Source: Microcystis aeruginosa W13-11
GTDB lineage: Bacteria > Cyanobacteriota > Cyanobacteriia > Cyanobacteriales > Microcystaceae
DNA: 64,000 nucleotides
Assembly (NCBI GenBank): GCA_009995705.1
Contig: JAADBR010000004.1
Span: 1 to 64,000 of the forward strand
Reading direction: 5' to 3'
Made by a program: the position numbers and the translations under genes. Positions 1-64,000 of the stretch are shown here, in pieces (the stretch's first letter is position 1; each line of letters starts with the position of its first letter). The notes under the pieces were generated by a model that saw nothing but the letters and a program-made list of their open reading frames with translations, made no database searches and had not been told where the DNA came from.

Positions 1-1122
1 GCTACCCTTAATACCGACTACACTCGTACAGGGACTACCAATACTGTCACCTTCGCAGCTAATTCATCCACTGCGACTGTAATAGTTGACCCCACTGCTG
101 ACACAACTGTTGAACCCGATGAAACCGTCATTTTAACTCTTGCGACCGGGACAGGATATACAGTTGGGACAACTACTCCAGTGACGGGGACGATTAATAA
201 TGACGACTTTTCCCAACTCTCCATCAATGACATCACCGTAGTCGAAGGTAAAGATAATAATGCCATCCTCACCGTCACAGTTGATAACCCCAATCCGCAA
301 CCAATTACCTTCAATTATACCACTGCACCGATTAATGCTACCGCCGATGTAGATTACACTAGCAAAACCGGAACTATCACCATTGCTGCTAATACTTCCA
401 CCGCTACTATTAGCATTCCCATCCTCAATGATAACCTCAACGAAGCCGATGAAGCTTTTACAATAACCCTGTCAAATCCAGTTAATGCTACCATTAACCC
501 CGAAGGAGGAATAGGAGAAGTTATCATTACTGATACTTGGCAAAGCAGTCTCACTCGCACCCTACCCAATAATGTCGAAAACCTCAAACTAATTGGGATT
601 AACAATATTAACGGTACTGGTAACAATAACAACAATACTATTACCGGAAATAGTGGCAATAATCAAATTAATGGTGCTAATGGTGCTGATATTCTAACTG
701 GTGGTCCAGGTGCAGATACTTTTATCTTCCAATTTGGCCAATCTACCATATCAACAAGCGATCGTATCACCGATTTTGCCATCAATAGTGATAAAATCGA
801 CTTATTAACTCAAGGTGGAAACGCCATGAATGCGCCTAGTAGTTTCAGTCGCGCTGCTAATAGCACTGCTACCACTTTACAGAATTTAGTCAATCAAGTA
901 TTTACTGATGCCAATGGAGCCACCACAGGCAATCAAGGATTAGGGGTTAATAGTGCTGCATTAGTGCAAGTAACAACTGGTGCGATCGCTGGAACTTATC
1001 TAATTATTAATGATAGCACAGATGGCTTCCAATCCAGCAATGATTTATTAGTAAATATCACCGGATTTACTGGCACTTTACCAGCTTTAGGGAACATTCC
1101 GGTGGGTAATTTCTTTGTTTAA
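1..1122 (+). CDS. Calx-beta / RTX-type surface or secreted protein, C-terminal part (5' end outside window)
   Basis: The reading frame is open from the first base, so this is the 3' part of a longer gene. The visible 373 residues contain Calx-beta-like repeats: Asn/Asp/Thr-rich beta modules, each ending in a strand such as DEAFTITLSNP. Next comes an Asn/Gly-rich stretch with GNNNNNTITGNSGNN and GADILTGGPGADTF, which resembles the haemolysin-type (RTX) calcium-binding nonapeptide, and a C-terminal block ending in GNFFV. Such proteins are usually large, calcium-binding and exported by a type I system through a C-terminal signal; this is family knowledge. The last 100 bp recur at 2000-2099. An internal ATG at about 181 is not the true start. 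The family call is firm, the biological role is not. Confidence 0.8.
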   Translation, partial: ATLNTDYTRTGTTNTVTFAANSSTATVIVDPTADTTVEPDETVILTLATGTGYTVGTTTPVTGTINNDDFSQLSINDITVVEGKDNNAILTVTVDNPNPQPITFNYTTAPINATADVDYTSKTGTITIAANTSTATISIPILNDNLNEADEAFTITLSNPVNATINPEGGIGEVIITDTWQSSLTRTLPNNVENLKLIGINNINGTGNNNNNTITGNSGNNQINGANGADILTGGPGADTFIFQFGQSTISTSDRITDFAINSDKIDLLTQGGNAMNAPSSFSRAANSTATTLQNLVNQVFTDANGATTGNQGLGVNSAALVQVTTGAIAGTYLIINDSTDGFQSSNDLLVNITGFTGTLPALGNIPVGNFFV

Positions 1123-1142
1123 TTAATACCTTTTTTCTAAAA

Positions 1143-1203
1143 TAATGGCAGAGATGGTTAATTACCCTCACCCACAACCCCTCTCCCAAAAAGGGAGAGG
1201 ACA
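1143..1203. repeat. Intergenic repeat with CCTCTCCC/GGGAGAGG hairpin
   Basis: The segment contains perfect 8-bp arms CCTCTCCC (1180-1187) and GGGAGAGG (1193-1200) with a 5-nt A-rich loop. A diverged relative with the same opening (TAATGGCAG, then GATGGTTAATT) lies at 63277-63340. It sits just after the stop of the surface protein gene. It may end that transcript, but no clear T-run follows on the plus strand. Confidence 0.5.
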
Positions 1204-1298
1204 GTAAGATGTCTGCCACAAATAAAGAAAAATGTATAACCTTACCTATCAAAACTTTGCCGTCACAATTTAGGACAACAATGGTATGCCATGGACCT

Positions 1299-1631
1299 CT
1301 ACTCTTCTTCATCTTCTTGACTTGACAAAGGCTTTTGTGCAACGTGGCGCACGAAAAGAATCTGCACAATATCGCCAGTGATGGTAAAGAGAATTCTGTA
1401 GGCACTACGTCCCTTACCATAAATAAGTTGTCGGATTTCTTCCTCCAAGAAATTATTTTCAAAAGCAAGTGAACAACGGTAAGGCATTTGCTCTAGTGAC
1501 AGAATTGCTTTGTACAATCCTTCTAGCCACAACCTCGCTTTTCGAGGAGAATCTTTACTGAACCACAGATAGGCTTTTTCAATTCCCTGTTGTGCTTCAG
1601 GTTGTATGACCACTTGATACTTTTGGCTCAT
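1299..1631 (-). CDS. ParE/RelE-type toxin of a toxin-antitoxin pair
   Basis: This 110-residue basic protein has the ParE/RelE fold signature: an N-terminal strand (YQVVIQPEAQQGIEKAYLW), a helix with SPRKARLWLEGL, a central PYRCSLA...EIRQLIYG segment, then YRILFTITGDIVQILFVRH as the C-terminal beta hairpin. ParE homologues poison gyrase and RelE homologues cleave mRNA on ribosomes; which applies cannot be read here. Its ATG overlaps the stop of the upstream Phd-like gene by 4 bp, the normal antitoxin-first arrangement. The acidic tail (EDEEE) is unusual for a toxin and may be read-out into flanking sequence. Toxin family fairly sure, target unknown. Confidence 0.8.
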   Translation of the reverse strand: MSQKYQVVIQPEAQQGIEKAYLWFSKDSPRKARLWLEGLYKAILSLEQMPYRCSLAFENNFLEEEIRQLIYGKGRSAYRILFTITGDIVQILFVRHVAQKPLSSQEDEEE

Positions 1632-1933
1632 GGAGAACTGTCCAGTTTATCGAACAATTCAGAGAAGAATTCCTCTGCCTTCTTACCTTTGCCTTGCTTC
1701 ATCTCTTCAAGACCACGCTTGACTCCTTTAAGCGTCTCAACCAATTCTGCAGCTTCAAGAAGTGTCTGATAGGATTCCGCATCCTGCACGACGAGTGCTG
1801 CTTTCCCATCAACCGTAAGCACCAAAGGGTCTTTGGTTTGTTTGAGATGCTCTATGAACTGGGTCGTGTTTCGTTTAAACTCAGTTAGAGAATGAATGTC
1901 TTTTGAAAGGTTGAGCATTATCCTAGCAGACAA
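1628..1933 (-). CDS. Phd/YefM-type antitoxin
   Basis: The product is 101 residues. It has the Phd/YefM N-terminal DNA-binding pattern (SLTEFKRNTTQFIEHLKQTKDPLVLTVDGKAALVVQDAESY), followed by a helical, charged tail (KQGKGKKAEEFFSELFDKLD) that would wrap the toxin. A second in-frame ATG at 1918 gives MLNLSKD and is a likely alternative start. The family normally represses its own operon with the toxin as co-repressor, so the promoter should lie just upstream of 1933. The pair sits between two copies of the end of the Calx-beta gene. Confidence 0.82.
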   Translation of the reverse strand: MSARIMLNLSKDIHSLTEFKRNTTQFIEHLKQTKDPLVLTVDGKAALVVQDAESYQTLLEAAELVETLKGVKRGLEEMKQGKGKKAEEFFSELFDKLDSSP

Positions 1934-1999
1934 AACGCATTTAACTATATGCTACCTTAAATTAAGTCCCCTGTGACAAATACCCGCTCCTCTCACTGC

Positions 2000-2099
2000 T
2001 GGCTTCCAATCCAGCAATGATTTATTAATAAATATCACCGGATTTACCGGCACTTTACCAGCTTTGGGGAGTATTACAGTGGGTAATTTCTTTGTTTAA
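2000..2099 (+). pseudogene. Duplicated 3' tail of the Calx-beta gene
   Basis: These 100 bases match 1023-1122 with only a handful of substitutions and end at the same TAA. They encode the same FQSSNDLL...TGFTGTLPALG...VGNFFV tail, with no start and no upstream coding part. The rest of the stretch 1934-2285 has no gene; it also holds a strong terminator. Confidence 0.85.
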
Positions 2100-2127
2100 G
2101 TGTCTAAGCTCTCCTTCTAAGTCACCT

Positions 2128-2160
2128 AGAAAACGGGTTTCTCGGAGAAACCCGTTTTCT
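2128..2160. terminator. Strong bidirectional hairpin
   Basis: Perfect 16-bp inverted arms (2128-2143 and 2145-2160; core AAACGGGTTTCTC) are separated by a single base and flanked by short A and T runs. It isolates the iscA-like gene from the upstream region and works as a terminator in either direction. Confidence 0.75.
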
Positions 2161-2285
2161 GTGTTAAAAATTGTCAGCTACTCCCGCCATTTATTAGTCA
2201 CATATTTCTTAACATAAAGTTGGACAACAACTATGGTACAACTTCACAATAACTTGATATTATTATTACAATAGTCTCAAAAACA

Positions 2286-2609
2286 ATGATCGAATTAAGT
2301 CCCGCCGCCGCTAGAGAAATTGAACGTTGGAGTCAAAGCCGTCGCCTGACTGGTTCCTATCTGCGTTTGTCCGTAAAAAAAGGTGGTTGTTCGGGACTTC
2401 ACTACCATCTCGAATTAACCGATATTGCGGCAGAAAACGATCGCTTTTATCAAAGTCAGGGTATTAATATTTTAGTCGATCCTGACAGCGATCGCTACCT
2501 ACAAATTTTTAAATTAGACTATTCAGAAGATCTCATGGGTGGTGGTTTCCGTTTTACCAATGCCAACACCCAAAATACCTGCGGTTGTGGTCTTTCCTTT
2601 AGTGCTTAA
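2286..2609 (+). CDS. IscA/SufA/HesB-type iron-sulfur carrier
   Basis: The 107-residue product is an A-type Fe-S assembly carrier. The three family cysteines are present: C35 in GGCSG, and C99 and C101 in the C-terminal CGCG. These hold iron or a 2Fe-2S cluster for hand-over to apoproteins in the cytosol. Length is normal for the family. The gene stands alone between a terminator and mraY, which converges on it with no gap (stop at 2607-2609, mraY stop complement at 2610-2612). Cyanobacteria carry several A-type proteins, so I do not pick among iscA, sufA and hesB. Confidence 0.9.
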   Translation: MIELSPAAAREIERWSQSRRLTGSYLRLSVKKGGCSGLHYHLELTDIAAENDRFYQSQGINILVDPDSDRYLQIFKLDYSEDLMGGGFRFTNANTQNTCGCGLSFSA

Positions 2610-3710
2610 TTAACTACTCCAAATAGCCAAGACAACTAAAAGCGCATTAACCAGATAAAATGCTCCCACAATCTGGGTTTCTGTCCAACCACTTAATTCT
2701 AAATGATGATGAAAAGGAGCCATTTTTAATAATCTTTTCCCTTTACCGTCCGGTCCTTTGGTGGCCTTATAATAACTAACCTGGGCGATTACCGAAAGAG
2801 ATTCCAGAAAGAACAGACCACTAATTAAAAATAATCCCCAGAGATGTCCGGCAATTAAACCCACCGCAGCTAAAGCGCCTCCCAAAGCAAGGGAACCCGT
2901 ATCACCCATAAACACCTTAGCCGGGTTGCGGTTATGAAAAATGAAGCCTAGACAAGCACCACTAAAACAAGCGCAGAAAATCGCTAAATCCGGATGACTA
3001 GGAGCGATAATAATACCTAAACCCAAAAAAGCGATCGCAGCTGTTCCCCCCGCTAATCCATCCACCCCATCGGTGAGATTAGTGGCGTTACTTTCAGCTA
3101 CAAGGACAAATGCCGCCAAAATCCAGAAGAAAAAGCCCAAAGGAATCACTAATCGACCCCAAAGGGTGATATCGGTACTCACCTGATTGACCAACATCCA
3201 GAGACAAAAAAGCACCGCCCCCGCTATCTGTAAAATTAACTTCATCCGGGGAGATAGGCCCTTATTCGACTTATAACGCAGAATTTGCCAATCATCTAAC
3301 CAACCGATACCCATGTAAGCAAAAGTCAGCAAAGCAACCGCCACCACATTAGGAGTAAATTTAGACCAGATTAAAGCGAAAATAAGGGCTACTGGCACAA
3401 AAAAGCTGCCTCCCATTGTTGGGGTTCCTGCTTTCTTTAAATGGGCCTGGGGTCCATCTTCGCGCATAATCTGACCCATTTTCAAGCGCCGCAGCATCGG
3501 TACTACCCAGCAACCAAGACCACCACTGATTAACGTTGTGGCCATCAGGGGGAGTAACAGGGAATTAGTGGCCTGAAAAAAAACTACTAACAGAAATAGT
3601 AATCCCGTTAGTAGAATCAGGAGATGGGTTCCAGTGGGTTTTTTAAAGATAGGGGCGGAAAAAATGTTAGCGTTCACGACTAAAGCGTCAGATAAGGGAA
3701 AATTTGCCAA
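2610..3710 (-). CDS. mraY: Phospho-N-acetylmuramoyl-pentapeptide transferase
   Basis: This integral membrane enzyme moves phospho-MurNAc-pentapeptide from UDP to undecaprenyl phosphate, making lipid I for peptidoglycan. The 366 residues are full length, with about ten hydrophobic segments. Family motifs are visible: PTMGG in an early loop, GWLDDW (the DD motif), NATNLTDGVDGLAGG, VFMGDTGS and APFHHHLELSGW. No other mur genes adjoin it, which is usual in cyanobacteria. A DUF3134 gene and a nudix gene lie upstream on the same strand. Confidence 0.95.
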   Translation of the reverse strand: MANFPLSDALVVNANIFSAPIFKKPTGTHLLILLTGLLFLLVVFFQATNSLLLPLMATTLISGGLGCWVVPMLRRLKMGQIMREDGPQAHLKKAGTPTMGGSFFVPVALIFALIWSKFTPNVVAVALLTFAYMGIGWLDDWQILRYKSNKGLSPRMKLILQIAGAVLFCLWMLVNQVSTDITLWGRLVIPLGFFFWILAAFVLVAESNATNLTDGVDGLAGGTAAIAFLGLGIIIAPSHPDLAIFCACFSGACLGFIFHNRNPAKVFMGDTGSLALGGALAAVGLIAGHLWGLFLISGLFFLESLSVIAQVSYYKATKGPDGKGKRLLKMAPFHHHLELSGWTETQIVGAFYLVNALLVVLAIWSS

Positions 3711-3721
3711 AGAAGACGGGA

Positions 3722-3985
3722 TTAATCTTCATCTAAGACTAATTCATCCTCGTCGTCATCATAACCGATATCATCGACATCCATCAGTTCAGATAGTTCC
3801 ACATCTTCTTCGAGAGTGGGATCTGGTTCAGCGACTTTATCCCGGGGAATCATGCGATTATTTTTTTCTAACCACTCGACAATGGAAGCGTCTTTTTTTA
3901 GGGGAATAACCGCGGCCGGTTCGTAGCGGGGTTCTTGACGAATAGAAGGATTAAGCATAATCACTCGACGATTAACAGCAATCAT
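3722..3985 (-). CDS. DUF3134-type small acidic protein
   Basis: The product has 87 residues. Its N-terminal half (LNPSIRQEPRYEPAAVIPLKKDASIVEWLE) matches what I recall of the cyanobacterial DUF3134 family, and the C-terminal tail is strongly acidic (DVDDIGYDDDEDELVLDED). Function is unknown. The ATG at 3985 overlaps the upstream nudix stop as ATGA; a second ATG at 3958 (MLNPSIR) may be the true start because the conserved part begins there. It lies 11 bp before mraY. Confidence 0.7.
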   Translation of the reverse strand: MIAVNRRVIMLNPSIRQEPRYEPAAVIPLKKDASIVEWLEKNNRMIPRDKVAEPDPTLEEDVELSELMDVDDIGYDDDEDELVLDED

Positions 3986-4404
3986 TTCGAGTTTACCATG
4001 TCTTTTAAGGCTCTGATAATCTCTTGATTGGCTGCGGGGAAAGTGTAATGATCTAGCTCCTCGATAGTTACCCAGCGGATTTCTTCACATTCGATCGCTT
4101 TTGCTTGGCCGCTGAGATAACGACAGTTATATACTTGTAGATTAACCCGAAAATGACTATAGATGTGATCGATAGTGATTAAATGACTATCAACCGCGAT
4201 TTCAATGCCAATTTCTTCTAATATCTCCCGTTTAATACATTCCTGTACCGTTTCATTGCCTTCGATTTTGCCGCCGGGGAATTCCCAAAAACCGCCCAAG
4301 AGTCCCTTGGCTAGACGGCGATCGATTAAAATTAAATCTCGATCATCTCTAATTACGGCCACACCGATTTGTTTAGAAGCTAAAGAGTCTGTTTCGGGAA
4401 TCAT
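3982..4404 (-). CDS. MutT-type nudix hydrolase
   Basis: The 140-residue protein carries a complete nudix box at residues 45-67 (G-x5-E-x7-RE-U-x-EE-x-G-U), preceded by the strand FWEFPGGK. This geometry coordinates Mg2+ and hydrolyses a nucleoside diphosphate linked to another group; MutT members remove 8-oxo-dGTP from the pool. The late segment CEEIRWVTIEELDHYTFPAANQEII is typical of MutT/NUDT1-like members. An oxidised-nucleotide role fits but the substrate is inferred. Confidence 0.85.
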   Translation of the reverse strand: MIPETDSLASKQIGVAVIRDDRDLILIDRRLAKGLLGGFWEFPGGKIEGNETVQECIKREILEEIGIEIAVDSHLITIDHIYSHFRVNLQVYNCRYLSGQAKAIECEEIRWVTIEELDHYTFPAANQEIIRALKDMVNSK

Positions 4405-4507
4405 AGTGGTTATTGGCGCAAAAACAGCAAAAAATAGTTAAAAATTGACTGCGGAAAATTGAGTCAAAAGATGATATAATAGAGAATTGTACGATTAACG
4501 ATTAACA

Positions 4508-4831
4508 ATGACAGTCAGTTCCGAATCAAAGTTTATTTTAAAAGTATTGTGGTTAGATCAGAACGTAGCGATCGCTGTAGATCAGGTGGTCGGCAAAGGA
4601 ACTAGCCCCCTCACCGCTTATTTTTTCTGGCCGCGCAATGATGCTTGGCAACAACTGCAAGAGGAGTTAGAAGCAAAACACTGGATTGATGAGTCCGATC
4701 GCGTTGATGTTCTCAACAAAGCCACAGAAGTAATTAATTTTTGGCAAGAGTTACGCAATCAAGGCCGACAAATCACCATGGCCGATGCACAGTTAAAATT
4801 CCCCGAAGTTGTTTTTAGTGGTAGCAATTAA
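4508..4831 (+). CDS. PSRP-3 / Ycf65 ribosomal protein
   Basis: The 107-residue protein contains the highly conserved block [20 protein letters not shown] followed by [17 protein letters not shown] and [13 protein letters not shown]. These are the hallmark of Ycf65 / plastid-specific ribosomal protein 3, a small-subunit protein of cyanobacterial and plastid 30S ribosomes. Length and motif order match. It is transcribed divergently from the nudix gene and is monocistronic, ending before a strong hairpin at 4991. Confidence 0.9.
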
Positions 4832-4892
4832 TTTCTAGCAGTTATCTTAATGGGGAGCGACAAAATCTCCAGTTTTAGGCAACGGAAAACAG

Positions 4893-4990
4893 GAAACTTT
4901 TTCAGTGATCACCGAGCAGTAGGAGAACAGCAACTTCTCAATAACAGTATTCACTGAAACCTCAAATCTGATCACTGATAACTGAAAAAG
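4893..4990. repeat. TCAGT(T)ATCA-type intergenic repeat tract
   Basis: The tract is an irregular string of TCAGTGATCA, CACTGAAA and ATCTGATCACTGATAACTGAAA words. Similar word mixtures occur at 41345-41372, 42915-42985, 45219-45246 and 56210-56262, always between genes. There is no coding potential. Confidence 0.45.
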
Positions 4991-5025
4991 AATCGGGTAG
5001 GTTTATATAAACCCGCCCGATTTTG
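4991..5025. terminator. Bidirectional terminator between ycf65-like gene and atpC
   Basis: The arms AATCGGGTAGGTTTA (4991-5005) and TAAACCCGCCCGATT (5008-5022) pair with two mismatches or wobbles around a 2-nt loop. TTTT follows on the plus strand. On the minus strand the arm is followed by CTTTTTC. It can stop both convergent transcripts. Confidence 0.75.
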
Positions 5026-5047
5026 CTTTAATTGGATTTGGTTGGGT

Positions 5048-5464
5048 TTAAACCGAGACTAAACCGCCGGCGGCCTGGTATCTAGCGCGAGCTTTGCGCC
5101 ATGATTGTTGTGCTTGGATAGTTTTGCGACGGTCATCCCCTTTGCTGGCTTCATCGAGACGGGTTTGGGCCTGTTCATATTCGGCGCGAGCTTTTTCTTT
5201 ATCGATTTTTGAGCCTAATTCCGCCCCATTAACGAGGACTTTGATCTCATTATTTTCGACTTCGGCAAAACCGCCCAAAACTGCGATATTTTCCCAGTCT
5301 TTCCCCGGTCGAATTCGCATTACGCCAATATTCAGGGCAGTTAATAAAGGAGCGTGACCGCTAAGAATACCTAATTGTCCTGTGGAACTGGGTAGGATTA
5401 CTTCTTCAGCCACGTTATCCCAGACAATGCGATCGGGTGCAATAACCCGTACTGTAATGCTCAT
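5048..5464 (-). CDS. atpC: ATP synthase epsilon subunit
   Basis: The 138-residue protein has the epsilon N-terminal beta barrel ([44 protein letters not shown]) and a C-terminal helical hairpin rich in Ala, Arg and Lys (residues about 90-135). Epsilon is part of the rotating stalk of CF1 and restrains ATP hydrolysis. It lies 73 bp downstream of atpB on the same strand; atpBE as a unit apart from the other atp genes is the standard cyanobacterial and plastid arrangement. Confidence 0.95.
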
Positions 5465-5537
5465 TGGTGATAATAACGATAATTTGGGCAGATTTCTGGG
5501 TTTGTAACCGCTAAACGCGGTTACTACTGACTTTTAA

Positions 5538-7510
<1,973 letters not shown>

Positions 7511-7939
7511 TTAGGTTAAGATGACCTCCGAGGATGAATTAATCTGATTTTTGACGCTTTCTAGTAAAAGTTGATACAAAAAATGAGGTGTTTTTTGATT
7601 GGCTAATTCCAGACTATTCTGATAAATTTTAACAGCAGATTCATCATTAATCATTCGATAGTGAATGATTTTTGTCCATTCTGGTGCAGTTATCATTAAT
7701 TGAGGAATCACTTCAATAAAAGCCTGTATTTGTTGTTGGGGTTCAAAATCTTCTAAAAAATGCAATAAACTAAACATAATTTCAGGATGTTCACAGTTAT
7801 CATCTAGGATAAGATGTAAGTCTTTTAAATCTTTATCATCAGGATATTTGGCAAGTTTTTCTAATGTTTCCTCAAATAAGTTAATTTCTTGGGGTGTTTT
7901 CATTAAGCGATTCTCTTGTAGGATTTTTATTAAATTCAT
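7511..7939 (-). CDS. Putative immunity protein (Imm30-like)
   Basis: The 142-residue helical, acidic protein includes LHLILDDNCEHPEIMFSLLHFLEDF and a FIEVIPQLM...WTKIIHYRMIND segment. These resemble, from memory, the immunity protein 30 family. It overlaps the end of a polymorphic-toxin-like gene by 4 bp (ATGA), the order toxin then immunity on the same strand. The most economical reading is a cognate inhibitor that binds the toxin in the cytosol. Family name is moderately sure; the immunity role is inferred mainly from context. Confidence 0.6.
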   Translation of the reverse strand: MNLIKILQENRLMKTPQEINLFEETLEKLAKYPDDKDLKDLHLILDDNCEHPEIMFSLLHFLEDFEPQQQIQAFIEVIPQLMITAPEWTKIIHYRMINDESAVKIYQNSLELANQKTPHFLYQLLLESVKNQINSSSEVILT

Positions 7940-8289
7940 GGGGTTGTTGCTCCTTGATCAAAAAAGGTTGACCAAGTAGTTTTATTAAGTTGAATGAGTT
8001 CTTGTAATCCCTTTCTAATATCTGCATTATATAATCCTTGACCTAGATAAATTGAGCGAATATCCCAAACTTCTTGTGCTAAGGTTTGTCGAGGGGAAAG
8101 AGTTAAGTCTGGACTTTTACCATAAGATAAGGTTTGACGATGACGACCTCCTTTTCCGGGGGATAAGTGTTCCATCATGATAGCAATTCCTTGATTAGTT
8201 GTGTAACCTTTGATTTTCGCTTTCATATACGCATTGGATGGTAGATGATGAGGGGTTAAGTTATCTCCTCTACGACCTAATTTTAACAA
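7936..8289 (-). CDS. Orphan C-terminal domain of a polymorphic toxin (putative nuclease)
   Basis: From the TTG at 8289 the product is 117 residues with GDNLTPHHLPSNAYMK, IMMEHLSPGKGGRHRQT, LSPRQTLAQEVWDIRSIY and ADIRKGLQELIQLNK. This looks like a His-rich nuclease-type toxin tip. The frame stays open upstream to a stop at 8353-8355 and reads FKLLTGEGKVGTYGDLL, which looks like genuine pre-toxin sequence, yet there is no ATG or GTG there. An AAGGAG motif precedes an ATC codon near 8343. No secretion or repeat-bearing N-terminus precedes it. It is probably an orphan cassette or the remnant of a long toxin, paired with the immunity-like gene just downstream. Confidence 0.55.
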   Translation of the reverse strand: MLKLGRRGDNLTPHHLPSNAYMKAKIKGYTTNQGIAIMMEHLSPGKGGRHRQTLSYGKSPDLTLSPRQTLAQEVWDIRSIYLGQGLYNADIRKGLQELIQLNKTTWSTFFDQGATTP

Positions 8290-8352
8290 GTCGCCGTATG
8301 TCCCGACTTTTCCTTCTCCTGTCAGTAGTTTAAATTGAGTGATGTTGTCTCC

Positions 8353-9018
8353 TTATGATTATTTTAGGCCATAGGTTGATCATAGGTGAATAAAAATCTT
8401 ATCACTCTTCTATCTCGGAAAATCCCTGTCAACACATAAGTGCTGAAACTCCTATTTTATAAGCGAGCGCTCGCCTATTTTCTAACAACAACTCGAAAAT
8501 TTAGTTTCTGTTAGTTATTGATCACCCGAAAGCTTGCCCCGAAAGAAAGCTAGAATTTAGACACGATCAGAGCTTTTTCCTGATAATTAAGCTTTAATGA
8601 CCCATTTTCCTCTTTTCCCCCTGCTCCCCTCTTCCCAACCCAAAAAAGTAAGGCAGGCCTTAGCCTACCTTAAAACAAAGCGAGGTTGATCAACTTTGGG
8701 GATGCCGATGCAGTGCATGGAATTGGACTAATACCATATATTGGCGATTATAACAAGGGTTTTGCTGGTTGTATAGATTCAAATAAAAAATAATTTAAAG
8801 CTTGACCATAGATTTTAGTCTATATACTGAAACACAAGAACTATCTCCTGTCAAATTTTCAAGGGACAGCTTTACTGAGACGCACTCCCTTCCCTCAACC
8901 GTCCGGGAGAATTGTGCTGTAAGATATCTTCAGTTTCAATTGTTTAGGCTCGCAATCGTAGATGAGAATAAATTTCGGTAGCTTTTGCGGCAATCTCAGG
9001 AAATTATCGGTTAATTAT
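8353..9018. other. Gene-free stretch with a GC-rich hairpin
   Basis: I see no coding region. A hairpin AAGGCAGGC/GCCTACCTT with loop CTTA lies at about 8651-8672; on the minus strand a short T-run follows it, so it could terminate minus-strand transcription. A CTGCTCCCCTCTTCCC-type tract lies at 8620. The remainder is AT-rich and probably includes the promoter of the small membrane protein. Confidence 0.35.
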
Positions 9019-9159
9019 ATGAATTCTGGTAAAATTATCGCCATTATCACGGGAGCGATTTCGATTTTAATCGCCGTTGCCTATTTAATCCTAGTTCAGA
9101 TTCTGGACTTTCGCAGCGAGATGATTCCCGCTCCCCTAGAAGTTATTTTTCCAGGATGA
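9019..9159 (+). CDS. Small single-pass membrane protein
   Basis: From the ATG at 9019 the product is 46 residues: MNSGKIIAIITGAISILIAV then AYLILVQILDFR and a short hydrophilic tail. It has one confident transmembrane helix (about residues 5-28). The frame is open back to 8962, but the upstream part (MRINFGSFCGNLRKL) does not look like protein. I recall similar short membrane proteins in other cyanobacteria but no function. It ends just before the clpC terminator. Confidence 0.6.
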   Translation: MNSGKIIAIITGAISILIAVAYLILVQILDFRSEMIPAPLEVIFPG

Positions 9160-9165
9160 TAAAAA

Positions 9166-9192
9166 TCGGGGTTGAAAATTTTTCGACCCCGA
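9166..9192 (-). terminator. clpC terminator
   Basis: Arms TCGGGGT and ACCCCGA with internal AT pairing form a stem. Read on the minus strand it is followed by ATTTTTATC, a usable U-run, 23 bp after the clpC stop. Confidence 0.7.
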
Positions 9193-9214
9193 AAAAAAGC
9201 AATTTTTGAGCGGA

Positions 9215-11602
9215 TTAACCCACTGGTTGTAACTGTAATTGCGAGAGAATATCGCTCTGCTCGGAGCGCTGATGACTAGAGACTGTCACCACACCGTCCG
9301 CAGTTACATCTAATAGCGCATGGTCTCCGGAATTGACTTTTCCCGATAACATCGCGACCGCTAAACTATCCTCTAAGCGTCGAGTTAAAGCACGACGTAA
9401 AGGCCGCGCACCGTAGCTAGGATCATAACCCTCATTGATGACCAAATCCTTAAAAGCGGCGGTAACTTCCACAGAAATGCCTTTTTCTGCCAATTGTTTG
9501 GCTAGATCTGCGATGAGAATATCGGCAATCTGGGTAACTTCTTCGCGAGTTAACTGTCGGAAAACAATGATTTCATCGAGACGGTTGAGAAATTCGGGAC
9601 GGAAATATTGTTTTAACTCGTCTGTCACCCGATTAGAAATCTGTTGGTAACGCGATTGAGCCAAATCGTCAGCCATCTCGAATCCTAAGCTATTACCGCC
9701 TTTTTCGATGACTTTTGAGCCAATATTCGAGGTCATGATAATTAGGGTATTCTTAAAGTCCACCCGACGACCTTGGGAATCGGTCAAACGACCATCTTCT
9801 AACAGTTGCAGGAGAAGATTAAAAACATCGGGATGTGCTTTCTCGATTTCGTCAAACAAAACTACTTTATAGGGTTGACGACGCACTGCTTCCGTTAACT
9901 GACCGCCTTCATTGTAACCGATGTATCCGGGAGGCGCACCAATTAATTTAGAAACCGTGTGGGATTCCATAAATTCCGACATATCTAGGCGAATCATACT
10001 GGATTCCGAGCCAAAGAGTAACTTAGCTAAGGCTTTCGTTAATTCAGTTTTACCCACTCCCGTGGGACCTGCAAAAATAAACGAGGCAATCGGACGGTTA
10101 GGATTCTTTAAATTTACTCGCGCTCGACGAATAGCACGAGAAACGGCATTCACTGCCTCCTGTTGGCCAATAATCCGCTCGTGCAGTTGATATTCCAGAT
10201 TTAAGAGCGATTCCGACTCAGTTTCAGTTAATTGGGTAACGGGAATACCTGTCCAAGCGGCGACAATTTGGGCGATTTCCTCCGCATCCACCACCGGAAT
10301 TAAAGATTCGGGGTTAATTAGGGGTGATTCTTCGCTAACCTCCGCAGGACTTTTACTTTGTAGGGAATAGCGCAGATGGGTGCGGGATCCTGCTTCATCG
10401 AGAAGATCGATCGCTTTGTCTGGTAAAAAACGATCATTGATATAGCGCGAGGATAGATTAACGGCAGCTTCGATCGCTTTTTGATCGTATTTTACCTGAT
10501 GGAAATCCTCGTAGGTGGCTTTTAAACCGCGTAAAATCTCGAGCGCTTGCTCTTTAGTCGGTTCTCCCACCATAACTGGCTGAAAACGTCTTTCTAGAGC
10601 CGCATCTCGCTCAATATGCTTTTTATACTCATCGAGAGTGGTGGCCCCTAAACAATGTAACTCGCCGCGAGCTAAAGCAGGTTTAAGCAAGTTAGAGGCA
10701 TCCATAGCTCCTCCCATGCTACCAGCACCCACAAGAGTGTGAATTTCATCAATAAACAGGATAATACTGCCCGATTTGCGAACTTCCTCCACAACCCCCT
10801 TTAAACGTTCCTCAAAATCGCCGCGAAAACGGGTTCCCGCCAGTAAAGACCCCATATCGAGGGCAATTACCTGTTTATCCCGCAAAAGTTCGGGAATATC
10901 GCCATTATAGATGCGTTGTGCTAACCCTTCAGCGATCGCAGTTTTGCCCACCCCCGGCGCACCGAGTAAAATCGGATTATTCTTGCTGCGACGGCCTAAA
11001 ATTTGGATAACTCGCTGGATTTCTGGCTCTCTACCGATTACAGGGTCAATTTTGCCATTTTTGACCTCTTGGCTTAAATTGCGACTGTATTGGGCTAAAA
11101 CACCGCCTTGGAGAGCATTTTTTGGGTCTTCATAGTCACTGGTTGCCGTGAAGCGACCACTAGCGACTTTTTCCCCAGCATTTTTCAGTAAAAGGCCGCG
11201 AAGTTTGATCAAATCAACACCCTGCATAATTAAAATTTTAGCGGCTAGGGATTCGGGATCGGCGGTGATAGCGAGTAATAGATGTTCAGGTGCGATCGCC
11301 TGTTCCCCTAATTGTCGAGCTTCCTGAAATGCTTGCTCGAACATCTTTTTCGCTTTCGGGGTAAAAGGGATATTAACGGGACTGTAACCGGTGCCGCGGC
11401 CGGTCATCCCTTCAATCACGCGGCGACTTTCGTGCAGGGTGACTTTTAAATCCTTAAGAATTAAGGCTGCGGTGGCGGTGGCTTCTCCTATCAATCCTAA
11501 CAGTAAATGCTCCGTACCGACGACACTGTGACCAGTACGACGGGCTTCCTCTTGGGCGAACATCACCGCTTTGATAGCTTTCTGGTTAAAGTATTCAAAC
11601 AT
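9215..11602 (-). CDS. clpC: ClpC, HSP100 unfoldase of the Clp protease
   Basis: The 795-residue protein has a duplicated Clp N-domain (about residues 4-145), a first AAA+ module with Walker A GAPGVGKT at 214-221 and a DEIHTL Walker B, a middle domain, and a second AAA+ module with GPTGVGKTE near residue 520. The loop NSLGFEM is the usual LGF/IGF site for docking on ClpP. It unfolds substrates for ClpP/ClpR and is essential in cyanobacteria. It is monocistronic with its own terminator. Family certain. Confidence 0.96.
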
Positions 11603-12176
11603 GATCGACGGCTTCCTGGCTACTGGGCTTTACTTGTTACTGTAACGTTTTCTTTACATTAGCCGGAAGGGGGATATCCGTATCAGCAGGGTGGGTTAGG
11701 AGGCAGTCCCGATGCCAAAGTTGGCACCGCCAAGTATGAAAATATGATGGACTCCAATTAAGGCTAAGACAAAAAGGCCGTTCCCTCAATAGAGCTTTCT
11801 AGTCTGAGAGGGAGTCGAACCAAGATACCCAGAGGCATCGCCAATTGTGGCTACAGACTTCTAACCAAGATCAAGGTAAGCACGCCAGTCAGAAGCGATC
11901 CTAATTCAGACGGGGAAATTAGTCAATTTCACGCACAACGATGATCTTTTTTTTGTGTAGTTTTATTGCAAAAAAAAAGTTTTTTTGACAAAAAGCAGCA
12001 AGTATGATAGAGACGCTGGTGTATTTCTGGCTGGGCCTGATTATTGCAGAGTTAGGACAAAATCAGAGGATTTTCTGTTTTCAAGTGATGAAATACAGAA
12101 AAGCAGCAATTCGATCGAGAAATCGATAAAAACAGCCTAGACTAGAAAAAGAATCCTCTATCCTGACAGCTATCCT
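11603..12176. other. Divergent intergenic region between clpC and rnz
   Basis: There is no coding region. Each half should hold a promoter: clpC to the left, rnz to the right. A run of T (11946-11953) and an A9GT7 tract (11969-11985) make a bent AT-rich patch near the middle. The segment 11690-11900 has higher GC and several short inverted words, including GGTTCGACTCCC on the minus strand, but I could not fold it into a tRNA or tmRNA. Confidence 0.4.
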
Positions 12177-13133
12177 GTGGAGATTACTTTTTTAGGAACC
12201 AGTTCTGGGGTTCCCACTCGGTCTCGTAATGTCTCTAGTATCGCCCTTCGTTTGCCGCAACGGGCGGAAATATGGCTGTTTGACTGTGGAGAAGGAACTC
12301 AACACCAGTTACTGCGTAGCGACCTGAAAAGTTCCCAAATCCGACGCATTTTTATCACCCACATGCACGGGGATCATATCTTTGGTTTAATGGGATTGTT
12401 AGCCAGTATTGGATTAGCCGGTTCTGCTCAGGATATTGATATCTACGGACCCCCCGGACTAGGGGACTATCTGCGTGCTTGTGCTAAGTATTCCTATACT
12501 AATTTAGCCAACCGGGTGCGTGTCCACCCCGTTTACCCCGGCATACTCTACGAAGATGAAGAATTTACCGTCTCCTGTCAGCTATTAAAACATCGTATTC
12601 CTGCCCACGGTTATCGTATCGTCGAAAAAGACCGTCCCGGACGTTTTGATGTGGAAAAAGCCAACGCTTTAGGTATTCCCCCCGGACCAATTTACGGCAA
12701 GCTGAAAAAAGGGGAAACTGTCACCCTCCCCGATGGCAGCAAAATTCGCGGTCAGTCCCTCTGCGGAGAAACGGAAATCGGCCGTAAAATTGCCTATTGT
12801 ACCGATACTATTTTCTGTGAAGGATCGATCGAATTGGCACAGAATGCAGATGTATTAATTCATGAGGCGACTTTTGCACACCAAGATGCCGGGTTAGCTT
12901 TTGAAAGTGTTCACTCTACTTCGACGATGGCAGCCCAAGTGGCCTTGGCAGCCAGGGTAAAATTGTTATTAATGACCCATTTTAGTCCCCGTTATCTACC
13001 GGGGAATTCTCTGGATATTTCCAATCTGTTAGAGGAAGCGCGGGCAATTTTTCCTAACACTAAATTGGCCTACGATTTCCTCATCTACGAAGTCCCCCGC
13101 AACCGTCAAGAAATCGCCTTAGGAGTTAAGTAA
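12177..13133 (+). CDS. rnz: Ribonuclease Z
   Basis: The 318-residue metallo-beta-lactamase-fold enzyme starts at GTG (MEITFLGTSSGVPT). It has FDCGEGTQHQLL and the zinc motif HMHGDH at residues 62-67, and further histidines in LLKHRIPAHGY, CTDTIF...IHEATF and LLMTHFSPRY. It removes 3' trailers from tRNA precursors. Length is typical of the short bacterial form. The next gene starts 2 bp after its stop, so the two are probably co-transcribed and translationally coupled. Confidence 0.93.
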   Translation: MEITFLGTSSGVPTRSRNVSSIALRLPQRAEIWLFDCGEGTQHQLLRSDLKSSQIRRIFITHMHGDHIFGLMGLLASIGLAGSAQDIDIYGPPGLGDYLRACAKYSYTNLANRVRVHPVYPGILYEDEEFTVSCQLLKHRIPAHGYRIVEKDRPGRFDVEKANALGIPPGPIYGKLKKGETVTLPDGSKIRGQSLCGETEIGRKIAYCTDTIFCEGSIELAQNADVLIHEATFAHQDAGLAFESVHSTSTMAAQVALAARVKLLLMTHFSPRYLPGNSLDISNLLEEARAIFPNTKLAYDFLIYEVPRNRQEIALGVK

Positions 13134-13135
13134 TT

Positions 13136-16100
13136 ATGCCAGCAGCAGTAGAAGAAAAAAGCATGGTTCCCACGGTTTTAGTGGGTATTGGTGGTACGGG
13201 TAACGAGATTTTATCGCGATTGCGTCGTTTAATCGAGGAAAGTTATGGCAGTTTGAGCAATTTTCCGATTGTCAGTTTTTTGGTGGTTGACACGGATAAG
13301 GATTATAAAATCAGTAATCCTGAAGCTGCCGGCAGTGCTTTTAAAGATAACGAAAAACACTGGGCCCGGGTGAGTGGAAAACAGGTACAGGAGATGGTAT
13401 CTGACATGGATAGATATCCCTGGATTAATAGTTGGTTTCCCCCGGAATTAGAGAGAAATATTACTTCCCTGGAAGCGGGAGCGGGACAAATTCGTGCCTG
13501 TGGTCGTTTTGCTTTATTTTGTAATTATCATGAGATCCAAAGGAAATTTCTAGACGCGGTGAGACGGGTAAAGGGACAAGAAAACTTTATGCTCGATCGC
13601 TATGGAATTAAAGTTAGTAATAGTGCTATTAACGTCTTTACTACGGGATCTTTAAACGGTGGTACGGGTAGCGGAATGTTAATTGATCTAGGTTACTGTA
13701 TTCGTAATTGGTTACGAGGGGAAAGTAGTCCTTTGAGTACGGCAATTGTTCCCACTCCTGAAGCATTTGCGGGGATTAGTGTCGGCGATCGAGTTTTGGC
13801 TAATGGTTACGCTGCCTTGATGGAATTAAATTACTTTTCTGACTACACAACCGAATATCATCAACAGTTTAGCAGTGGTTTAGTCGATGAAGTGGTTAGT
13901 AAATTACCCCCCTTTGATTTTACCTATTTAGTGGGGACAAAAAACGGCGAAGGTGATTTTAAACTCGGTCAAATTCGGGAAATGATCGCCCAAAATATTT
14001 TCCTAGATATGACCTCTGATTTTGCCCCCCATAAGCGTTCCATTAGAGATAATATTAAGGGTTCTTGGGCGCAAGCTGACCCAGGGGGGCGCGGTTATCC
14101 TAAGCAATTTATGAGTTTTGGACTATCAACTATTGAAATTCCTATTGCCCAAATTCGTGCCTCCTTATCGGAACGTTTAGCCAAAGATTTAATTAATTGG
14201 TGGCTGAATGATTCCGTGATTTTACCCGCTCAAATGTTGGATTTAGTCAGAGGTGATATCCTCAAAAAAATGCGTTTGAGCGAAGGGGAATTAATTATGG
14301 ATTTATGTGCCGACAAGGATCGCTCTTTAATTGCCATAATCTCCCAATGGACTAACGAAACTCGTCAGGAAATCAATCAAGATAATTGGCTCTCTTGTAC
14401 CAAACAGGGTGTTAATATTTTAGGCAATGAACAGGGGAAAATTCTGCAATTTATTGATGATTATTTAACACCAAGAGCCGAGGAATTTAAACGCAATCAT
14501 TTACTAGAATTGAGTCCCGATGAACGGATGCACGGCGATTACCTGAAAAAGATTTATAGTAATCGGGATGAAATTATTCAACGGGGTAAAAAGTCCCTAG
14601 AAATAGAGTTTTATAATATCCTTGAGGATCGGAACCGTGGAGTAAAATTTGCCGAAAGTTTTATTCTTTTAGTACGACAAATATTCACCGACATAGCAGA
14701 AAAATTCCGTCGCGATCAAGAACAGGTTTGGAGTCAAAACGAAAGTAAGCGTCAACGGGAATACGACACAGCCTTGGCAGAAATTAATGATCTGAAAGAT
14801 AAACTTCATATCTCGAAAAAAGATAAGATGGAACAATATTGTGAACAAGCTTTAACGGGATTGGAAGGCTATTTAATGGCCAATATTCAACGAAAAACCA
14901 GAGGTGCGGGAGTAGAGGTTATTAATCGTTTACTGGAACATCTTAATCAACTAGAAAGCCGTTTTAATCGCTTTCGTCAGAAGTTAATTCAAAGTCGCGA
15001 TCTATTTAATCTCCAGTCTAATCAACAGATTGATAGTGCCGATGCTTTGTTAATTAATGGAATTAAATTATTTGACAGACAAGAATTAAATAGTCTTTAT
15101 CAAGACTTTATCGAACAATTTGCTTCGGGGATTGCTGGTAACAAAAACGCCTACGATACGGGTATGGATAACCTTTGTTTACCCCTCTCAGAAGAAATTT
15201 TAAAGCAATCTAGTCCCCTCTGGAAAGAAACACGCCGCACCGACGAAAATATGCGTTTATTTGACATCACCGAGATTGCCGATATTCGTCAAGGTGATTT
15301 TCAAAAAATTATCCTAAACCAAGCTAATCAACTTCTACAAAATGCTCCCGCTAGTAGTCGCATTCAGCAGGAATTAGCCGCTTGCGATCGCTTGTTAAAA
15401 ATCTATAACAACGATGCCGATATTATCAATAATCTTCGCATTGCCTACCAAAAATCGCGACCCCTAATTATGCTCAATCCTGCGGTCTTGCGGGGAAAAG
15501 ATGCGGGTTTTACACCCCAATTAAATCAAAATGTTGCCCTGATTGGGGGAAGAAATACCAGTAACCCGGCAGCTCAAAAAATTATTCCGAAACTGCGGGA
15601 ATTTATTGCCAACGAAGACGATATTAAACCCTTGGGAGACGTGGAAAAATATCGTCTTGTCTTCGTGCAGGAAATTGGCGGTTTTTCCCTACGCTGTCTC
15701 GAGGGAATGCGAGAGTTGCGGCAATCCTATCAGGACTGGAAAGGAGAATTTATTCTCGCTAAACGCGCTCAACAAATGGGGGAAAATCGCGATTTACCCA
15801 TCCCCGTGCATATCCAAAAGGAACCGCCTTTCTGGGATGTTTTTCCCGAAGATCCGAGTATTTATCAATTGGTAGTAACAGCCCGAGCTTTGAAAGTGCT
15901 TTTTCCAGAAATCAATCGAGTCACTAATGAGAAAACAATTCGCTATGAAATTAAAACCGCAACGGGATTAAAAAAAGTCGATATCGCCACCAGTTGGGAA
16001 GACGCGGTACAGGTGTTAGAAGTAAAAGCTTGTCGCGAAGATAAGGAAAAAATTCAAAGTCAGGTGACAGCTAAGTTACAGGCTGCAGCCACTCCGGAGA

Positions 16101-16372
16101 AAAAACAAGCTTTGTATCGGACTTTCATTGAATATTTACAACAACGTTCCGAGGAGTTAACAGGAGGAAAAGATAATACAGAATATAAACGGGAAGATGC
16201 AATTATTTTGCAGTTAATCCATAACTATAAGTTGGATAGCGGTGGAGAAATTCCTCTTTCTCCGGTGACGGAAGTGGCTAACCCAGCTTTAATTATCTGC
16301 GGTAATTGTGGACATAAAAACCCGCCCTCGTCTAATTTTTGTTCTAAGTGTGGGGCAAAATTAGTTAAGTAG
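13136..16372 (+). CDS. Large tubulin-like protein with C-terminal zinc ribbon
   Basis: The 1078-residue product opens with a tubulin/FtsZ-type nucleotide fold: TVLVGIGGTGNEILSRLRR (about 14-32), a VDTDKDYK strand end, and the signature-like GSLNGGTGSGMLIDLGY with GGTGSG at 175-180. This matches the bacterial 'tubulin-like' (Tubulin_2) group. The middle (about 400-700) is helical and charged with coiled-coil character. The extreme C-terminus has two CxxC pairs (C1055/C1058 and C1069/C1072), a zinc ribbon. Function is unknown; polymerisation or a scaffold role is inference. It is coupled to rnz with a 2-bp gap. Confidence 0.75.
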   Translation: MPAAVEEKSMVPTVLVGIGGTGNEILSRLRRLIEESYGSLSNFPIVSFLVVDTDKDYKISNPEAAGSAFKDNEKHWARVSGKQVQEMVSDMDRYPWINSWFPPELERNITSLEAGAGQIRACGRFALFCNYHEIQRKFLDAVRRVKGQENFMLDRYGIKVSNSAINVFTTGSLNGGTGSGMLIDLGYCIRNWLRGESSPLSTAIVPTPEAFAGISVGDRVLANGYAALMELNYFSDYTTEYHQQFSSGLVDEVVSKLPPFDFTYLVGTKNGEGDFKLGQIREMIAQNIFLDMTSDFAPHKRSIRDNIKGSWAQADPGGRGYPKQFMSFGLSTIEIPIAQIRASLSERLAKDLINWWLNDSVILPAQMLDLVRGDILKKMRLSEGELIMDLCADKDRSLIAIISQWTNETRQEINQDNWLSCTKQGVNILGNEQGKILQFIDDYLTPRAEEFKRNHLLELSPDERMHGDYLKKIYSNRDEIIQRGKKSLEIEFYNILEDRNRGVKFAESFILLVRQIFTDIAEKFRRDQEQVWSQNESKRQREYDTALAEINDLKDKLHISKKDKMEQYCEQALTGLEGYLMANIQRKTRGAGVEVINRLLEHLNQLESRFNRFRQKLIQSRDLFNLQSNQQIDSADALLINGIKLFDRQELNSLYQDFIEQFASGIAGNKNAYDTGMDNLCLPLSEEILKQSSPLWKETRRTDENMRLFDITEIADIRQGDFQKIILNQANQLLQNAPASSRIQQELAACDRLLKIYNNDADIINNLRIAYQKSRPLIMLNPAVLRGKDAGFTPQLNQNVALIGGRNTSNPAAQKIIPKLREFIANEDDIKPLGDVEKYRLVFVQEIGGFSLRCLEGMRELRQSYQDWKGEFILAKRAQQMGENRDLPIPVHIQKEPPFWDVFPEDPSIYQLVVTARALKVLFPEINRVTNEKTIRYEIKTATGLKKVDIATSWEDAVQVLEVKACREDKEKIQSQVTAKLQAAATPEKKQALYRTFIEYLQQRSEELTGGKDNTEYKREDAIILQLIHNYKLDSGGEIPLSPVTEVANPALIICGNCGHKNPPSSNFCSKCGAKLVK

Positions 16373-16485
16373 AAATTAGATTTTGGGTTTGATCCCCCCT
16401 GCCCCCCTTGATAAGGGGGGTGACGATAGGCGGGGGGATCCCCCTTGATAAGGGGGGAATCTGACAATTTTTAACACCTACCTAA
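16366..16485 (-). repeat. Dispersed CCCCCCTTATCAAGGGGGG element, copy A
   Basis: Read on the minus strand this copy runs TTAGGTAGGTGTTAAAAATT, then two palindromic modules built on CCCCTTATCAAGGGGG, then GATCAAACCCAAAATCTA. It matches copies at 26175, 30604 and 52035. Its end lies across the stop codon of the tubulin-like gene (16370-16372). Confidence 0.8.
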
Positions 16486-16498
16486 TTTGACAGAAAAA

Positions 16499-16530
16499 GT
16501 GGGGGTGTTAGCTGGACTAACATCCCCCAC
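16499..16530 (+). terminator. GC-rich hairpin before argF
   Basis: GTGGGGGTGTTAG (16499-16511) pairs with CTAACATCCCCCAC (16517-16530) with one bulged base. No clean T-run follows, so it may be a processing or weak termination site for the rnz transcript. The rest of 16531-16665 is the argF leader with no other feature seen. Confidence 0.5.
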
Positions 16531-16665
16531 AATCAAAAATTTTCGGGAAAAATTGCCTAATAGCGAAAAAACTGGATTATAATAAGGTCTTTACTCAAGA
16601 TTTTTGCAGCCTCGCTAACTGCCATAAAAGCCAATCAAAACCCCTGTTTATCGAGAGAAAAACCA

Positions 16666-17592
16666 ATGGTAGCCACTTTGAAAGGACGAGATGTTTTAAG
16701 AATAACCGACATGAGTAGCCAAGAAATCAGCGCCCTACTCAATCTATCGGCACAGCTTAAAGCTGGTAATCTTAACCCTAGCTGCAACAAAGTCTTAGGA
16801 TTGCTATTTTATAAAGCTTCCACTAGGACCCGGGTTTCCTTTACCGTCGCTATGTACCAGTTAGGGGGACAGGTGATCGATCTTAATCCCAGTGTAACCC
16901 AAGTGGGGCGAGGGGAACCCTTAGCCGATACAGCCCGGGTACTCGATCGCTATCTCGATATTCTCGCAGTTCGCACCTTTAAACAAGAGGATTTAGAAGC
17001 TTTTGCTAATTATTCGCGCATCCCGATTATCAACGCTTTAACGGATTTAGAACATCCCTGTCAGATCTTAGCCGATTTACAGACTATCCAAGAGACTTTT
17101 CAGACTTTACGGGGAATTAACCTCACCTATGTGGGGGATGGTAATAATGTCGCTAATTCTCTCCTCTTAGGTGGCGCTTTGATGGGGTTGAATGTGCGGG
17201 TTGCCTCCCCCGCAAACTATCAGCCGGATGGGGAAATTGTCGCCAGCGCCCAAGCTATTGGCGAGAAAACCGGTAGTAAAATCTTAATTACCGACGATCC
17301 CGTTATGGCAGTAAAAGACTCTCAGGTGGTCTATACTGATGTCTGGGCAAGTATGGGACAAGAAAGCCTCGCTGATGCCCGAATTCCCGTTTTTCAGCCC
17401 TACCAAGTCAATGAACAGCTAATGAGTCACGCTGACAAAGACGCGATTATTCTCCATTGTTTACCTGCTCACCGCGGCGAAGAAATTACCGACGGGGCGA
17501 TCGAGGGTGTACAATCAAAAGTCTGGGAGCAAGCGGAAAATCGGATGCACGCCCAAAAAGCTTTAATGGTGAGTTTATTGGGATTAATCTAG
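16666..17592 (+). CDS. argF: Ornithine carbamoyltransferase
   Basis: This enzyme makes citrulline from ornithine and carbamoyl phosphate in arginine synthesis. The 308 residues show the carbamoyl phosphate site STRTR (52-56), HPCQ (130-133) and the late HCLPAHRGEE motif. The ornithine-binding DVWASMGQE segment separates it from aspartate carbamoyltransferase. Length and start (MVATLKGRDVL) are normal for the anabolic enzyme. It is monocistronic. Confidence 0.95.
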   Translation: MVATLKGRDVLRITDMSSQEISALLNLSAQLKAGNLNPSCNKVLGLLFYKASTRTRVSFTVAMYQLGGQVIDLNPSVTQVGRGEPLADTARVLDRYLDILAVRTFKQEDLEAFANYSRIPIINALTDLEHPCQILADLQTIQETFQTLRGINLTYVGDGNNVANSLLLGGALMGLNVRVASPANYQPDGEIVASAQAIGEKTGSKILITDDPVMAVKDSQVVYTDVWASMGQESLADARIPVFQPYQVNEQLMSHADKDAIILHCLPAHRGEEITDGAIEGVQSKVWEQAENRMHAQKALMVSLLGLI

Positions 17593-17724
17593 CTCCCGAT
17601 GCTCAGTTACCTAAAATAATTATTAAACTCGATCATCAATCATCCTAAAACCTGTCCGACACCAGAAGTTAACGCTAGGATTGATGGTGAGAGCAATCAT
17701 CAGGGCAGCCTCCACACAAACTAT

Positions 17725-18150
17725 ATGTCAGACACCTCCGCAGTTAAACAGTATCTCGCCCATTGGTTTCAATTGGGAAAAAAAGTTATTTGTCCCAAAA
17801 ACCAAGCTATGCTATTGCCGCTGCCAATTTTCAATGGCGATCGCTATTCAGCGGAGTTTGAAGATTGTTGGCAAAGAATTCTCGATCCTGAAAGTGGCGA
17901 TTGTTATCTAGAAGGTACTCAACAAACTATCCAAGACTTACTTTCCCCTCAATGGGAATTTCACCCCTGCGCTCGTTGTACTATACCTGTACCAATTGAG
18001 GTACTGGGCCAATCGGGTTTATCCTGTCCCTGCCATGATTTGAGTAATTGGCCCAATTTAGAATTACCATTACCCCATTTACCCGTCAATAGTCAAGAAA
18101 ATCTCGATCGCATCCGGCAAAGATTGCTAAAAAATTCCCACCCACATTAA
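17725..18150 (+). CDS. Cys-rich protein of unknown function
   Basis: The 141-residue product shows C82/C85 (CARC) and C101/C103/H104 (CPCH), a spacing that could bind zinc, plus C23, C48 and C60. A Pro/Leu-rich tail ends in SQENLDRIRQRLLK. There is no signal peptide or membrane segment. I do not recognise the family by name; it looks like a conserved cyanobacterial hypothetical. It follows argF on the same strand with a 132-bp gap and converges on malQ. Confidence 0.6.
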   Translation: MSDTSAVKQYLAHWFQLGKKVICPKNQAMLLPLPIFNGDRYSAEFEDCWQRILDPESGDCYLEGTQQTIQDLLSPQWEFHPCARCTIPVPIEVLGQSGLSCPCHDLSNWPNLELPLPHLPVNSQENLDRIRQRLLKNSHPH

Positions 18151-18161
18151 CCAGACAAAAA

Positions 18162-18183
18162 GAGACGTTAGGAATAACGTCTC
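18162..18183 (-). terminator. malQ terminator
   Basis: Perfect 9-bp arms GAGACGTTA/TAACGTCTC enclose a 4-nt loop. Read on the minus strand the stem is followed by TTTTTG, 18 bp past the malQ stop. Confidence 0.8.
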
Positions 18184-18201
18184 GAAAAAAAGGATTGAGA
18201 T

Positions 18202-19704
18202 TTAACGATTTCTGCCAAAAAGATTGACTAAATCTCGCAATCTCCCGCTATATTCTCCGGTTAAAGCTTCCTGACGATAGCGCCATGACCAATTGCCTTC
18301 TGCGACACTGGGGGTATTCATCCGCGCATCCGATCCCAAACCTAACACATCCTGTAACGGTACGATCGCCTGATTAGCCACGGAACTATAGGCCAGTCGA
18401 ATCAGATCCCAAGCCACTCCCTGACCACTGGGAGCGCCAAGATATTGATATAGTCGCGCTTTTTCGTAGTCATTGGCGTTATCCTGAAACCAGCCCACAG
18501 TAGTATTATTATCGTGAGTGCCGGTATAAATCACACAGTTGCGTTCGACGTTGAAAGGAAGATAGGGATTACCCGCATCACCCCCAAAAGCAAAGTGGAG
18601 AATCTTCATACCGGGGAAAGCAAAGTGATCGCGAAAATCTAGGACTGCTTGGTCAATATCGCCCAAATCTTCGGCAATAATCGGCAATTTACCTAAACGA
18701 GAGCCAATAGTATTAAAGAGATCATAACCTGGGGCTTTTAGCCAATGACCATTAATAGCATTTTCCTGGCCAAAAGCCACCGCCCAATAGGACTCTAATC
18801 CGCGAAAATGATCGATACGGATGATATCGACTAGGGAAAGAACCGCTTTTAAACGGCGTAGCCACCAGTCAAAGCCCGTATTTTTGAGATAATCCCAGTT
18901 ATAGAGAGGATTGCCCCATAATTGCCCCGTTTCTGAGAAATAATCCGGGGGAACCCCGGCCACTTCCAAGGGATTACCGGTTTGGGGATCTAGTCGGAAA
19001 ACCTGCGGATTTGCCCAAACATCGGCACTATTATGGGAGACATAAATGGGGATGTCACCGATAATCTCGATACCGAGGGAGTTAGCATAGCGTTTTAGGG
19101 CTAACCACTGCTCAAAAAACTCAAATTGCAGGAATTTGTGCAGAAAAATCTCCTCTTGTAACTCCTGTTTCGGTGTTTCCAACGCTCCCCAATGACGTTC
19201 GCGAATTTCTGTCGGCCATTCCATCCATGCTTTACCCTGATAAGCGTGGGATAGGGCCATAAATAGGGCGTAATCCTCTAACCAATCAGCATTGCCACCA
19301 CAAAAGCCGGCAAACTGTTTGTAAAGAATTGTGTCAGAACCCTTGACAAAATTGCTCGCCGCCTTTCTAAGTAGGGGAATTTTCCAAGCGATCAATTTAT
19401 CAAAATCCACTTGATCGAGGGGAAAATCGGGAATATCCTCGAAATCTGCCTGACTAAGCAGGTTTTTTTCCCGAAGAATATCGAGACTAATCAGGAGATG
19501 ATTGCCAGCAATGGCACTAAAACTCATGTAGGGAGAGTTACCGTACCCTGTCGGGCCTAAAGGGAGAATTTGCCAGAGTTTTTGACCACTTTGAGCCAAA
19601 AAATCGATAAATTGATAGGCTTCCCTACCTAGTTCTCCAATCCCGTAACGGCCGGGGTGACTGGTGGGATGAAGCAAAATACCGCTAGAACGGCTAAAAG
19701 CCAT
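18202..19704 (-). CDS. malQ: 4-alpha-glucanotransferase (amylomaltase)
   Basis: The 500-residue GH77 enzyme opens FSRSSGILLHPTSHPGRYGIGELG. It shows the family landmarks WQILPLGPTGYGNSPY, GDIPIYVSHNSADVWA, the nucleophile region IIRIDHFRGLESYW, IIAEDLGDI and YTGTHDNNTTVGWF. It transfers maltodextrin segments during glycogen turnover in the cytosol. Length is standard. It is monocistronic and ends at its own terminator. Confidence 0.95.
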   Translation of the reverse strand: MAFSRSSGILLHPTSHPGRYGIGELGREAYQFIDFLAQSGQKLWQILPLGPTGYGNSPYMSFSAIAGNHLLISLDILREKNLLSQADFEDIPDFPLDQVDFDKLIAWKIPLLRKAASNFVKGSDTILYKQFAGFCGGNADWLEDYALFMALSHAYQGKAWMEWPTEIRERHWGALETPKQELQEEIFLHKFLQFEFFEQWLALKRYANSLGIEIIGDIPIYVSHNSADVWANPQVFRLDPQTGNPLEVAGVPPDYFSETGQLWGNPLYNWDYLKNTGFDWWLRRLKAVLSLVDIIRIDHFRGLESYWAVAFGQENAINGHWLKAPGYDLFNTIGSRLGKLPIIAEDLGDIDQAVLDFRDHFAFPGMKILHFAFGGDAGNPYLPFNVERNCVIYTGTHDNNTTVGWFQDNANDYEKARLYQYLGAPSGQGVAWDLIRLAYSSVANQAIVPLQDVLGLGSDARMNTPSVAEGNWSWRYRQEALTGEYSGRLRDLVNLFGRNR

Positions 19705-20054
19705 GAAAAAACCCCCTTATCAGTGATTAGGTTAGCAGTTATTAAGTGTTTAAAGCTGAATGCTCGCTGCTATCTCCAAGCTAACCCGATCTCGATCGAT
19801 AAGGGCAATACTTAACAACTTTATTAGACCTATAGGACAAAATCAGGCATTACAGCCGTGCATTAACAGATCGTCTTTCCAGTGAAAAAGATTCCTTGGG
19901 ATCACGTTCCACGTTACCCCGGAGGAAAAACCGATCGCTTGTCAGTTATTGCGCCAATGGTAGGGGCGGGTCAGTGAGTTGATCGATGCGCCCAAAATGT
20001 AATATAGATATTTCGACCAAATTGAGATGCAGCCGCCGAAAATTCAAGAGCGAT
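19705..20054. other. Gene-free stretch containing one copy of a 48-bp dispersed repeat
   Basis: Apart from the malQ promoter side, the only structure I see is the segment 19988-20035. It recurs in inverted orientation, almost identical, at 47154-47201. It lies about 20 bp past the stop of the 377-residue protein gene. Confidence 0.5.
19988..20035 (-). repeat. 48-bp dispersed repeat, copy 1
   Basis: On the minus strand it reads CGGCTGCATCTCAATTTGGT, then CGAAATATCTATATTACATT and TTGGGCGC. It matches 47154-47201 with one substitution that I can see. The two copies lie beside unrelated genes. Confidence 0.8.
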
Positions 20055-21188
20055 TCACTTACTGTCAGTAAGTCCCACTTCTTGTAACCGCCTCTTCAAC
20101 CCAGACCGGTTACTGTACTGCTCGTAAATTCGGTTCAGGCGCTCTTGGAAAACGGCCAACTGGTTTTGATATTCGGCTAAATCTCTTAATTTGACCAATA
20201 ATTTAACAGCCTCATCGTAGGGTTTAGACTGAGCTTTCTGAATTAGGGACTCGACTTGCTGCCAAACTTGCGTTTCCCTTTTAGCTAAAGCTTGTAGTTC
20301 CTCAATTCGCTTGGCTTCTGCTTCTTGTTGTTGCCGTTTTTCTGCCTTTTTTTCTTCCTCAGAAGCAGCCTCAAGAAGTTCTTGGATCGTGCGTCGAGGC
20401 TGGTTAGAAGCGGGAGAATTAGGGATTAATTGAGATAGCTTTTGTTGGAATTTAGCAGATAAATTCAGTTCTCCTTCAGCCAATCTTAATAGGAAATCTT
20501 GGCGTTCAGAAGCCGATAATTGGCTAATAGCTTGTTGCCAAGTTTGCTCCGAGATAGTTGTTAGTTTACCACTGGATGCACAAGCAACATTTAATAAGTG
20601 TTCGTCCAATTCAAAGATTTCTGTAAAAGCTTTTTGAGCGGCAGAAAGTTGCCCCAGTCCGGGGGGAATGGGAGGTTCTAGTTGGGTCTTATCGATATCT
20701 ATATATCCCTCGGATAAGTCAATAGCTTTCAGCCAGGCTAAATATAATCCTCGATAGTCTTGCTGGAGAATTTCTTGGCGTAATCCTATCAATTCCGATA
20801 GAATCCCTTCTCCTTCTATCCAGTCATTAAAACCTTCTTCTTGACTAAATTCCCAATCTAAAATTGCCCAATCTCCCACAAAAGATAAGCTGATATAATT
20901 ATCGATACAGTAAAGTTCAATTGCTTCTCGGTTGATCAGGGATGTGGGAAAACGAAACATTAATTGCTGTGTTCCCCAGTTGGCGATGTAGTACATAATA
21001 TCGAAATACCGAGCCAGCACCTGTTTGGGATCCCCCCGAAAATTGCCGTAACTATAGTTGAAACTGGCACTCGTTGTCGTCGGTTTGACGCGACTCGATA
21101 GCTCGCCTATGGCAGCCCTTTCCTCTTGGGTGAGGTGGCGATCGATAGCTTGGAATTCGTAATATTGGTATTCGCTCATGGCGTGCAA
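20055..21188 (-). CDS. Conserved protein of unknown function with coiled coil
   Basis: The product is 377 residues from 21188; the ATG at 21179 (MSEYQYYEFQAIDR) is the more likely start. The N-terminal half (about 1-150) is compact and aromatic (YNYGNFRGDP-like, then ARYFDIMYYIANWGTQQLMFR), a pattern I have seen in widespread uncharacterised bacterial proteins. Residues about 265-330 are a charged coiled coil (EEEKKAEKRQQQEAEAKRIE). There is no signal peptide. No function can be assigned and no neighbour suggests one. Confidence 0.65.
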   Translation of the reverse strand: MHAMSEYQYYEFQAIDRHLTQEERAAIGELSSRVKPTTTSASFNYSYGNFRGDPKQVLARYFDIMYYIANWGTQQLMFRFPTSLINREAIELYCIDNYISLSFVGDWAILDWEFSQEEGFNDWIEGEGILSELIGLRQEILQQDYRGLYLAWLKAIDLSEGYIDIDKTQLEPPIPPGLGQLSAAQKAFTEIFELDEHLLNVACASSGKLTTISEQTWQQAISQLSASERQDFLLRLAEGELNLSAKFQQKLSQLIPNSPASNQPRRTIQELLEAASEEEKKAEKRQQQEAEAKRIEELQALAKRETQVWQQVESLIQKAQSKPYDEAVKLLVKLRDLAEYQNQLAVFQERLNRIYEQYSNRSGLKRRLQEVGLTDSK

Positions 21189-21961
21189 TCTATCTCAAGG
21201 TTTATGATCGATATGCTGATAATTGTACGGGTATAGTTAGGGTTTGCTGAATAAATCTTAAAACCTTGTTGAACTCACTTTCCGCACTTCTTAACATTCA
21301 ATTGATAATTTTTACTAATATATTGCTTAAAACCCATTGCCAGTAGGGACTATAGCTACAATGATTGATTTTTCTCAAGGTGAAGAATTGTAATTTTTTT
21401 TCTCAGAAAAAATCAATTATTGAAAATGTTCTCAATGGTAGTTTCTACAATGAAGGTTTTTCGTCAAAACATCTTGGGGAATGTAAAAATATATAAAAGT
21501 ATATGAAGATGTGCGGAATGTCGGCCTATAACTAAAGATAGATGAGACGGGCGCTCTCGGATGTATTAGGAATAGCAAGAGTGGGCAAATCGCCCGATAT
21601 TTACCGATAAGGAAAAAGTTCGGGTGATCGATCGGTAATTTCCCCGCATTGGTCTTTTCAAGAAATCTAATCTATTCCTTTGGATAGTGGCAAGGTCAAA
21701 ATCGATAGGATTACAATTTCTTTTGTTAAGCACTTTAGCGATCGCTGGATATTTATGCCATCGGCTATAGGCGATTCATTGTCGGCTAATCGTTAAATTT
21801 TATGAAAACAGCTTCATTCGTTGAGATTATCGGAGATAGAGTAAGGGTAGGTGAATAAGAGGGAAATGGTCAGAGCCTTTTGGCATTGTTCAGCCTAGAG
21901 CGTACAGTGGAGAGGAAAAGATGAGAAAAATTAAACAGCAAAGGCAAGATTCTGTCAGGGT
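21189..21961. other. Long gene-free stretch
   Basis: I find no convincing coding frame, RNA gene or clear repeat in these 770 bases. The word AGGGTTTGCTGAA at 21239 also occurs at 45184, again just downstream of a gene, and may mark the edge of an old mobile element. GC content and frame behaviour look like decayed intergenic DNA. Confidence 0.4.
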
Positions 21962-22231
21962 ATGAAAATCAAGAATACACCACCGTTAGGAACTCTTGAC
22001 CCTGATGTTTTACAGTATTTAGGATTATCTCAACGACTCTTGGTGACAGATAATCGTACCAGTATGCCTGAACATTTAGAGGAATATTGGCAAAAAAATC
22101 AACAAATCTGGGGACTGTTTTGGATACGTCCCACAACAACGATGGGAAAATTAGCCGAAGAATTAATTATGATTTGGGAAACCAGCGAAGCGGAAGAATG
22201 GATCGATATTGTCGATTGGATTCCTTTTTAA
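21920..22231 (+). pseudogene. DUF5615-like PIN-fold protein, frameshifted or truncated
   Basis: The ORF from 21962 (89 residues) reads PPLGTLDPDVLQYLGLSQRL, then LLVTDNRTSMPEHLEEYW and TTTMGKLAEELIMIWE. This resembles the C-terminal two thirds of DUF5615/PIN-like toxin proteins. The family's N-terminal strand with its first catalytic Asp is missing. In another frame, ATG at 21921 encodes MRKIKQQRQDSVRV, which looks like the preceding family segment, so a frameshift near 21960 is likely. No antitoxin is visible upstream. It is probably inactive. Confidence 0.5.
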
Positions 22232-22285
22232 TTAATGATATAATAAGATTATTACCATCCTTTTTATGCTTGATTATTAATTTGA

Positions 22286-23176
22286 ATGACTCGCCAAATT
22301 CATGACCAATTTGCTAAGGAATGTTTAGAGGAATTACTAACACCTCTAGGGACGATTAGAAAAAGTAAGAAAGTAAAAAGTGAGGTTCAAGAAATCGATG
22401 TCTGGTTTGAACTATTTAGCTCACCTGCTCCCACTGAGTTACCTTTAGGATTACTCGGAAGAATGGCGACTACTTCCTGTTTGTTTGAACCCTTCCGCAA
22501 TCCCCCGACCGAGGTAGAAATTCGCGGTTGTTTGTCAAAGTTATACGCGGTTCATGGCGAAATCTTGAGAAAAGCGAAACGGTCAAACAAAACTCTGACG
22601 GTCGCAGAATTGCCTTTCTTATGGATTCTAACGCCCACCTTTTCAGCTAGAATGATTGAAGATTTCGGGACTCACAGCGATGAGAGTAATTGGTTAACAG
22701 GGGTTTACTTTTTAGCTAAGTCTCTCAAAGCGGGCATTATTGTCATTCATCAATTACCAGTAAATGAAGACACCTTATGGTTGAGGGTATTAGGTAAAGG
22801 AGGAACTCAAAAACGAGCAGTTGAAGAGTTAGTTGAACTGCCAGAACGCAATCCTTTTCGAGAGAATTTATTAGAAATTCTGGCCAACTGGCGCAAAAAC
22901 TTAGAATTGAGAGATAATTTAAGTACAGAAGAACAGGAGGACATCATGAACTTATCACCAGCTTATCTAAAGCAACGAGAAGAGTGGAAGCAAGAAGGAA
23001 CTTTAGAGGGACAACTTTCGCTGATAGCCAGTCTTCTGGAAGGACGCTTTGGCAGCCTAGATGCGGAATTATCTGGTCTGGTAGAAAAGATTGCCCAACT
23101 TCCTATCTCGGAACGCACCAGTTTACTTCTTTCTTTGGCGAATTTATCCCGCGAGGAATTGTTAGAAAGATTGTAA
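22286..23176 (+). CDS. DUF4351-domain protein (Rpn/PD-(D/E)XK-like)
   Basis: The product is 296 residues. The N-terminal part (IHDQFAKECLEELLTPLG, then EIDVWFELFSSP) resembles cyanobacterial members of the Rpn / putative transposase-nuclease group. The C-terminal 80 residues (YLKQREEWKQEGTLEGQLSL, IASLLEGRFGSLD, LLLSLANLSREELLERL) are a DUF4351 tail. Nuclease activity is inferred from family resemblance; catalytic residues are not clear to me. These genes occur in many scattered copies in Microcystis-like genomes, and a broken relative lies at 49473-49865. Confidence 0.65.
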   Translation: MTRQIHDQFAKECLEELLTPLGTIRKSKKVKSEVQEIDVWFELFSSPAPTELPLGLLGRMATTSCLFEPFRNPPTEVEIRGCLSKLYAVHGEILRKAKRSNKTLTVAELPFLWILTPTFSARMIEDFGTHSDESNWLTGVYFLAKSLKAGIIVIHQLPVNEDTLWLRVLGKGGTQKRAVEELVELPERNPFRENLLEILANWRKNLELRDNLSTEEQEDIMNLSPAYLKQREEWKQEGTLEGQLSLIASLLEGRFGSLDAELSGLVEKIAQLPISERTSLLLSLANLSREELLERL

Positions 23177-23205
23177 ATTTCGTTTCTCGCTCTTCTTACG
23201 GTCGT

Positions 23206-23706
23206 TCAACGATAATTGTTTTCATTTTGTTTTTGCCGATAAGCTGCAAATTCGGGGTTACTCACAAGAATTTGACGGACGCGCTCGCGACTTATGCCGT
23301 ATTTATCCCCTATTTGCTGATAGCTCAATCCTTGTCTATGGAGTTCTAAAAAATCGTAGCTTTTTTGCAGTTTTTCCTTTCTCTGTGCATCCCGTCTTGG
23401 GGTTGGACTCTTATTGCTAAGGTGTCCTACTATTTCCCTTCCCAACTCGGTCAAAGAATATTGAGAATCGTGGAAACTAACCAATCCTTGTTTTTCCAAT
23501 TCTTTAAGTATTTTATGTACTCTGGTTATATTATGAGCAGTTGTTGCCAATTGCCGAGACGGATCCGAAAGTATCCGAATTGCCGAATCGATCTCAATCG
23601 GATAATCTAACATCCCCTTCAGAATCTGTTTTTGTTTTGCTTGGAGATTGGCGATCATCTCCTCTAAATGTTGAAAGTCTTCATCTTTATCCATCGGAAT
23701 TACCAT
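23206..23706 (-). CDS. Two-part HTH DNA-binding protein
   Basis: The product is 166 residues. Residues about 18-90 look like a winged helix (ITRVHKILKELEKQGLVSFH, then SQYSLTELGREIVGHL). Residues about 125-155 form a second helix-turn-helix (GLSYQQIGDKYGISRERVRQ, then ILVSNPEF), like sigma-70 region 4 or a Trp-type HTH. It reads as a transcriptional regulator. It is divergent from the molybdopterin oxidoreductase with a 184-bp gap, so it may control that gene; this is inference. Start at 23706 or the ATG four codons in. Confidence 0.6.
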   Translation of the reverse strand: MVIPMDKDEDFQHLEEMIANLQAKQKQILKGMLDYPIEIDSAIRILSDPSRQLATTAHNITRVHKILKELEKQGLVSFHDSQYSLTELGREIVGHLSNKSPTPRRDAQRKEKLQKSYDFLELHRQGLSYQQIGDKYGISRERVRQILVSNPEFAAYRQKQNENNYR

Positions 23707-23890
23707 TTTAATAGACCTCTCCCTAGTCTGATGAAATCACAATCAGGAGATATTGTCAACAACTAACCGTAGCTTACCCAGTCGTTTATGCGTTGCTGAT
23801 GCACTTTTTAAAAAATGGTGATAAACTCAACTGTACTGGGTATACTCCCCCCATCGGAGGGATTTGGGAAAAAATCGAGAGAAAAAAACG

Positions 23891-26128
23891 ATGAACGAAC
23901 GAGAAACATCCAACAAAATTGAGGCGGGCGGGGGTTTTCCCGTATTGCAATATTGGGCAGAAAAAACCCTCTCTCCTCAAGGGGTTAAACTCTGGCAAAC
24001 CTTAAATCATAAAAGTGCCTGTTTAGCTTGCGCTTGGGGAACGGGAGGACAAAAGGGCGGTTTTGTCAACGAAGCGGGGGAAAGTCTGCAACGTTGTCTC
24101 AAAAGTGTCGAGGCAGTTACTTCCGAATTAATGCCGGGCATTAAAACCGATTTTTTTCAGACCTATCATCTCGCTCAATTACAGTCCTTAACCTCCCTAG
24201 AATGCGATCGCCTGGGTCGTTTCAGTTATCCCGTCCTCTTAAAAGCCGGAGAAAGTCACTATCAACGTATTAGCTGGGAAGAAGTTTATCGATTAGCCGA
24301 ACAAGCTTTTCATCAACCGTCCGAGACTATTGCCTCCTATAGTTCGGGACGTTCTTCTAATGAAGCCGCCTATCTCTTACAATTATTTTTAAGGACATTA
24401 GGAAGTAATAATTTAGCCGATTGTTCCGATCTCTGTCATGCCGCCTCGACCGTAGGCTTAAAACAGGTTTTCGGAACCGGAACTTCGATGGTCAGTCTGG
24501 AAAGTTTAAAACAAGCCGATTGTGTGGTGTTAATCGGTTCTAACGCCCCGGCTAATCATCCTCGCCTGATGAATGAATTAATTCAAATTCGTGATCGCGG
24601 CGGTAAAATTATTATTATTAACCCGCAAATTGAAGTCGGATTGGTCAAATTCTCCTCGCCCGCTTTTCCGATTAAATCATTATTGCGGGGCGGTTCCGAT
24701 ATTTCAACTCTCTACCTACAGCCGATACCGGGTAGCGATACTGCCCTATTCGTCGGATTACAAAAATCTTTAATTGAACAAAATTTATTGCGGTGGGATT
24801 ATCTCAAATCCCATACAGAAAATTGGCAATCTGTTATAGATTATGCCCGACAAACACCCTGGGAAACCATTACTAAAACCTGCGGTTTATCCCGAGAAGA
24901 AATTGAAGCAACCGCCGCCCTTTTCGGCAATTTAGAGCGTGTGGTTTTCGCTTGGGCGATGGGGGTTACACAACAGGAAAACGGGGTAGATAATATTATC
25001 AGTATTGCCAATACCGCTTTAATGACGGGAAATGCTGGCAAAATCGGAGCCGGAACCATGCCAATCAGAGGTCATTCTAATGTACAGGGCTTCGGTTCTA
25101 TGGGCGTTACGGTGAGATTACGTCAGGAAATCGCCGAGGCACTTGCTCAACTTTTAGGAAAGCCATTAAATATAACCGGCGGTTATGATACTAGGGCATT
25201 AATTGAAGCTGCCGAACAGGGAAAAATCAACACCCTTTTTTGTTTGGGAGGTAATCTTTATGGGGCAAATCCAGATTTAACTCAAGCCAAAAAAGCCTTA
25301 GCTCAAATTGATACGATTTTTTATGTAGCTACTAAGCCAAATTTAGGACATTTTCAGGGATTAGCCCGACAAAATACGATAATTTTACCCGTATTCGCTC
25401 GTTTTGAAAATCCTCACCCGACAACCACCGAATCGGGCAATAATTTTGTCCGTTTTAACGAGCGGGGAAGCAGTCATCTACAGGGTTCTGATGTCGATGT
25501 CATCTCGGAAGTAGAACTATTAACAAATATTGCCGTCAAGGTTTTAGGCACAAACCCGATTGATTGGTCGAGATTACACGATACCGCCTATATTCGTCAG
25601 TTAATCGCCAAAACGATTCCGGGTTATGAAAAGATCGGGCAATTAGATCAAACCCAAACAGAATTTACCATTAGCGGACGGATTTTTACCGAACCCCATT
25701 TTCCAACATCGACCGGAAAAGCGCAAATGTCTGTCACCCCTTTACCCACTTTAAAAACACCGCAAAAGCAAGATTTCAACCAACCAGAAAATGCCCCCGG
25801 AATTGCCCTGATTCTCGGAACAGGACGCAGTTATGGACAACATAATACCGTCGTTTATCAAGTGGGCGATAAATATCGAGGAATGCCTCACCGTCATTGT
25901 TTATTGATCAACGCCGAAGATGCCAAAAAAGCCCGCTTTCAAGAACATCAACGAGTCACCGTTCAAGGAGATGCCGGTAAATTAGAGAATATTGAAATTA
26001 TTTTCGGTCCGATTCGCGAAGGTGTTAGTTTTATGTTCTATCCCGAAGCCAATGTTTTATTCAAAGCTAAAATCGACCCTCGCTGTGGTACTCCTGCTTA
26101 TAAACGAGTTCCCGTCTGGGTTTTTTAG
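23891..26128 (+). CDS. Molybdopterin-dependent oxidoreductase, FdhF/YdeP type
   Basis: From the ATG at 23891 the product is 745 residues. It shows SACLACAWGTGGQKGGFVNE and ESLQRCLKSVEAVTSELMPG near the N-terminus, SYSSGRSSNEAAYLLQLFLR, CSDLCHAAS, GAGTMPIRGHSNVQG and a C-terminal molydopterin dinucleotide-binding domain (LILGTGRSYGQHN through PAYKRVPVW). This is the YdeP-like branch of the formate dehydrogenase alpha family. The classical four-Cys Fe4S4 motif is incomplete. Substrate is unknown; formate is not established. No partner subunit genes adjoin it. Confidence 0.8.
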   Translation: MNERETSNKIEAGGGFPVLQYWAEKTLSPQGVKLWQTLNHKSACLACAWGTGGQKGGFVNEAGESLQRCLKSVEAVTSELMPGIKTDFFQTYHLAQLQSLTSLECDRLGRFSYPVLLKAGESHYQRISWEEVYRLAEQAFHQPSETIASYSSGRSSNEAAYLLQLFLRTLGSNNLADCSDLCHAASTVGLKQVFGTGTSMVSLESLKQADCVVLIGSNAPANHPRLMNELIQIRDRGGKIIIINPQIEVGLVKFSSPAFPIKSLLRGGSDISTLYLQPIPGSDTALFVGLQKSLIEQNLLRWDYLKSHTENWQSVIDYARQTPWETITKTCGLSREEIEATAALFGNLERVVFAWAMGVTQQENGVDNIISIANTALMTGNAGKIGAGTMPIRGHSNVQGFGSMGVTVRLRQEIAEALAQLLGKPLNITGGYDTRALIEAAEQGKINTLFCLGGNLYGANPDLTQAKKALAQIDTIFYVATKPNLGHFQGLARQNTIILPVFARFENPHPTTTESGNNFVRFNERGSSHLQGSDVDVISEVELLTNIAVKVLGTNPIDWSRLHDTAYIRQLIAKTIPGYEKIGQLDQTQTEFTISGRIFTEPHFPTSTGKAQMSVTPLPTLKTPQKQDFNQPENAPGIALILGTGRSYGQHNTVVYQVGDKYRGMPHRHCLLINAEDAKKARFQEHQRVTVQGDAGKLENIEIIFGPIREGVSFMFYPEANVLFKAKIDPRCGTPAYKRVPVWVF

Positions 26129-26174
26129 TTATCAACTCCTCTGATTTTATTTTTTGGAAATAATGAAATAGGGT

Positions 26175-26325
26175 TAAGTAGGTAGGCGTTAAAAATTATC
26201 AGACACCCCCCTTATCAAGGGGGGCAGGGGGGATCCCCCCGCCTATCGGCACCCCCCTTATCAAGGGGGGCAGGGGGGATCGAACCTAAAATCCATTTTT
26301 AATTTAATTATAACCAGCTACTTAA
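26175..26325 (+). repeat. Dispersed CCCCCCTTATCAAGGGGGG element, copy B
   Basis: The element starts TAAGTAGGTAGGCGTTAAAA, contains two CCCCCCTTATCAAGGGGGGC modules separated by GGATCCCCCCGCCTATCGGC, and ends near TTATAACCAGCTACTTAA. The two outer ends are imperfect inverted repeats of each other. Just after it, a frame ending at 26410 (RIEQNEKAMVGLIAFLLLYS, then YRH) may be the tail of a lost membrane protein. Confidence 0.8.
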
Positions 26326-26421
26326 CCAAGCCAACCAACGAATCGAGCAGAATGAAAAAGCTATGGTCGGTTTGATCGCATTTCTGTTACTTTATTCCTA
26401 CCGTCATTAAAATAAGTAGCC

Positions 26422-26922
26422 ATGGGCAAGTTTTTACTAACCGTATTAAGCATAGCCAGTTTATTTGCCGTCGGGATGGCTACCCCTAGCATTGCCGGTC
26501 CCACATCTGCAGCGACGAACTTGCAACTAGCTCAACGCCCTAACTGTAACAATCCCCAGACTCAAAGCGAAATGAACATTTGTGCCAGCATAGCTTATCA
26601 AAACGCTGATCGCAAGTTAAATCAAGTTTATCCAGCAATTCTCATTTTAAGGTTTCATGACATTAAAACCCTTGCACCTAGAGGGGTTAAAATTCTTTAA
26701 CGAATCTCTAGGTTGCTGAAACAAGGCAAAATCGTTTCAAAATGAGAATTAATTAGCGCCCAACAAGCTTGGATTAAGTTTAGAGACAGCAGTTGCGAAT
26801 TTGAAAGAAGTGCGTTTGAGGGAGGCTCTATAGCTCCCATGATTTACGGTAATTGCTTGGCAGCTGTCACCGAGCAGCGTACCAAAGATTTGCGGAGATA
26901 TTTAGAAGATAGCGATCTCTAA
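26422..26922 (+). pseudogene. LprI-like (DUF1311) secreted protein interrupted by a 114-bp insertion
   Basis: The 5' part encodes a signal peptide (MGKFLLTVLSIASLFAVGMA, ending at a plausible SIAG/P cleavage site) and CNNPQTQSEMNICASIAYQN, then ADRKLNQVYPA. This is the DUF1311/LprI Cys-rich pattern. A 114-bp insert follows (26638-26751) and carries an in-frame TAA. The frame resumes with ISAQQAWIKFRDSSCEFERS and ends at 26922. Removing the insert restores a 128-residue protein in frame. Family members inhibit lysozyme or bind in the periplasm. As it stands the product is a truncated 92-residue protein. Confidence 0.75.
26638..26751. mobile_element. 114-bp MITE-like insertion
   Basis: The segment has perfect 12-bp terminal inverted repeats AATTCTCATTTT (26637-26648) and AAAATGAGAATT (26739-26750). 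A further inner inverted pair (ACCTAGAG/CTCTAGGT) makes most of it foldable. It has no coding capacity. Its length is exactly 38 codons and it interrupts the LprI-like gene between Ala and Ile codons. Exact junctions are ambiguous by a few bases because of AATT at both ends. Confidence 0.75.
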
Positions 26923-26981
26923 GTCAGAATCACCCTGGATATTACTGATAATTCCCTAGACGTTGACTGCACAACAACTTA

Positions 26982-27052
26982 AGCGGGTGAGGGGAATCGA
27001 ACCCCTATCATTAGCTTGGAAGGCTAGGGTTTTACCACTAAACTACACCCGC
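26982..27052 (-). tRNA. tRNA-Gly(TCC)
   Basis: The 71-nt minus-strand sequence folds as a cloverleaf: acceptor GCGGGTG/CACCCGC plus discriminator T, D arm with TAGTGGTAAAA, anticodon loop CTTCCAA (anticodon TCC), and T arm AGGGGTTCGATTCCCCT. The first pair of the anticodon stem is a C-A mismatch, which may be natural variation. CCA is not encoded. It reads glycine codons GGA and GGG. Confidence 0.95.
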
Positions 27053-27129
27053 ATTTTTTTAGCACTCCTATTAGCATAACACTAATTGCCGATTTTTACA
27101 AGTAGGGATTTTCAGCTGGTTAATTGCCT

Positions 27130-27858
27130 CTAAAATCCTGAACGCTCCTTTTTACCCCCGATTTGGTTAAAAGTTTCCTCCACGCGATCGATATCTAGTT
27201 GGGAGAAATTATCGATCGCCCAGTTGGACACTCTCTGCATAAAATGGAAGGGATAGGTATGAGCGATTCCCACCACCTGCATTCCCGCTCTTTTTGCCGC
27301 TTCGCAACCGACAAAAGTATCTTCAATCACCAGACATTCCTGGGGTTGCAACTGTAGATTAAAATTCCAACGATTAAATCTTTCTACGGCCAGTAAATAA
27401 CCATCCGGTTGAGGTTTACTGGTGCTAATCTCATCCCCGGTGACAATGACACTAAAGTAATCCCCAAGGTTCACCCGTTGCAAGATTGATTCCACTTCCG
27501 AGCGTATTGCTCCCGTCACCAAACCGATTTGTAGATCCCTGGCCTTAACCCGTTTTAAAAAAGAGTATATCTCCTCATAAATAGGAATTTTCTCTAATTT
27601 TTCTAATCTTTCTCGGTATAAACTGGCTTTTTTGTTAATTAACTTAGTCAGATAATCCTCGGTCACTTGACGACCGCGACGGGTGAGAACATCGCGCAAA
27701 CAGACGCGATCGCTTCTTCCCAGACATAACTCCGCAAATTCCGACCCTAGGGGCAGCAAATTTTCTCCGAGCAAGATTTCATTAATTAACTCCTGATGGA
27801 TTGGTTCATCATTGATGATCACCCCATTAAAATCGAACAGAACAGCCTTTAACATCAA
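27130..27858 (-). CDS. HAD-superfamily hydrolase, beta-phosphoglucomutase-like
   Basis: The 242-residue protein has motif I at FDFNGVIINDEP, a helical cap, motif II at GLVTGAIRS, the motif III lysine in STSKPQPDGY, and motif IV ECLVIEDTFVGCEAAKRAGM. It should hydrolyse or transfer a phosphate from a small sugar-phosphate. The second Asp of the usual DxD is Asn (DFN), which weakens mutase-type acid-base chemistry; I recall this FDFNGV form in other cyanobacterial members. Substrate unknown. Confidence 0.8.
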   Translation of the reverse strand: MMLKAVLFDFNGVIINDEPIHQELINEILLGENLLPLGSEFAELCLGRSDRVCLRDVLTRRGRQVTEDYLTKLINKKASLYRERLEKLEKIPIYEEIYSFLKRVKARDLQIGLVTGAIRSEVESILQRVNLGDYFSVIVTGDEISTSKPQPDGYLLAVERFNRWNFNLQLQPQECLVIEDTFVGCEAAKRAGMQVVGIAHTYPFHFMQRVSNWAIDNFSQLDIDRVEETFNQIGGKKERSGF

Positions 27859-28134
27859 TCTTAGACAGAAAAGCTAATAAATACTCACTGTTCTTGATTA
27901 TACTAAAGTTTTTCGTCGGGGCAGGGCGGGTCTTGCCCCTTACCCCATCTCAACAAACAATTTTAACCGGAAAATTGCCAAGGCCTTGACAAATTCCCAG
28001 ATTTGTTCTATTATTTTGTTATGGTGGGAATCCGTACTGCCCTGTAACCCCCCTATTTGGGGCTGAAATATTAGCCAAAAATATAACAAAAGAATTTAGG
28101 AACCTGCGTGGGAATAATATCCCAACCGATCGGA

Positions 28135-28202
28135 GGGCGCAAGCTTTGCGCCCCTACAGTAACGGATTTTGTCCACAATGTAGGGGCGAACTGCGTTCGC
28201 CC
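28135..28202. repeat. Composite palindromic intergenic repeat
   Basis: Two perfect hairpins, GGGCGCAA-GCT-TTGCGCCC (28135-28153) and GGGCGAAC-TGC-GTTCGCCC (28184-28202), are linked by a further inverted pair CCCCTACA/TGTAGGGG. The unit sits 30 bp past the stop of the 777-residue ATPase gene. The rest of the 27859-28231 gap shows no gene. Confidence 0.7.
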
Positions 28203-28231
28203 AAAAGGTACATTATTAAAGCGCAAGTCCC

Positions 28232-30565
28232 TTAGGCCATTGTTTCCGATACCCAACGACGGAATAATTCCACAGCAATCTGATAACGGGAGTCTTGGCA
28301 TTCGATGACATGATGATTTTCAAGGGTTTTTAGGGCCAGGTCTAGAGTTGTGGCAGTTAGTCCGGTGCTGGACAGTAAATCTGCCAGGGTTAATCCTTGC
28401 AGATGGGGAGAAAGAACTATTAAAATCTCCTGTTGTCCGGCCGCATCTTGTTTAGCCTGTTTCCAGACACCCGTAAAATAATAATTCCCCCTTTGGAAAA
28501 ACTCAGCATCGATAGCTTTTTCCACATCTTCCACCTGAAAACGAATATCTTGGGGACGTTGCAACTCAAAGACCTGTTTATTATAAAAACGTACCAGATG
28601 AAAGCCGATCAGTTGTACTAAATAGGGTTGACCGTGGGTAAGTTGATAAATTTTGTCCAAAGCGGATGGGGTATAGTCTAGGGGAAAATCCTCGTCTTCC
28701 CCAACGGGATTAGCGAGGATAACGCGAGTGGATTCAGGAGAGAGGAAACTAACTGGAATCGGGTAAACACTGCCAAAAAAAGGATGAAAATAATCGGCAG
28801 TCATCTCCTCTAGGGTATGTAATCCGGCAAAAACAAAAGCTAGACGCGGACTACTCTGGACAAGGGAACGCAGATAGCCGAGGAAATTCTGGGGGAGGGT
28901 ATTCTCTTTGATTAAATCCTCAATTATCTCGAACTCATCGAGGGCAATAATTAAACCGGTTTTGGCTTTTTCCGGCAGAATCTGGCCTATCAGACGATCT
29001 AAATAACGATTAAAATACATTTCTGGATGTTGGGAGATTTTTTCCTCTTCTGGGGCATCAATTGCTAAAGTTTTGGCGATTTCCTCAGCCATATTCAGGA
29101 GAACTTCGGCTAGGCTGGTTACTGTGGCCAAGCGCTGTAAATTAATGTAGATAACCGAGACATCTGGTGGGAGATATGCCTCCAGATTGCGTAGAATCGA
29201 AGTTTTACCCATGCGACGATGACCATAGAGAACCACGGAGGATAGGTTATCTCCGGACCACATTGACTGAAGTTCCCGCAGGATATCCCCACGACCAACA
29301 AAGCGTTTACCGATCACCGGATCACCGATAATGTAGGTATTAGGAATCGGTTGGGTAATAGTCACCGTTCCCACCGTTCCCGCGATGGATGTGCTAATTT
29401 TTGCCCATTTTTCGGCCATAGAAAGGATTAATTCTTTTTCTGCTTGGGGTAAATTGGCCGCCTGTTGGTCGCTTATATCCCTTAATTCCCCGATAATCCG
29501 ATTAAGAGCGAGGGATCTAGTCTGTTGGGAGTAACTTCTCTGGACTAAAGCCATTTCTGCGATAACTCGATTGAAACTGCTGATAGCTTGCCAAGTTTGC
29601 GGACGTAATGACGGTTCTGGGGCAATAGGGGCAACTTTCAGGGAAGCGATACTATCGGGAGTTGCTGCTTGACTAAATCGGTGTAAAGTTTGGGCTAGGC
29701 TATACATTTCTTCCCCGTAGGCGAGGGAACGTACCGCAGCAAAGGCTTTTTCGGCTTTTTCGGTGTCCCGTTGGCGAAGATACCAAAAACCGGCAGCGGC
29801 GGCGCGAGCAGGAGTATCTAGACGGATTTTGCTGTCAGGAAGAGAAAACAGCTTCGCAGACGCATATTTTAACAATTGCCAATCGGAGGGATTTTCAGCC
29901 AGACGGGAGACGCGATAGATAATTTCTGCCTCTGGGAATTGCGATAAAACGCGGTTAACGGCGACAAGGATAGGAAGAAACTGGCGGCTGTACTGAAGGT
30001 ATTGATTGAGGTTATTAATAGCTGTTTCCCAGTCTTGCTGTAACCATTGTTGTAGAGTCGAGGTTAACCCCGGCAGCGGTAGAAGGGTAATACGGGGAAA
30101 AAGTCGCCCTTGAGGGCCAGCCAAAAGCCCGATTAGCCAATTATCAAGACGGAAAAAGGTGAATATAAACCCCACGCCGTACACCACGCCGAACCCCACG
30201 CCGTACACCACGCCGAACCCCACGCCGAACACCACGCCGAACACCACGCCCACCCAATTAACAGAAAGTCCTAAATTTGCTGCTATGCTACAGATAATTA
30301 GAGGGGTAATTACAGTTAAGAGAAGACCCTGAATCCCTAGTCGCAATTGTACGGGATGGTCGCGGAGAAATTGCATTTTGTCGCGCCATGTTTTCCGTTC
30401 TTTTAATTTATCGCCGCCGCCTCTCGTTTCCACATACCAGCGCACTGCTTGGGGAAAATAAAACACCCAGTACAACAGCAAAAGATAATCAAAAGGATTC
30501 CATAAAGATAAATCGCGTTTGAGTTTAGGGGCGAGATTAATTCTGGGGACGGTGCTTTCCTTCAT
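28232..30565 (-). CDS. Membrane-anchored STAND-type ATPase
   Basis: The product is 777 residues. Residues about 25-160 hold hydrophobic segments, including a Gly/Val/Tyr/Phe repeat (VVFGVGFGVVYGVGF) encoded by tandem DNA repeats. A helical linker follows (about 165-415). The ATPase module begins with YIIGDPVIGKRFVGRGDIL; Walker A is GHRRMGKT at 448-455, and Walker B is in LIIALDEFEIIEDL. An HTH-like region (SPHLQGLTLADLLSSTGL) closes the protein. The ATPase core resembles archaeal-type/STAND ATPases that act as signal switches. It lies downstream of the trypsin-ATPase gene on the same strand, separated by a repeat block, so it may belong to the same system. Role inferred. Confidence 0.65.
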   Translation of the reverse strand: MKESTVPRINLAPKLKRDLSLWNPFDYLLLLYWVFYFPQAVRWYVETRGGGDKLKERKTWRDKMQFLRDHPVQLRLGIQGLLLTVITPLIICSIAANLGLSVNWVGVVFGVVFGVGFGVVYGVGFGVVYGVGFIFTFFRLDNWLIGLLAGPQGRLFPRITLLPLPGLTSTLQQWLQQDWETAINNLNQYLQYSRQFLPILVAVNRVLSQFPEAEIIYRVSRLAENPSDWQLLKYASAKLFSLPDSKIRLDTPARAAAAGFWYLRQRDTEKAEKAFAAVRSLAYGEEMYSLAQTLHRFSQAATPDSIASLKVAPIAPEPSLRPQTWQAISSFNRVIAEMALVQRSYSQQTRSLALNRIIGELRDISDQQAANLPQAEKELILSMAEKWAKISTSIAGTVGTVTITQPIPNTYIIGDPVIGKRFVGRGDILRELQSMWSGDNLSSVVLYGHRRMGKTSILRNLEAYLPPDVSVIYINLQRLATVTSLAEVLLNMAEEIAKTLAIDAPEEEKISQHPEMYFNRYLDRLIGQILPEKAKTGLIIALDEFEIIEDLIKENTLPQNFLGYLRSLVQSSPRLAFVFAGLHTLEEMTADYFHPFFGSVYPIPVSFLSPESTRVILANPVGEDEDFPLDYTPSALDKIYQLTHGQPYLVQLIGFHLVRFYNKQVFELQRPQDIRFQVEDVEKAIDAEFFQRGNYYFTGVWKQAKQDAAGQQEILIVLSPHLQGLTLADLLSSTGLTATTLDLALKTLENHHVIECQDSRYQIAVELFRRWVSETMA
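30170..30252. repeat. In-frame tandem repeat within the ATPase membrane segment
   Basis: Units of 12 and 24 bp (CCACGCCGAACC and CCACGCCGTACA variants) are repeated about seven times on the plus strand. On the coding strand they give alternating GVVFGVGF and GVVYGVGF. Unit length is a multiple of three, so copy-number change would alter the length of the hydrophobic segment without a frameshift. Confidence 0.8.
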
Positions 30566-30603
30566 AATTTCTATCTCTAGCTATTTACCCGGTGATGGTT
30601 TAT

Positions 30604-30890
30604 TAAGTAGTTAGGTGTTACTCAAGGTAGGATCAAACCCCCCTTATCAAGGGGGGCAGGGGGGATCAAACCCCCCTTATCAAGGGGGGCAGGGGGGATC
30701 AAACCCCCTTATCAAGCTAGGATCAAACCCCCCTTATCAAGGGGGGTAGGGGGGATCAAACCCCCCTTATCAAGCTAGGATCAAACCCCCCTTATCAAGG
30801 GGGGCAGGGGGGATCAAACCCCCCTTATCAAGGGGGACAGGGGGGATCAAACCCAAAATTAAATCAACTTATTATTTAGTTATAACCTAA
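30604..30890 (+). repeat. Dispersed CCCCCCTTATCAAGGGGGG element, copy C, expanded array
   Basis: The block starts TTAAGTAGTTAGGTGTTACT, then carries seven head-to-tail copies of GATCAAACCCCCCTTATCAA with AGGGGGGCAGGGG following in most; two copies are shortened to CAAGCTAG. It ends GATCAAACCCAAAATT...TTATAACCTAAG. Its right end overlaps the stop codon of the trypsin-ATPase gene (30887-30889). Each unit folds as a GC-rich hairpin. Confidence 0.85.
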
Positions 30891-32182
30891 GTTCGGGATG
30901 CTGAGTTATTGACTTTGCTTTGATAAAGTTTAAAACAACTTTGCATTACCTCTCGCGGCTTTCCTTGACTTTGCCTAACAAGAGAACTTATTTCCTCCTC
31001 GGTAAAAGTCACTCCTGTTTGACTTAGACGATGACTAACAAACTCTTTAATTTTAGCTTCATCCCATAATTTAATCGGAAATTGTTGACAAATTCCCTCG
31101 AAAGGTGAATCACCTCCTTTGTTATCAGGAAATAAAACATCAAGGGGACGATTAGCCGCTACTACTAATCTTAAAGGTGGATCGGGACGATTAGCCAACT
31201 CTCTTAATTGACTTCTAAGCTGATAGCTGAAATATTTTTGATTCATATTATCTACCACATCCAATAATAACAGGATTTTGTGTTTTTCTAATTCCCTAGT
31301 TAATCTAGTTCCTTTGAGCGGTTTATCGTAATTCGCAGTTATACCAATCTGATTACATAATTCATAATAAAAGTCCTTATCTCCTGCTAATCCTTCTAAG
31401 TTTAGATATAAGGGTTGTCGATGACTAAGTAAATACTCCCTTGCTTGATGGTAAAGTCCCCAAAGCAGCGTGGTTTTTCCCGTTCCCCTTTCCCCGATAA
31501 TAGCTGCACTACTGCCGGAATTTAAAACCTCAAAAATATCTTTAATTTCTTGTTCCCGTCCAAAAATCTGCTGAATTTCTTTAATACCTCCAGAAGTGGG
31601 TATAAAAGGATTATTCGCATTTTTTTGGGGTTGTAATTGCGGAAAATATTTAAAAATAGTCTGAACTGGAATCGCTCTTCCTCCTAAATCACTGTACTCA
31701 TCTCTGGTTTTATTCACCACTCCGCACACTTTCCCCGTGCGTAAATTTAACAGCGGTGAACCACTAAAACCGGGTTGTACTTGCCCTAATTTAAACTTGA
31801 TTAGGGGGTTTTCATCCCCGGTTAAACCTATATACTCAAAGTCACTAGGATCACCGTTCGGATAATCATTGGTATAGCCAAAAGTGTATAATTTATCTGT
31901 TAATTGTAAATCTTGATCAAAATCGATATATTTGTGATCTAAAGGCGAGTTTAATTGTAAAAGAGCCAGATCGATCCCATCTAGATTCGGCAAGTTGATA
32001 ATTTTGGCACTAGAAATTTGACCTTGCCAAATTATCTCGATAGTCTCCTGATTATCCCGCGCATCTTTCACCACATGAAGACAGGTCAAAATTAACCCTT
32101 GTCCCACAAAAAAGCCTGTTCCTGACCCATAGATTAACTTTAACCTGACAGTGTGCGAGGGTAGAGATTCCGGGGTAAGCAT
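30887..32182 (-). CDS. Trypsin-like protease fused to a STAND-type ATPase
   Basis: The product is 431 residues. Residues 1-185 are a trypsin-like domain with a visible triad: H36 in LTCLHVV, D71 in GIDLALLQL, S140 in QPGFSGSPLL. Residues 205-420 are a P-loop ATPase with Walker A GERGTGKT at 230-237, Walker B-like ILLLLDVVDN, and a C-terminal helical part (IKEFVSHRLSQTGVTFTEEE). No signal peptide is present, so it acts in the cytosol. It starts 9 bp after a Trypco1-type gene. Trypsin-ATPase fusions beside Trypco proteins are described as NTP-dependent conflict systems. Role here is inferred: nucleotide-controlled proteolysis after an invasion or stress signal. Confidence 0.75.
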   Translation of the reverse strand: MLTPESLPSHTVRLKLIYGSGTGFFVGQGLILTCLHVVKDARDNQETIEIIWQGQISSAKIINLPNLDGIDLALLQLNSPLDHKYIDFDQDLQLTDKLYTFGYTNDYPNGDPSDFEYIGLTGDENPLIKFKLGQVQPGFSGSPLLNLRTGKVCGVVNKTRDEYSDLGGRAIPVQTIFKYFPQLQPQKNANNPFIPTSGGIKEIQQIFGREQEIKDIFEVLNSGSSAAIIGERGTGKTTLLWGLYHQAREYLLSHRQPLYLNLEGLAGDKDFYYELCNQIGITANYDKPLKGTRLTRELEKHKILLLLDVVDNMNQKYFSYQLRSQLRELANRPDPPLRLVVAANRPLDVLFPDNKGGDSPFEGICQQFPIKLWDEAKIKEFVSHRLSQTGVTFTEEEISSLVRQSQGKPREVMQSCFKLYQSKVNNSASRT

Positions 32183-32191
32183 TTAATCAAT

Positions 32192-32497
32192 TTATCCTCC
32201 CCATTCCAGGGTAATTTTTAAATTTCCCTTTCCCTCACCTTCCACAATTAAAGCGGTTAGTTTACCAGATTTTACCCTGACTTCTACTCCAAATTCTACG
32301 GTAGCCTTTTTGGGTTTCACTTTATTGATCGTAGCAGCGATCGATTCGGTAATTGCCTCAATTGTATCAGCCACACTTTGAAAGTCAAATAATTGATCGG
32401 ATACTTCCCGTTCACCACCGAAACTTCTCGCTTCTACTAAGACGGTGACATTTTCTTTAACTTTAACTGAAATAATCTCAGATCTAGATTCTGGCAT
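32192..32497 (-). CDS. Trypsin-co-occurring domain 1 (CU044_2847-type) protein
   Basis: The product is 101 residues: an N-terminal strand SVKVKENVTVLVEA, a helix ADTIEAITESIAATINKVKP, then the conserved ATVEFGVEVRVKSGKLTALI and VEGEGKGNLKITLEW. This is the pattern of Trypco1 (CU044_2847 family), small proteins encoded next to trypsin-like effectors in conflict systems. It is 9 bp upstream of the trypsin-ATPase gene and 113 bp downstream of the promoter's -10 box. A regulator or substrate of the protease is likely but unproven. Confidence 0.75.
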   Translation of the reverse strand: MPESRSEIISVKVKENVTVLVEARSFGGEREVSDQLFDFQSVADTIEAITESIAATINKVKPKKATVEFGVEVRVKSGKLTALIVEGEGKGNLKITLEWGG

Positions 32498-32562
32498 AAG
32501 GCTCCTCCAATGACCCGTTTATGGTTTTCTCGATTGCTTCTCGGACAAACTTATAGCGGAAG

Positions 32563-32648
32563 TAAAAAGGCTTATATATATTTCGGCACGGATTCCCATT
32601 ATACTAGAAAGTATAAGTCAAATCGAGGGATTTTGTCAAGTCTTTTTT
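32563..32648 (-). promoter_or_regulatory. Promoter repeat, copy 1 (drives the Trypco1-trypsin genes)
   Basis: On the minus strand this 86-bp segment has TTGACA (32639-32634), 18 bp, then TATACT (32615-32610). The -10 overlaps a perfect inverted repeat TTATACT-AGAA-AGTATAA (32599-32616 region) that could be an operator. A second TATAAT lies inside the palindrome. An identical copy is at 33516-33601. Confidence 0.65.
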
Positions 32649-32792
32649 AGTATTAATCTATTTGTGTTATGCAATAGAGGGGGTTATAAGGAATAAAACC
32701 CCTATAGAGACAGACATTGCTGCGATTTTTGTCAATTGTTTCCGCTCTAGAACGAACTAATAAATTAAGTCTCTTGCCAGATCAGGATTTAG

Positions 32793-33044
32793 TCAATTTA
32801 TGCCCCTATATCGAACCATACCAAGTAACGAGGAACCTTCTTTTTCCTCTTCTTCAATCGCCGATTTCGGGACAATGACGACGTTAACCGATTCTTCTAC
32901 TTCGTTGAATAGTTCTAAAACATATCCTTCCTCACCCCCCTTCGGATGGGCAACTATATCGACAAGAATCGCCGAATCACCCTGCTTAAGATTGTATTCG
33001 GGAACGTCGCGGGCTAGGGTCACTTCTTCGTATAGTTGCGCCAT
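32793..33044 (-). CDS. DUF4926-type small protein
   Basis: The product is 83 residues: YEEVTLARDVPEYNLKQGDS, AILVDIVAHPKGGEEGYVLE and LFNEVEESVNVVIVPKSAIE. This is the DUF4926 pattern, a small beta-rich protein usually paired with a DUF6883 partner, as here (3-bp gap). The tail after KEGSSLLGMVRYRGIN may be non-family sequence. Function is unknown; the pairing resembles toxin-antitoxin or toxin-immunity pairs. Confidence 0.7.
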   Translation of the reverse strand: MAQLYEEVTLARDVPEYNLKQGDSAILVDIVAHPKGGEEGYVLELFNEVEESVNVVIVPKSAIEEEEKEGSSLLGMVRYRGIN

Positions 33045-33047
33045 GGT

Positions 33048-33413
33048 TTATTTTTCCTTTCGGGGTTTGAGGGTGATAAATTGAAATTGATGATCTAGGT
33101 TTCGTTTTAGCCAAATCGTGACAACGGATAGGGGAACTTGATTACTGCTGATTAATTCCCCCTCGACTCTATAGAAGGTTCCGTATTCGTTGGTAAGATC
33201 TTCGATGGCGGGATTGGTTTGAATTAGTTGGATGAGGGCGGTTTTTAGTGCATCGGGATTAGCGAGGGTAAAGCCAGCGCGGGCGAGGTATTTTGATTTG
33301 TCATCTTTGGGGCGAAATTTGAGGAGATATTTAGTTATTTTATCATCGGGAATTAGGGAGTCGCTAGGCAGGTATATCGGATCGAGAGAATTTTGTTTGA
33401 TTTTACCTTGAAT
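33048..33413 (-). pseudogene. DUF6883-type protein, start codon missing
   Basis: The frame 33413-33048 is open and reads SLDPIYLPSDSLIPDDKITK, YLLKFRPKDDKSKYLARAGF, then TLANPDALKTALIQLIQ and LTNEYGTFYRVEGELI to the stop 3 bp before the DUF4926 gene. This is recognisably a DUF6883 domain. There is no ATG, GTG or TTG before the conserved part; a stop precedes an ATT codon at 33413. It is either 5'-truncated or uses a rare start. A shortened relative lies at 47221-47330. Confidence 0.6.
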
Positions 33414-33465
33414 TTAAGTTTTAATATCGATTAACTGATCAAGTGTATTAATTGATATTGTTTCA

Positions 33466-33515
33466 AGTTTTTTTTGGGGTTGTAATTGCAGAAAGTTTTT
33501 TGAAATAGTCCAGAC
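33466..33515 (-). pseudogene. Fragment of a second trypsin-ATPase gene
   Basis: On the minus strand this segment encodes VWTISKNFLQLQPQK, matching VQTIFKYFPQLQPQK at residues 173-187 of the intact trypsin-ATPase protein. It directly abuts the second promoter repeat at 33516. It is too short for any function and marks a decayed duplicate. Confidence 0.65.
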
Positions 33516-33601
33516 TAAAAAGGCTTATATATATTTCGGCACGGATTCCCATTATACTAGAAAGTATAAGTCAAATCGAGGGATTTTGTCAAGTCTTTTT
33601 T
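33516..33601 (-). promoter_or_regulatory. Promoter repeat, copy 2
   Basis: The segment is identical over 86 bp to 32563-32648, including TTGACA, TATACT and the TTATACTAGAAAGTATAA palindrome. It faces the DUF6883/DUF4926 pair and the trypsin fragment. Flanking sequence diverges abruptly at both ends. Confidence 0.65.
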
Positions 33602-33684
33602 GCCATTAATCTATATAATTGTCGGGCTGCTCACCAGTCATTGTCCTGAAAAAAATTATGCCCTAGTTTGTTAAACAAGCATAT

Positions 33685-33924
33685 ATGCAGCGTTTAATCA
33701 AGTCAGTCCCGATGAAAAAATTTTCACCCCCACAGATGAAAGAGGTTTCTTTCCCTACACCCCACACCCTACACCCTCTTTCAAGACAGGACGGGAGGCA
33801 AAAAGGGAATTATTGGACAGAAAGAGGCGATGGGATGTTATTATTTAAAACCGATTCCCCGGAAGCAGCCGAATCGATCATCGGGCAGCATCCCCTAGCG
33901 AATAGTAGTGGAATAGGCTATTAA
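33685..33924 (+). pseudogene. Possible YCII-like gene tail
   Basis: The 79-codon frame ends with GNYWTERGDGMLLFKTDSPE and AAESIIGQHPL, which resembles the C-terminal half of YciI-type small proteins. The N-terminal half crosses a CCCTACACCCCACACCC-type tract and does not look like protein. It ends 4 bp before panC-cmk. I treat it as a remnant at low confidence. Confidence 0.25.
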
Positions 33925-33928
33925 AGGA

Positions 33929-35485
33929 GTGAACCCTGTGCAAATATTCACAACAATCCCCGGTTTACGCACTTTTTTGGCTGATTATCGCCATGATCAT
34001 AGTATTGCCCTCGTGCCAACCATGGGCGCTCTCCATAAAGGTCATGCTAGTCTAATTCGACGCGCAGTGACGGAAGCGGAGGTAACTGTGGTCAGTATTT
34101 TTGTTAATCCTCTACAATTTGGCCCCACAGAGGATTTTTCTCGCTATCCCCGCAGCCTTGACAGCGATCGCCAATTGTGTGAATCTTTGGGAGTTGCTGC
34201 TATTTTTGCTCCCAGTGCGGAAACTTTAGGAATTGGTGATTCTGAGGAGATAACCGCAGTTGTTCCCCCGATTTCTCTGACTAGCGGGTTATGTGGTGCT
34301 TTTCGTCCGGGACATTTTCAGGGAGTAGCCACAATTGTCACGCGGTTGTTTAATATTATTGCACCGACGATCGCCTATTTTGGCGAAAAGGATGCCCAAC
34401 AGTTAGCGATTATCCGACAATTAGTCAGGGATTTAAATTTAGCGATCGAGATTCGCGCTTGTGCTACAGTGCGAGAAACATCGGGATTAGCAGTTAGTTC
34501 TCGCAATCAGTATCTATCGGCCACAGAAAGGGAAAAAGCGACAATTATCGCCCAAAGTTTGCAATTAGCTCTCGAAAGTTTTCGTTTAGGGGAAAGACAA
34601 AGGGAAAAATTACTGGCTATTGTGCAAAAAAATCTCGACAGAGTAGCAGAATTTCGCTGTCAGTATCTGGATTTAGTCCATCCCCAGAGTTTACAACCGA
34701 TCGAGCAGATCGAGACAGAGGGCTTGTTAGCGATCGCTGGATCGATCGGTCAAACCCGTTTAATTGATAATATTATCTTGCGTCAACGTCGGGCAGTTAT
34801 CGCTATTGATGGGCCTGCTGGAGCGGGAAAATCGACGGTAACGCGCTTAGTAGCCGAAAAATTGGGGTTAACCTATCTCGATACCGGTGCGATGTATCGC
34901 GCGGTGACATGGTTAGTGGTGAATTCCGGTCTGGATTTGTCCGCAGAAGCGGCCATCGCCGAGTTATTATCTTTAGCGAAGATAGAAATAATCCCGGCCG
35001 ATAGTCCCGAAAATGTGACTATAGTGAAGATTAATGGGCAGGATGTGACTTTAGAGATTCGCTCTCCCGCAATTACCTCGCAAGTGTCCAGAATTGCCGC
35101 TCAAAAAGCGGTGAGACAGCAGTTAGTCACCCTGCAAAGACAACTGGGAATGTCAGGGGGAATAGTTGTGGAAGGTCGAGATATTGGTACTAATGTTTTT
35201 ACAGAAGCGGAATTAAAGATTTTCTTGACAGCGACATCCGAAGAAAGAGCGAGAAGGAGATTAAAAGACTTAGAAGCGCAGGGAAATGGTGGGATTAGTC
35301 TCGCAGAATTAACCCAAGAGATTGAAAAAAGGGATTATTTGGATAGTAATCGCTCCCTAGCACCCCTGCGAAAAGCCACAGATGCGATCGAAGTTAATAC
35401 CGATCATCTCACTATTACAGAAGTCACGGAAAAAATCATTGCTCTTTATCATCAAGGAGAAGAAAATCAATGGAGAAGCCTCTAG
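33929..35485 (+). CDS. panC-cmk: Bifunctional pantothenate synthetase / cytidylate kinase
   Basis: The 518-residue fusion is typical of cyanobacteria. Residues 1-275 are PanC (VPTMGALHKGHASLIRRA, VVSIFVNPLQFGP, FGEKDAQQLAIIRQLV), joining pantoate and beta-alanine. Residues 287-518 are cytidylate kinase with P-loop GPAGAGKST at 295-303, TYLDTGAMYRAVT and GIVVEGRDIGTNVF, phosphorylating CMP/dCMP. GTG at 33929 or GTG at 33938 (MQIFTTIP) can start it. Its last 16 bp overlap the following PIN gene. Confidence 0.93.
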   Translation: MNPVQIFTTIPGLRTFLADYRHDHSIALVPTMGALHKGHASLIRRAVTEAEVTVVSIFVNPLQFGPTEDFSRYPRSLDSDRQLCESLGVAAIFAPSAETLGIGDSEEITAVVPPISLTSGLCGAFRPGHFQGVATIVTRLFNIIAPTIAYFGEKDAQQLAIIRQLVRDLNLAIEIRACATVRETSGLAVSSRNQYLSATEREKATIIAQSLQLALESFRLGERQREKLLAIVQKNLDRVAEFRCQYLDLVHPQSLQPIEQIETEGLLAIAGSIGQTRLIDNIILRQRRAVIAIDGPAGAGKSTVTRLVAEKLGLTYLDTGAMYRAVTWLVVNSGLDLSAEAAIAELLSLAKIEIIPADSPENVTIVKINGQDVTLEIRSPAITSQVSRIAAQKAVRQQLVTLQRQLGMSGGIVVEGRDIGTNVFTEAELKIFLTATSEERARRRLKDLEAQGNGGISLAELTQEIEKRDYLDSNRSLAPLRKATDAIEVNTDHLTITEVTEKIIALYHQGEENQWRSL

Positions 35486-35904
35486 TTTTTTTAGATACTG
35501 ATGTTTTGATTTCTTATCTACGAGGAGATCTTGCCAGTGTGCATTTATTTGATCGAGAAATACTCGATCGCGTTTGTCTTGCTATTAATGCGATCGTTTT
35601 ACAAGAGTTATTATTTTTGGCAGAAGTTCGTAATCATCCTGAAATAGTCGATCGGATTCAAGAAAAGGTGACTATCTTGGATTTTGATTTAGTAAAACTT
35701 GATCAATATTGGCAAAATGCTAGAGATATTCGCAATATTTTGGTACACTCGAATGATGTTTTAATTTTAAGTAGTGCCGCTAATTGTGATTATTTAGTTA
35801 CCTATGATAAAAAACTTAAAAAAGCCTCTAGTTATCTATATAACTCTAAACCGATGGTAGTAACACCTGAAGAATTATTAGCTCAACTTGAAAGTAAAGT
35901 TTAG
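35470..35904 (+). CDS. PIN-domain protein (VapC-like), first of two
   Basis: The 144-residue protein has the PIN acidic set: D9/D11 in FLDTDVLISYL, E in IVLQELLFL, D in HSNDVLILSSA, and D in YLVTYDKKLKKAS. PIN toxins are Mg2+-dependent RNases. Its ATG lies inside the end of panC-cmk (16-bp overlap), and it is followed 8 bp later by a second PIN gene. No antitoxin gene is visible on either side, so the toxin role is uncertain. Confidence 0.75.
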   Translation: MEKPLVFLDTDVLISYLRGDLASVHLFDREILDRVCLAINAIVLQELLFLAEVRNHPEIVDRIQEKVTILDFDLVKLDQYWQNARDIRNILVHSNDVLILSSAANCDYLVTYDKKLKKASSYLYNSKPMVVTPEELLAQLESKV

Positions 35905-35912
35905 TGTAAAGG

Positions 35913-36473
35913 TTGACAAAATTGAAAATCTATTTAGATACAGGTGTTTTTATTGATTACCTGAGTCCCTTGATCTTGGGAGGAATAAATTTACGTCCTA
36001 CAAATCGCCGTGGTCGCACTCCTGCTCAACTATCTCAAGATGCCGAAAGTGTACTTAAAAAAATCGCTTCTTCACACTTAGCAGCAACATCCAGTCTGAC
36101 CTACTATGAAGTCGAAGAAGCACTATTTAAGCAATTTACTTCTGTGACTATAGGGATGGAAAATGCTAGTAACTTTAGGGTTTTAGCTGCTCGTTCAATT
36201 GTAGTGCAAACTTTTAATGTAGTGAGGTTTTTCGGAATCACTGCTCTCGATCTTACTTCTACAATCGTAGAATTACAATTAAATTGTTTGGAACTACAAA
36301 TGAGAGGTATTAGAGCTGCTGATGCGCTCCATGTAGCGACGGCTATTCACTTTAACGCAGAAGTATTTATTTCAGTAGATGAAGATTTGCTGAAACTCAA
36401 TACATTAATTACTAATAATCAAGGAAATGCTATTAATTTTTGTGATACTGATACGGCTTTGTTACTTATATAA
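35913..36473 (+). CDS. PIN-domain protein, second of two
   Basis: From TTG at 35913 the product is 186 residues. PIN landmarks are IYLDTGVFIDYLS, TYYEVEEALF, IRAADALHVATAIHF and FISVDEDLLKLN. It carries a longer insert after the first strand (LRPTNRRGRTPAQLSQDAES) than ordinary VapC. An alternative start is the TTG at 35922 (MKIYLD). It likely shares a transcript with the first PIN gene. RNase activity is expected from the family but not shown. Confidence 0.7.
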   Translation: MTKLKIYLDTGVFIDYLSPLILGGINLRPTNRRGRTPAQLSQDAESVLKKIASSHLAATSSLTYYEVEEALFKQFTSVTIGMENASNFRVLAARSIVVQTFNVVRFFGITALDLTSTIVELQLNCLELQMRGIRAADALHVATAIHFNAEVFISVDEDLLKLNTLITNNQGNAINFCDTDTALLLI

Positions 36474-36535
36474 TTTTATCAAGTTTGTTTGGGTTCCCTA
36501 ATGTAAATTCTAGGTGATAATCATCACAAAAACTT

Positions 36536-38359
36536 ATGCTTATAAATTCCCTTACTATCAAATCTATCTGTTTAACGGTAACTTCCTTGATAATTATCGG
36601 CAGTCCAGCTATATCTTTAGCCGATCATAGATCACCAATAACTTTAGCTTCTCGGGATTTATCAAACCAGCAACAGGGAAAAAAAATTATTCTTAATGGT
36701 CGTTCTTTGCCCGTTTCTTGGCGACAGTGGACAGCAGCAAATAGTACCAGAATCGCCATGGGTGACACGGGAGCAAGACAATTATTTGGCATGGATTTTC
36801 TTAGCACAAATGATCCAAAAAAGCAACCGATCAACTGGTTTAATTTACAAACTTTATCAGCTAATTTGATCGATTCTGATCGCTGGCTAGATGTTACAGA
36901 TATTTTACTAAAAACGGGGGCAACAACCACTATTAATGGTGATAGTTTAACTATTAACTTTCCTGCTCCTCAGATTGAAGATATTCAGCTAGAAAATTAT
37001 GGAGCAGTACAAAGGATTATTATTCAACTCGATCGCCCGACCTTTTGGCAAGTTAGTCAAGCAAAAAATGAAGCAGTGATTACCCTAGAAGGAAATGCCC
37101 AGCAATCGCTCATCTCTAGGTTTCAACCCCAAACTATCAGCAACAGTAACCAAAATAACGATGAAGATGATCTAGGCAACTCCAATAATAACTTACCCAC
37201 TCAGATCACTGCCTTAGAAAATAATGGGGTGATTAGTCGTTTAAAAATTAACCTTCCCACTGCCTACGGATTAAAGATCAGCAGTGTGGATAATCCTCCC
37301 CGAATTATCATTGATTCTCGTCCCGATGCTATGGATGAAAAGCGCATTGTTTGGCAACCCGGGTTAATCTGGAATCAAAAATATATCCAGTTAGATCAAG
37401 ATTGGTTTCCCGTGACTTGGTTAGAAATCGATCCTAAAAATCCTCAGATAACTATTAAACCAATCACCGCTAATTCCACCTCAATGCGCGGCACTAATCC
37501 TCTGATCACGATTAATAGCGAAAGTAACGCAGTAGCGATGATTAATGGCGGCTTTTTTAATCGTAATAATCAGTTACCTTTGGGGGCAATTCGTGTGGAT
37601 GGCAAATGGTTATCCGGACCAATTTTAAACCGAGGAGCGATCGCATGGGATAATCGTGGTAAAATCAGGATCGATCGCCTCAGTTTAGAGGAAACTCTCA
37701 TTACTGCCACCGGACAACGTTTTCCCCTAACCCAGTTGAATAGTGCCTTTGTAGCAGCCGGCTGCAGTCGTTATACTCGTGATTGGGGAAATAATTATCA
37801 TCCCCTCACCGAGCGCGAAACCGGGTTAGTCGTGCAAGGCGATCGCATAACAGAGAAATTAAATAATCTTTTGCCACAGGATAGTATAAATATACCGGAA
37901 AATGGCTATTTAGTCATCTGCCGAAAGACAGATATTAATTTAAAGATTGGTGAGACAGTCAACCTCGATAGCGTCACCCTACCGGGAGATTTTGCTAATT
38001 ATCCCCAGATTTTAGGTGCTGGTCCCCTATTATTGCAGAATGGGCGCATAGTTTTAGATGGAAGTGCCGAAAAATTTAGTCCGGCATTCCAAAATCAACA
38101 AGCTTCCCGCAGTGCGATCGCAGTTAGTCAAGAGGGAAAAATTTTGCTAGTTGCTATCCATAACCGCGTCGGGGGAAGGGGGGCAACTTTAGGGGAATTA
38201 GCCCGAATTTTGCTGTTAATGGCAGCAAAAGACGGTTTAAACCTAGATGGGGGTAGTTCCACTGGAATAACCTTGGGGGGTTATCTGCTCGATCGCTCTG
38301 CCGTTACCGCAGCAAAAGTCCATAATGGAATAGGAATATTTTTATCCCCGTCTCCTTGA
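36536..38359 (+). CDS. Exported phosphodiester glycosidase family protein
   Basis: The 607-residue protein starts with a signal peptide (SICLTVTSLIIIGSPAISLA). Residues about 150-195 look like an AMIN-type beta domain (AVQRIIIQLDRPTFWQV). The C-terminal half is the phosphodiester glycosidase (NAGPA) domain: AVAMINGGFFNRNNQLPLGA, RGAIAWDN, FVAAGCSRYTRDWG, LLVAIHNRVGGRGATLGELA and LNLDGGSSTGITLGG. It probably acts in the periplasm on a cell-envelope sugar phosphodiester; the substrate is unknown. It ends next to a phasin-like gene. Confidence 0.8.
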   Translation: MLINSLTIKSICLTVTSLIIIGSPAISLADHRSPITLASRDLSNQQQGKKIILNGRSLPVSWRQWTAANSTRIAMGDTGARQLFGMDFLSTNDPKKQPINWFNLQTLSANLIDSDRWLDVTDILLKTGATTTINGDSLTINFPAPQIEDIQLENYGAVQRIIIQLDRPTFWQVSQAKNEAVITLEGNAQQSLISRFQPQTISNSNQNNDEDDLGNSNNNLPTQITALENNGVISRLKINLPTAYGLKISSVDNPPRIIIDSRPDAMDEKRIVWQPGLIWNQKYIQLDQDWFPVTWLEIDPKNPQITIKPITANSTSMRGTNPLITINSESNAVAMINGGFFNRNNQLPLGAIRVDGKWLSGPILNRGAIAWDNRGKIRIDRLSLEETLITATGQRFPLTQLNSAFVAAGCSRYTRDWGNNYHPLTERETGLVVQGDRITEKLNNLLPQDSINIPENGYLVICRKTDINLKIGETVNLDSVTLPGDFANYPQILGAGPLLLQNGRIVLDGSAEKFSPAFQNQQASRSAIAVSQEGKILLVAIHNRVGGRGATLGELARILLLMAAKDGLNLDGGSSTGITLGGYLLDRSAVTAAKVHNGIGIFLSPSP

Positions 38360-38373
38360 AAGGTGTGAAAACA

Positions 38374-38697
38374 ATGGATAATAGCGACTGGATTAAACAA
38401 TTGCTGCTGATGGGTATTGGCACTACTTCCATGGTGGCAGAAAAGATCAAAGAAGTGAGCGACGAATTAGTCAAAGACGGTAAAATCAATTCCGATCAGG
38501 CTAAAAACTTTGTCGATGATCTGATGACACAGATGAAGTCTGAACAGGGGAGCTTCGAGAATAACTTAGAACGCTATATTCGCCAGATTTTGCAGGATTT
38601 AGGGGTTCCCCGACAATCGGAAATGGACGAACTGCGGGGAAGGATTGATCGATTAGAACGACAGGTGAGAGACTTAGAGAATAAACTCTGGCGTTAG
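38374..38697 (+). CDS. Phasin-family-like coiled-coil protein
   Basis: From the ATG at 38374 (MDNSDWIKQLLLMGIGTTSM) the product is 107 residues. It is fully helical, with VAEKIKEVSDELVKDGKIN in the middle and a heptad coiled coil at the C-terminus (ELRGRIDRLERQVRDLENKL). This is the PhaF/phasin-like pattern of small proteins that coat granules or scaffold membranes; no polyhydroxyalkanoate genes adjoin it. Upstream in-frame codons to 38356 overlap the previous stop. Confidence 0.7.
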   Translation: MDNSDWIKQLLLMGIGTTSMVAEKIKEVSDELVKDGKINSDQAKNFVDDLMTQMKSEQGSFENNLERYIRQILQDLGVPRQSEMDELRGRIDRLERQVRDLENKLWR

Positions 38698-38703
38698 GGA
38701 ACT

Positions 38704-39222
38704 ATGAAATCAATGCGCGAAATCTTGCTCAGTTTTGCTATTATTGCGGTTTGTGGCTTATTTTTAATCGTTGCTTCCCTCTTTGGTGGAGGGGAAAAAA
38801 CCAATGCGATTGCCGCAGAAATCGAGCCACCCGCTATCACTCAAACTATTAATAAGGAAATCATCTCCATGGATTTAGATCAAGCAGTCACCACCGATTC
38901 GGGACTAAAATACATCGATATCGTGGAAGGAACTGCAGAAAGTCCTCAAAAAGGTCAAAAAGTGATTGTTCACTACACGGGAACCCTGACAGACGGCAAA
39001 AAATTCGATAGTTCTAAGGATCGCAATCAACCTTTTACCTTTACCATTGGAGTTGGTCAAGTGATCAAAGGATGGGATGAAGGAGTCGCATCGATGAAAG
39101 TCGGTGGGCAGCGTACCTTAATTATCCCCCCAGAATTAGGTTATGGTGCGCGGGGTGCGGGTGGGGTGATTCCCCCCAACGCGACTTTACTTTTCGATGT
39201 GGAATTGTTGGGAGTCAAATAA
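38704..39222 (+). CDS. FKBP-type peptidyl-prolyl isomerase
   Basis: The 172-residue protein has an N-terminal membrane anchor or signal (residues about 5-30, LLSFAIIAVCGLFLIVASLF). Its FKBP domain (about 65-172) shows KVIVHYTGTLTDGKKFDSS, FTIGVGQVIKGWDEGVASMK, RTLIIPPELGYGARGAGGVI and PNATLLFDVELL. It catalyses proline isomerisation, probably in the periplasm or thylakoid lumen. It lies 6 bp after the phasin-like gene and ends at a terminator. Confidence 0.92.
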   Translation: MKSMREILLSFAIIAVCGLFLIVASLFGGGEKTNAIAAEIEPPAITQTINKEIISMDLDQAVTTDSGLKYIDIVEGTAESPQKGQKVIVHYTGTLTDGKKFDSSKDRNQPFTFTIGVGQVIKGWDEGVASMKVGGQRTLIIPPELGYGARGAGGVIPPNATLLFDVELLGVK

Positions 39223-39252
39223 ATAGGTTTTTCCTCTGATTTTTCACCTCTA

Positions 39253-39281
39253 CCCGCATCGCTTCTGAATGCGGGTTTTTT
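39253..39281 (+). terminator. Rho-independent terminator after the FKBP gene
   Basis: CCCGCAT (39253-39259) pairs with ATGCGGG (39269-39275) and is followed at once by TTTTTT. It is a textbook intrinsic terminator closing the glycosidase-phasin-FKBP run. Confidence 0.9.
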
Positions 39282-39309
39282 GACAGATTGCTGGAAGCTA
39301 AGGGCAAAA

Positions 39310-39648
39310 TCAGGAGGATTTAGTAAATTCTAGACCGTTTTCGCTGCCGTAACGCTCCATAAAACGCATAAAACGATCCCACTCTGCGGGAGAATTAAGA
39401 ATAACCGTAGCTTCGATCGCCATCGGTTTACCGTTGATAAATTTGCCTTTTACTTCCCTGGTGACGATTTCTCCTTCCTCATCGATGAGATACATCCCCG
39501 TGATTTCCTTGGTTTGTTGATTTCCGAGGATAGTCGGTTGATCAAAATGAAATTTTGCCGATCCCTTCTCTTCCGTTTTCGTGCGACTTAAGCGGATATC
39601 GGGAACAACCGGTTCTTTTAACCCCCTGGAAAACTGAATTTCTGCCAT
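39310..39648 (-). CDS. psb28: Photosystem II assembly factor Psb28
   Basis: The 112-residue protein shows the Psb28 sequence pattern: [40 protein letters not shown] and the C-terminal [20 protein letters not shown]. Psb28 binds the cytosolic face of assembling photosystem II, near cytochrome b559 and CP47, and protects the immature complex. It converges with the FKBP gene and is monocistronic. Confidence 0.93.
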
Positions 39649-39835
39649 TACTTTTCTTTATCCTTCTCATAGAATAGACATTTCTAGATCATCTCACACC
39701 GAGTCACAAGTAAAAAGCAGATGGGACAACTATAAACTTAAAGTATCCACGGTAAACTCGCGGGGGTGGGTTTGACTGATGAAAGATCACCTGTAAACCT
39801 CTCCCTTCCCACTGATAACCAATAACTGAGATGAG

Positions 39836-41344
39836 ATGGTTTTATTAGAAGCAGCGGTTCATTCTTCCCTACGCGCTTTTTTACGCGAACAAGGACGCTT
39901 TTACTGGTCTCATCATCTCACTATGGGGCGACTGGTGGCTAGAGCTTTACGCTTAAAACGTTCCTCTCTCATACAAACTGGAACTACTCTCACCCGTTAT
40001 TGTCTCAGTTATCTCACCCCGGCTCTTTTAGGTGATACACCTGTTCTGATAGTTGCCCCCGAGTCAGAATTAAATCTACTATTAGAAGTGAAAATCCCCC
40101 ATCTGCAAACATGGTTACAAACTCAGCGAGATATCCTCAAAAGCGATCGCTTTCCGGCTAATTTTACTGGTTTAGTCCTCACCACACCCCAACAATGGTT
40201 AGAGGATAAATTGGGCAATCTCGGTCATTTTCCCCAGAATATCGCCACGATAATCGATCGAGCCGAAGATTTAGAAACTTGTCTAGTAGATTATCTCACC
40301 GTCACCATTACTCCCGAACAATGGTCTGCTTTAGAGTCGGCATATCCCCAGTATAGAGAGTTTATAGACTTAATTAAAGCACAACTTAGCCAAAGTATTC
40401 TTGGTCATCCAATTAATCCCTATAATTGCTATCTTATCGATGCCAAGGAAAAAGAATATATAATTGCTCTCCTGCAACGCTTGCATCAAGACTTAACTAC
40501 TGACTCTGTTTGGCAACTTTTAGCGGCAAAAATCCCCGAGCATAATTATCTCCTCTGGACATCAGTAGATCGAGAGCGAGAAGAATTTACCCTAAAAATC
40601 AGTCCTTTGGAGGTGGCTAGTTTTTTCAAACCAATTTGGCAGCAGCAACCCTTTGTTTTAATCGGCAGTTTTTTAGATAGCGAAAAATCCGCTAATTTAT
40701 ACCGTCAAAATCAGGGTATCGGAGATATTTTAACTTTAAAGTTTGCAGCTGATCGCGAAAGTGAATATATTCATTTATATCTACCCGATCGCATCAGCGC
40801 TCCCAATACTCCCGAATTTCAACCGATGTTATTAAAGCAAGTGCGGGAATTGGTTAGTGCTAATCATACCAGTGAACAACCGATAGTAATCCTGATTGAA
40901 GATGTTCCCCTCAAGGCACAAATTGCCACCCAAATCGCAGCCGATTACGGTTCGCGAGTGCAAGTGGAAAAAACTGAGATTAATAGTAATACTATTCTCG
41001 TTTGTGGTTGGCAATTCTGGCAAACCCATCAAGAAAAATTTCTCACTCCCAGTTTATTAATTATCGCTACTTTACCCTTACCCTCCCCCGAAAATCCTCT
41101 CGTTGCCGGCAAAATTGCTTACTACAAAAGACAACATCTCGACTGGTTTCGTGCCTATCTTTTACCCACAGCAGTGAGGGAAATTCAGAAATCTGTTCAG
41201 TCTCTCCGGGAGTGTCAAGGTTGTGTGGCTGTTCTTGATAATCGAGTCAATGCTCGCAGTTATGGCCGACAAATTCTCTCCGCTTTAGAACCCTATGCTA
41301 AAGTTAATTATCTCGATCAACAATTCTTTCAAGATAAAGATTAA
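39836..41344 (+). CDS. DinG/XPD-like helicase relative with degenerate motifs
   Basis: The 502-residue protein has the overall layout of a DinG-type helicase: an N-terminal half (LTMGRLVARALRLKRSSLIQ) and a C-terminal helicase half (PIVILIEDVPLKAQIATQIA, LLIIATLPLPSPENPLVAG, YGRQILSALEPYAK). I cannot find a valid Walker A, and the expected DEAH box reads DRAED (TIIDRAEDLE). It may bind DNA without ATP-driven unwinding. I recall cyanobacterial genes annotated as helicase with this form. Convergent with the CruP-like gene. Confidence 0.5.
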   Translation: MVLLEAAVHSSLRAFLREQGRFYWSHHLTMGRLVARALRLKRSSLIQTGTTLTRYCLSYLTPALLGDTPVLIVAPESELNLLLEVKIPHLQTWLQTQRDILKSDRFPANFTGLVLTTPQQWLEDKLGNLGHFPQNIATIIDRAEDLETCLVDYLTVTITPEQWSALESAYPQYREFIDLIKAQLSQSILGHPINPYNCYLIDAKEKEYIIALLQRLHQDLTTDSVWQLLAAKIPEHNYLLWTSVDREREEFTLKISPLEVASFFKPIWQQQPFVLIGSFLDSEKSANLYRQNQGIGDILTLKFAADRESEYIHLYLPDRISAPNTPEFQPMLLKQVRELVSANHTSEQPIVILIEDVPLKAQIATQIAADYGSRVQVEKTEINSNTILVCGWQFWQTHQEKFLTPSLLIIATLPLPSPENPLVAGKIAYYKRQHLDWFRAYLLPTAVREIQKSVQSLRECQGCVAVLDNRVNARSYGRQILSALEPYAKVNYLDQQFFQDKD

Positions 41345-41357
41345 ATCAGTTATCAGT

Positions 41358-42905
41358 TTACTGTTTACTGATAAAATCTCCCCCAGAGCCATATTTCCAA
41401 CTATCTAGATAACGATGATAAAGATATTTTTGCTTGTCGGGTAACTTTTCTAAAACAGGTTGTAAGTTGGCTGCTAAGGGATATAAACCACTATACAAAG
41501 CTAAATTAAAATAATGTCCCGTCCAATCGATAAAAGGACTGATACCTACTTGCGGAATCATCGGTAAAACTAATTGAGGATTAACCAAAGGCAAAGTTTT
41601 CGAGAGGGAAGAAAACTGCACCACATCCTGTAAAAATGGTTTGATGACCTCATCTCCCAACTTATCCATTACCCGAAAAACTCCACTCATTAAGTCATTA
41701 ATTTGATTGGGATTAGGGTGAGCAGACATGGGGACACTCATAGTTTTTTGAAATAGCCACGTTACCGATATATTTGGTTGATAGGGTTGTAAAAGAGCTA
41801 AATCTTCTCGGTTTAAAGCATCGATTTGTAAAGCTTCCTCGATGGCGAAAGTTAGCCTTTTTAAATGCCTAACCATTGCCCCAAAACCGCCAAAACTTAC
41901 AGGAGATTGACTACCGCTACTATCTCCCACTGCCAGAATTCTTGACCAAGGCATTTTTAAAGGACTTTGACGATAGGCAGGGAAAAAACCCGCTAGAAAA
42001 CGCTGAAATTTTACCGCTTCTAAATCCACCTTTTGATACTCCGGCAGTAATCTTAAATACTCCTCCATCAAAAATTCTAAACTAAAGCGATCGGGATGGG
42101 TATCAAGATAGGTAAATAAATAAGTTGTCCGACCATCCCTAGCGGGAAATGCTTCCCAAAAGTATTGACATTGGTGCAAGATTGGGGTAAAAGAATAAAT
42201 CAAATCACCAGTTTCATTACTGGGAAAACCCTGACCGCAACTACCCACTACTAAACAAACTCCATCGGGTTTTTCTCCTTTTCTTGCCTGTTTTACAATT
42301 GGCGAAAAATGACCCATGGCATCGATTAATAAACGGGTTTTTAAAGTCATTTCTGCCGTTTTAACCATTACCCCGTCAGGATGAATAATCGCCCCGCTCA
42401 ACCCCGAATTTTCTAATAACTTTCCTCCCGCTTGCAAAAACTTATTTTTTAAAGTCTCCAGCAAATAAACCGGATCAACACCGATATTTAAAATATCTCT
42501 GACCCAAAGCTCATAACCTTGATAGAATCCCACCCTAGCAGGATTATATTCCGTCACTATTACTTGATTTAATTCAGCTTCGGTCAATAAATCTAACTCT
42601 AAAAAACTCCTTAGTTCTAAACGAGAAATATTCCACTCCTGCTGACGACCGCGCAGAATACCTCTTTCTAATAATGCCACACGCCAGCCCCTAGTTTGCA
42701 AAGCGGCCCCGATGAAAATTCCTAGGGTTCCCCCCCCAATCACTAGATCAAAATCCGTCTCTCCTAAAGATTCTTGACTTTGATTAATTACCGTAGGAAT
42801 AACTGAATTTTCTAAACGCAAAGCTTGCCAAGCTCGATCACTGGCTCGCAATTGTTGTAAACTCAGAGGAGATACTCGATCGAGTAAAGATGCAACTAAA
42901 GACAT
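41358..42905 (-). CDS. cruP: CruP-type lycopene cyclase homologue (FAD-dependent)
   Basis: The 515-residue flavoprotein has a dinucleotide-binding strand with GGGTLG at 57-62 (DFDLVIGGGTLGIFIGAALQ), then RVALLERGILRGRQQEWNIS, LLIDAMGHFSPI and ILAVGDSSGSQSPVSFGGFG. These match the CruA/CruP family, and the length fits CruP better than the longer CruA. CruA cyclises lycopene; CruP is a paralogue linked to carotenoid and oxidative-stress control with debated activity. No other carotenoid genes adjoin it. Confidence 0.75.
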   Translation of the reverse strand: MSLVASLLDRVSPLSLQQLRASDRAWQALRLENSVIPTVINQSQESLGETDFDLVIGGGTLGIFIGAALQTRGWRVALLERGILRGRQQEWNISRLELRSFLELDLLTEAELNQVIVTEYNPARVGFYQGYELWVRDILNIGVDPVYLLETLKNKFLQAGGKLLENSGLSGAIIHPDGVMVKTAEMTLKTRLLIDAMGHFSPIVKQARKGEKPDGVCLVVGSCGQGFPSNETGDLIYSFTPILHQCQYFWEAFPARDGRTTYLFTYLDTHPDRFSLEFLMEEYLRLLPEYQKVDLEAVKFQRFLAGFFPAYRQSPLKMPWSRILAVGDSSGSQSPVSFGGFGAMVRHLKRLTFAIEEALQIDALNREDLALLQPYQPNISVTWLFQKTMSVPMSAHPNPNQINDLMSGVFRVMDKLGDEVIKPFLQDVVQFSSLSKTLPLVNPQLVLPMIPQVGISPFIDWTGHYFNLALYSGLYPLAANLQPVLEKLPDKQKYLYHRYLDSWKYGSGGDFISKQ

Positions 42906-42914
42906 AATCTTATA

Positions 42915-42985
42915 TCAGTTATCAGTTATCAGTTATCAGATGTGAGTTTTCAGTTATCAGTTCACTGTTTACTGACTGATCACTC
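42915..42985. repeat. ATCAGTT-type intergenic repeat tract
   Basis: ATCAGTTATCAGTTATCAG, GTTTTCAGTTATCAGTTCAC and TGTTTACTGACTGATCACT follow one another just upstream of the CruP-like gene. Related tracts are at 41345, 45219, 56210 and 4893. The words form overlapping short inverted repeats (TCAGTT with AACTGA-like partners). Confidence 0.5.
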
Positions 42986-43067
42986 AAAAACACCCCTCTA
43001 GTCGTTTCCTAATAGTAGAGACTTGCCACCTCACCATTAAGATCACTGCTCTATCCAGAGGAGAAAA

Positions 43068-43421
43068 CTACTTAGATTGGAAAAACTTTTTCGCTTCTTC
43101 AAAGAGTTTACTAATATCCTTGAGAGAAACTCCAAAAATCGCTAAAACTCCCGTAAAGACTAACAAAAAACCAATAAAACTATTCCGATCATAGAGAAAT
43201 AAACCCACCAAAACGATAAAATAGGGAGAGAGAATTTTACTAATATTTTCAACTACAGTAACCACCTCTGGAGTAGGAGTCTTAACAAGATTAATATCAG
43301 TTTTATCCTGATCCGGTTCGAGATTTTGCTTAATTGAAAACATCACTTCCTGTAGGTCTTTTATCTCCGGTGGGTTCGGTTCCTTCCCTGGTTTGCCAAA
43401 CATTGTTAAATCCCTCGCCAA
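43068..43421 (-). CDS. Small membrane protein of unknown function
   Basis: The product is 117 residues; an internal ATG at 43403 (MFGKPGKEPNPP) may be the true start. Residues 1-65 are hydrophilic, then two adjacent hydrophobic helices follow (ILSPYFIVLVGLFLYD and FIGFLLVFTGVLAIFGV), then a Lys-rich end (LFEEAKKFFQSK). I recognise no family. It lies between the CruP-like gene and leuA, divergent from leuA. Confidence 0.55.
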   Translation of the reverse strand: MARDLTMFGKPGKEPNPPEIKDLQEVMFSIKQNLEPDQDKTDINLVKTPTPEVVTVVENISKILSPYFIVLVGLFLYDRNSFIGFLLVFTGVLAIFGVSLKDISKLFEEAKKFFQSK

Positions 43422-43578
43422 TTTATCTACATCCTATATGGTAGCCAAAAAGAGGGCAAGCCGGAAAAGCGCGAGCAAGTTGGGAAATTCTCAGGGCAAT
43501 TTTCCTTATAACCCCCTCGGCCTCAGCTGCTATAATCAGAGGAACAACTCCCAAGTTCGTTAACGGTACAAAAAAACT

Positions 43579-45180
43579 ATGAATACCAGTCCAGATCGTG
43601 TGATTATCTTCGATACCACCCTTCGAGATGGGGAACAGTCCCCGGGTGCCGCTTTAAATGTGGATGAGAAGCTAACCATAGCGCGCGCACTGGCACGACT
43701 GGGAGTTGATGTCATTGAAGCAGGTTTTCCCCACGCTAGTCCGGGGGACTTTGAAGCTGTGCAGAAAATTGCCAGCAGCGTCGGCAGCGAAGCTGATAGC
43801 CCGATTATTTGCGGATTAGCCCGGGCTACCCAAAAAGATATCAAATCAGCATCCGATGCGCTCAGACCCGCCGCCAAGCCCAGAATTCACACCTTCCTAG
43901 CCACATCTGATATCCACCTCCAATACAAACTTAAGAAGACTCGTCAGGAAGTCCTTGAGATTGTGCCGGAAATGGTGGCCTATGCTAAATCCTTCCTTGA
44001 TGATGTGGAATTTTCCCCCGAAGATGCCGGCCGCAGCGATCCCGAATTCCTCTATCAAGTCCTCGAAAGAGCGATCGCTGCAGGAGCCACCACCGTTAAT
44101 ATTCCCGATACCGTCGGTTACACCACCCCCAGCGAATTTGGGGCTTTAATCCGTGGTATTAAGGAAAATGTCCCCAATATCGACCAAGCGATTATCTCCG
44201 TCCATGGTCACGATGATTTAGGGTTAGCGGTGGCTAATTTCCTCGAAGCAGTTAAAAATGGCGCTCGACAGTTGGAATGTACCATTAACGGGATCGGTGA
44301 GCGTGCCGGTAACGCTTCCCTAGAAGAATTGGTGATGGCCCTTCATGTGCGGCGCTCCTATTTTAATCCTTTCCTCGGTCGTCCCCCAGAGTCCACGGAA
44401 CCTTTAACCAAGATCAACACCAAGGAAATCTATCGCACTTCTCGCCTAGTTTCTAATCTTACCGGCATGATCGTGCAACCGAATAAGGCGATCGTCGGTG
44501 CTAACGCTTTCGCACACGAGTCGGGAATCCATCAGGACGGGGTGTTAAAACATAAACTCACCTATGAGATTATGGATGCAGAATCGATCGGTTTGACTAA
44601 TAATCAGATCGTTCTCGGTAAACTCTCCGGCCGCAATGCTTTTCGCTCTCGGTTACAGGAATTGGGTTTTGAGCTTTCGGAAACGGAACTTAATAACGCT
44701 TTTATCCAGTTTAAAGAAATGGCCGATCGCAAAAAGGAAATCACCGATCGCGATCTAGAAGCTATTGTTAACGATGAAATCGATACGGTTCCCGATCACT
44801 TCCGCCTTGAGTTAGTACAAGTGTCCTGTGGCAATAACGCCAGACCCACGGCCACGGTAACGATTCGCACTCCCGACGGTAGCGAGTTATCCGATGCGGC
44901 CATTGGTACAGGGCCAGTGGATGCTCTCTGCAAAGCGATCAATCGAGTGGTGCAGATTCCTAACGAATTAATTTCTTTCTCAGTGCGAGAAGTTACCGAG
45001 GGAATCGATGCTTTAGGAGAAGTGACTATCCGTCTCCGTTACGAAGGACGCACCTATTCTGCTCGCGCAGCCGATACCGATATTATTGTCGCCTCCGCTC
45101 GTGCCTACGTCAGCGCCTTAAACCGTCTCCACGTCGCACTGCAGCAGAAGGAAAAAACCCCAAAAATGCTACAAGTCTAG
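43579..45180 (+). CDS. leuA: 2-isopropylmalate synthase
   Basis: The 533-residue enzyme condenses acetyl-CoA with 2-oxoisovalerate, the first step of leucine synthesis. Catalytic-barrel landmarks are [32 protein letters not shown], [13 protein letters not shown] (metal-binding His), and [17 protein letters not shown]. The C-terminal 130 residues are the leucine-sensing regulatory domain ([20 protein letters not shown]). Full length for the regulated form. Monocistronic. Confidence 0.96.
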
Positions 45181-45830
45181 ATAGGGTTTGCTGAACAAGT
45201 TGGTCTGTGGGGTTAGGAGTCAGTTATCAGTTATCAGTTTACTGAGAAAACTCCCCACACCCCACGGTGCTGTTGGAGAAAATCTTAAATTTGTCTCGCA
45301 AATTTCTAAAATGTTGCTAAGTTAATATTATGAGCTTGCGCTCCAACAATTCTAATACACTTGTATTAGAATTGTATTCGCGTAAAAGCAATGAGGGATG
45401 AAATTTATCCGTAAGAATCCGATCAAATTAAATACAATAGCTAAAGACTAAAGGAATTAGCCAAGGCAAATAGGGATTATTTTCCCCTTGCCAGTGGGAA
45501 CAGTTAACCCATCCCATAATTCCTTTGATACTTAGCTATCTGGTCAACACCGCAGACAAACCGGTGATCGGATTCCAGTCCTCCAGCCATTTACTCAATT
45601 TTTGCAGGAGCCAGATTATGAGTTGACCGAGCTAAAACAGCATTCCGTGTCGCTAAAATCGCATCGACACAAGGAAATTTAAGCAAAAATCTTCTCCCAT
45701 TTGTTGTAATTAAAGCTACAATCGGAAAAGTCTTTGCCCGTCTCGGATTTGAGACACAAATTTGTTCAGTATCACCTAGATTGAGATTCGATCTTCTAGT
45801 TTTGCACAGAAGGAGCAAGAGGAAAACGGC
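45181..45830. other. Long rpoD leader/intergenic region with repeats
   Basis: Contents in order: AGGGTTTGCTGAACAAG (45183; first part shared with 21239), a TCAGTTATCAG tract (45219-45246), a CCCCACACCCCAC tract, an inverted pair TGTTGGAG (45271)/CTCCAACA (45341) enclosing AT-rich DNA, and a perfect 30-bp palindrome (45346-45375). From 45600 to 45830 is the likely rpoD 5' UTR and promoter zone. No gene is seen. Confidence 0.5.
45346..45375. repeat. Perfect 30-bp AT-rich palindrome
   Basis: ACAATTCTAATACA (45346-45359) and TGTATTAGAATTGT (45362-45375) are exact reverse complements with a 2-bp centre. It joins the right end of the TGTTGGAG/CTCCAACA structure. It could be a small mobile unit or an operator; no T-run follows. 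Confidence 0.7.
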
Positions 45831-47081
45831 ATGATGCAGGCCCACGATGTACTAACCCTTACCGAGCCGCCATTGGATTTAGATTTGATTGACCTAGACG
45901 AAGACTTCGATGATGAGGATATCGAGTTAGAGCTAGAAGAAACCAGCGATAGCAACGATGGCAAAAAAACCCGCCGCCTTGCCAGCGCTCGTCGTCGCGA
46001 CGCCGCTAGAAAAAAACCTTATACAGAAGATTCGATTCGGATTTATCTGCAAGAGATCGGCAGGATTCGGTTATTGAGAGCGGAGGAGGAGATCGAATTA
46101 GCGAGAAAAATCGCCGATCTCCTGAAATTAGAACGCATTCGCGAAGATTTTTGCCTCTATAGCGATGCTGAATGGGGAAAACAGGTTTTCCTGTTCGAGC
46201 GCATCGAAAAAATTATCGTTGAAAAATCGGAAAAAGAGCCGAAACTATCGGATATTAAGGCTTATTTAGGTAAGACGGAGCTAACGGCTCCCCTGCTGGA
46301 AGAATGGCTGGCCAAATCAAAGGAATACTTATCGGCCTTTAAGCGTCGTTTGTACCATGGTCGTCGCGCTAAGGAAAAAATGGTACAATCGAACCTGCGT
46401 TTAGTGGTTTCGATCGCCAAGAAATACATGAATCGCGGTCTTTCCTTCCAAGATTTAATTCAAGAAGGTTCCCTCGGTTTGATCCGCGCCGCCGAAAAAT
46501 TTGACCACGAAAAGGGTTATAAATTCTCCACCTATGCCACTTGGTGGATTCGTCAAGCCATCACCCGCGCGATCGCCGATCAATCCCGCACCATTCGTCT
46601 TCCTGTCCACCTCTACGAAACCATCTCCCGGATCAAAAAAACCACCAAGATTCTTTCTCAGGAAATGCGTCGCAAACCCACCGAGGAAGAAATCGCCACC
46701 AAGATGGAGATGACCATCGAAAAACTGCGTTTTATTGCCAAATCTGCCCAATTACCGATTTCTCTAGAGACTCCCATCGGTAAAGAAGAAGATTCCCGTT
46801 TAGGAGACTTTATCGAAGCGGATGGAGAAACCCCAGAAGATGAAGTTTCTAAAAATTTATTACGCGAGGATTTAGAAAATGTCCTCGATACCCTGAGTCC
46901 TCGCGAACGCGATGTGCTGCGGCTGCGCTACGGTTTAGATGACGGCCGGATGAAAACACTCGAAGAAATCGGCCAGATTTTCAACGTCACTCGCGAGCGC
47001 ATTCGTCAAATAGAAGCCAAGGCCCTGCGGAAACTGCGTCACCCTAACCGTAATAGTATCCTCAAAGAGTACATTCGTTAA
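45831..47081 (+). CDS. rpoD: Principal RNA polymerase sigma factor (group 1, SigA/RpoD)
   Basis: The 416-residue protein has an acidic N-terminus (residues about 15-45, [20 protein letters not shown]), region 1.2 ([16 protein letters not shown]), region 2 with [20 protein letters not shown] and [13 protein letters not shown], region 3, and region 4 HTH ([20 protein letters not shown], then [10 protein letters not shown]). It directs transcription of housekeeping promoters. ATG at 45831 or the adjacent ATG at 45834. A terminator follows. Confidence 0.95.
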
Positions 47082-47102
47082 TTCCCGTCCTTAAAAAACT
47101 AG

Positions 47103-47133
47103 AAACTGAGTCTCCTTGAGGCTCAGTTTTATT
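47103..47133 (+). terminator. rpoD terminator
   Basis: AAACTGAG (47103-47110) pairs with CTCAGTTT (47122-47129), with an extra inner CTC/GAG pairing. T-rich sequence TTTTATTGTT follows. It lies 21 bp after the stop codon. Confidence 0.85.
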
Positions 47134-47153
47134 GTTATCTACACTTTCCTCGA

Positions 47154-47201
47154 CGGCTGCATCTCAATTTGGTCGAAATATCTATATTATATTTTGGGCG
47201 C
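47154..47201 (+). repeat. 48-bp dispersed repeat, copy 2
   Basis: It reads CGGCTGCATCTCAATTTGGT, CGAAATATCTATATTATATT and TTGGGCGC, almost identical to the reverse complement of 19988-20035. It is followed by a GCGCACGCGATGCGC-like short palindrome and then the DUF6883 remnant. Confidence 0.8.
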
Positions 47202-47220
47202 ACGCGATGCGCCACTAGCA

Positions 47221-47330
47221 CGGATAGGCGAACTTGATTACTGCCGATTAATTCCCCCTCAACTCGATAGAAAGTCCCGTATTCGTTGGTAAGATATTCG
47301 ATAGCGGGATTGACGAGGGTAAAACCAGCA
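47221..47330 (-). pseudogene. Deleted remnant of a DUF6883 gene
   Basis: On the minus strand it encodes AGFTLVNPAIEYLTNEYGTF, then YRVEGELIGSNQVRLS. The frame at 33048-33413 encodes the same with 16 additional residues between AGFTL and NPAIE. The missing piece is flanked in the longer copy by AATCCCG at both ends, so a short direct-repeat deletion explains it. No start or stop belongs to it. Confidence 0.75.
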
Positions 47331-47374
47331 GGATAACTGCTATACTATATTTATAGTTCACTGAAAGAATAGAA

Positions 47375-49471
47375 ATGGATCACAATTGCGATGCTTGCGA
47401 TTCTAAAATCGAAGATATTCCAGAGTTTATTCGTCAAAACCTCATTGGCGTAAAATCTATATGGAGAGACAGCTGTGAGGCAATTAAAGAATTAAAAGAC
47501 AATGATTACAACAAACACCTGATTTTAATTATAACAGATTTAGAAGAAGAAATTTTAGAAAATCGAGAAAAATTTTCAAAAAATCAATTTGCCAAAAATT
47601 ATTTTACTACACAGATTAAACAATATTTAGAAGGCGAAAAAAAATCTGCTGGGGAGCCATCGGCTAAGAGTTTATGGGCAAAACCAATATCTACTCAGTT
47701 GAAATTTATTTTAGAAGCTTTAAATTCAGCATCAGATTCTAAAAAATTTGAATTAAAAGACATATTATATTTTGTTGAAATAATACAAAGAGAGATAATT
47801 TCAGTAGAAAGTCTTGAAGGTTTACTTAATTTACTTATTACAGAAATCCTCAAAGAAGAAATGAATCTAGAGGAGTTAAAATTTATCGTTAACACTATTA
47901 TAATAATGTTTATTGAGCGAGGATACTATGTTAAAACTCTAGAAGATTTATTACGTAAACAATTATCTTTGTTTCAAGATCATTGGAACCGTATAAGTAC
48001 AAGTACAGATGGATTATATTTATACGGTGGACTCATATATGGATCACCCAAATATAACGAGGAAGTTTATTCTGAAAACGAAGACTATAAAATTGCCCTC
48101 AAGCAATATTATGACTCTTTGGGGCTTAAAGATAGGATTTTTCTGATGAAAAAAATTTATGTCGAACCACCTAAAAAGTATAAGGTTATTTTTAAACTTT
48201 CTAATTTTGCTCTAGCCAATCCTCAATCATTAAAAATAGGTAACGTTTATTTTTATATTCCGCGAATTCATGGAAAAATAACAAAAAGTATTTTTCGAGA
48301 CGACACATACATAGATGAAAGTTCTGATCGTGTTCAGTTTGAAAAAAGAATACAGGAATTTGAAGTGATGTCCGAGAGTATTTATTATGTTGCTATTGAC
48401 ATCGAAGGAAATGATTTTTATTCAATGAAGGATCAAGCGATAAGAACAGTAGAGAGGGCTGTGTCTGTCTTCCTAAAAAAGGATACTCTCATGAAAAAGA
48501 CAAATAACAACGAAATACAAATAATATCAAATAATTACATTATCTGTAACGATCTAGGTGAGGGTGCTTTTTTTGAGTATTCTTCTAGATCGAATAAAGA
48601 ATTTGATATTCCTAATAATATTTATACTGACAGAATTGGTCATTGGCTTTCTTCTAAAAACTCACTTAATAAAAGCGTTGAAACATGGTTAACTGCTATT
48701 GAACTATATCGTAAATCTGTTGAGTCAGTACAAAGTTCCGACGCGCTTCTATATTCTTGGTATTCCCTTGAGCATTTTATCAATAAATCGGAAAAAATTA
48801 TTGTGAGGCTTCCGAGGGAATTTGATAAACCTGTTTTTGAAGAATGGTACAATGCGAACAATATTTCAGTCCTACAATTATTGCTCGCTATTGTTACCAT
48901 CAAATCCCATCTTTTTGATCTACTAACTACTTTTGCGGATAATTTAGCGAGAAAAGGCTTGCCATCGTATAGATTCTCAGTATCTGATGAAATTTTAAAT
49001 ATATTTTTTATTAGTAAAAAAGATAACGGTTCTATTAGGATAAACGCAAGTAATTTTGTTGAAAACTTTCAATTAATTTTTGATGATGTTGAGCAGAAAA
49101 ATAGTCAATTCGATAAATATATAAGTGAGATTCGTGGTCATTTTATTGATCACACAACTTGCTTGAATAAAATAAAACAAGCAATAATCGATGTCAAAAA
49201 TGATGTGTATAATATCTATCGCATTAGAAATATGCTAGTTCATAGTAGTAACACAAAAAGTAAGCTTTTAGAATATTATTCAAAAAGAAATAAGGAATAC
49301 AGCTTAAGACTTATTTTAGAAATCAGAAAACATTTATTTGCAACCGAGAGTGATACTGAAATACAGCCGATAAATACCTATTTTACAAGGACGATAATTG
49401 ATGCTAACGTGGCATTTGAAGCAGTAGTCAATAATGATATGGATCGATTCAGGAAATGGATAATACAATAG
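47375..49471 (+). CDS. Large AT-rich HEPN-motif protein, putative defence RNase
   Basis: The 698-residue protein resembles no family I can name. Its C-terminal third has a HEPN-like pattern: a helix with LLYSWYSLEHFIN (E466 region) and, later, YRIRNMLVHSS with R618-N619-x3-H623, the Rx4H RNase signature. The N-terminus has CDACDSK and long helical stretches. A beta-rich middle (KYKVIFKLSNFALANPQSLK) may be a sensor. Codon use is much more A/T-rich (AAA, ATA, TTA) than its neighbours, a sign of transfer. It lies between a DUF6883 remnant and a truncated DUF4351 gene. Antiviral role inferred. Confidence 0.55.
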   Translation: MDHNCDACDSKIEDIPEFIRQNLIGVKSIWRDSCEAIKELKDNDYNKHLILIITDLEEEILENREKFSKNQFAKNYFTTQIKQYLEGEKKSAGEPSAKSLWAKPISTQLKFILEALNSASDSKKFELKDILYFVEIIQREIISVESLEGLLNLLITEILKEEMNLEELKFIVNTIIIMFIERGYYVKTLEDLLRKQLSLFQDHWNRISTSTDGLYLYGGLIYGSPKYNEEVYSENEDYKIALKQYYDSLGLKDRIFLMKKIYVEPPKKYKVIFKLSNFALANPQSLKIGNVYFYIPRIHGKITKSIFRDDTYIDESSDRVQFEKRIQEFEVMSESIYYVAIDIEGNDFYSMKDQAIRTVERAVSVFLKKDTLMKKTNNNEIQIISNNYIICNDLGEGAFFEYSSRSNKEFDIPNNIYTDRIGHWLSSKNSLNKSVETWLTAIELYRKSVESVQSSDALLYSWYSLEHFINKSEKIIVRLPREFDKPVFEEWYNANNISVLQLLLAIVTIKSHLFDLLTTFADNLARKGLPSYRFSVSDEILNIFFISKKDNGSIRINASNFVENFQLIFDDVEQKNSQFDKYISEIRGHFIDHTTCLNKIKQAIIDVKNDVYNIYRIRNMLVHSSNTKSKLLEYYSKRNKEYSLRLILEIRKHLFATESDTEIQPINTYFTRTIIDANVAFEAVVNNDMDRFRKWIIQ

Positions 49472-49472
49472 G

Positions 49473-49865
49473 AAATTCTACGACAAGTAGCCGCAAAAAT
49501 TGATAATATCGAGGGGAGAACTGAAAAAAGCAATTTAGCCGCCGCTACAGCAATTCTGGCGGGGTTAGTATTTAAGTAAGGAAATCATCGGAAGTTTATT
49601 AAGGGAAGAAATTATGCGCGAATCAGTCATTTATCAGGACATCCGGGAAAGTGGAAAAGCACAAGGAAGAGAGGAAGGAAGACGAGAAGAAGCGGTTTCT
49701 TTGATTCTACGGCTACTTAACCGTCGTTTAGGCGAAATATCCTCGAGTTTGGGCCAACAAATCCAAGAACTATCTCTAGAACAATTAGAAACTTTAGGAG
49801 AAGCGCTGCTCGATTTTACCAGCTTGAGAGATCTGACCGCTTGGTTATCGGAGACAGAAACTTAA
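49473..49865 (+). pseudogene. Truncated, frameshifted DUF4351 protein gene
   Basis: From 49473 one frame reads EILRQVAAKIDNIEGRTEKS and NLAAATAILAGLVFK before a stop. The next frame picks up with KEIIGSLLREEIMRESVIYQ, DIRESGKAQGREEGRREEAV and the DUF4351 tail LILRLLNRRLGEISSSLG to 49865. Together these are the C-terminal half of an Rpn/DUF4351 protein with one frameshift near 49578. The N-terminal half is gone, replaced by the HEPN-motif gene that ends 1 bp upstream. An 83-residue ORF from 49614 remains intact. Confidence 0.7.
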
Positions 49866-49937
49866 ATCTCCAGAGGATGCTTGCCCGTCCTGCGTTAAAT
49901 TTTTAAATACTGGCTTTTTTCCTGTATTGATTTAACC

Positions 49938-51410
49938 ATGGCTACTAGCGATATCTCCAATTCTCTCCACTCATCCCCGAAACCCCTGCCAAAATTGGGA
50001 CTTTTCACCATGTTTCGCCTAGGACTCTTTCAAATGGGACTAGGTATTATGTCCCTGCTGACTTTGGGGGTTCTCAATCGGATTATGATCGATGAGTTAA
50101 AAGTTTTACCCTTTCTCGCCGCAGCTGCGATCGCTATGCACCAGTTTGTTAGTCCAGCACGCATCTGGTTTGGGCAAAGATCCGACGGTAAAACTATTTT
50201 CGGTCATCATCGCAGCGGTTATGTCTGGATTGGGGCGGCAGTTTTTACCGCTTTAGCTTTTATTGCTTTGCAGGTAGTCTGGCAATTGGGACTTAGTATT
50301 CAAACTTCGGGATGGAATACCATTTCCTACGCTTGGATTGCCCTCTTAGCCTTAATTTTCGCCCTCTACGGACTAGCTTTAAGCGCCAGTTCTACCCCTT
50401 TTGCCGCTCTCTTGGTGGATGTGTCCGATGAAGATAATCGATCGCAATTAGTTGGTATAGTTTGGTCAATGCTGATGGTGGGAATCGTTGTCGGGGCGAT
50501 CGTTAGTTCTCGTCTGCTGGATACTCCCAATATCTGCGGTACAAATATTTTGACCTATGATCCGACTCAATCAGCCCCTATAGCCAATATTCCGCAGCTA
50601 CAGGCGAATGTTAACCCCGTGTTCACGATTATGCCCGCTATCGTTTTTGTTCTCTGTATTTTAGCGACTTTTGGCGTAGAAAAAAAATATTCTCGTTTTA
50701 GTAGTCGGTCCACTGTTGTGCAAAGAGAGGATCAAATTACCTTCAAGGATGCTTTACAGGTTCTCACTGCTAGTCGGCAAACCGGTTTATTTTTCACCTT
50801 TCTGCTGATGATGACTTTGAGTCTATTTATGCAGGATGCAATTATGGAACCGTTTGGAGGCGAGGTTTTTGGGATGTGTATCGCCCAAACCACCCAATTA
50901 AACGCTTTTTGGGGAACCGGAACCCTTTTTGGTATCGCTGCCACGGGATTTATGCTCATTCCCCGCGTCGGTAAACAAAAAACCACTAAATATGGCTGTA
51001 TTTTTGCAACAATTTGTTTTATTCTCTTGATTTTTGCTGGATTTTCTGCTAATCAAAGTTTATTAAAATCAAGCTTGCTCTTTTTCGGTTTAGCTTCGGG
51101 AATGATTACTGCTGGGGCTACCAGTTTAATGTTAGATTTAACAGCTGCCGAAACTGCGGGAACTTTTATCGGCGCTTGGGGATTATCACAAGCGATCGCC
51201 CGGGGATTGGCCACGGTTTTAGGCGGTACAATTTTAAATATCGGTAAAGTTATCTTTTCTAGTCCGGTTTTAGCCTATAGCTTAGTTTTCCTCCTGCAAG
51301 CATTGGGAATGATCCTGGCAGTTTGGTTATTAAGTCGCGTCGATGTCAAGGAATTTAAGGAAAATGCCCGATCAGCGATCGCAACGGTGATAAAAGGAGA
51401 GATCGACTAG
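49938..51410 (+). CDS. BCD/PucC-family chlorophyll transporter-like MFS protein
   Basis: The 490-residue protein has about twelve membrane helices and matches the BCD (PucC/LhaA) branch of the major facilitator superfamily: FRLGLFQMGLGIMSLLTLGV, LNRIMIDELKVLPFLAAAAI, FGHHRSGYVWIGAAVF and SSTPFAALLVDVSDEDNRSQ. In phototrophs this family is linked to delivery or insertion of (bacterio)chlorophyll into light-harvesting proteins. The precise cargo here is unknown. Monocistronic. Confidence 0.85.
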   Translation: MATSDISNSLHSSPKPLPKLGLFTMFRLGLFQMGLGIMSLLTLGVLNRIMIDELKVLPFLAAAAIAMHQFVSPARIWFGQRSDGKTIFGHHRSGYVWIGAAVFTALAFIALQVVWQLGLSIQTSGWNTISYAWIALLALIFALYGLALSASSTPFAALLVDVSDEDNRSQLVGIVWSMLMVGIVVGAIVSSRLLDTPNICGTNILTYDPTQSAPIANIPQLQANVNPVFTIMPAIVFVLCILATFGVEKKYSRFSSRSTVVQREDQITFKDALQVLTASRQTGLFFTFLLMMTLSLFMQDAIMEPFGGEVFGMCIAQTTQLNAFWGTGTLFGIAATGFMLIPRVGKQKTTKYGCIFATICFILLIFAGFSANQSLLKSSLLFFGLASGMITAGATSLMLDLTAAETAGTFIGAWGLSQAIARGLATVLGGTILNIGKVIFSSPVLAYSLVFLLQALGMILAVWLLSRVDVKEFKENARSAIATVIKGEID

Positions 51411-51524
51411 CAAAAGCAAGCAAAAGTGAGATAACAGGAGAATTAGCCCGATCGGGGGAAGTTGGTTAGCAGCTTTTTTCCTATCCTAAAAGTAGAGAAG
51501 AAAACGAAAGAGGAGGCTAAAACG

Positions 51525-51962
51525 ATGAAAAGAACTTTAATGATTGCCCTAGGTTCCCTAGCTTCCTTACTGCTGATTAACCCCGTCGGTGCGGAAAATC
51601 CCCGGCAGGTGCAACAATTATTGAATACGCGGGAATGTCCGGGGTGTGATCTCCGGGGTGCAGATTTAAGAGGGGCGCATCTAATCGGTGCTGATTTGAG
51701 AAAAGCGAATTTACAGGGAGCTAATCTGGAGGAAGCTAACTTAGAGGGCGCGGATTTGACCGATGCTAACCTAGAAGGCGCAAATTTGACCGCAGTTCTT
51801 CTGACTAATGCCAGTTTGAATCAAGCTAATCTCAATGGAGTTAATTTCACCAGTGCCATGATCTATGATGCTGATGTGACGGGTGCATCAATGGGGGGAA
51901 TTAACTTGACAAATGCTCAGATTTATGGTAGCGGCATCGCTGTCGGTGGTGGAAATCCCTAG
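51525..51962 (+). CDS. Secreted pentapeptide-repeat protein
   Basis: From ATG 51525, which has a GAGGAGG ribosome site just upstream, the product is 145 residues. It has a signal peptide (MKRTLMIALGSLASLLLINP ending at VGA/E), CPGCDLRG, and about 18 pentapeptide repeats of A(D/N)LxxA form (GADLRGAHLIGADLRKANLQ and onward). The repeats form a right-handed quadrilateral beta helix. Export points to the periplasm; function unknown. Upstream in-frame codons to 51462 are unlikely to be translated. Confidence 0.85.
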   Translation: MKRTLMIALGSLASLLLINPVGAENPRQVQQLLNTRECPGCDLRGADLRGAHLIGADLRKANLQGANLEEANLEGADLTDANLEGANLTAVLLTNASLNQANLNGVNFTSAMIYDADVTGASMGGINLTNAQIYGSGIAVGGGNP

Positions 51963-52034
51963 ATGTTCTTGTCCTCAAAATATAGTTAATTTTGTAACAG
52001 ATGCAAGTGTCGCGTCTGTTTTTTTATACACTTT

Positions 52035-52140
52035 TAAGTAGGTAGGTGTTAAAAATTGTCAGATACGCCCCTTATCAAGGGGGGCAGGGGGGATCGAACC
52101 CAAAATCTATCTTCAATTTAATTATAACCACTTACTTACT
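52035..52140 (+). repeat. Dispersed CCCCCCTTATCAAGGGGGG element, copy D (single module)
   Basis: TAAGTAGGTAGGTGTTAAAA, one palindromic module (CGCCCCTTATCAAGGGGGGC), GATCGAACCCAAAATC and the end TTATAACCACTTACTTACTA. The ends are imperfect inverted repeats (TAAGTAGGT... and ...ACTTACTTA). An open frame runs through it into the next gene, which can mislead start prediction. Confidence 0.8.
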
Positions 52141-52168
52141 AAATAGTTTGAGTTATAAAATAACCGGC

Positions 52169-53275
52169 ATGACTCAACCCACACCGCGCTCTAGTGTCTT
52201 AATTGTCGATGATTTGCCCAATAATGTGCGGCTATTGTCGATTATGCTCACCGAGAAGGGATATCAGGTACGGAAAGCGATTAGTGGACAGATGGCCCTG
52301 AATACAGTGCGATCGCTAATTCCCGATCTGATCCTCCTCGATATTAATATGCCTGATCTCAATGGTTATCAAGTTTGTGAACAGTTAAAAGCTGATGAAA
52401 AAACCAGAGAAATTCCCGTGATTTTTATCAGCGCTCTTGATGATGTCTTAGATAAAGTCAAAGCTTTTCAAGTGGGAGGTGTCGATTATATTTCTAAACC
52501 TTTTCAAGGGGAAGAAGTCATGGCCCGCATCGAAAATCAATTAACTATTTGCCGTCAAAAAAAACAACTCCAAAACGAAATTCAAGAACGTCAAAAAACT
52601 GAGGAAACCTTAGAAATTTATCTTCATGCTGTCTCTCATGATCTCCGCAATCCCGTGATCGGGATGTCAATGATCTTAAATAATTTAATTAAAAATTCTC
52701 AGGGAGAAACTAAAGAAGTACCTTTGAAGATTTTACAACAGATGGCCAACAGTTGCGATCGACAATTAACTTTAATTGATTCTCTTGTCGAAACCCGACA
52801 AAATGATCTTTGGGGAGTTTCCCTAGAACTAAAGCCTTTATCTCTCTACAAAATCAGTCAACAGATCGGTCAGGAATGGGAGTTAAGATTAAAGGAAAAT
52901 CAAGCAACTTTAATTAATAACTTTTCTCCCGATTTACCCTTAGTTAATGCCGATGCTCACCATCTCTGGCGAGTTTTTGAGAATTTATTAGCCAATGCTC
53001 TTAAACACAATCCCCAAGGAATAATTATCACTTTATCAGCTACAGCAGAGGTCAATTATCTCCGGTGCAGCATTGCCGATAATGGGGTGGGAATTAGCGA
53101 AACCCAGAGAAAACAATTATTCGATCGCTATCAACGAGGCAATAATAACAATCAGATTAGTTTAGGACTAGGTTTATATCTCTGTCGTCAAATTATCCAT
53201 GCTCACGGGGGTGAAATTGGCATTATGAATAATGACGAAAAAGGTTCACAATTTTGGTTTACTTTACCCCACTAA
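52169..53275 (+). CDS. Response regulator-histidine kinase hybrid
   Basis: From ATG 52169 the product is 368 residues. An N-terminal receiver domain has the phosphoacceptor D58 in LILLDINMPD and the conserved VDYISKPF lysine. A short coiled coil (CRQKKQLQNEIQERQKTEET) leads to a HisKA helix with H157 in AVSHDLRNP, and a HATPase domain with NALKHNPQG, IADNGVGIS and GLGLYLCRQI. It is a cytosolic REC-first kinase that relays phosphate; its input partner is not nearby. The open frame extends upstream to 52046 only through the repeat element. Confidence 0.88.
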   Translation: MTQPTPRSSVLIVDDLPNNVRLLSIMLTEKGYQVRKAISGQMALNTVRSLIPDLILLDINMPDLNGYQVCEQLKADEKTREIPVIFISALDDVLDKVKAFQVGGVDYISKPFQGEEVMARIENQLTICRQKKQLQNEIQERQKTEETLEIYLHAVSHDLRNPVIGMSMILNNLIKNSQGETKEVPLKILQQMANSCDRQLTLIDSLVETRQNDLWGVSLELKPLSLYKISQQIGQEWELRLKENQATLINNFSPDLPLVNADAHHLWRVFENLLANALKHNPQGIIITLSATAEVNYLRCSIADNGVGISETQRKQLFDRYQRGNNNNQISLGLGLYLCRQIIHAHGGEIGIMNNDEKGSQFWFTLPH

Positions 53276-53407
53276 GCTGTTGACCATCTACATTACTCGT
53301 TAAGACTGTCTATGAACGGGGAGAGCTAGTTTAAACATTTGTTTTTTTCCGTGACCGGGGAAAGAAAGGGCTAAGATCTATCTAGATCAACTATATTTTC
53401 ATTTGTC

Positions 53408-56194
53408 ATGGCCGCTAATGCCGACTATTCTGCCCATTCTAGACTTAACTTGCAACAACCTTGGCATACTTATCCAGTGGAAACCACCCTATCTATCCTC
53501 GGTAGTTCCGCTGTTAATGGCCTCAATAGGGAGCAAATCGCCGAAAGAATTAAATATTATGGCAAAAATGAACTAAAAGAACGTCCAGGGCGCAGTAATT
53601 GGCAAATTCTCCTAGATCAGTTTACCAATATCATGCTCCTGCTCTTAATTGCCGTGGCCATAATTTCCGGGGGACTGGATTTACTGGCATTACAGCGCGG
53701 TCATCTGGCTAAAATTGGTGTTCCCTTCAAAGATACGATCGCTATTTTAACAATTGTCATCCTCAATGGTATCCTCGGCTATCTGCAAGAAAGTCGCGCC
53801 GAAAAAGCTCTGGCCGCTTTAAAAAAACTTTCCTCTCCCCAAGTTAATGTTATCCGCGAGGGTCAACGCAGAGAAATAGATGCGGTTAATCTCGTCCCCG
53901 GGGACATCATGCTGATTGAAGCGGGAACCCAAATCAGCGCCGACGGCCAAATTATCGAAGCTTTTAACCTGCAAATTCGCGAATCGGCCTTGACAGGAGA
54001 GGCAAATAGTGTTAGTAAATCCGCCTCCATTGACCCCTTAGACCGGGATACTCCCCTTGGCGATCGCTTAAATTTTGTCTTTACTGGAACAGAGGTACTG
54101 CAAGGCCGGGCCAAGGTCATCGTTACCAATACGGGAATGACCACGGAATTAGGCAAAATCGCTCAAATGTTAGCAACAGTCGGCAATGAACCCACTCCTC
54201 TCCAAAAAAGAATGACTCACTTGGGTAATGTCCTTGTTGCTGGTTCTCTCATTCTAGTTGCCCTGACTATTACCGTCGGTTTGATCAATGCCGGTTGGTC
54301 GGCCCTACAGGAATTAGTCGAAGTTTCCCTTAGTATGGCAGTAGCCGTCGTTCCCGAAGGATTACCCGCAGTTATCACCCTAACTCTCGCCCTAGGTACT
54401 CAACGCATGGTCAAACGTCAGGCCTTGATTCGTAAACTGCCGGCAGTAGAAACCCTCGGTTCCGTTAATGTGATCTGTTCCGACAAAACCGGGACGCTAA
54501 CGGAAAATAAAATGATTGTACGGGAGATAGAGACAGTTAATCGCAATTTTTTAGTTACTGGGGAAGGATATAGCCCAAAAGGACAATTTTTAGACTCCGA
54601 GCAACGGGCGATCGATCCCAAAACCGATCTAGAATTACATCATCTCTTAATTGCCAGTGTCCTCTGCAACGATGCCAGTTTATACCTTGATAACGGTCAC
54701 GATCGCATTTTAGGCGATCCCACAGAAGGAGCTTTATTAGTTTTAGGGGCGAAAGCGGGCTTAAATTTATCCCTAACCAAGCAAGAGTTCCCTAGAATCG
54801 CTGAAATCCCTTTTTCTTCCCAAAGAAAGCGAATGTCGGTCATTTGTCAAGGAGTCAATACCGTACTATTTACCAAAGGTTCCCCAGAATTAATCCTTGA
54901 ACAGTGTCTCTCCTATCAATCGGGATTAGAAAGTCTTCCTTTTGGGGATAGGGAAAAAGAACAAGTCTTAGTCGCTAACAATGCTATGGCTAACAGGGGT
55001 TTGCGAGTCTTAGGATTAGCCTACAAAAACCTGATTTATCCGTCAGAATCAACTGAAATCAGCGAAGATAAGCTAATTTGGCTGGGAATGGTCGGTATGA
55101 TTGACGCAGCGCGACCAGAGGTACAAATCGCCGTGGCTAGGTGTCAAGAAGCGGGAATCCGTCCGATTATGATCACCGGCGATCATCAATTAACCGCTCT
55201 AGCGGTGGCTAAAAGTCTTGGTATTGCCCAAGCGGGAGCTTTAGTCATCTCAGGACAAGAATTAGATAAATTATCACCAATTCAGCTAGAAACCATCATT
55301 GACAAAACTAACATCTATGCCCGCGTCTCCCCCGAACATAAACTAACTATTGTCCGCGCTTTGCAAAAAAAGGGTAAATTTGTCGCTATGACCGGAGATG
55401 GGGTTAATGATGCTCCGGCCCTGAAACAAGCAGATATCGGTATTGCCATGGGAATCGCTGGCACCGATGTCACCAAAGAGGCTAGTGATATGATTCTCCT
55501 CGATGATAATTTTGCCACTATCGTCGCTGCTACGGAAGAAGGGCGAGTGGTTTATCACAATATTCGCAGTTTTATTAAATATATTCTCGGCAGTAATATC
55601 GGGGAAGTGATTACTATCGCTGCTTCGCCTCTTTTGGGTTTAGTTACTCCTCTCACTCCCCTACAAATTCTCTGGATGAATTTAGTTACCGATGGTTTAC
55701 CTGCTTTAGCTTTAGCAGTGGAACCCGCTTCTCCTAATATTATGCGTCGCCCTCCTTTTAGTCCCCAAGAAAGTATTTTTGCTCGCGGTTTGGGCAGTTA
55801 TATCGTTAGAATTGGGATTATTTTTTCGATTATTAATATCATTCAAATGTTGATCGCTGTGCGCTTGGATCCGCTTTTTGGTAATACTGGTTCATGGAAA
55901 ACTATGGTTTTTACTACTCTCTGTTTAGCTCAGATGGGTCATGCCATTTCTGTGCGATCGAGCGATCATCTTACCATAGAAATGAATCCTTTCACTAATC
56001 CCTATCTCTGGATAGCAGTAACCCTGACGACAATTTTTCAACTGATGTTAATCTATGTTCCTGCTCTGCGGGATTTTTTCGGTACTCAATTTTTAACTAA
56101 AGAAGAATTATTAATCTGTTTGGGATTTAGTACCTTGTTATTCGTTTGGGTGGAGTTAGAAAAATTATTTACCCGTTGGTATCATCGGCGATAA
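53408..56194 (+). CDS. P-type cation ATPase (calcium-type, P2)
   Basis: The 928-residue pump has an N-terminal cation-ATPase domain, M4 motif [12 protein letters not shown] (about 315), phosphorylation site DKTGTLTEN with D359, [23 protein letters not shown] and the hinge TGDGVNDAP (about 662-670). The last six helices contain [17 protein letters not shown]. The layout fits PacL/SERCA/PMR-like Ca2+ (or Na+/Mn2+) exporters; the ion is inferred. Monocistronic after the kinase gene. Confidence 0.9.
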
Positions 56195-56443
56195 TCAGGG
56201 AGCTTTTTTCAGTGTTCAGTAAACAGTGAATTGAAAACTCAAATCTGATAACTGAGAAACCCCATCCACAGGGAAAACCCTTGTTTAGCTTTTTCAGCTA
56301 CGAGCCTTGCATAGCAGTACTTTTAATGCTTAGTGCCTTGGCCGTGAAATTCCAGTTCTCTAGCTGATTGCAGTTTGGCTTACTATTAAAAACTGATTTG
56401 ATCTAAGATTGAATCAGCAATATTTTATTGTGAGTATCAAACA

Positions 56444-56848
56444 ATGGAACCAATTTCTCTGATTGTCACCGCCTTGACTGCCGGTGCGGTTGCTGCGGCT
56501 AAAGATACGGCGGAAAAAGGCGTTAAAGATACATATCAAGGTTTGAAAACCTTGATTAAGTGTAAGTTTGCTAATGATGCTTTGGCACAGGCAATGGTAG
56601 AGGCAAAACCAGAGGATATCAAGAAAGCTGAAGGTTTGTTAAAAGATAAAATTGTCGAAGCGGGGGTTGATAAAGATAATGAAATCACTAAATTAGCCCA
56701 AGATTTACTAGACAAGCTCCAAGAACAACCCGGTGGACAACAAATTATCACCCAAAATATTAGTAATGTCAAATATGCTGCTACCTCTGGCACGGGTAAT
56801 GCTAGTATTAGTGGCACCACCGAGCATAGCACATCTAAGGATGATTGA
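56444..56848 (+). CDS. Putative amyloid-signalling effector (Bell-like domain plus C-terminal motif)
   Basis: The 134-residue protein starts MEPISLIVTALTAGAVAAAK, a hydrophobic helix, then amphipathic helices (TYQGLKTLIKCKF, DIKKAEGLLKDKIVEAG, EITKLAQDLLDKLQ). This is like the bacterial Bell-type (HeLo-analogue) helical domains thought to damage membranes. The C-terminus has QNISNVKYAATSGTGNASIS with YAATSGTGNA at 111-120. The next small gene repeats that decapeptide at its N-terminus (residues 19-28). Effector C-terminus and receptor N-terminus sharing a short motif is the hallmark of amyloid signalling pairs. Interpretation inferred; the motif sharing is directly visible. Confidence 0.55.
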   Translation: MEPISLIVTALTAGAVAAAKDTAEKGVKDTYQGLKTLIKCKFANDALAQAMVEAKPEDIKKAEGLLKDKIVEAGVDKDNEITKLAQDLLDKLQEQPGGQQIITQNISNVKYAATSGTGNASISGTTEHSTSKDD

Positions 56849-56869
56849 GACTGTATTTTAATAATCAGG

Positions 56870-57010
56870 ATGGTTGATATGTCAGAACCAAGCAAAATTC
56901 AACAAAATATTACAGAAGCTCAATACGCTGCTACCTCTGGGACTGGCAATGCAACCATCACGATTACCAATTACTATTATCGAGAAGAAGCAAGAATAAC
57001 GGGACCGTAA
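56870..57010 (+). CDS. Stub of a receptor carrying the matching amyloid-type motif
   Basis: A 46-codon gene starts at ATG 56870 (or 56879) with MVDMSEPSKIQQNITEAQ, then YAATSGTGNATITITNYYYR and a stop at 57008-57010. The shared decapeptide is at residues 19-28. Motifs of this kind normally stand at the N-terminus of a NACHT or NB-ARC receptor. Here nothing of the receptor follows; an IS256-type remnant begins 62 bp downstream. It is probably the surviving N-terminus of a larger lost protein, though a stand-alone nucleating peptide is possible. Confidence 0.5.
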   Translation: MVDMSEPSKIQQNITEAQYAATSGTGNATITITNYYYREEARITGP

Positions 57011-57071
57011 GATAGTTTGTGTCAGAGGTCAAAATAAGAACTAATGAACTAAAAAACAGAGAAAAAGAGAA

Positions 57072-57360
57072 ATGATCTTTCGACCCGAACTAATCGATGA
57101 ATTGCTCAAAGACTACAAAAACCCAGAAGACTTGATGGGGGAAGGGGGTATCTTTAAACAACTAACCAAAGCCTTAATCGAGCGATGCTTAACAGCAGAG
57201 CTAGATACCCATCTAGAGGAAGAAAAACAAAACGCAGAGCCAACTAACCCGAAGAATCGCCGCAATGGTCATAGTAAAAAGACGATCAAAGGAGAATTTG
57301 GGAAAGCACAGATCGCCTTCCCCGTGACCGAAACGGAGAATTTGAACCGATAATCGTTCA
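57072..57360 (+). pseudogene. IS256-family transposase, truncated and frameshifted
   Basis: The N-terminus is typical of IS256-type transposases: MIFRPELIDELLKDYKNPED, EGGIFKQLTKALIERCLTAE, NRRNGHSKKTIKGEFGKAQI. A one-base deletion in the run TTCCCC near 57320 moves PRDRNGEFEPIIV into another frame, and family sequence stops at about 57360. The catalytic DDE part is absent. Sequence from 57361 to 57687 has no gene and no clear matching inverted end; it includes a CCACTCCCCACTCCCCC tract. Confidence 0.8.
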
Positions 57361-57687
57361 AAACTGCCAGTTGCCAATCCGATAGCTTGCGGTATTAACA
57401 AATGAGGTAGATGCTCTGAAACTATGCACGACCACTGCTTGAGATATTTGTTTTTCAGCATTGCCCTTCACCATGCTCCTCTAAATCTCTAGCTTGATGT
57501 TCTCACCTTAAGTGTGTGACTGCTCACCTCTTTTTAATAAACTTACACCTGTCAGGTCTCCACTCCCCACTCCCCCATACTTTTTAAACAGCATTTAGGA
57601 TCATCGCCGTCCCTAAATAGTTACTCTGGTTTTTTCTAGTAAAGTTATACTATTAAGGAAGCAAAGACGAAATTCTAGGGTTAAGCA

Positions 57688-58362
57688 ATGGTTAGACAAC
57701 TCGACGACAGCCCGAAAACCACAATCGTCTATCCCGATAGCGACGGTAAACCGATGGCCGACAATACAAGACAATTTCGCTGGATTACGACGATTAAAGC
57801 GAATTTAGACTGGTTATTTGCCAATAATGCCGATGTTTTCGTTGCTGGTGATTTACTCTGGTATCCCGTGGAGGGAGATAATAAGACTCGGCAAGCGCCT
57901 GATGTCATGGTAGCTTTTGGCAGACCGAAAGGGGAAAGAGGTTCCTATCAACAGTGGAAAGAGAACAATATCCCCCCGCAAGTGGTTTTTGAAATTCTCT
58001 CTCCGGGTAATACCCAAACGGAAATGACCAGAAAACTGCTGTTTTATGACCGTTATGGTGTGAAAGAATACTACATTTATAATCCCGATAAAAATGATTT
58101 GGGTGGCTGTATTCGTCGGGAAAATCGGCTCGAAAGTCTGGAAAATCTCGATAATTGGGTCAGTCCTCGCTTGGGCATTCGTTTTCAATTGGCCCAACCA
58201 GAGTTACTCTTGTATTATCCCGATGGTCAACCTTTCACCAGTTACAACCAAGAACGACAACGGGCCGAAGCGGAACGACAACGAGCCGAAGCGGAACAAC
58301 AACGGGCCGAACGATTGGCGGCAAAACTGCGGGAATTAAATATTAGTCCCGAAGAAATTTAA
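57688..58362 (+). CDS. Uma2-family (DUF820) putative endonuclease
   Basis: The 224-residue protein has the restriction-endonuclease-like core of Uma2: DVFVAGDLLWYP, QAPDVMVAFG, VVFEILSPGNTQTEM-KLLFYDRYGVKEYYIYNP. The C-terminal tail repeats RQRAEAE/QQRAE three times, encoded by near-identical 24-bp units, followed by a helical end. Uma2 genes are abundant in cyanobacteria and their targets are unknown. It is upstream of gltA with a 263-bp gap that holds no feature I can name. Confidence 0.85.
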   Translation: MVRQLDDSPKTTIVYPDSDGKPMADNTRQFRWITTIKANLDWLFANNADVFVAGDLLWYPVEGDNKTRQAPDVMVAFGRPKGERGSYQQWKENNIPPQVVFEILSPGNTQTEMTRKLLFYDRYGVKEYYIYNPDKNDLGGCIRRENRLESLENLDNWVSPRLGIRFQLAQPELLLYYPDGQPFTSYNQERQRAEAERQRAEAEQQRAERLAAKLRELNISPEEI

Positions 58363-58625
58363 AAAAAATTATCGCTACAATGAAAGTAGATAAATATCAA
58401 GTCCTCTAGCTAGAGTCGCAACAGCAAGCCCAGAAAAAATGCGCTAGGGCAGGGTGTTGACTAAATCGACGAAGCAATCGCTAAATAGGATTAATTTTCG
58501 TCCAATTCTCCCCAATCCTGAACAGGAGAGGCAGAACCGAAGAATTTCTATAAAATTTCGGTAAGGGTGGAAAAATCAAGTAAGTTAGCGTTAGGGTTTA
58601 ATCTTCGCCACGGAAAGGTAGAACT

Positions 58626-59765
58626 ATGACAGTTTGTGAATATCGGCCAGGTTTAGAAGGAATTCCCGCCGCCCAATCCAGTATCAGCTTTGTGGATGGG
58701 CAAAAGGGAATCTTGGAGTATCGGGGCATTCGGATTGAGGAACTCGCCGAAAAAAGTACCTTCCTCGAAACCGCCTATCTCCTTATCTGGGGTGCTCTGC
58801 CCACGGGGGCGGAACTGGAAGAATTTGCCGATGAAATCCGTTATCATCGACGCATCAAGTACCGTATCGAAGACATGATGAAATGCTTCCCCGAAAAAGG
58901 CCATCCCATGGATGCGCTACAAACTTCGGCGGCGGCTTTGGGTTTATACTATGCCCGGCGGGCTTTGGATAATCCCGACTATATCCGTCAGGCAGTGGTG
59001 CGGTTATTAGCGAAAATCCCGACTATGGTGGCGGCGTTTCAATTGATTCGCAAAGGTAATCACCCCATTCAGCCCAATGATAGTCTTGATTATGCGGCCA
59101 ATTTCCTCTATATGTTGACGGAAAAACGACCGACGGATTTAGCGGCGAAAGTTTTCGATATCTGTTTGACTCTCCACGCCGAACATACCATGAATGCCTC
59201 GACTTTTTCGGCTATGGTGACGGCCTCCACTTTAACCGACCCCTACGGTGTCATCGCTTCAGCAGTGGGAACTCTCGCCGGCCCCCTCCACGGTGGGGCA
59301 AACGAGGAAGTATTGTTAATGTTAGAGGAAATCGGTTCGGTGGCTAATGTTCGTCCCTATGTGGAAAAATGTATCGCTAACAAACAAAAAGTTATGGGTT
59401 TTGGACACCGGGTATATAAAGTTAAGGATCCCCGGGCGACGATTTTACAAAACCTAGCCGAACAATTATTCGCGGAATTAGGTTCCGATGAGTACTACGA
59501 TATCGCCCTAGAATTAGAACAAGCAGTGGTGGATATCTACGGCGAAAAAGGTATCTATGCTAATGTGGATTTCTATTCGGGATTGGTCTATCGGAAATTA
59601 GGCATCCCCAGTGATTTATTTACCCCGATTTTTGCCATCTCCCGGGTGGCCGGTTGGTTGGCCCACTGGAAAGAACAATTAAATGCTAACCGCATTTTCC
59701 GTCCTACCCAAATCTACACCGGAGAACACGAAGTCCCCTATACACCGATCGAACAACGTTCTTAG
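58626..59765 (+). CDS. gltA: Citrate synthase
   Basis: The 379-residue enzyme joins oxaloacetate and acetyl-CoA. Signature parts: SFVDGQKGILEYRGIRIEEL, the active-site region AGPLHGGANEEVL, GFGHRVYKVKDPRA and the C-terminal DFYSGLVYRKLGIP with its Asp. The short length (about 380) fits the dimeric type found in cyanobacteria. Monocistronic, with a terminator after it. Confidence 0.95.
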   Translation: MTVCEYRPGLEGIPAAQSSISFVDGQKGILEYRGIRIEELAEKSTFLETAYLLIWGALPTGAELEEFADEIRYHRRIKYRIEDMMKCFPEKGHPMDALQTSAAALGLYYARRALDNPDYIRQAVVRLLAKIPTMVAAFQLIRKGNHPIQPNDSLDYAANFLYMLTEKRPTDLAAKVFDICLTLHAEHTMNASTFSAMVTASTLTDPYGVIASAVGTLAGPLHGGANEEVLLMLEEIGSVANVRPYVEKCIANKQKVMGFGHRVYKVKDPRATILQNLAEQLFAELGSDEYYDIALELEQAVVDIYGEKGIYANVDFYSGLVYRKLGIPSDLFTPIFAISRVAGWLAHWKEQLNANRIFRPTQIYTGEHEVPYTPIEQRS

Positions 59766-59798
59766 ATTTTATCTCCCATTCTTAATGGAAACACGGTT

Positions 59799-59835
59799 TC
59801 TCGCCTTTGTCAATCTCACCTAGGCGAGATTTTTT
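59799..59835 (+). terminator. gltA terminator
   Basis: TCTCGCCT (59799-59806) pairs with AGGCGAGA (59822-59829), followed at once by TTTTTT (59830-59835). It lies 34 bp past the gltA stop. Confidence 0.9.
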
Positions 59836-59963
59836 GTCTCATTTCCTGTTATATTTATGGGGCAAGGAAACAATCCAGCGGCTTTCAGCTTGGTCAGTTT
59901 CGGTATGTATAGTAAGGCAGGGTCTTTGCTTCTAGATAGTCGGATAGAAAAATATTAAAGATT

Positions 59964-61706
59964 ATGGTGAAATTTTGGCGGAGATTAACGGTATTTTTAA
60001 TTTCTTGTTTATTGCTGATTTCCCTAACTGCTTGTGGTAATCAAGTTAAACGCAATCAAGTGGTCATATCGGTATTAAGTGACCCAAAAACCTTTAATGC
60101 TGTTTTATCGGCCGAATCCCCGAATATTTTTGGTTTAACCTACGAAGGACTATTAACAGAAAATCCCATCACCGGCAAAAAAGAACCGGTCTTAGCAGAA
60201 TCTTGGACAATTTCCGATGATAATTTGAGCATTGTTTTTACTATGAGAGAGGGTTTAAAATGGTCGGATGGTCAACCCTTAACTGTTGATGACGTGGTTT
60301 TTACCTATAAAGACTTATATCTAAATCCTGAGATTCCCAACAACTACCGCGATAGTTTAAGAATAGGATTAAAAAAAGAATTCCCCGTTATTACTAAACT
60401 AGATAATCGCCGAATCGAATTTAAACTACCCGAACCTTTTGCACCTTTTTTAGATGCCGTCAGTTCACCGATTTTACCTAAACACGCTTTAGAGAAAACT
60501 ATTCAGAAAAAAAGCCCCGATGGTAGGTTAGAATTTCTCTCCACTTGGGGGTTAGATACTCCTCCCGATAAAATTGTTTTTAATGGTGCTTATAAACTCA
60601 AAGAGTACATAACGGGACAAAGGATTATTTTTGAGAATAACCCTTACTATTGGAAAAAAGATGCCCAAGGACAACAATTACCCCATATAACTTCAGTAAT
60701 TTGGGCAATTGTTGAATCTCAGGATACAACTTTACTGCAATTTCGTTCGGGAAGTTTAGATTCTATTGGGGTAACTCCTGAATTTTTCTCCCTCTTAAAA
60801 ACTGAAGAAGAAAGAGGAAATTTCACTATTTTTAATGGGGGACCTGCCTACGGAACCCAATTTATCAGTTTTAATCTCAACCAAGGCAAACGCAACGGAA
60901 AACCCCTAGTAGAGCCGATTAAATCTAGGTGGTTTAATAACTTAAATTTCCGCCAAGCTATTGCCTACGGCATTAATCGTCAAAGAATGATTGATGATAT
61001 CTATCGAGGATTGGGACAAGAACAAAATTCTTTTATTTCTATCCAATCGCCTTTTTACGATAAAAACCTGAAGGGTTACGATTATAATCCCGAAAAAGCC
61101 AAAGAATTATTATTAGAGGCCAGATTTAAGTATAATAGTGATAATCTGCTAGTTGATGCCGATAATAATCCCGTTAGATTTAACCTGATTACTAACGCAG
61201 GAAATAAAATCCGGGAAGCAATTGGCGCACAAATTAAAAATGATTTAGCCGCAATAGGAATTCAAGTGGATTTTCAAGCGATCGCTTTTAGTAATTTAGT
61301 TGATAAACTGAGTAATAGTCTAGATTGGGAGTCCCATATTTTAGGTTTTACTGGCGATAATGAACCCCACGCCCCTAATATTTGGTATGTAGATGGAAAT
61401 CTCCACGCTTTTAACCAACAACCTCAACCCGGCAGCCCTCCGATTCAAGGCTGGCAAGCGGCGGATTGGGAGAAAAAAATCGCCGATTTATACGTCAAAG
61501 GTTCCCAAGAATTAGACTTTGAGAAGCGCAGAGTTATCTATAATGAAATTCAACAACTTCAACAGGAATACGTCCCGTTTATTTATCTTGTCAATCCCCT
61601 CGCTTTGGGTGCGGTGCGTAACTGTTTTGAAGGAATACAATTCTCCGCCTTGGGTGGTGCCTTTTGGAATCTAGAAGAATTAAAGAAAACCTGTGGAGGT
61701 GTTTAA
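59964..61706 (+). CDS. ABC transporter substrate-binding lipoprotein (peptide/OppA type)
   Basis: The 580-residue protein has a lipoprotein signal (FLISCLLLISLTAC; lipobox LTAC at 21-24, lipid on C24) and the SBP_bac_5 fold: VLAESWTISDDNLSIVFTMR, GLKWSDGQPLTVDDVVFTYK, FNNLNFRQAIAYGINRQRMI-type. It should capture oligopeptides or similar ligands in the periplasm for an ABC permease, which is not in this window. Its stop shares one base with the ATG of the glycosyltransferase gene (TAATG). Confidence 0.88.
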   Translation: MVKFWRRLTVFLISCLLLISLTACGNQVKRNQVVISVLSDPKTFNAVLSAESPNIFGLTYEGLLTENPITGKKEPVLAESWTISDDNLSIVFTMREGLKWSDGQPLTVDDVVFTYKDLYLNPEIPNNYRDSLRIGLKKEFPVITKLDNRRIEFKLPEPFAPFLDAVSSPILPKHALEKTIQKKSPDGRLEFLSTWGLDTPPDKIVFNGAYKLKEYITGQRIIFENNPYYWKKDAQGQQLPHITSVIWAIVESQDTTLLQFRSGSLDSIGVTPEFFSLLKTEEERGNFTIFNGGPAYGTQFISFNLNQGKRNGKPLVEPIKSRWFNNLNFRQAIAYGINRQRMIDDIYRGLGQEQNSFISIQSPFYDKNLKGYDYNPEKAKELLLEARFKYNSDNLLVDADNNPVRFNLITNAGNKIREAIGAQIKNDLAAIGIQVDFQAIAFSNLVDKLSNSLDWESHILGFTGDNEPHAPNIWYVDGNLHAFNQQPQPGSPPIQGWQAADWEKKIADLYVKGSQELDFEKRRVIYNEIQQLQQEYVPFIYLVNPLALGAVRNCFEGIQFSALGGAFWNLEELKKTCGGV

Positions 61707-62974
61707 TGACTCATTTTGGCATTCTTTGTCCCACCGCTTCTGGACATATTAATCCTCTCCTACCTCTAGGAAAAGAGTTACAAAAACGCGGTCATAAAGT
61801 TACCTGTTTTTTAACTCTTGATGGTGAAGAAATGGTGCAAGCAGCTGGCTTAGATTTTCAGGCAATTGCACCCGATAAATATCCGAAAGGCACATCAGCC
61901 AAAAGTTTAGCCGAAATTGGTCAATTACGGGGAACAGCCGCCGTCCGACGCACGGTAGAATTAGTAACTAATTCTACCGCTGCCCTCTTTCAAACTATCC
62001 CTCAAGAGATACGTCGCCTGGGAATTGATGCCCTAATTGTCGATCAAGTCTCCCCCTCAGGAGGTACAATGGCAGAAAAATTAGCTATTCCCTTTGTCAG
62101 TTTTGCTGGGGCATTGGTTTTAAATCGTGATCCGCTTATTCCGCCCTTTATGACCACTTGGGACTATAATCCTTCATTTATCGGGGTTATTCGCAATAAA
62201 ATTGGCTATAAACTCCTTGACTTTCTGACTCGTCCCCTGAATGAGTTAATCAACCAGCAGCGTCAAGAATGGGGGTTAATTCCCTATCAAAACATCAATC
62301 AACGCTATTCCCCCCTTGCCCAAATTAGCCAACAACCTGCCGAATTTGAGTTTCCTCGGCAAAATTTACCTGCTCACTTCCACTTTACCGGTCCCTTTCA
62401 CGATTCCTCCACCAGAAAAACGATTCCTTTTCCCTACGAAAAATTAACCGGACAACCCTTAATTTATGCTTCCCTCGGTACAATTCAAAATCGCCTACAA
62501 TCGGCCTTTAATGCGATCGCCGAAGCCTGTGCCGATTTGCCGGTACAATTAGTTTTATCCTTGGGCAATACCGACTCTAACATTCAAATAACGACCAAAA
62601 ACGCCCTAGTTGTTCCCTACGCTCCCCAATTAGAGCTTTTAACCAGAGCCTCTCTTACCATCACCCACGCAGGCTTAAATACTACCCTAGAATCCCTTGC
62701 CCAAGCTGTACCGATGGTGGCTATTCCCATCACTAACGACCAACCGGGGGTATCTGCTCGGATAAAATGGTCGGGTACAGGGGAAGTGATTCCGATTTCC
62801 CGTCTAGAAGTTCCCCGTTTACGAGGGGCGATTGAAAAGGTGTTATCCTTTCCCAGTTACCGAGAAAATGCCCTGAGAATGCAAAAAGCGATGCAGAAGA
62901 CTGGAGGAGTGAAAATGGCCGCCGATATCGTCGAAAAAGCCATTTCTACCGGCCAACCCGTCCTAAGAGTCTAG
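61706..62974 (+). CDS. UDP-glycosyltransferase, MGT/CrtX-like (GT1)
   Basis: From ATG 61706, overlapping the previous stop by one base, the product is 422 residues. It has an N-terminal acceptor domain (HFGILCPTASGHINPLLPLG, FQAIAPDKYP) and a C-terminal nucleotide-sugar domain (ASLGTIQNRLQSAFNAIAEA, VVPYAPQLELLTRASLTITH, AGLNTTLESLAQAVPMVAIP, DQPGVSARIKWSGTGEVI). This is the GT1 PSPG-like arrangement. The end resembles zeaxanthin glucosyltransferase (CrtX), so a carotenoid acceptor is possible; macrolide-type acceptors are the alternative. Confidence 0.82.
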   Translation: MTHFGILCPTASGHINPLLPLGKELQKRGHKVTCFLTLDGEEMVQAAGLDFQAIAPDKYPKGTSAKSLAEIGQLRGTAAVRRTVELVTNSTAALFQTIPQEIRRLGIDALIVDQVSPSGGTMAEKLAIPFVSFAGALVLNRDPLIPPFMTTWDYNPSFIGVIRNKIGYKLLDFLTRPLNELINQQRQEWGLIPYQNINQRYSPLAQISQQPAEFEFPRQNLPAHFHFTGPFHDSSTRKTIPFPYEKLTGQPLIYASLGTIQNRLQSAFNAIAEACADLPVQLVLSLGNTDSNIQITTKNALVVPYAPQLELLTRASLTITHAGLNTTLESLAQAVPMVAIPITNDQPGVSARIKWSGTGEVIPISRLEVPRLRGAIEKVLSFPSYRENALRMQKAMQKTGGVKMAADIVEKAISTGQPVLRV

Positions 62975-63229
62975 TTGAGGTTTAGACTGACTATCATCCA
63001 CCAGCACAGTGTTATGTAATTTCTGAACCAGTTGACCTAATGTGCGCTTAGGAAATCTCTCATGATTGTCAATCAACTGGTTACGAGTTGATGTTGATAA
63101 TCCCTATATCTGAGTCACTGAAAGTAGATACTTTAAAATACCTTCAATCTTTGAAAAATTAACTATATTTCTGCCTAGCTTTCCTAGTGCTTCAGTTCTA
63201 ACTACTTCAATATCTATCGGTTTATCCAT
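62963..63229 (-). pseudogene. Small conserved-looking gene interrupted by an in-frame amber codon
   Basis: ATG at 63229 opens MDKPIDIEVVRTEALGKLGR, then NIVNFSKIEGILKYLLSVTQ, I, and a TAG at 63106-63104 (codon 42). The same frame continues GLSTSTRNQLIDNHERFPKR, TLGQLVQKLHNTVLVDDSQS to a TAG at 62965-62963. Both halves look like one protein of 88 codons; the second part resembles a conserved TLGQLVQ motif I have seen in uncharacterised bacterial proteins. A single point mutation is the simplest cause. It overlaps the end of the glycosyltransferase gene by 12 bp on the other strand. Confidence 0.6.
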
Positions 63230-63276
63230 GATTAATGGTAAGGCGTTGACTATCTAAATTATCTATTTTCACAGGT

Positions 63277-63340
63277 AATGGCAGCGATGGTTAATTGCCC
63301 TCACTCCTAACCGCTCTCCCAGAACAAACAGGAGAGGTCT
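63277..63340. repeat. Intergenic repeat related to 1143-1203
   Basis: TAATGGCAGCGATGGTTAAT, TGCCCTCACTCCTAACCGCT and CTCCC...GGAGAGG parallel the element after the first gene in the window, with an altered hairpin loop. The rest of 63230-63492 holds no recognisable feature except the presumed promoter of the DHH gene. Confidence 0.5.
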
Positions 63341-63492
63341 TTTGATAGACTAGAGTTATAGCCCGACAGTGGGGAGCTAGTGGCAAGAAAAGCTTAATAT
63401 TTGAGATGAACCGATCGAGCCAGAATATCGTCTAGAATTAATTAGCTCAAAAAATCCCGACTGAATCTACCCTTAAGCAAACTTTTCTAAAA

Positions 63493-64000
63493 ATGATGGC
63501 TGAATTACTGAGTCTAGTTCCTGCCAAGTCCCTCGAAACCGATGTAGTGTTAGGGGAACCGTCGGCAGTATGTCCCCTTCCTCCAGTCACGGTTAGTAAT
63601 GATACCCTACTTATTTCCCTGATTGATCGCCTGCGACGTACTTTAGAAAATCACCGCGGCGAAAATCAAATGGTGGTGATGCAGGATTTCCCGGATCCCG
63701 ATGCTCTTTCTAGTGCCTGGGCCTATCAAATTATCGCCGAGCAGTACGATATTCACTGCGATATAGTCTATGCGGGTACCCTCTCCCATCAGGAAAATGT
63801 CGCTTTGGTAAAACTAACAGGTTTACCAGCTAAACGTTGGGGAGCCCATACCCTCAAGGATAGAGATCTTTCGGTTTATCAGGGTTGTGTTTTTGTCGAC
63901 GGTCAGGGAACCAATAGTCAGTTAACCACTCTGGTTAAACAGGCAAAAATTCCCGTTATTGCCGTGATTGATCATCATACTCGCCAAGGGGATCTAGAGG
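63493..64000 (+). CDS. DHH-family phosphoesterase (NrnA-like), 3' end outside window
   Basis: The frame opens at ATG 63493 (or 63496) and runs off the window end. The visible 169 residues include VVMQDFPDPDALSSAWAYQI, the first DHH-family metal motif (PDxD), VDGQGTNSQLTT, and VIAVIDHHTRQ, the DHH motif itself. Such enzymes degrade nanoRNA, pAp or cyclic dinucleotides with Mn2+. The N-terminal 40 residues (LSLVPAKSLETDVVLGEPSA) precede the catalytic domain. The exact substrate needs the missing C-terminal DHHA1 part. Confidence 0.8.
   Translation, partial: MMAELLSLVPAKSLETDVVLGEPSAVCPLPPVTVSNDTLLISLIDRLRRTLENHRGENQMVVMQDFPDPDALSSAWAYQIIAEQYDIHCDIVYAGTLSHQENVALVKLTGLPAKRWGAHTLKDRDLSVYQGCVFVDGQGTNSQLTTLVKQAKIPVIAVIDHHTRQGDLE

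Follow-up and report, generated by a model that had tools for sequence, protein, structure and literature searches.

The locus at 56444 to 57010 of Microcystis aeruginosa W13-11 is probably a decayed two-gene amyloid-signaling cassette of the Bell/BASS/NLR kind, in which amyloid formation and killing would be properties shared with the rest of the family. The kind of system is already known, and the window, by which we mean the whole 64,000-nucleotide stretch that was analyzed, holds a decayed example of it. An earlier note on this DNA had read the locus as an amyloid-signaling pair with a lost receptor. The pairing, the presence of a receptor in relatives and the cut bear that reading out, but the receptor is of the nSTAND1 class and not NACHT/NB-ARC. 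The features concerned are as follows.

53408..56194, + strand: cation-transporting P-type ATPase, which we take to be Ca-ATPase-like; left neighbor of the cassette slot, present in 12/12 Microcystis genomes
56444..56848, + strand: Bell-like effector ORF, 134 aa, full length; helical domain ~1-107 and predicted unstructured C-terminal tail
56753..56812, + strand: effector-side motif QNISNVKYAATSGTGNASIS; decapeptide at 56774-56803
56870..57010, + strand: receptor stub ORF, 46 aa; homology to intact receptors up to 56998
56900..56968, + strand: receptor-side motif QQNITEAQYAATSGTGNATITIT; decapeptide at 56924-56953
56999..57353, + strand: truncated IS256/Mutator-type element with a transposase fragment; left end near 57001
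57557..59765, + strand: unrelated right flank, with a Uma2 gene (57688-58362) and a presumed citrate synthase-like gene (58626-59765)

As the earlier note had observed, YAATSGTGNA is common to both ORFs, at residues 111-120 of the effector, where 14 residues follow it, and at residues 19-28 of the stub (a 43-aa protein in its database form, which starts at an internal ATG at 56879), and QNIS or QNIT ends three residues before it in each. The two ORFs are co-oriented and lie 21 bases apart, a spacing of 22 bases in three loci of relatives (L031-L033). No longer word is common to the two proteins; when both were shuffled 3000 times the longest was 6 residues, and the expected number of exact shared 10-mers is 6e-9. 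Silent differences occur at 5 of the 10 codons (TAT/TAC, GGC/GGG, ACG/ACT, GGT/GGC and GCT/GCA), so the match is not a fresh DNA duplication and its identity has been kept at the protein level. Orthologues are found at 94-96% identity in records named Microcystis.

Relatives show what the stub once belonged to. The effector was found in 19 of the 59 relatives searched, including 11 of 12 genomes of the nearest genus (40 matches, fetched as 33 regions), and homologues of the stub extend into a receptor of 490-1256 aa in five genomes (G001, G003, G009, G010 and G011), as expected if the second gene is what remains of one. Intact effector/receptor pairs with the motif as in the window are present in G009, G010 and G011, where the gene after the effector encodes 1233, 1256 and 620 aa, respectively, and the receptor begins MVDMSEPSEI(Q/K)QNITEAQYAATSGTGNATITITNYYYREEARI. 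Receptor residues 1-60, searched against the protein database, recovered 44 long proteins, 683-1283 aa in length, whose hosts include Microcystis, Nostoc, Oscillatoria and Crocosphaera; the motif is present in 42 of them (the exceptions are P0163 and P0164). The three receptors tested with Pfam (L031, L032 and L033) match nSTAND1 (PF20703) at 406-410 bits against a cut-off of 27.1 (E ~1e-122), and two of them, L032 and L033, contain WD40 repeats, with none in L031. The receptor is therefore STAND/NLR-like, but the NACHT/NB-ARC class named in the earlier note is not the one that Pfam gives for these relatives. The stub itself has no nSTAND1 match in Pfam, the cut lying before the ATPase.

Searches with the 620-aa receptor gave no WD40 match in Pfam, no match by sequence to solved structures and, like those with the effector, no match in PADLOC; the WD40 part of the 1233-aa receptor matches the PADLOC HEAT-ARM_XIII and PtuB models. 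phrog_923 matches the 620-aa receptor (E 6e-72), and three unannotated fecal phage records (MT835531.1, MT836527.1 and MT836049.1) encode nSTAND1 relatives with 31-34% identity to it.

Support for the motif as a pairing module comes from its distribution. When 386 cyanobacterial genomes were scanned with the 39-aa effector tail, five genomes matched: four of the nearest genus (G001, G003, G010 and G011) with two matches each, in the effector and in the neighboring receptor, and G102 with a single match in an effector-sized frame of 155 aa. The pattern SNVxY/SHxY occurs in 65 of the 120 effector homologues listed. Just before the Tyr (or Ile) the residue is Lys in 65/65 effectors, and among 44 receptors it is Gln in 22, Glu in 17, Lys in 2 and Asp in 1, with no match in 2; this charge difference is a possible basis for contact. 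The fetched loci (L031-L063 and L076-L134, with some places fetched twice, such as L031 = L076) contain 87 effector ORFs, of which 60 have a downstream ORF of at least 300 aa (27 do not), and 35 pairs were left after redundancy removal. Effector tails align with the head of their own receptor at a mean local score of 55.3, against 26.3 for other receptors, a value reached by 0/20,000 permutations. The possibility, raised by the earlier note, of a duplicated tail without pairing is thus contrary to what these 35 pairs show. In 13/35 pairs no other receptor scores higher than the effector's own, a figure probably explained by the many pairs that have a common motif family, and in four (L060, L110, L119 and L120) no convincing match between the motifs was seen. 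Neighboring genes with matching motifs of their own also occur outside the cyanobacteria, in records named Acidobacteriaceae (L127, 3006-3410) and Kiloniellales (L134, 2323-2703).

Among the matches listed, nine receptor ATPase bodies that do not belong to the window-type Microcystis set share 73-76% identity with that of L032, and they carry three motif types, the neighboring effector tail being of the same type each time: VG(D/E/N)xN (L092, L096, L098, L104 and L114), GRDLTFAPVQ (L080 and L081) and YAATS (L083 and L087). The first of these resembles, by eye only, the Frankia peptide VDLRDAKGVQVGDGNVQINRF, which is labelled BASS3 and reported in PMC8086366 to aggregate. Since some of the ~75%-identical bodies carry this BASS3-like type, receptors closely related to the window's work with motifs of a family that has amyloid evidence. 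The YAATSGxGNA family could itself be one of BASS1-10 or stand outside them.

Bell/BASS/NLR two-gene amyloid signalosomes were reportedly set out by Dyrka et al. in 2020. Extracts from PMC7889193 and PMC8086366 describe such systems, with Bell as a predicted helical bundle that has a hydrophobic helix and is hypothesized to be a membrane-targeting death domain (PMC7889193). As far as those extracts go, the window locus resembles them in having a small helical effector gene adjoining a STAND/NLR-type receptor gene in a cyanobacterial host, with one short motif at the effector C terminus and the receptor N terminus, and in having sister cassettes whose motif looks BASS3-like by eye among the matches listed; it differs in that its receptor is cut off. 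A likeness to the HET-S/NWD2 system of Podospora also exists, where, according to parts of PMC9815663 and PMC4344463, the receptor carries an N-terminal motif that acts as template for a neighboring cell-death effector. The window system is, however, bacterial and uses another motif, and no relation of effector fold was seen in the fold searches. The ATPase of NWD2 is of the NACHT type, in contrast to nSTAND1 in the Microcystis receptors. Among the papers listed by searches of an open-access collection, which lacks most subscription journals, on amyloid signaling or NLR-like immunity in Microcystis and cyanobacteria, none concerned amyloid signaling in Microcystis, and the strings YAATSG and YAATSA occurred there in one unrelated paper.

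The same wiring could arise if the shared stretch paired as an ordinary folded or coiled homotypic adaptor, like the effector-associated domains (EADs) and death-like domains, and not as an amyloid. In extracts from PMC8195603, homotypic modules of this sort couple effectors to STAND-type sensors in bacterial conflict systems, and the amyloid nature of YAATS is something that we infer. The EADs of that source are, however, domains of their own families (PMC8195603), whereas the stretch considered here is ~20 residues long, rich in G/S/T/N and predicted to be unstructured (pLDDT ~40), and among the matches listed a BASS3-like motif sits in the same place on closely related receptor bodies. Neither ORF has a Pfam match to an EAD or death-like domain at E up to 1. 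Pfam includes EAD models. We consider a folded adaptor unlikely and favor the amyloid-signaling cassette.

The effector is predicted to be a helical bundle: AlphaFold2 on 68 sequences gave a helical model with a mean pLDDT of 77.6, falling below 50 over residues 109-134. Fold searches returned no convincing match and listed no HeLo, MLKL or similar bundle, a fold that the protein may still have. Its Pfam score for HetE-N (PF20701) is 24.9 bits against a gathering cut-off of 25, and orthologues score 26.3 (G010) and 25.7 bits (G002), from which we claim no kinship with fungi. A profile of the effector found nothing meaningful among solved structures (best E 0.0069, a PD-L1 binder; plant NRC2, E 2.2), and NCBIfam gave weak matches only (best E 0.016). 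Among plasmids, four cyanobacterial records resemble the effector gene over its first 266-313 bases, with 73-76% identity. A match to phrog_30934 (E 0.0038) falls across effector residues 98-125. A phage mimic of the motif was considered and set aside as unsupported, as tblastn with the tail against 50,697 phage records produced one match, at E 6, to a large Salicola phage protein; the whole effector had no match in the same records, and a scan of viral contigs found no relative. The family was also found in 0/20 genomes and 0/14 control genomes, a result that does not amount to absence.

Positions 56312-56571, covering the upstream region and the first ~42 effector codons, share 83% identity with G005, although the cassette there differs in other respects, and parts of this segment recur with 77-82% identity at other effector loci. 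This pattern suggests that recombination took place behind the N-terminal helices. Five Microcystis loci (L043, L045, L047, L051 and L063) have an effector with a GIAGDISGG-type tail followed by a repetitive, coiled-coil-looking protein of 131 aa and no receptor. At L061 (7823-8377, - strand), an effector-like domain has a different C-terminal region in place of the motif, which by eye we take to be Clp N-domain-like.

By analogy with the family, the intact cassette would form amyloid, kill and perhaps defend against phage. The ancestral receptor would have joined the N-terminal motif to an nSTAND1 ATPase and, usually, a WD40 sensor. On sensing its trigger, the receptor would oligomerize, bringing the N-terminal motifs together into a cross-beta seed, and the seed would impose its fold, as a template, on the C-terminal tail of the effector, a small helical protein. 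The effector domain would then be released to damage the membrane of its own cell in an abortive-infection response.

At the window locus this chain is broken at the receptor. DNA alignment to relatives ends at 56998 in 5 of the 8 loci compared (L031, L032, L033, L034 and L037) and earlier in the other three (L035, L036 and L040), which are themselves rearranged. The window copy therefore corresponds to the first ~43 residues of a receptor cut short, as had been proposed. Neither the rest of the receptor nor the gene that five relatives have just beyond the slot was found in the 64-kb window. The word "lost," as the earlier note used it, holds for this locus, and the displaced remainder could lie elsewhere in the strain's genome. 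An IS256-type element lies at the cut, with GGGACCGTAAG at 57001. It includes an ORF at 57072-57353 for an N-terminal transposase fragment (93 aa; Transposase_mut, E 8.9e-9), and positions 56995-57342 align by blastn, at 72% identity over 365 columns, with a copy in a relative's genome (L135). The DNA of the fragment had no match in five Microcystis genomes, and its protein matched in 2/59 relatives. Beyond the remnant, DNA matching 57557-58630 sits elsewhere in the relatives' genomes. Between the remnant and the Uma2 gene, ~200 bases (57359-57556) match many places in Microcystis genomes and are perhaps a small mobile element. An IS256-type insertion together with rearrangement would have cut the receptor 43 codons in and swapped the right flank, in an order of events that can only be surmised. 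The 43-aa stub has two member sequences in the protein collection, on two contigs, so that, barring a double deposit of one assembly, an isolated assembly error is less likely.

What is left today would be a full-length effector and a translatable stub with the receptor motif, with no sensor at the locus. The stub could still act, as a receptor motif on its own that either seeds the effector tail or caps and thereby blocks it, and its start, frame and full motif are all kept beside an effector that is still full length. Two further short proteins, P0166 (53 aa) and P0167 (56 aa), also depart from the sequence of intact receptors no more than ~20 residues past the decapeptide. The stub search was, however, biased by the length of its query toward short motif-keeping proteins, and because a 46-aa query could find only these, the existence of three stubs says nothing for selection. 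A seed that is always present next to a live effector would moreover be expected to kill, and the effector has Cys40 within a basic stretch at a position where Lys or Arg stands in 65 of the 67 other sequences aligned, perhaps an early sign of drift. We regard a live role for the stub, which has no support, as quite improbable; in all likelihood the effector lies idle and has begun to drift within a decayed cassette. That the motif match is merely a meaningless duplicated gene tail is hardly credible and already contradicted, for although, over 50 bases, the DNA of the window's effector motif shares 80-82% identity with that of the receptor motif in three relatives, five of the ten codons common to the window's two ORFs differ silently, the effector form (SNVK before Tyr) and the receptor form (mostly Gln or Glu before Tyr) stay distinct, and pairing is locus specific for many unrelated motifs.

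Decay of this kind recurs in the same slot of other strains. The upstream ATPase gene is 95-97% identical in all 12 Microcystis genomes, and the slot beside it holds a window-type effector in seven (G001, G002, G003, G009, G010, G011 and G012), a GGVQNVVGSNRGT cassette in two (G004 and G006) and an AEKQVIQQG cassette in one (G005); tblastn recognized no cassette in G007 and G008. The YAATS motif is kept in five of the seven window-type slots and absent from G002 and G012. Effector and receptor are both whole in three of the seven (G009, G010 and G011). Elsewhere, the effector is split before a 613-aa receptor like that of G011 (G001), an altered effector N terminus accompanies a receptor in two pieces of 490 and 339 aa (G003), effector residues 1-107 are in frame with a later receptor part, without motif and ATPase (G002), or the effector is cut after ~67 residues, with a second, fused copy on another contig (G012, L036). 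Fusions of effector residues 1-107 to a later part of the receptor, as in G002 and G012, are seen at L035 (113-643, - strand) and L036 (6928-7929, + strand, with WD40). More decayed effector copies, with a split frame, an altered N terminus or a cut, occur at L037 (5502-5905), L034 (8457-8825) and L040 (221-547), and the Microcystis effector cut after ~67 residues has a foreign tail ending VNLDL, an ending also seen in P0109 and P0116. Several of these assemblies are drafts, so single breaks could be errors. The gene after the slot, presumably a pseudouridine synthase, is present in G003, G005, G008, G009 and G010; the contig ends before it in G002, G004, G006, G011 and G012, and it was not found in the fetched stretch of G007 or in the list of ORFs over the following 7 kb of G001.

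More speculatively, the slot could be a bacterial counterpart of a fungal het locus, in which whole cassettes (effector, motif and receptor) of mutually deaf amyloid specificities take each other's place as alleles across Microcystis species and the broken ones, the window's among them, leave stand-alone motif peptides able to seed or jam an effector; we put this forward as a tentative idea only.

The window offers a natural separation of effector and sensor, a presumed killer and a receptor motif with no sensor at the locus, in a bloom-forming cyanobacterium. Receptor bodies that are ~75% identical and carry different motifs, each echoed in the effector next door, amount to a clean experiment of nature on whether short amyloid motifs by themselves determine signaling specificity in bacteria. 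The Microcystis slot, where three kinds of cassette occur along with several decayed copies, in turn supplies matched strains for asking what these systems defend against.
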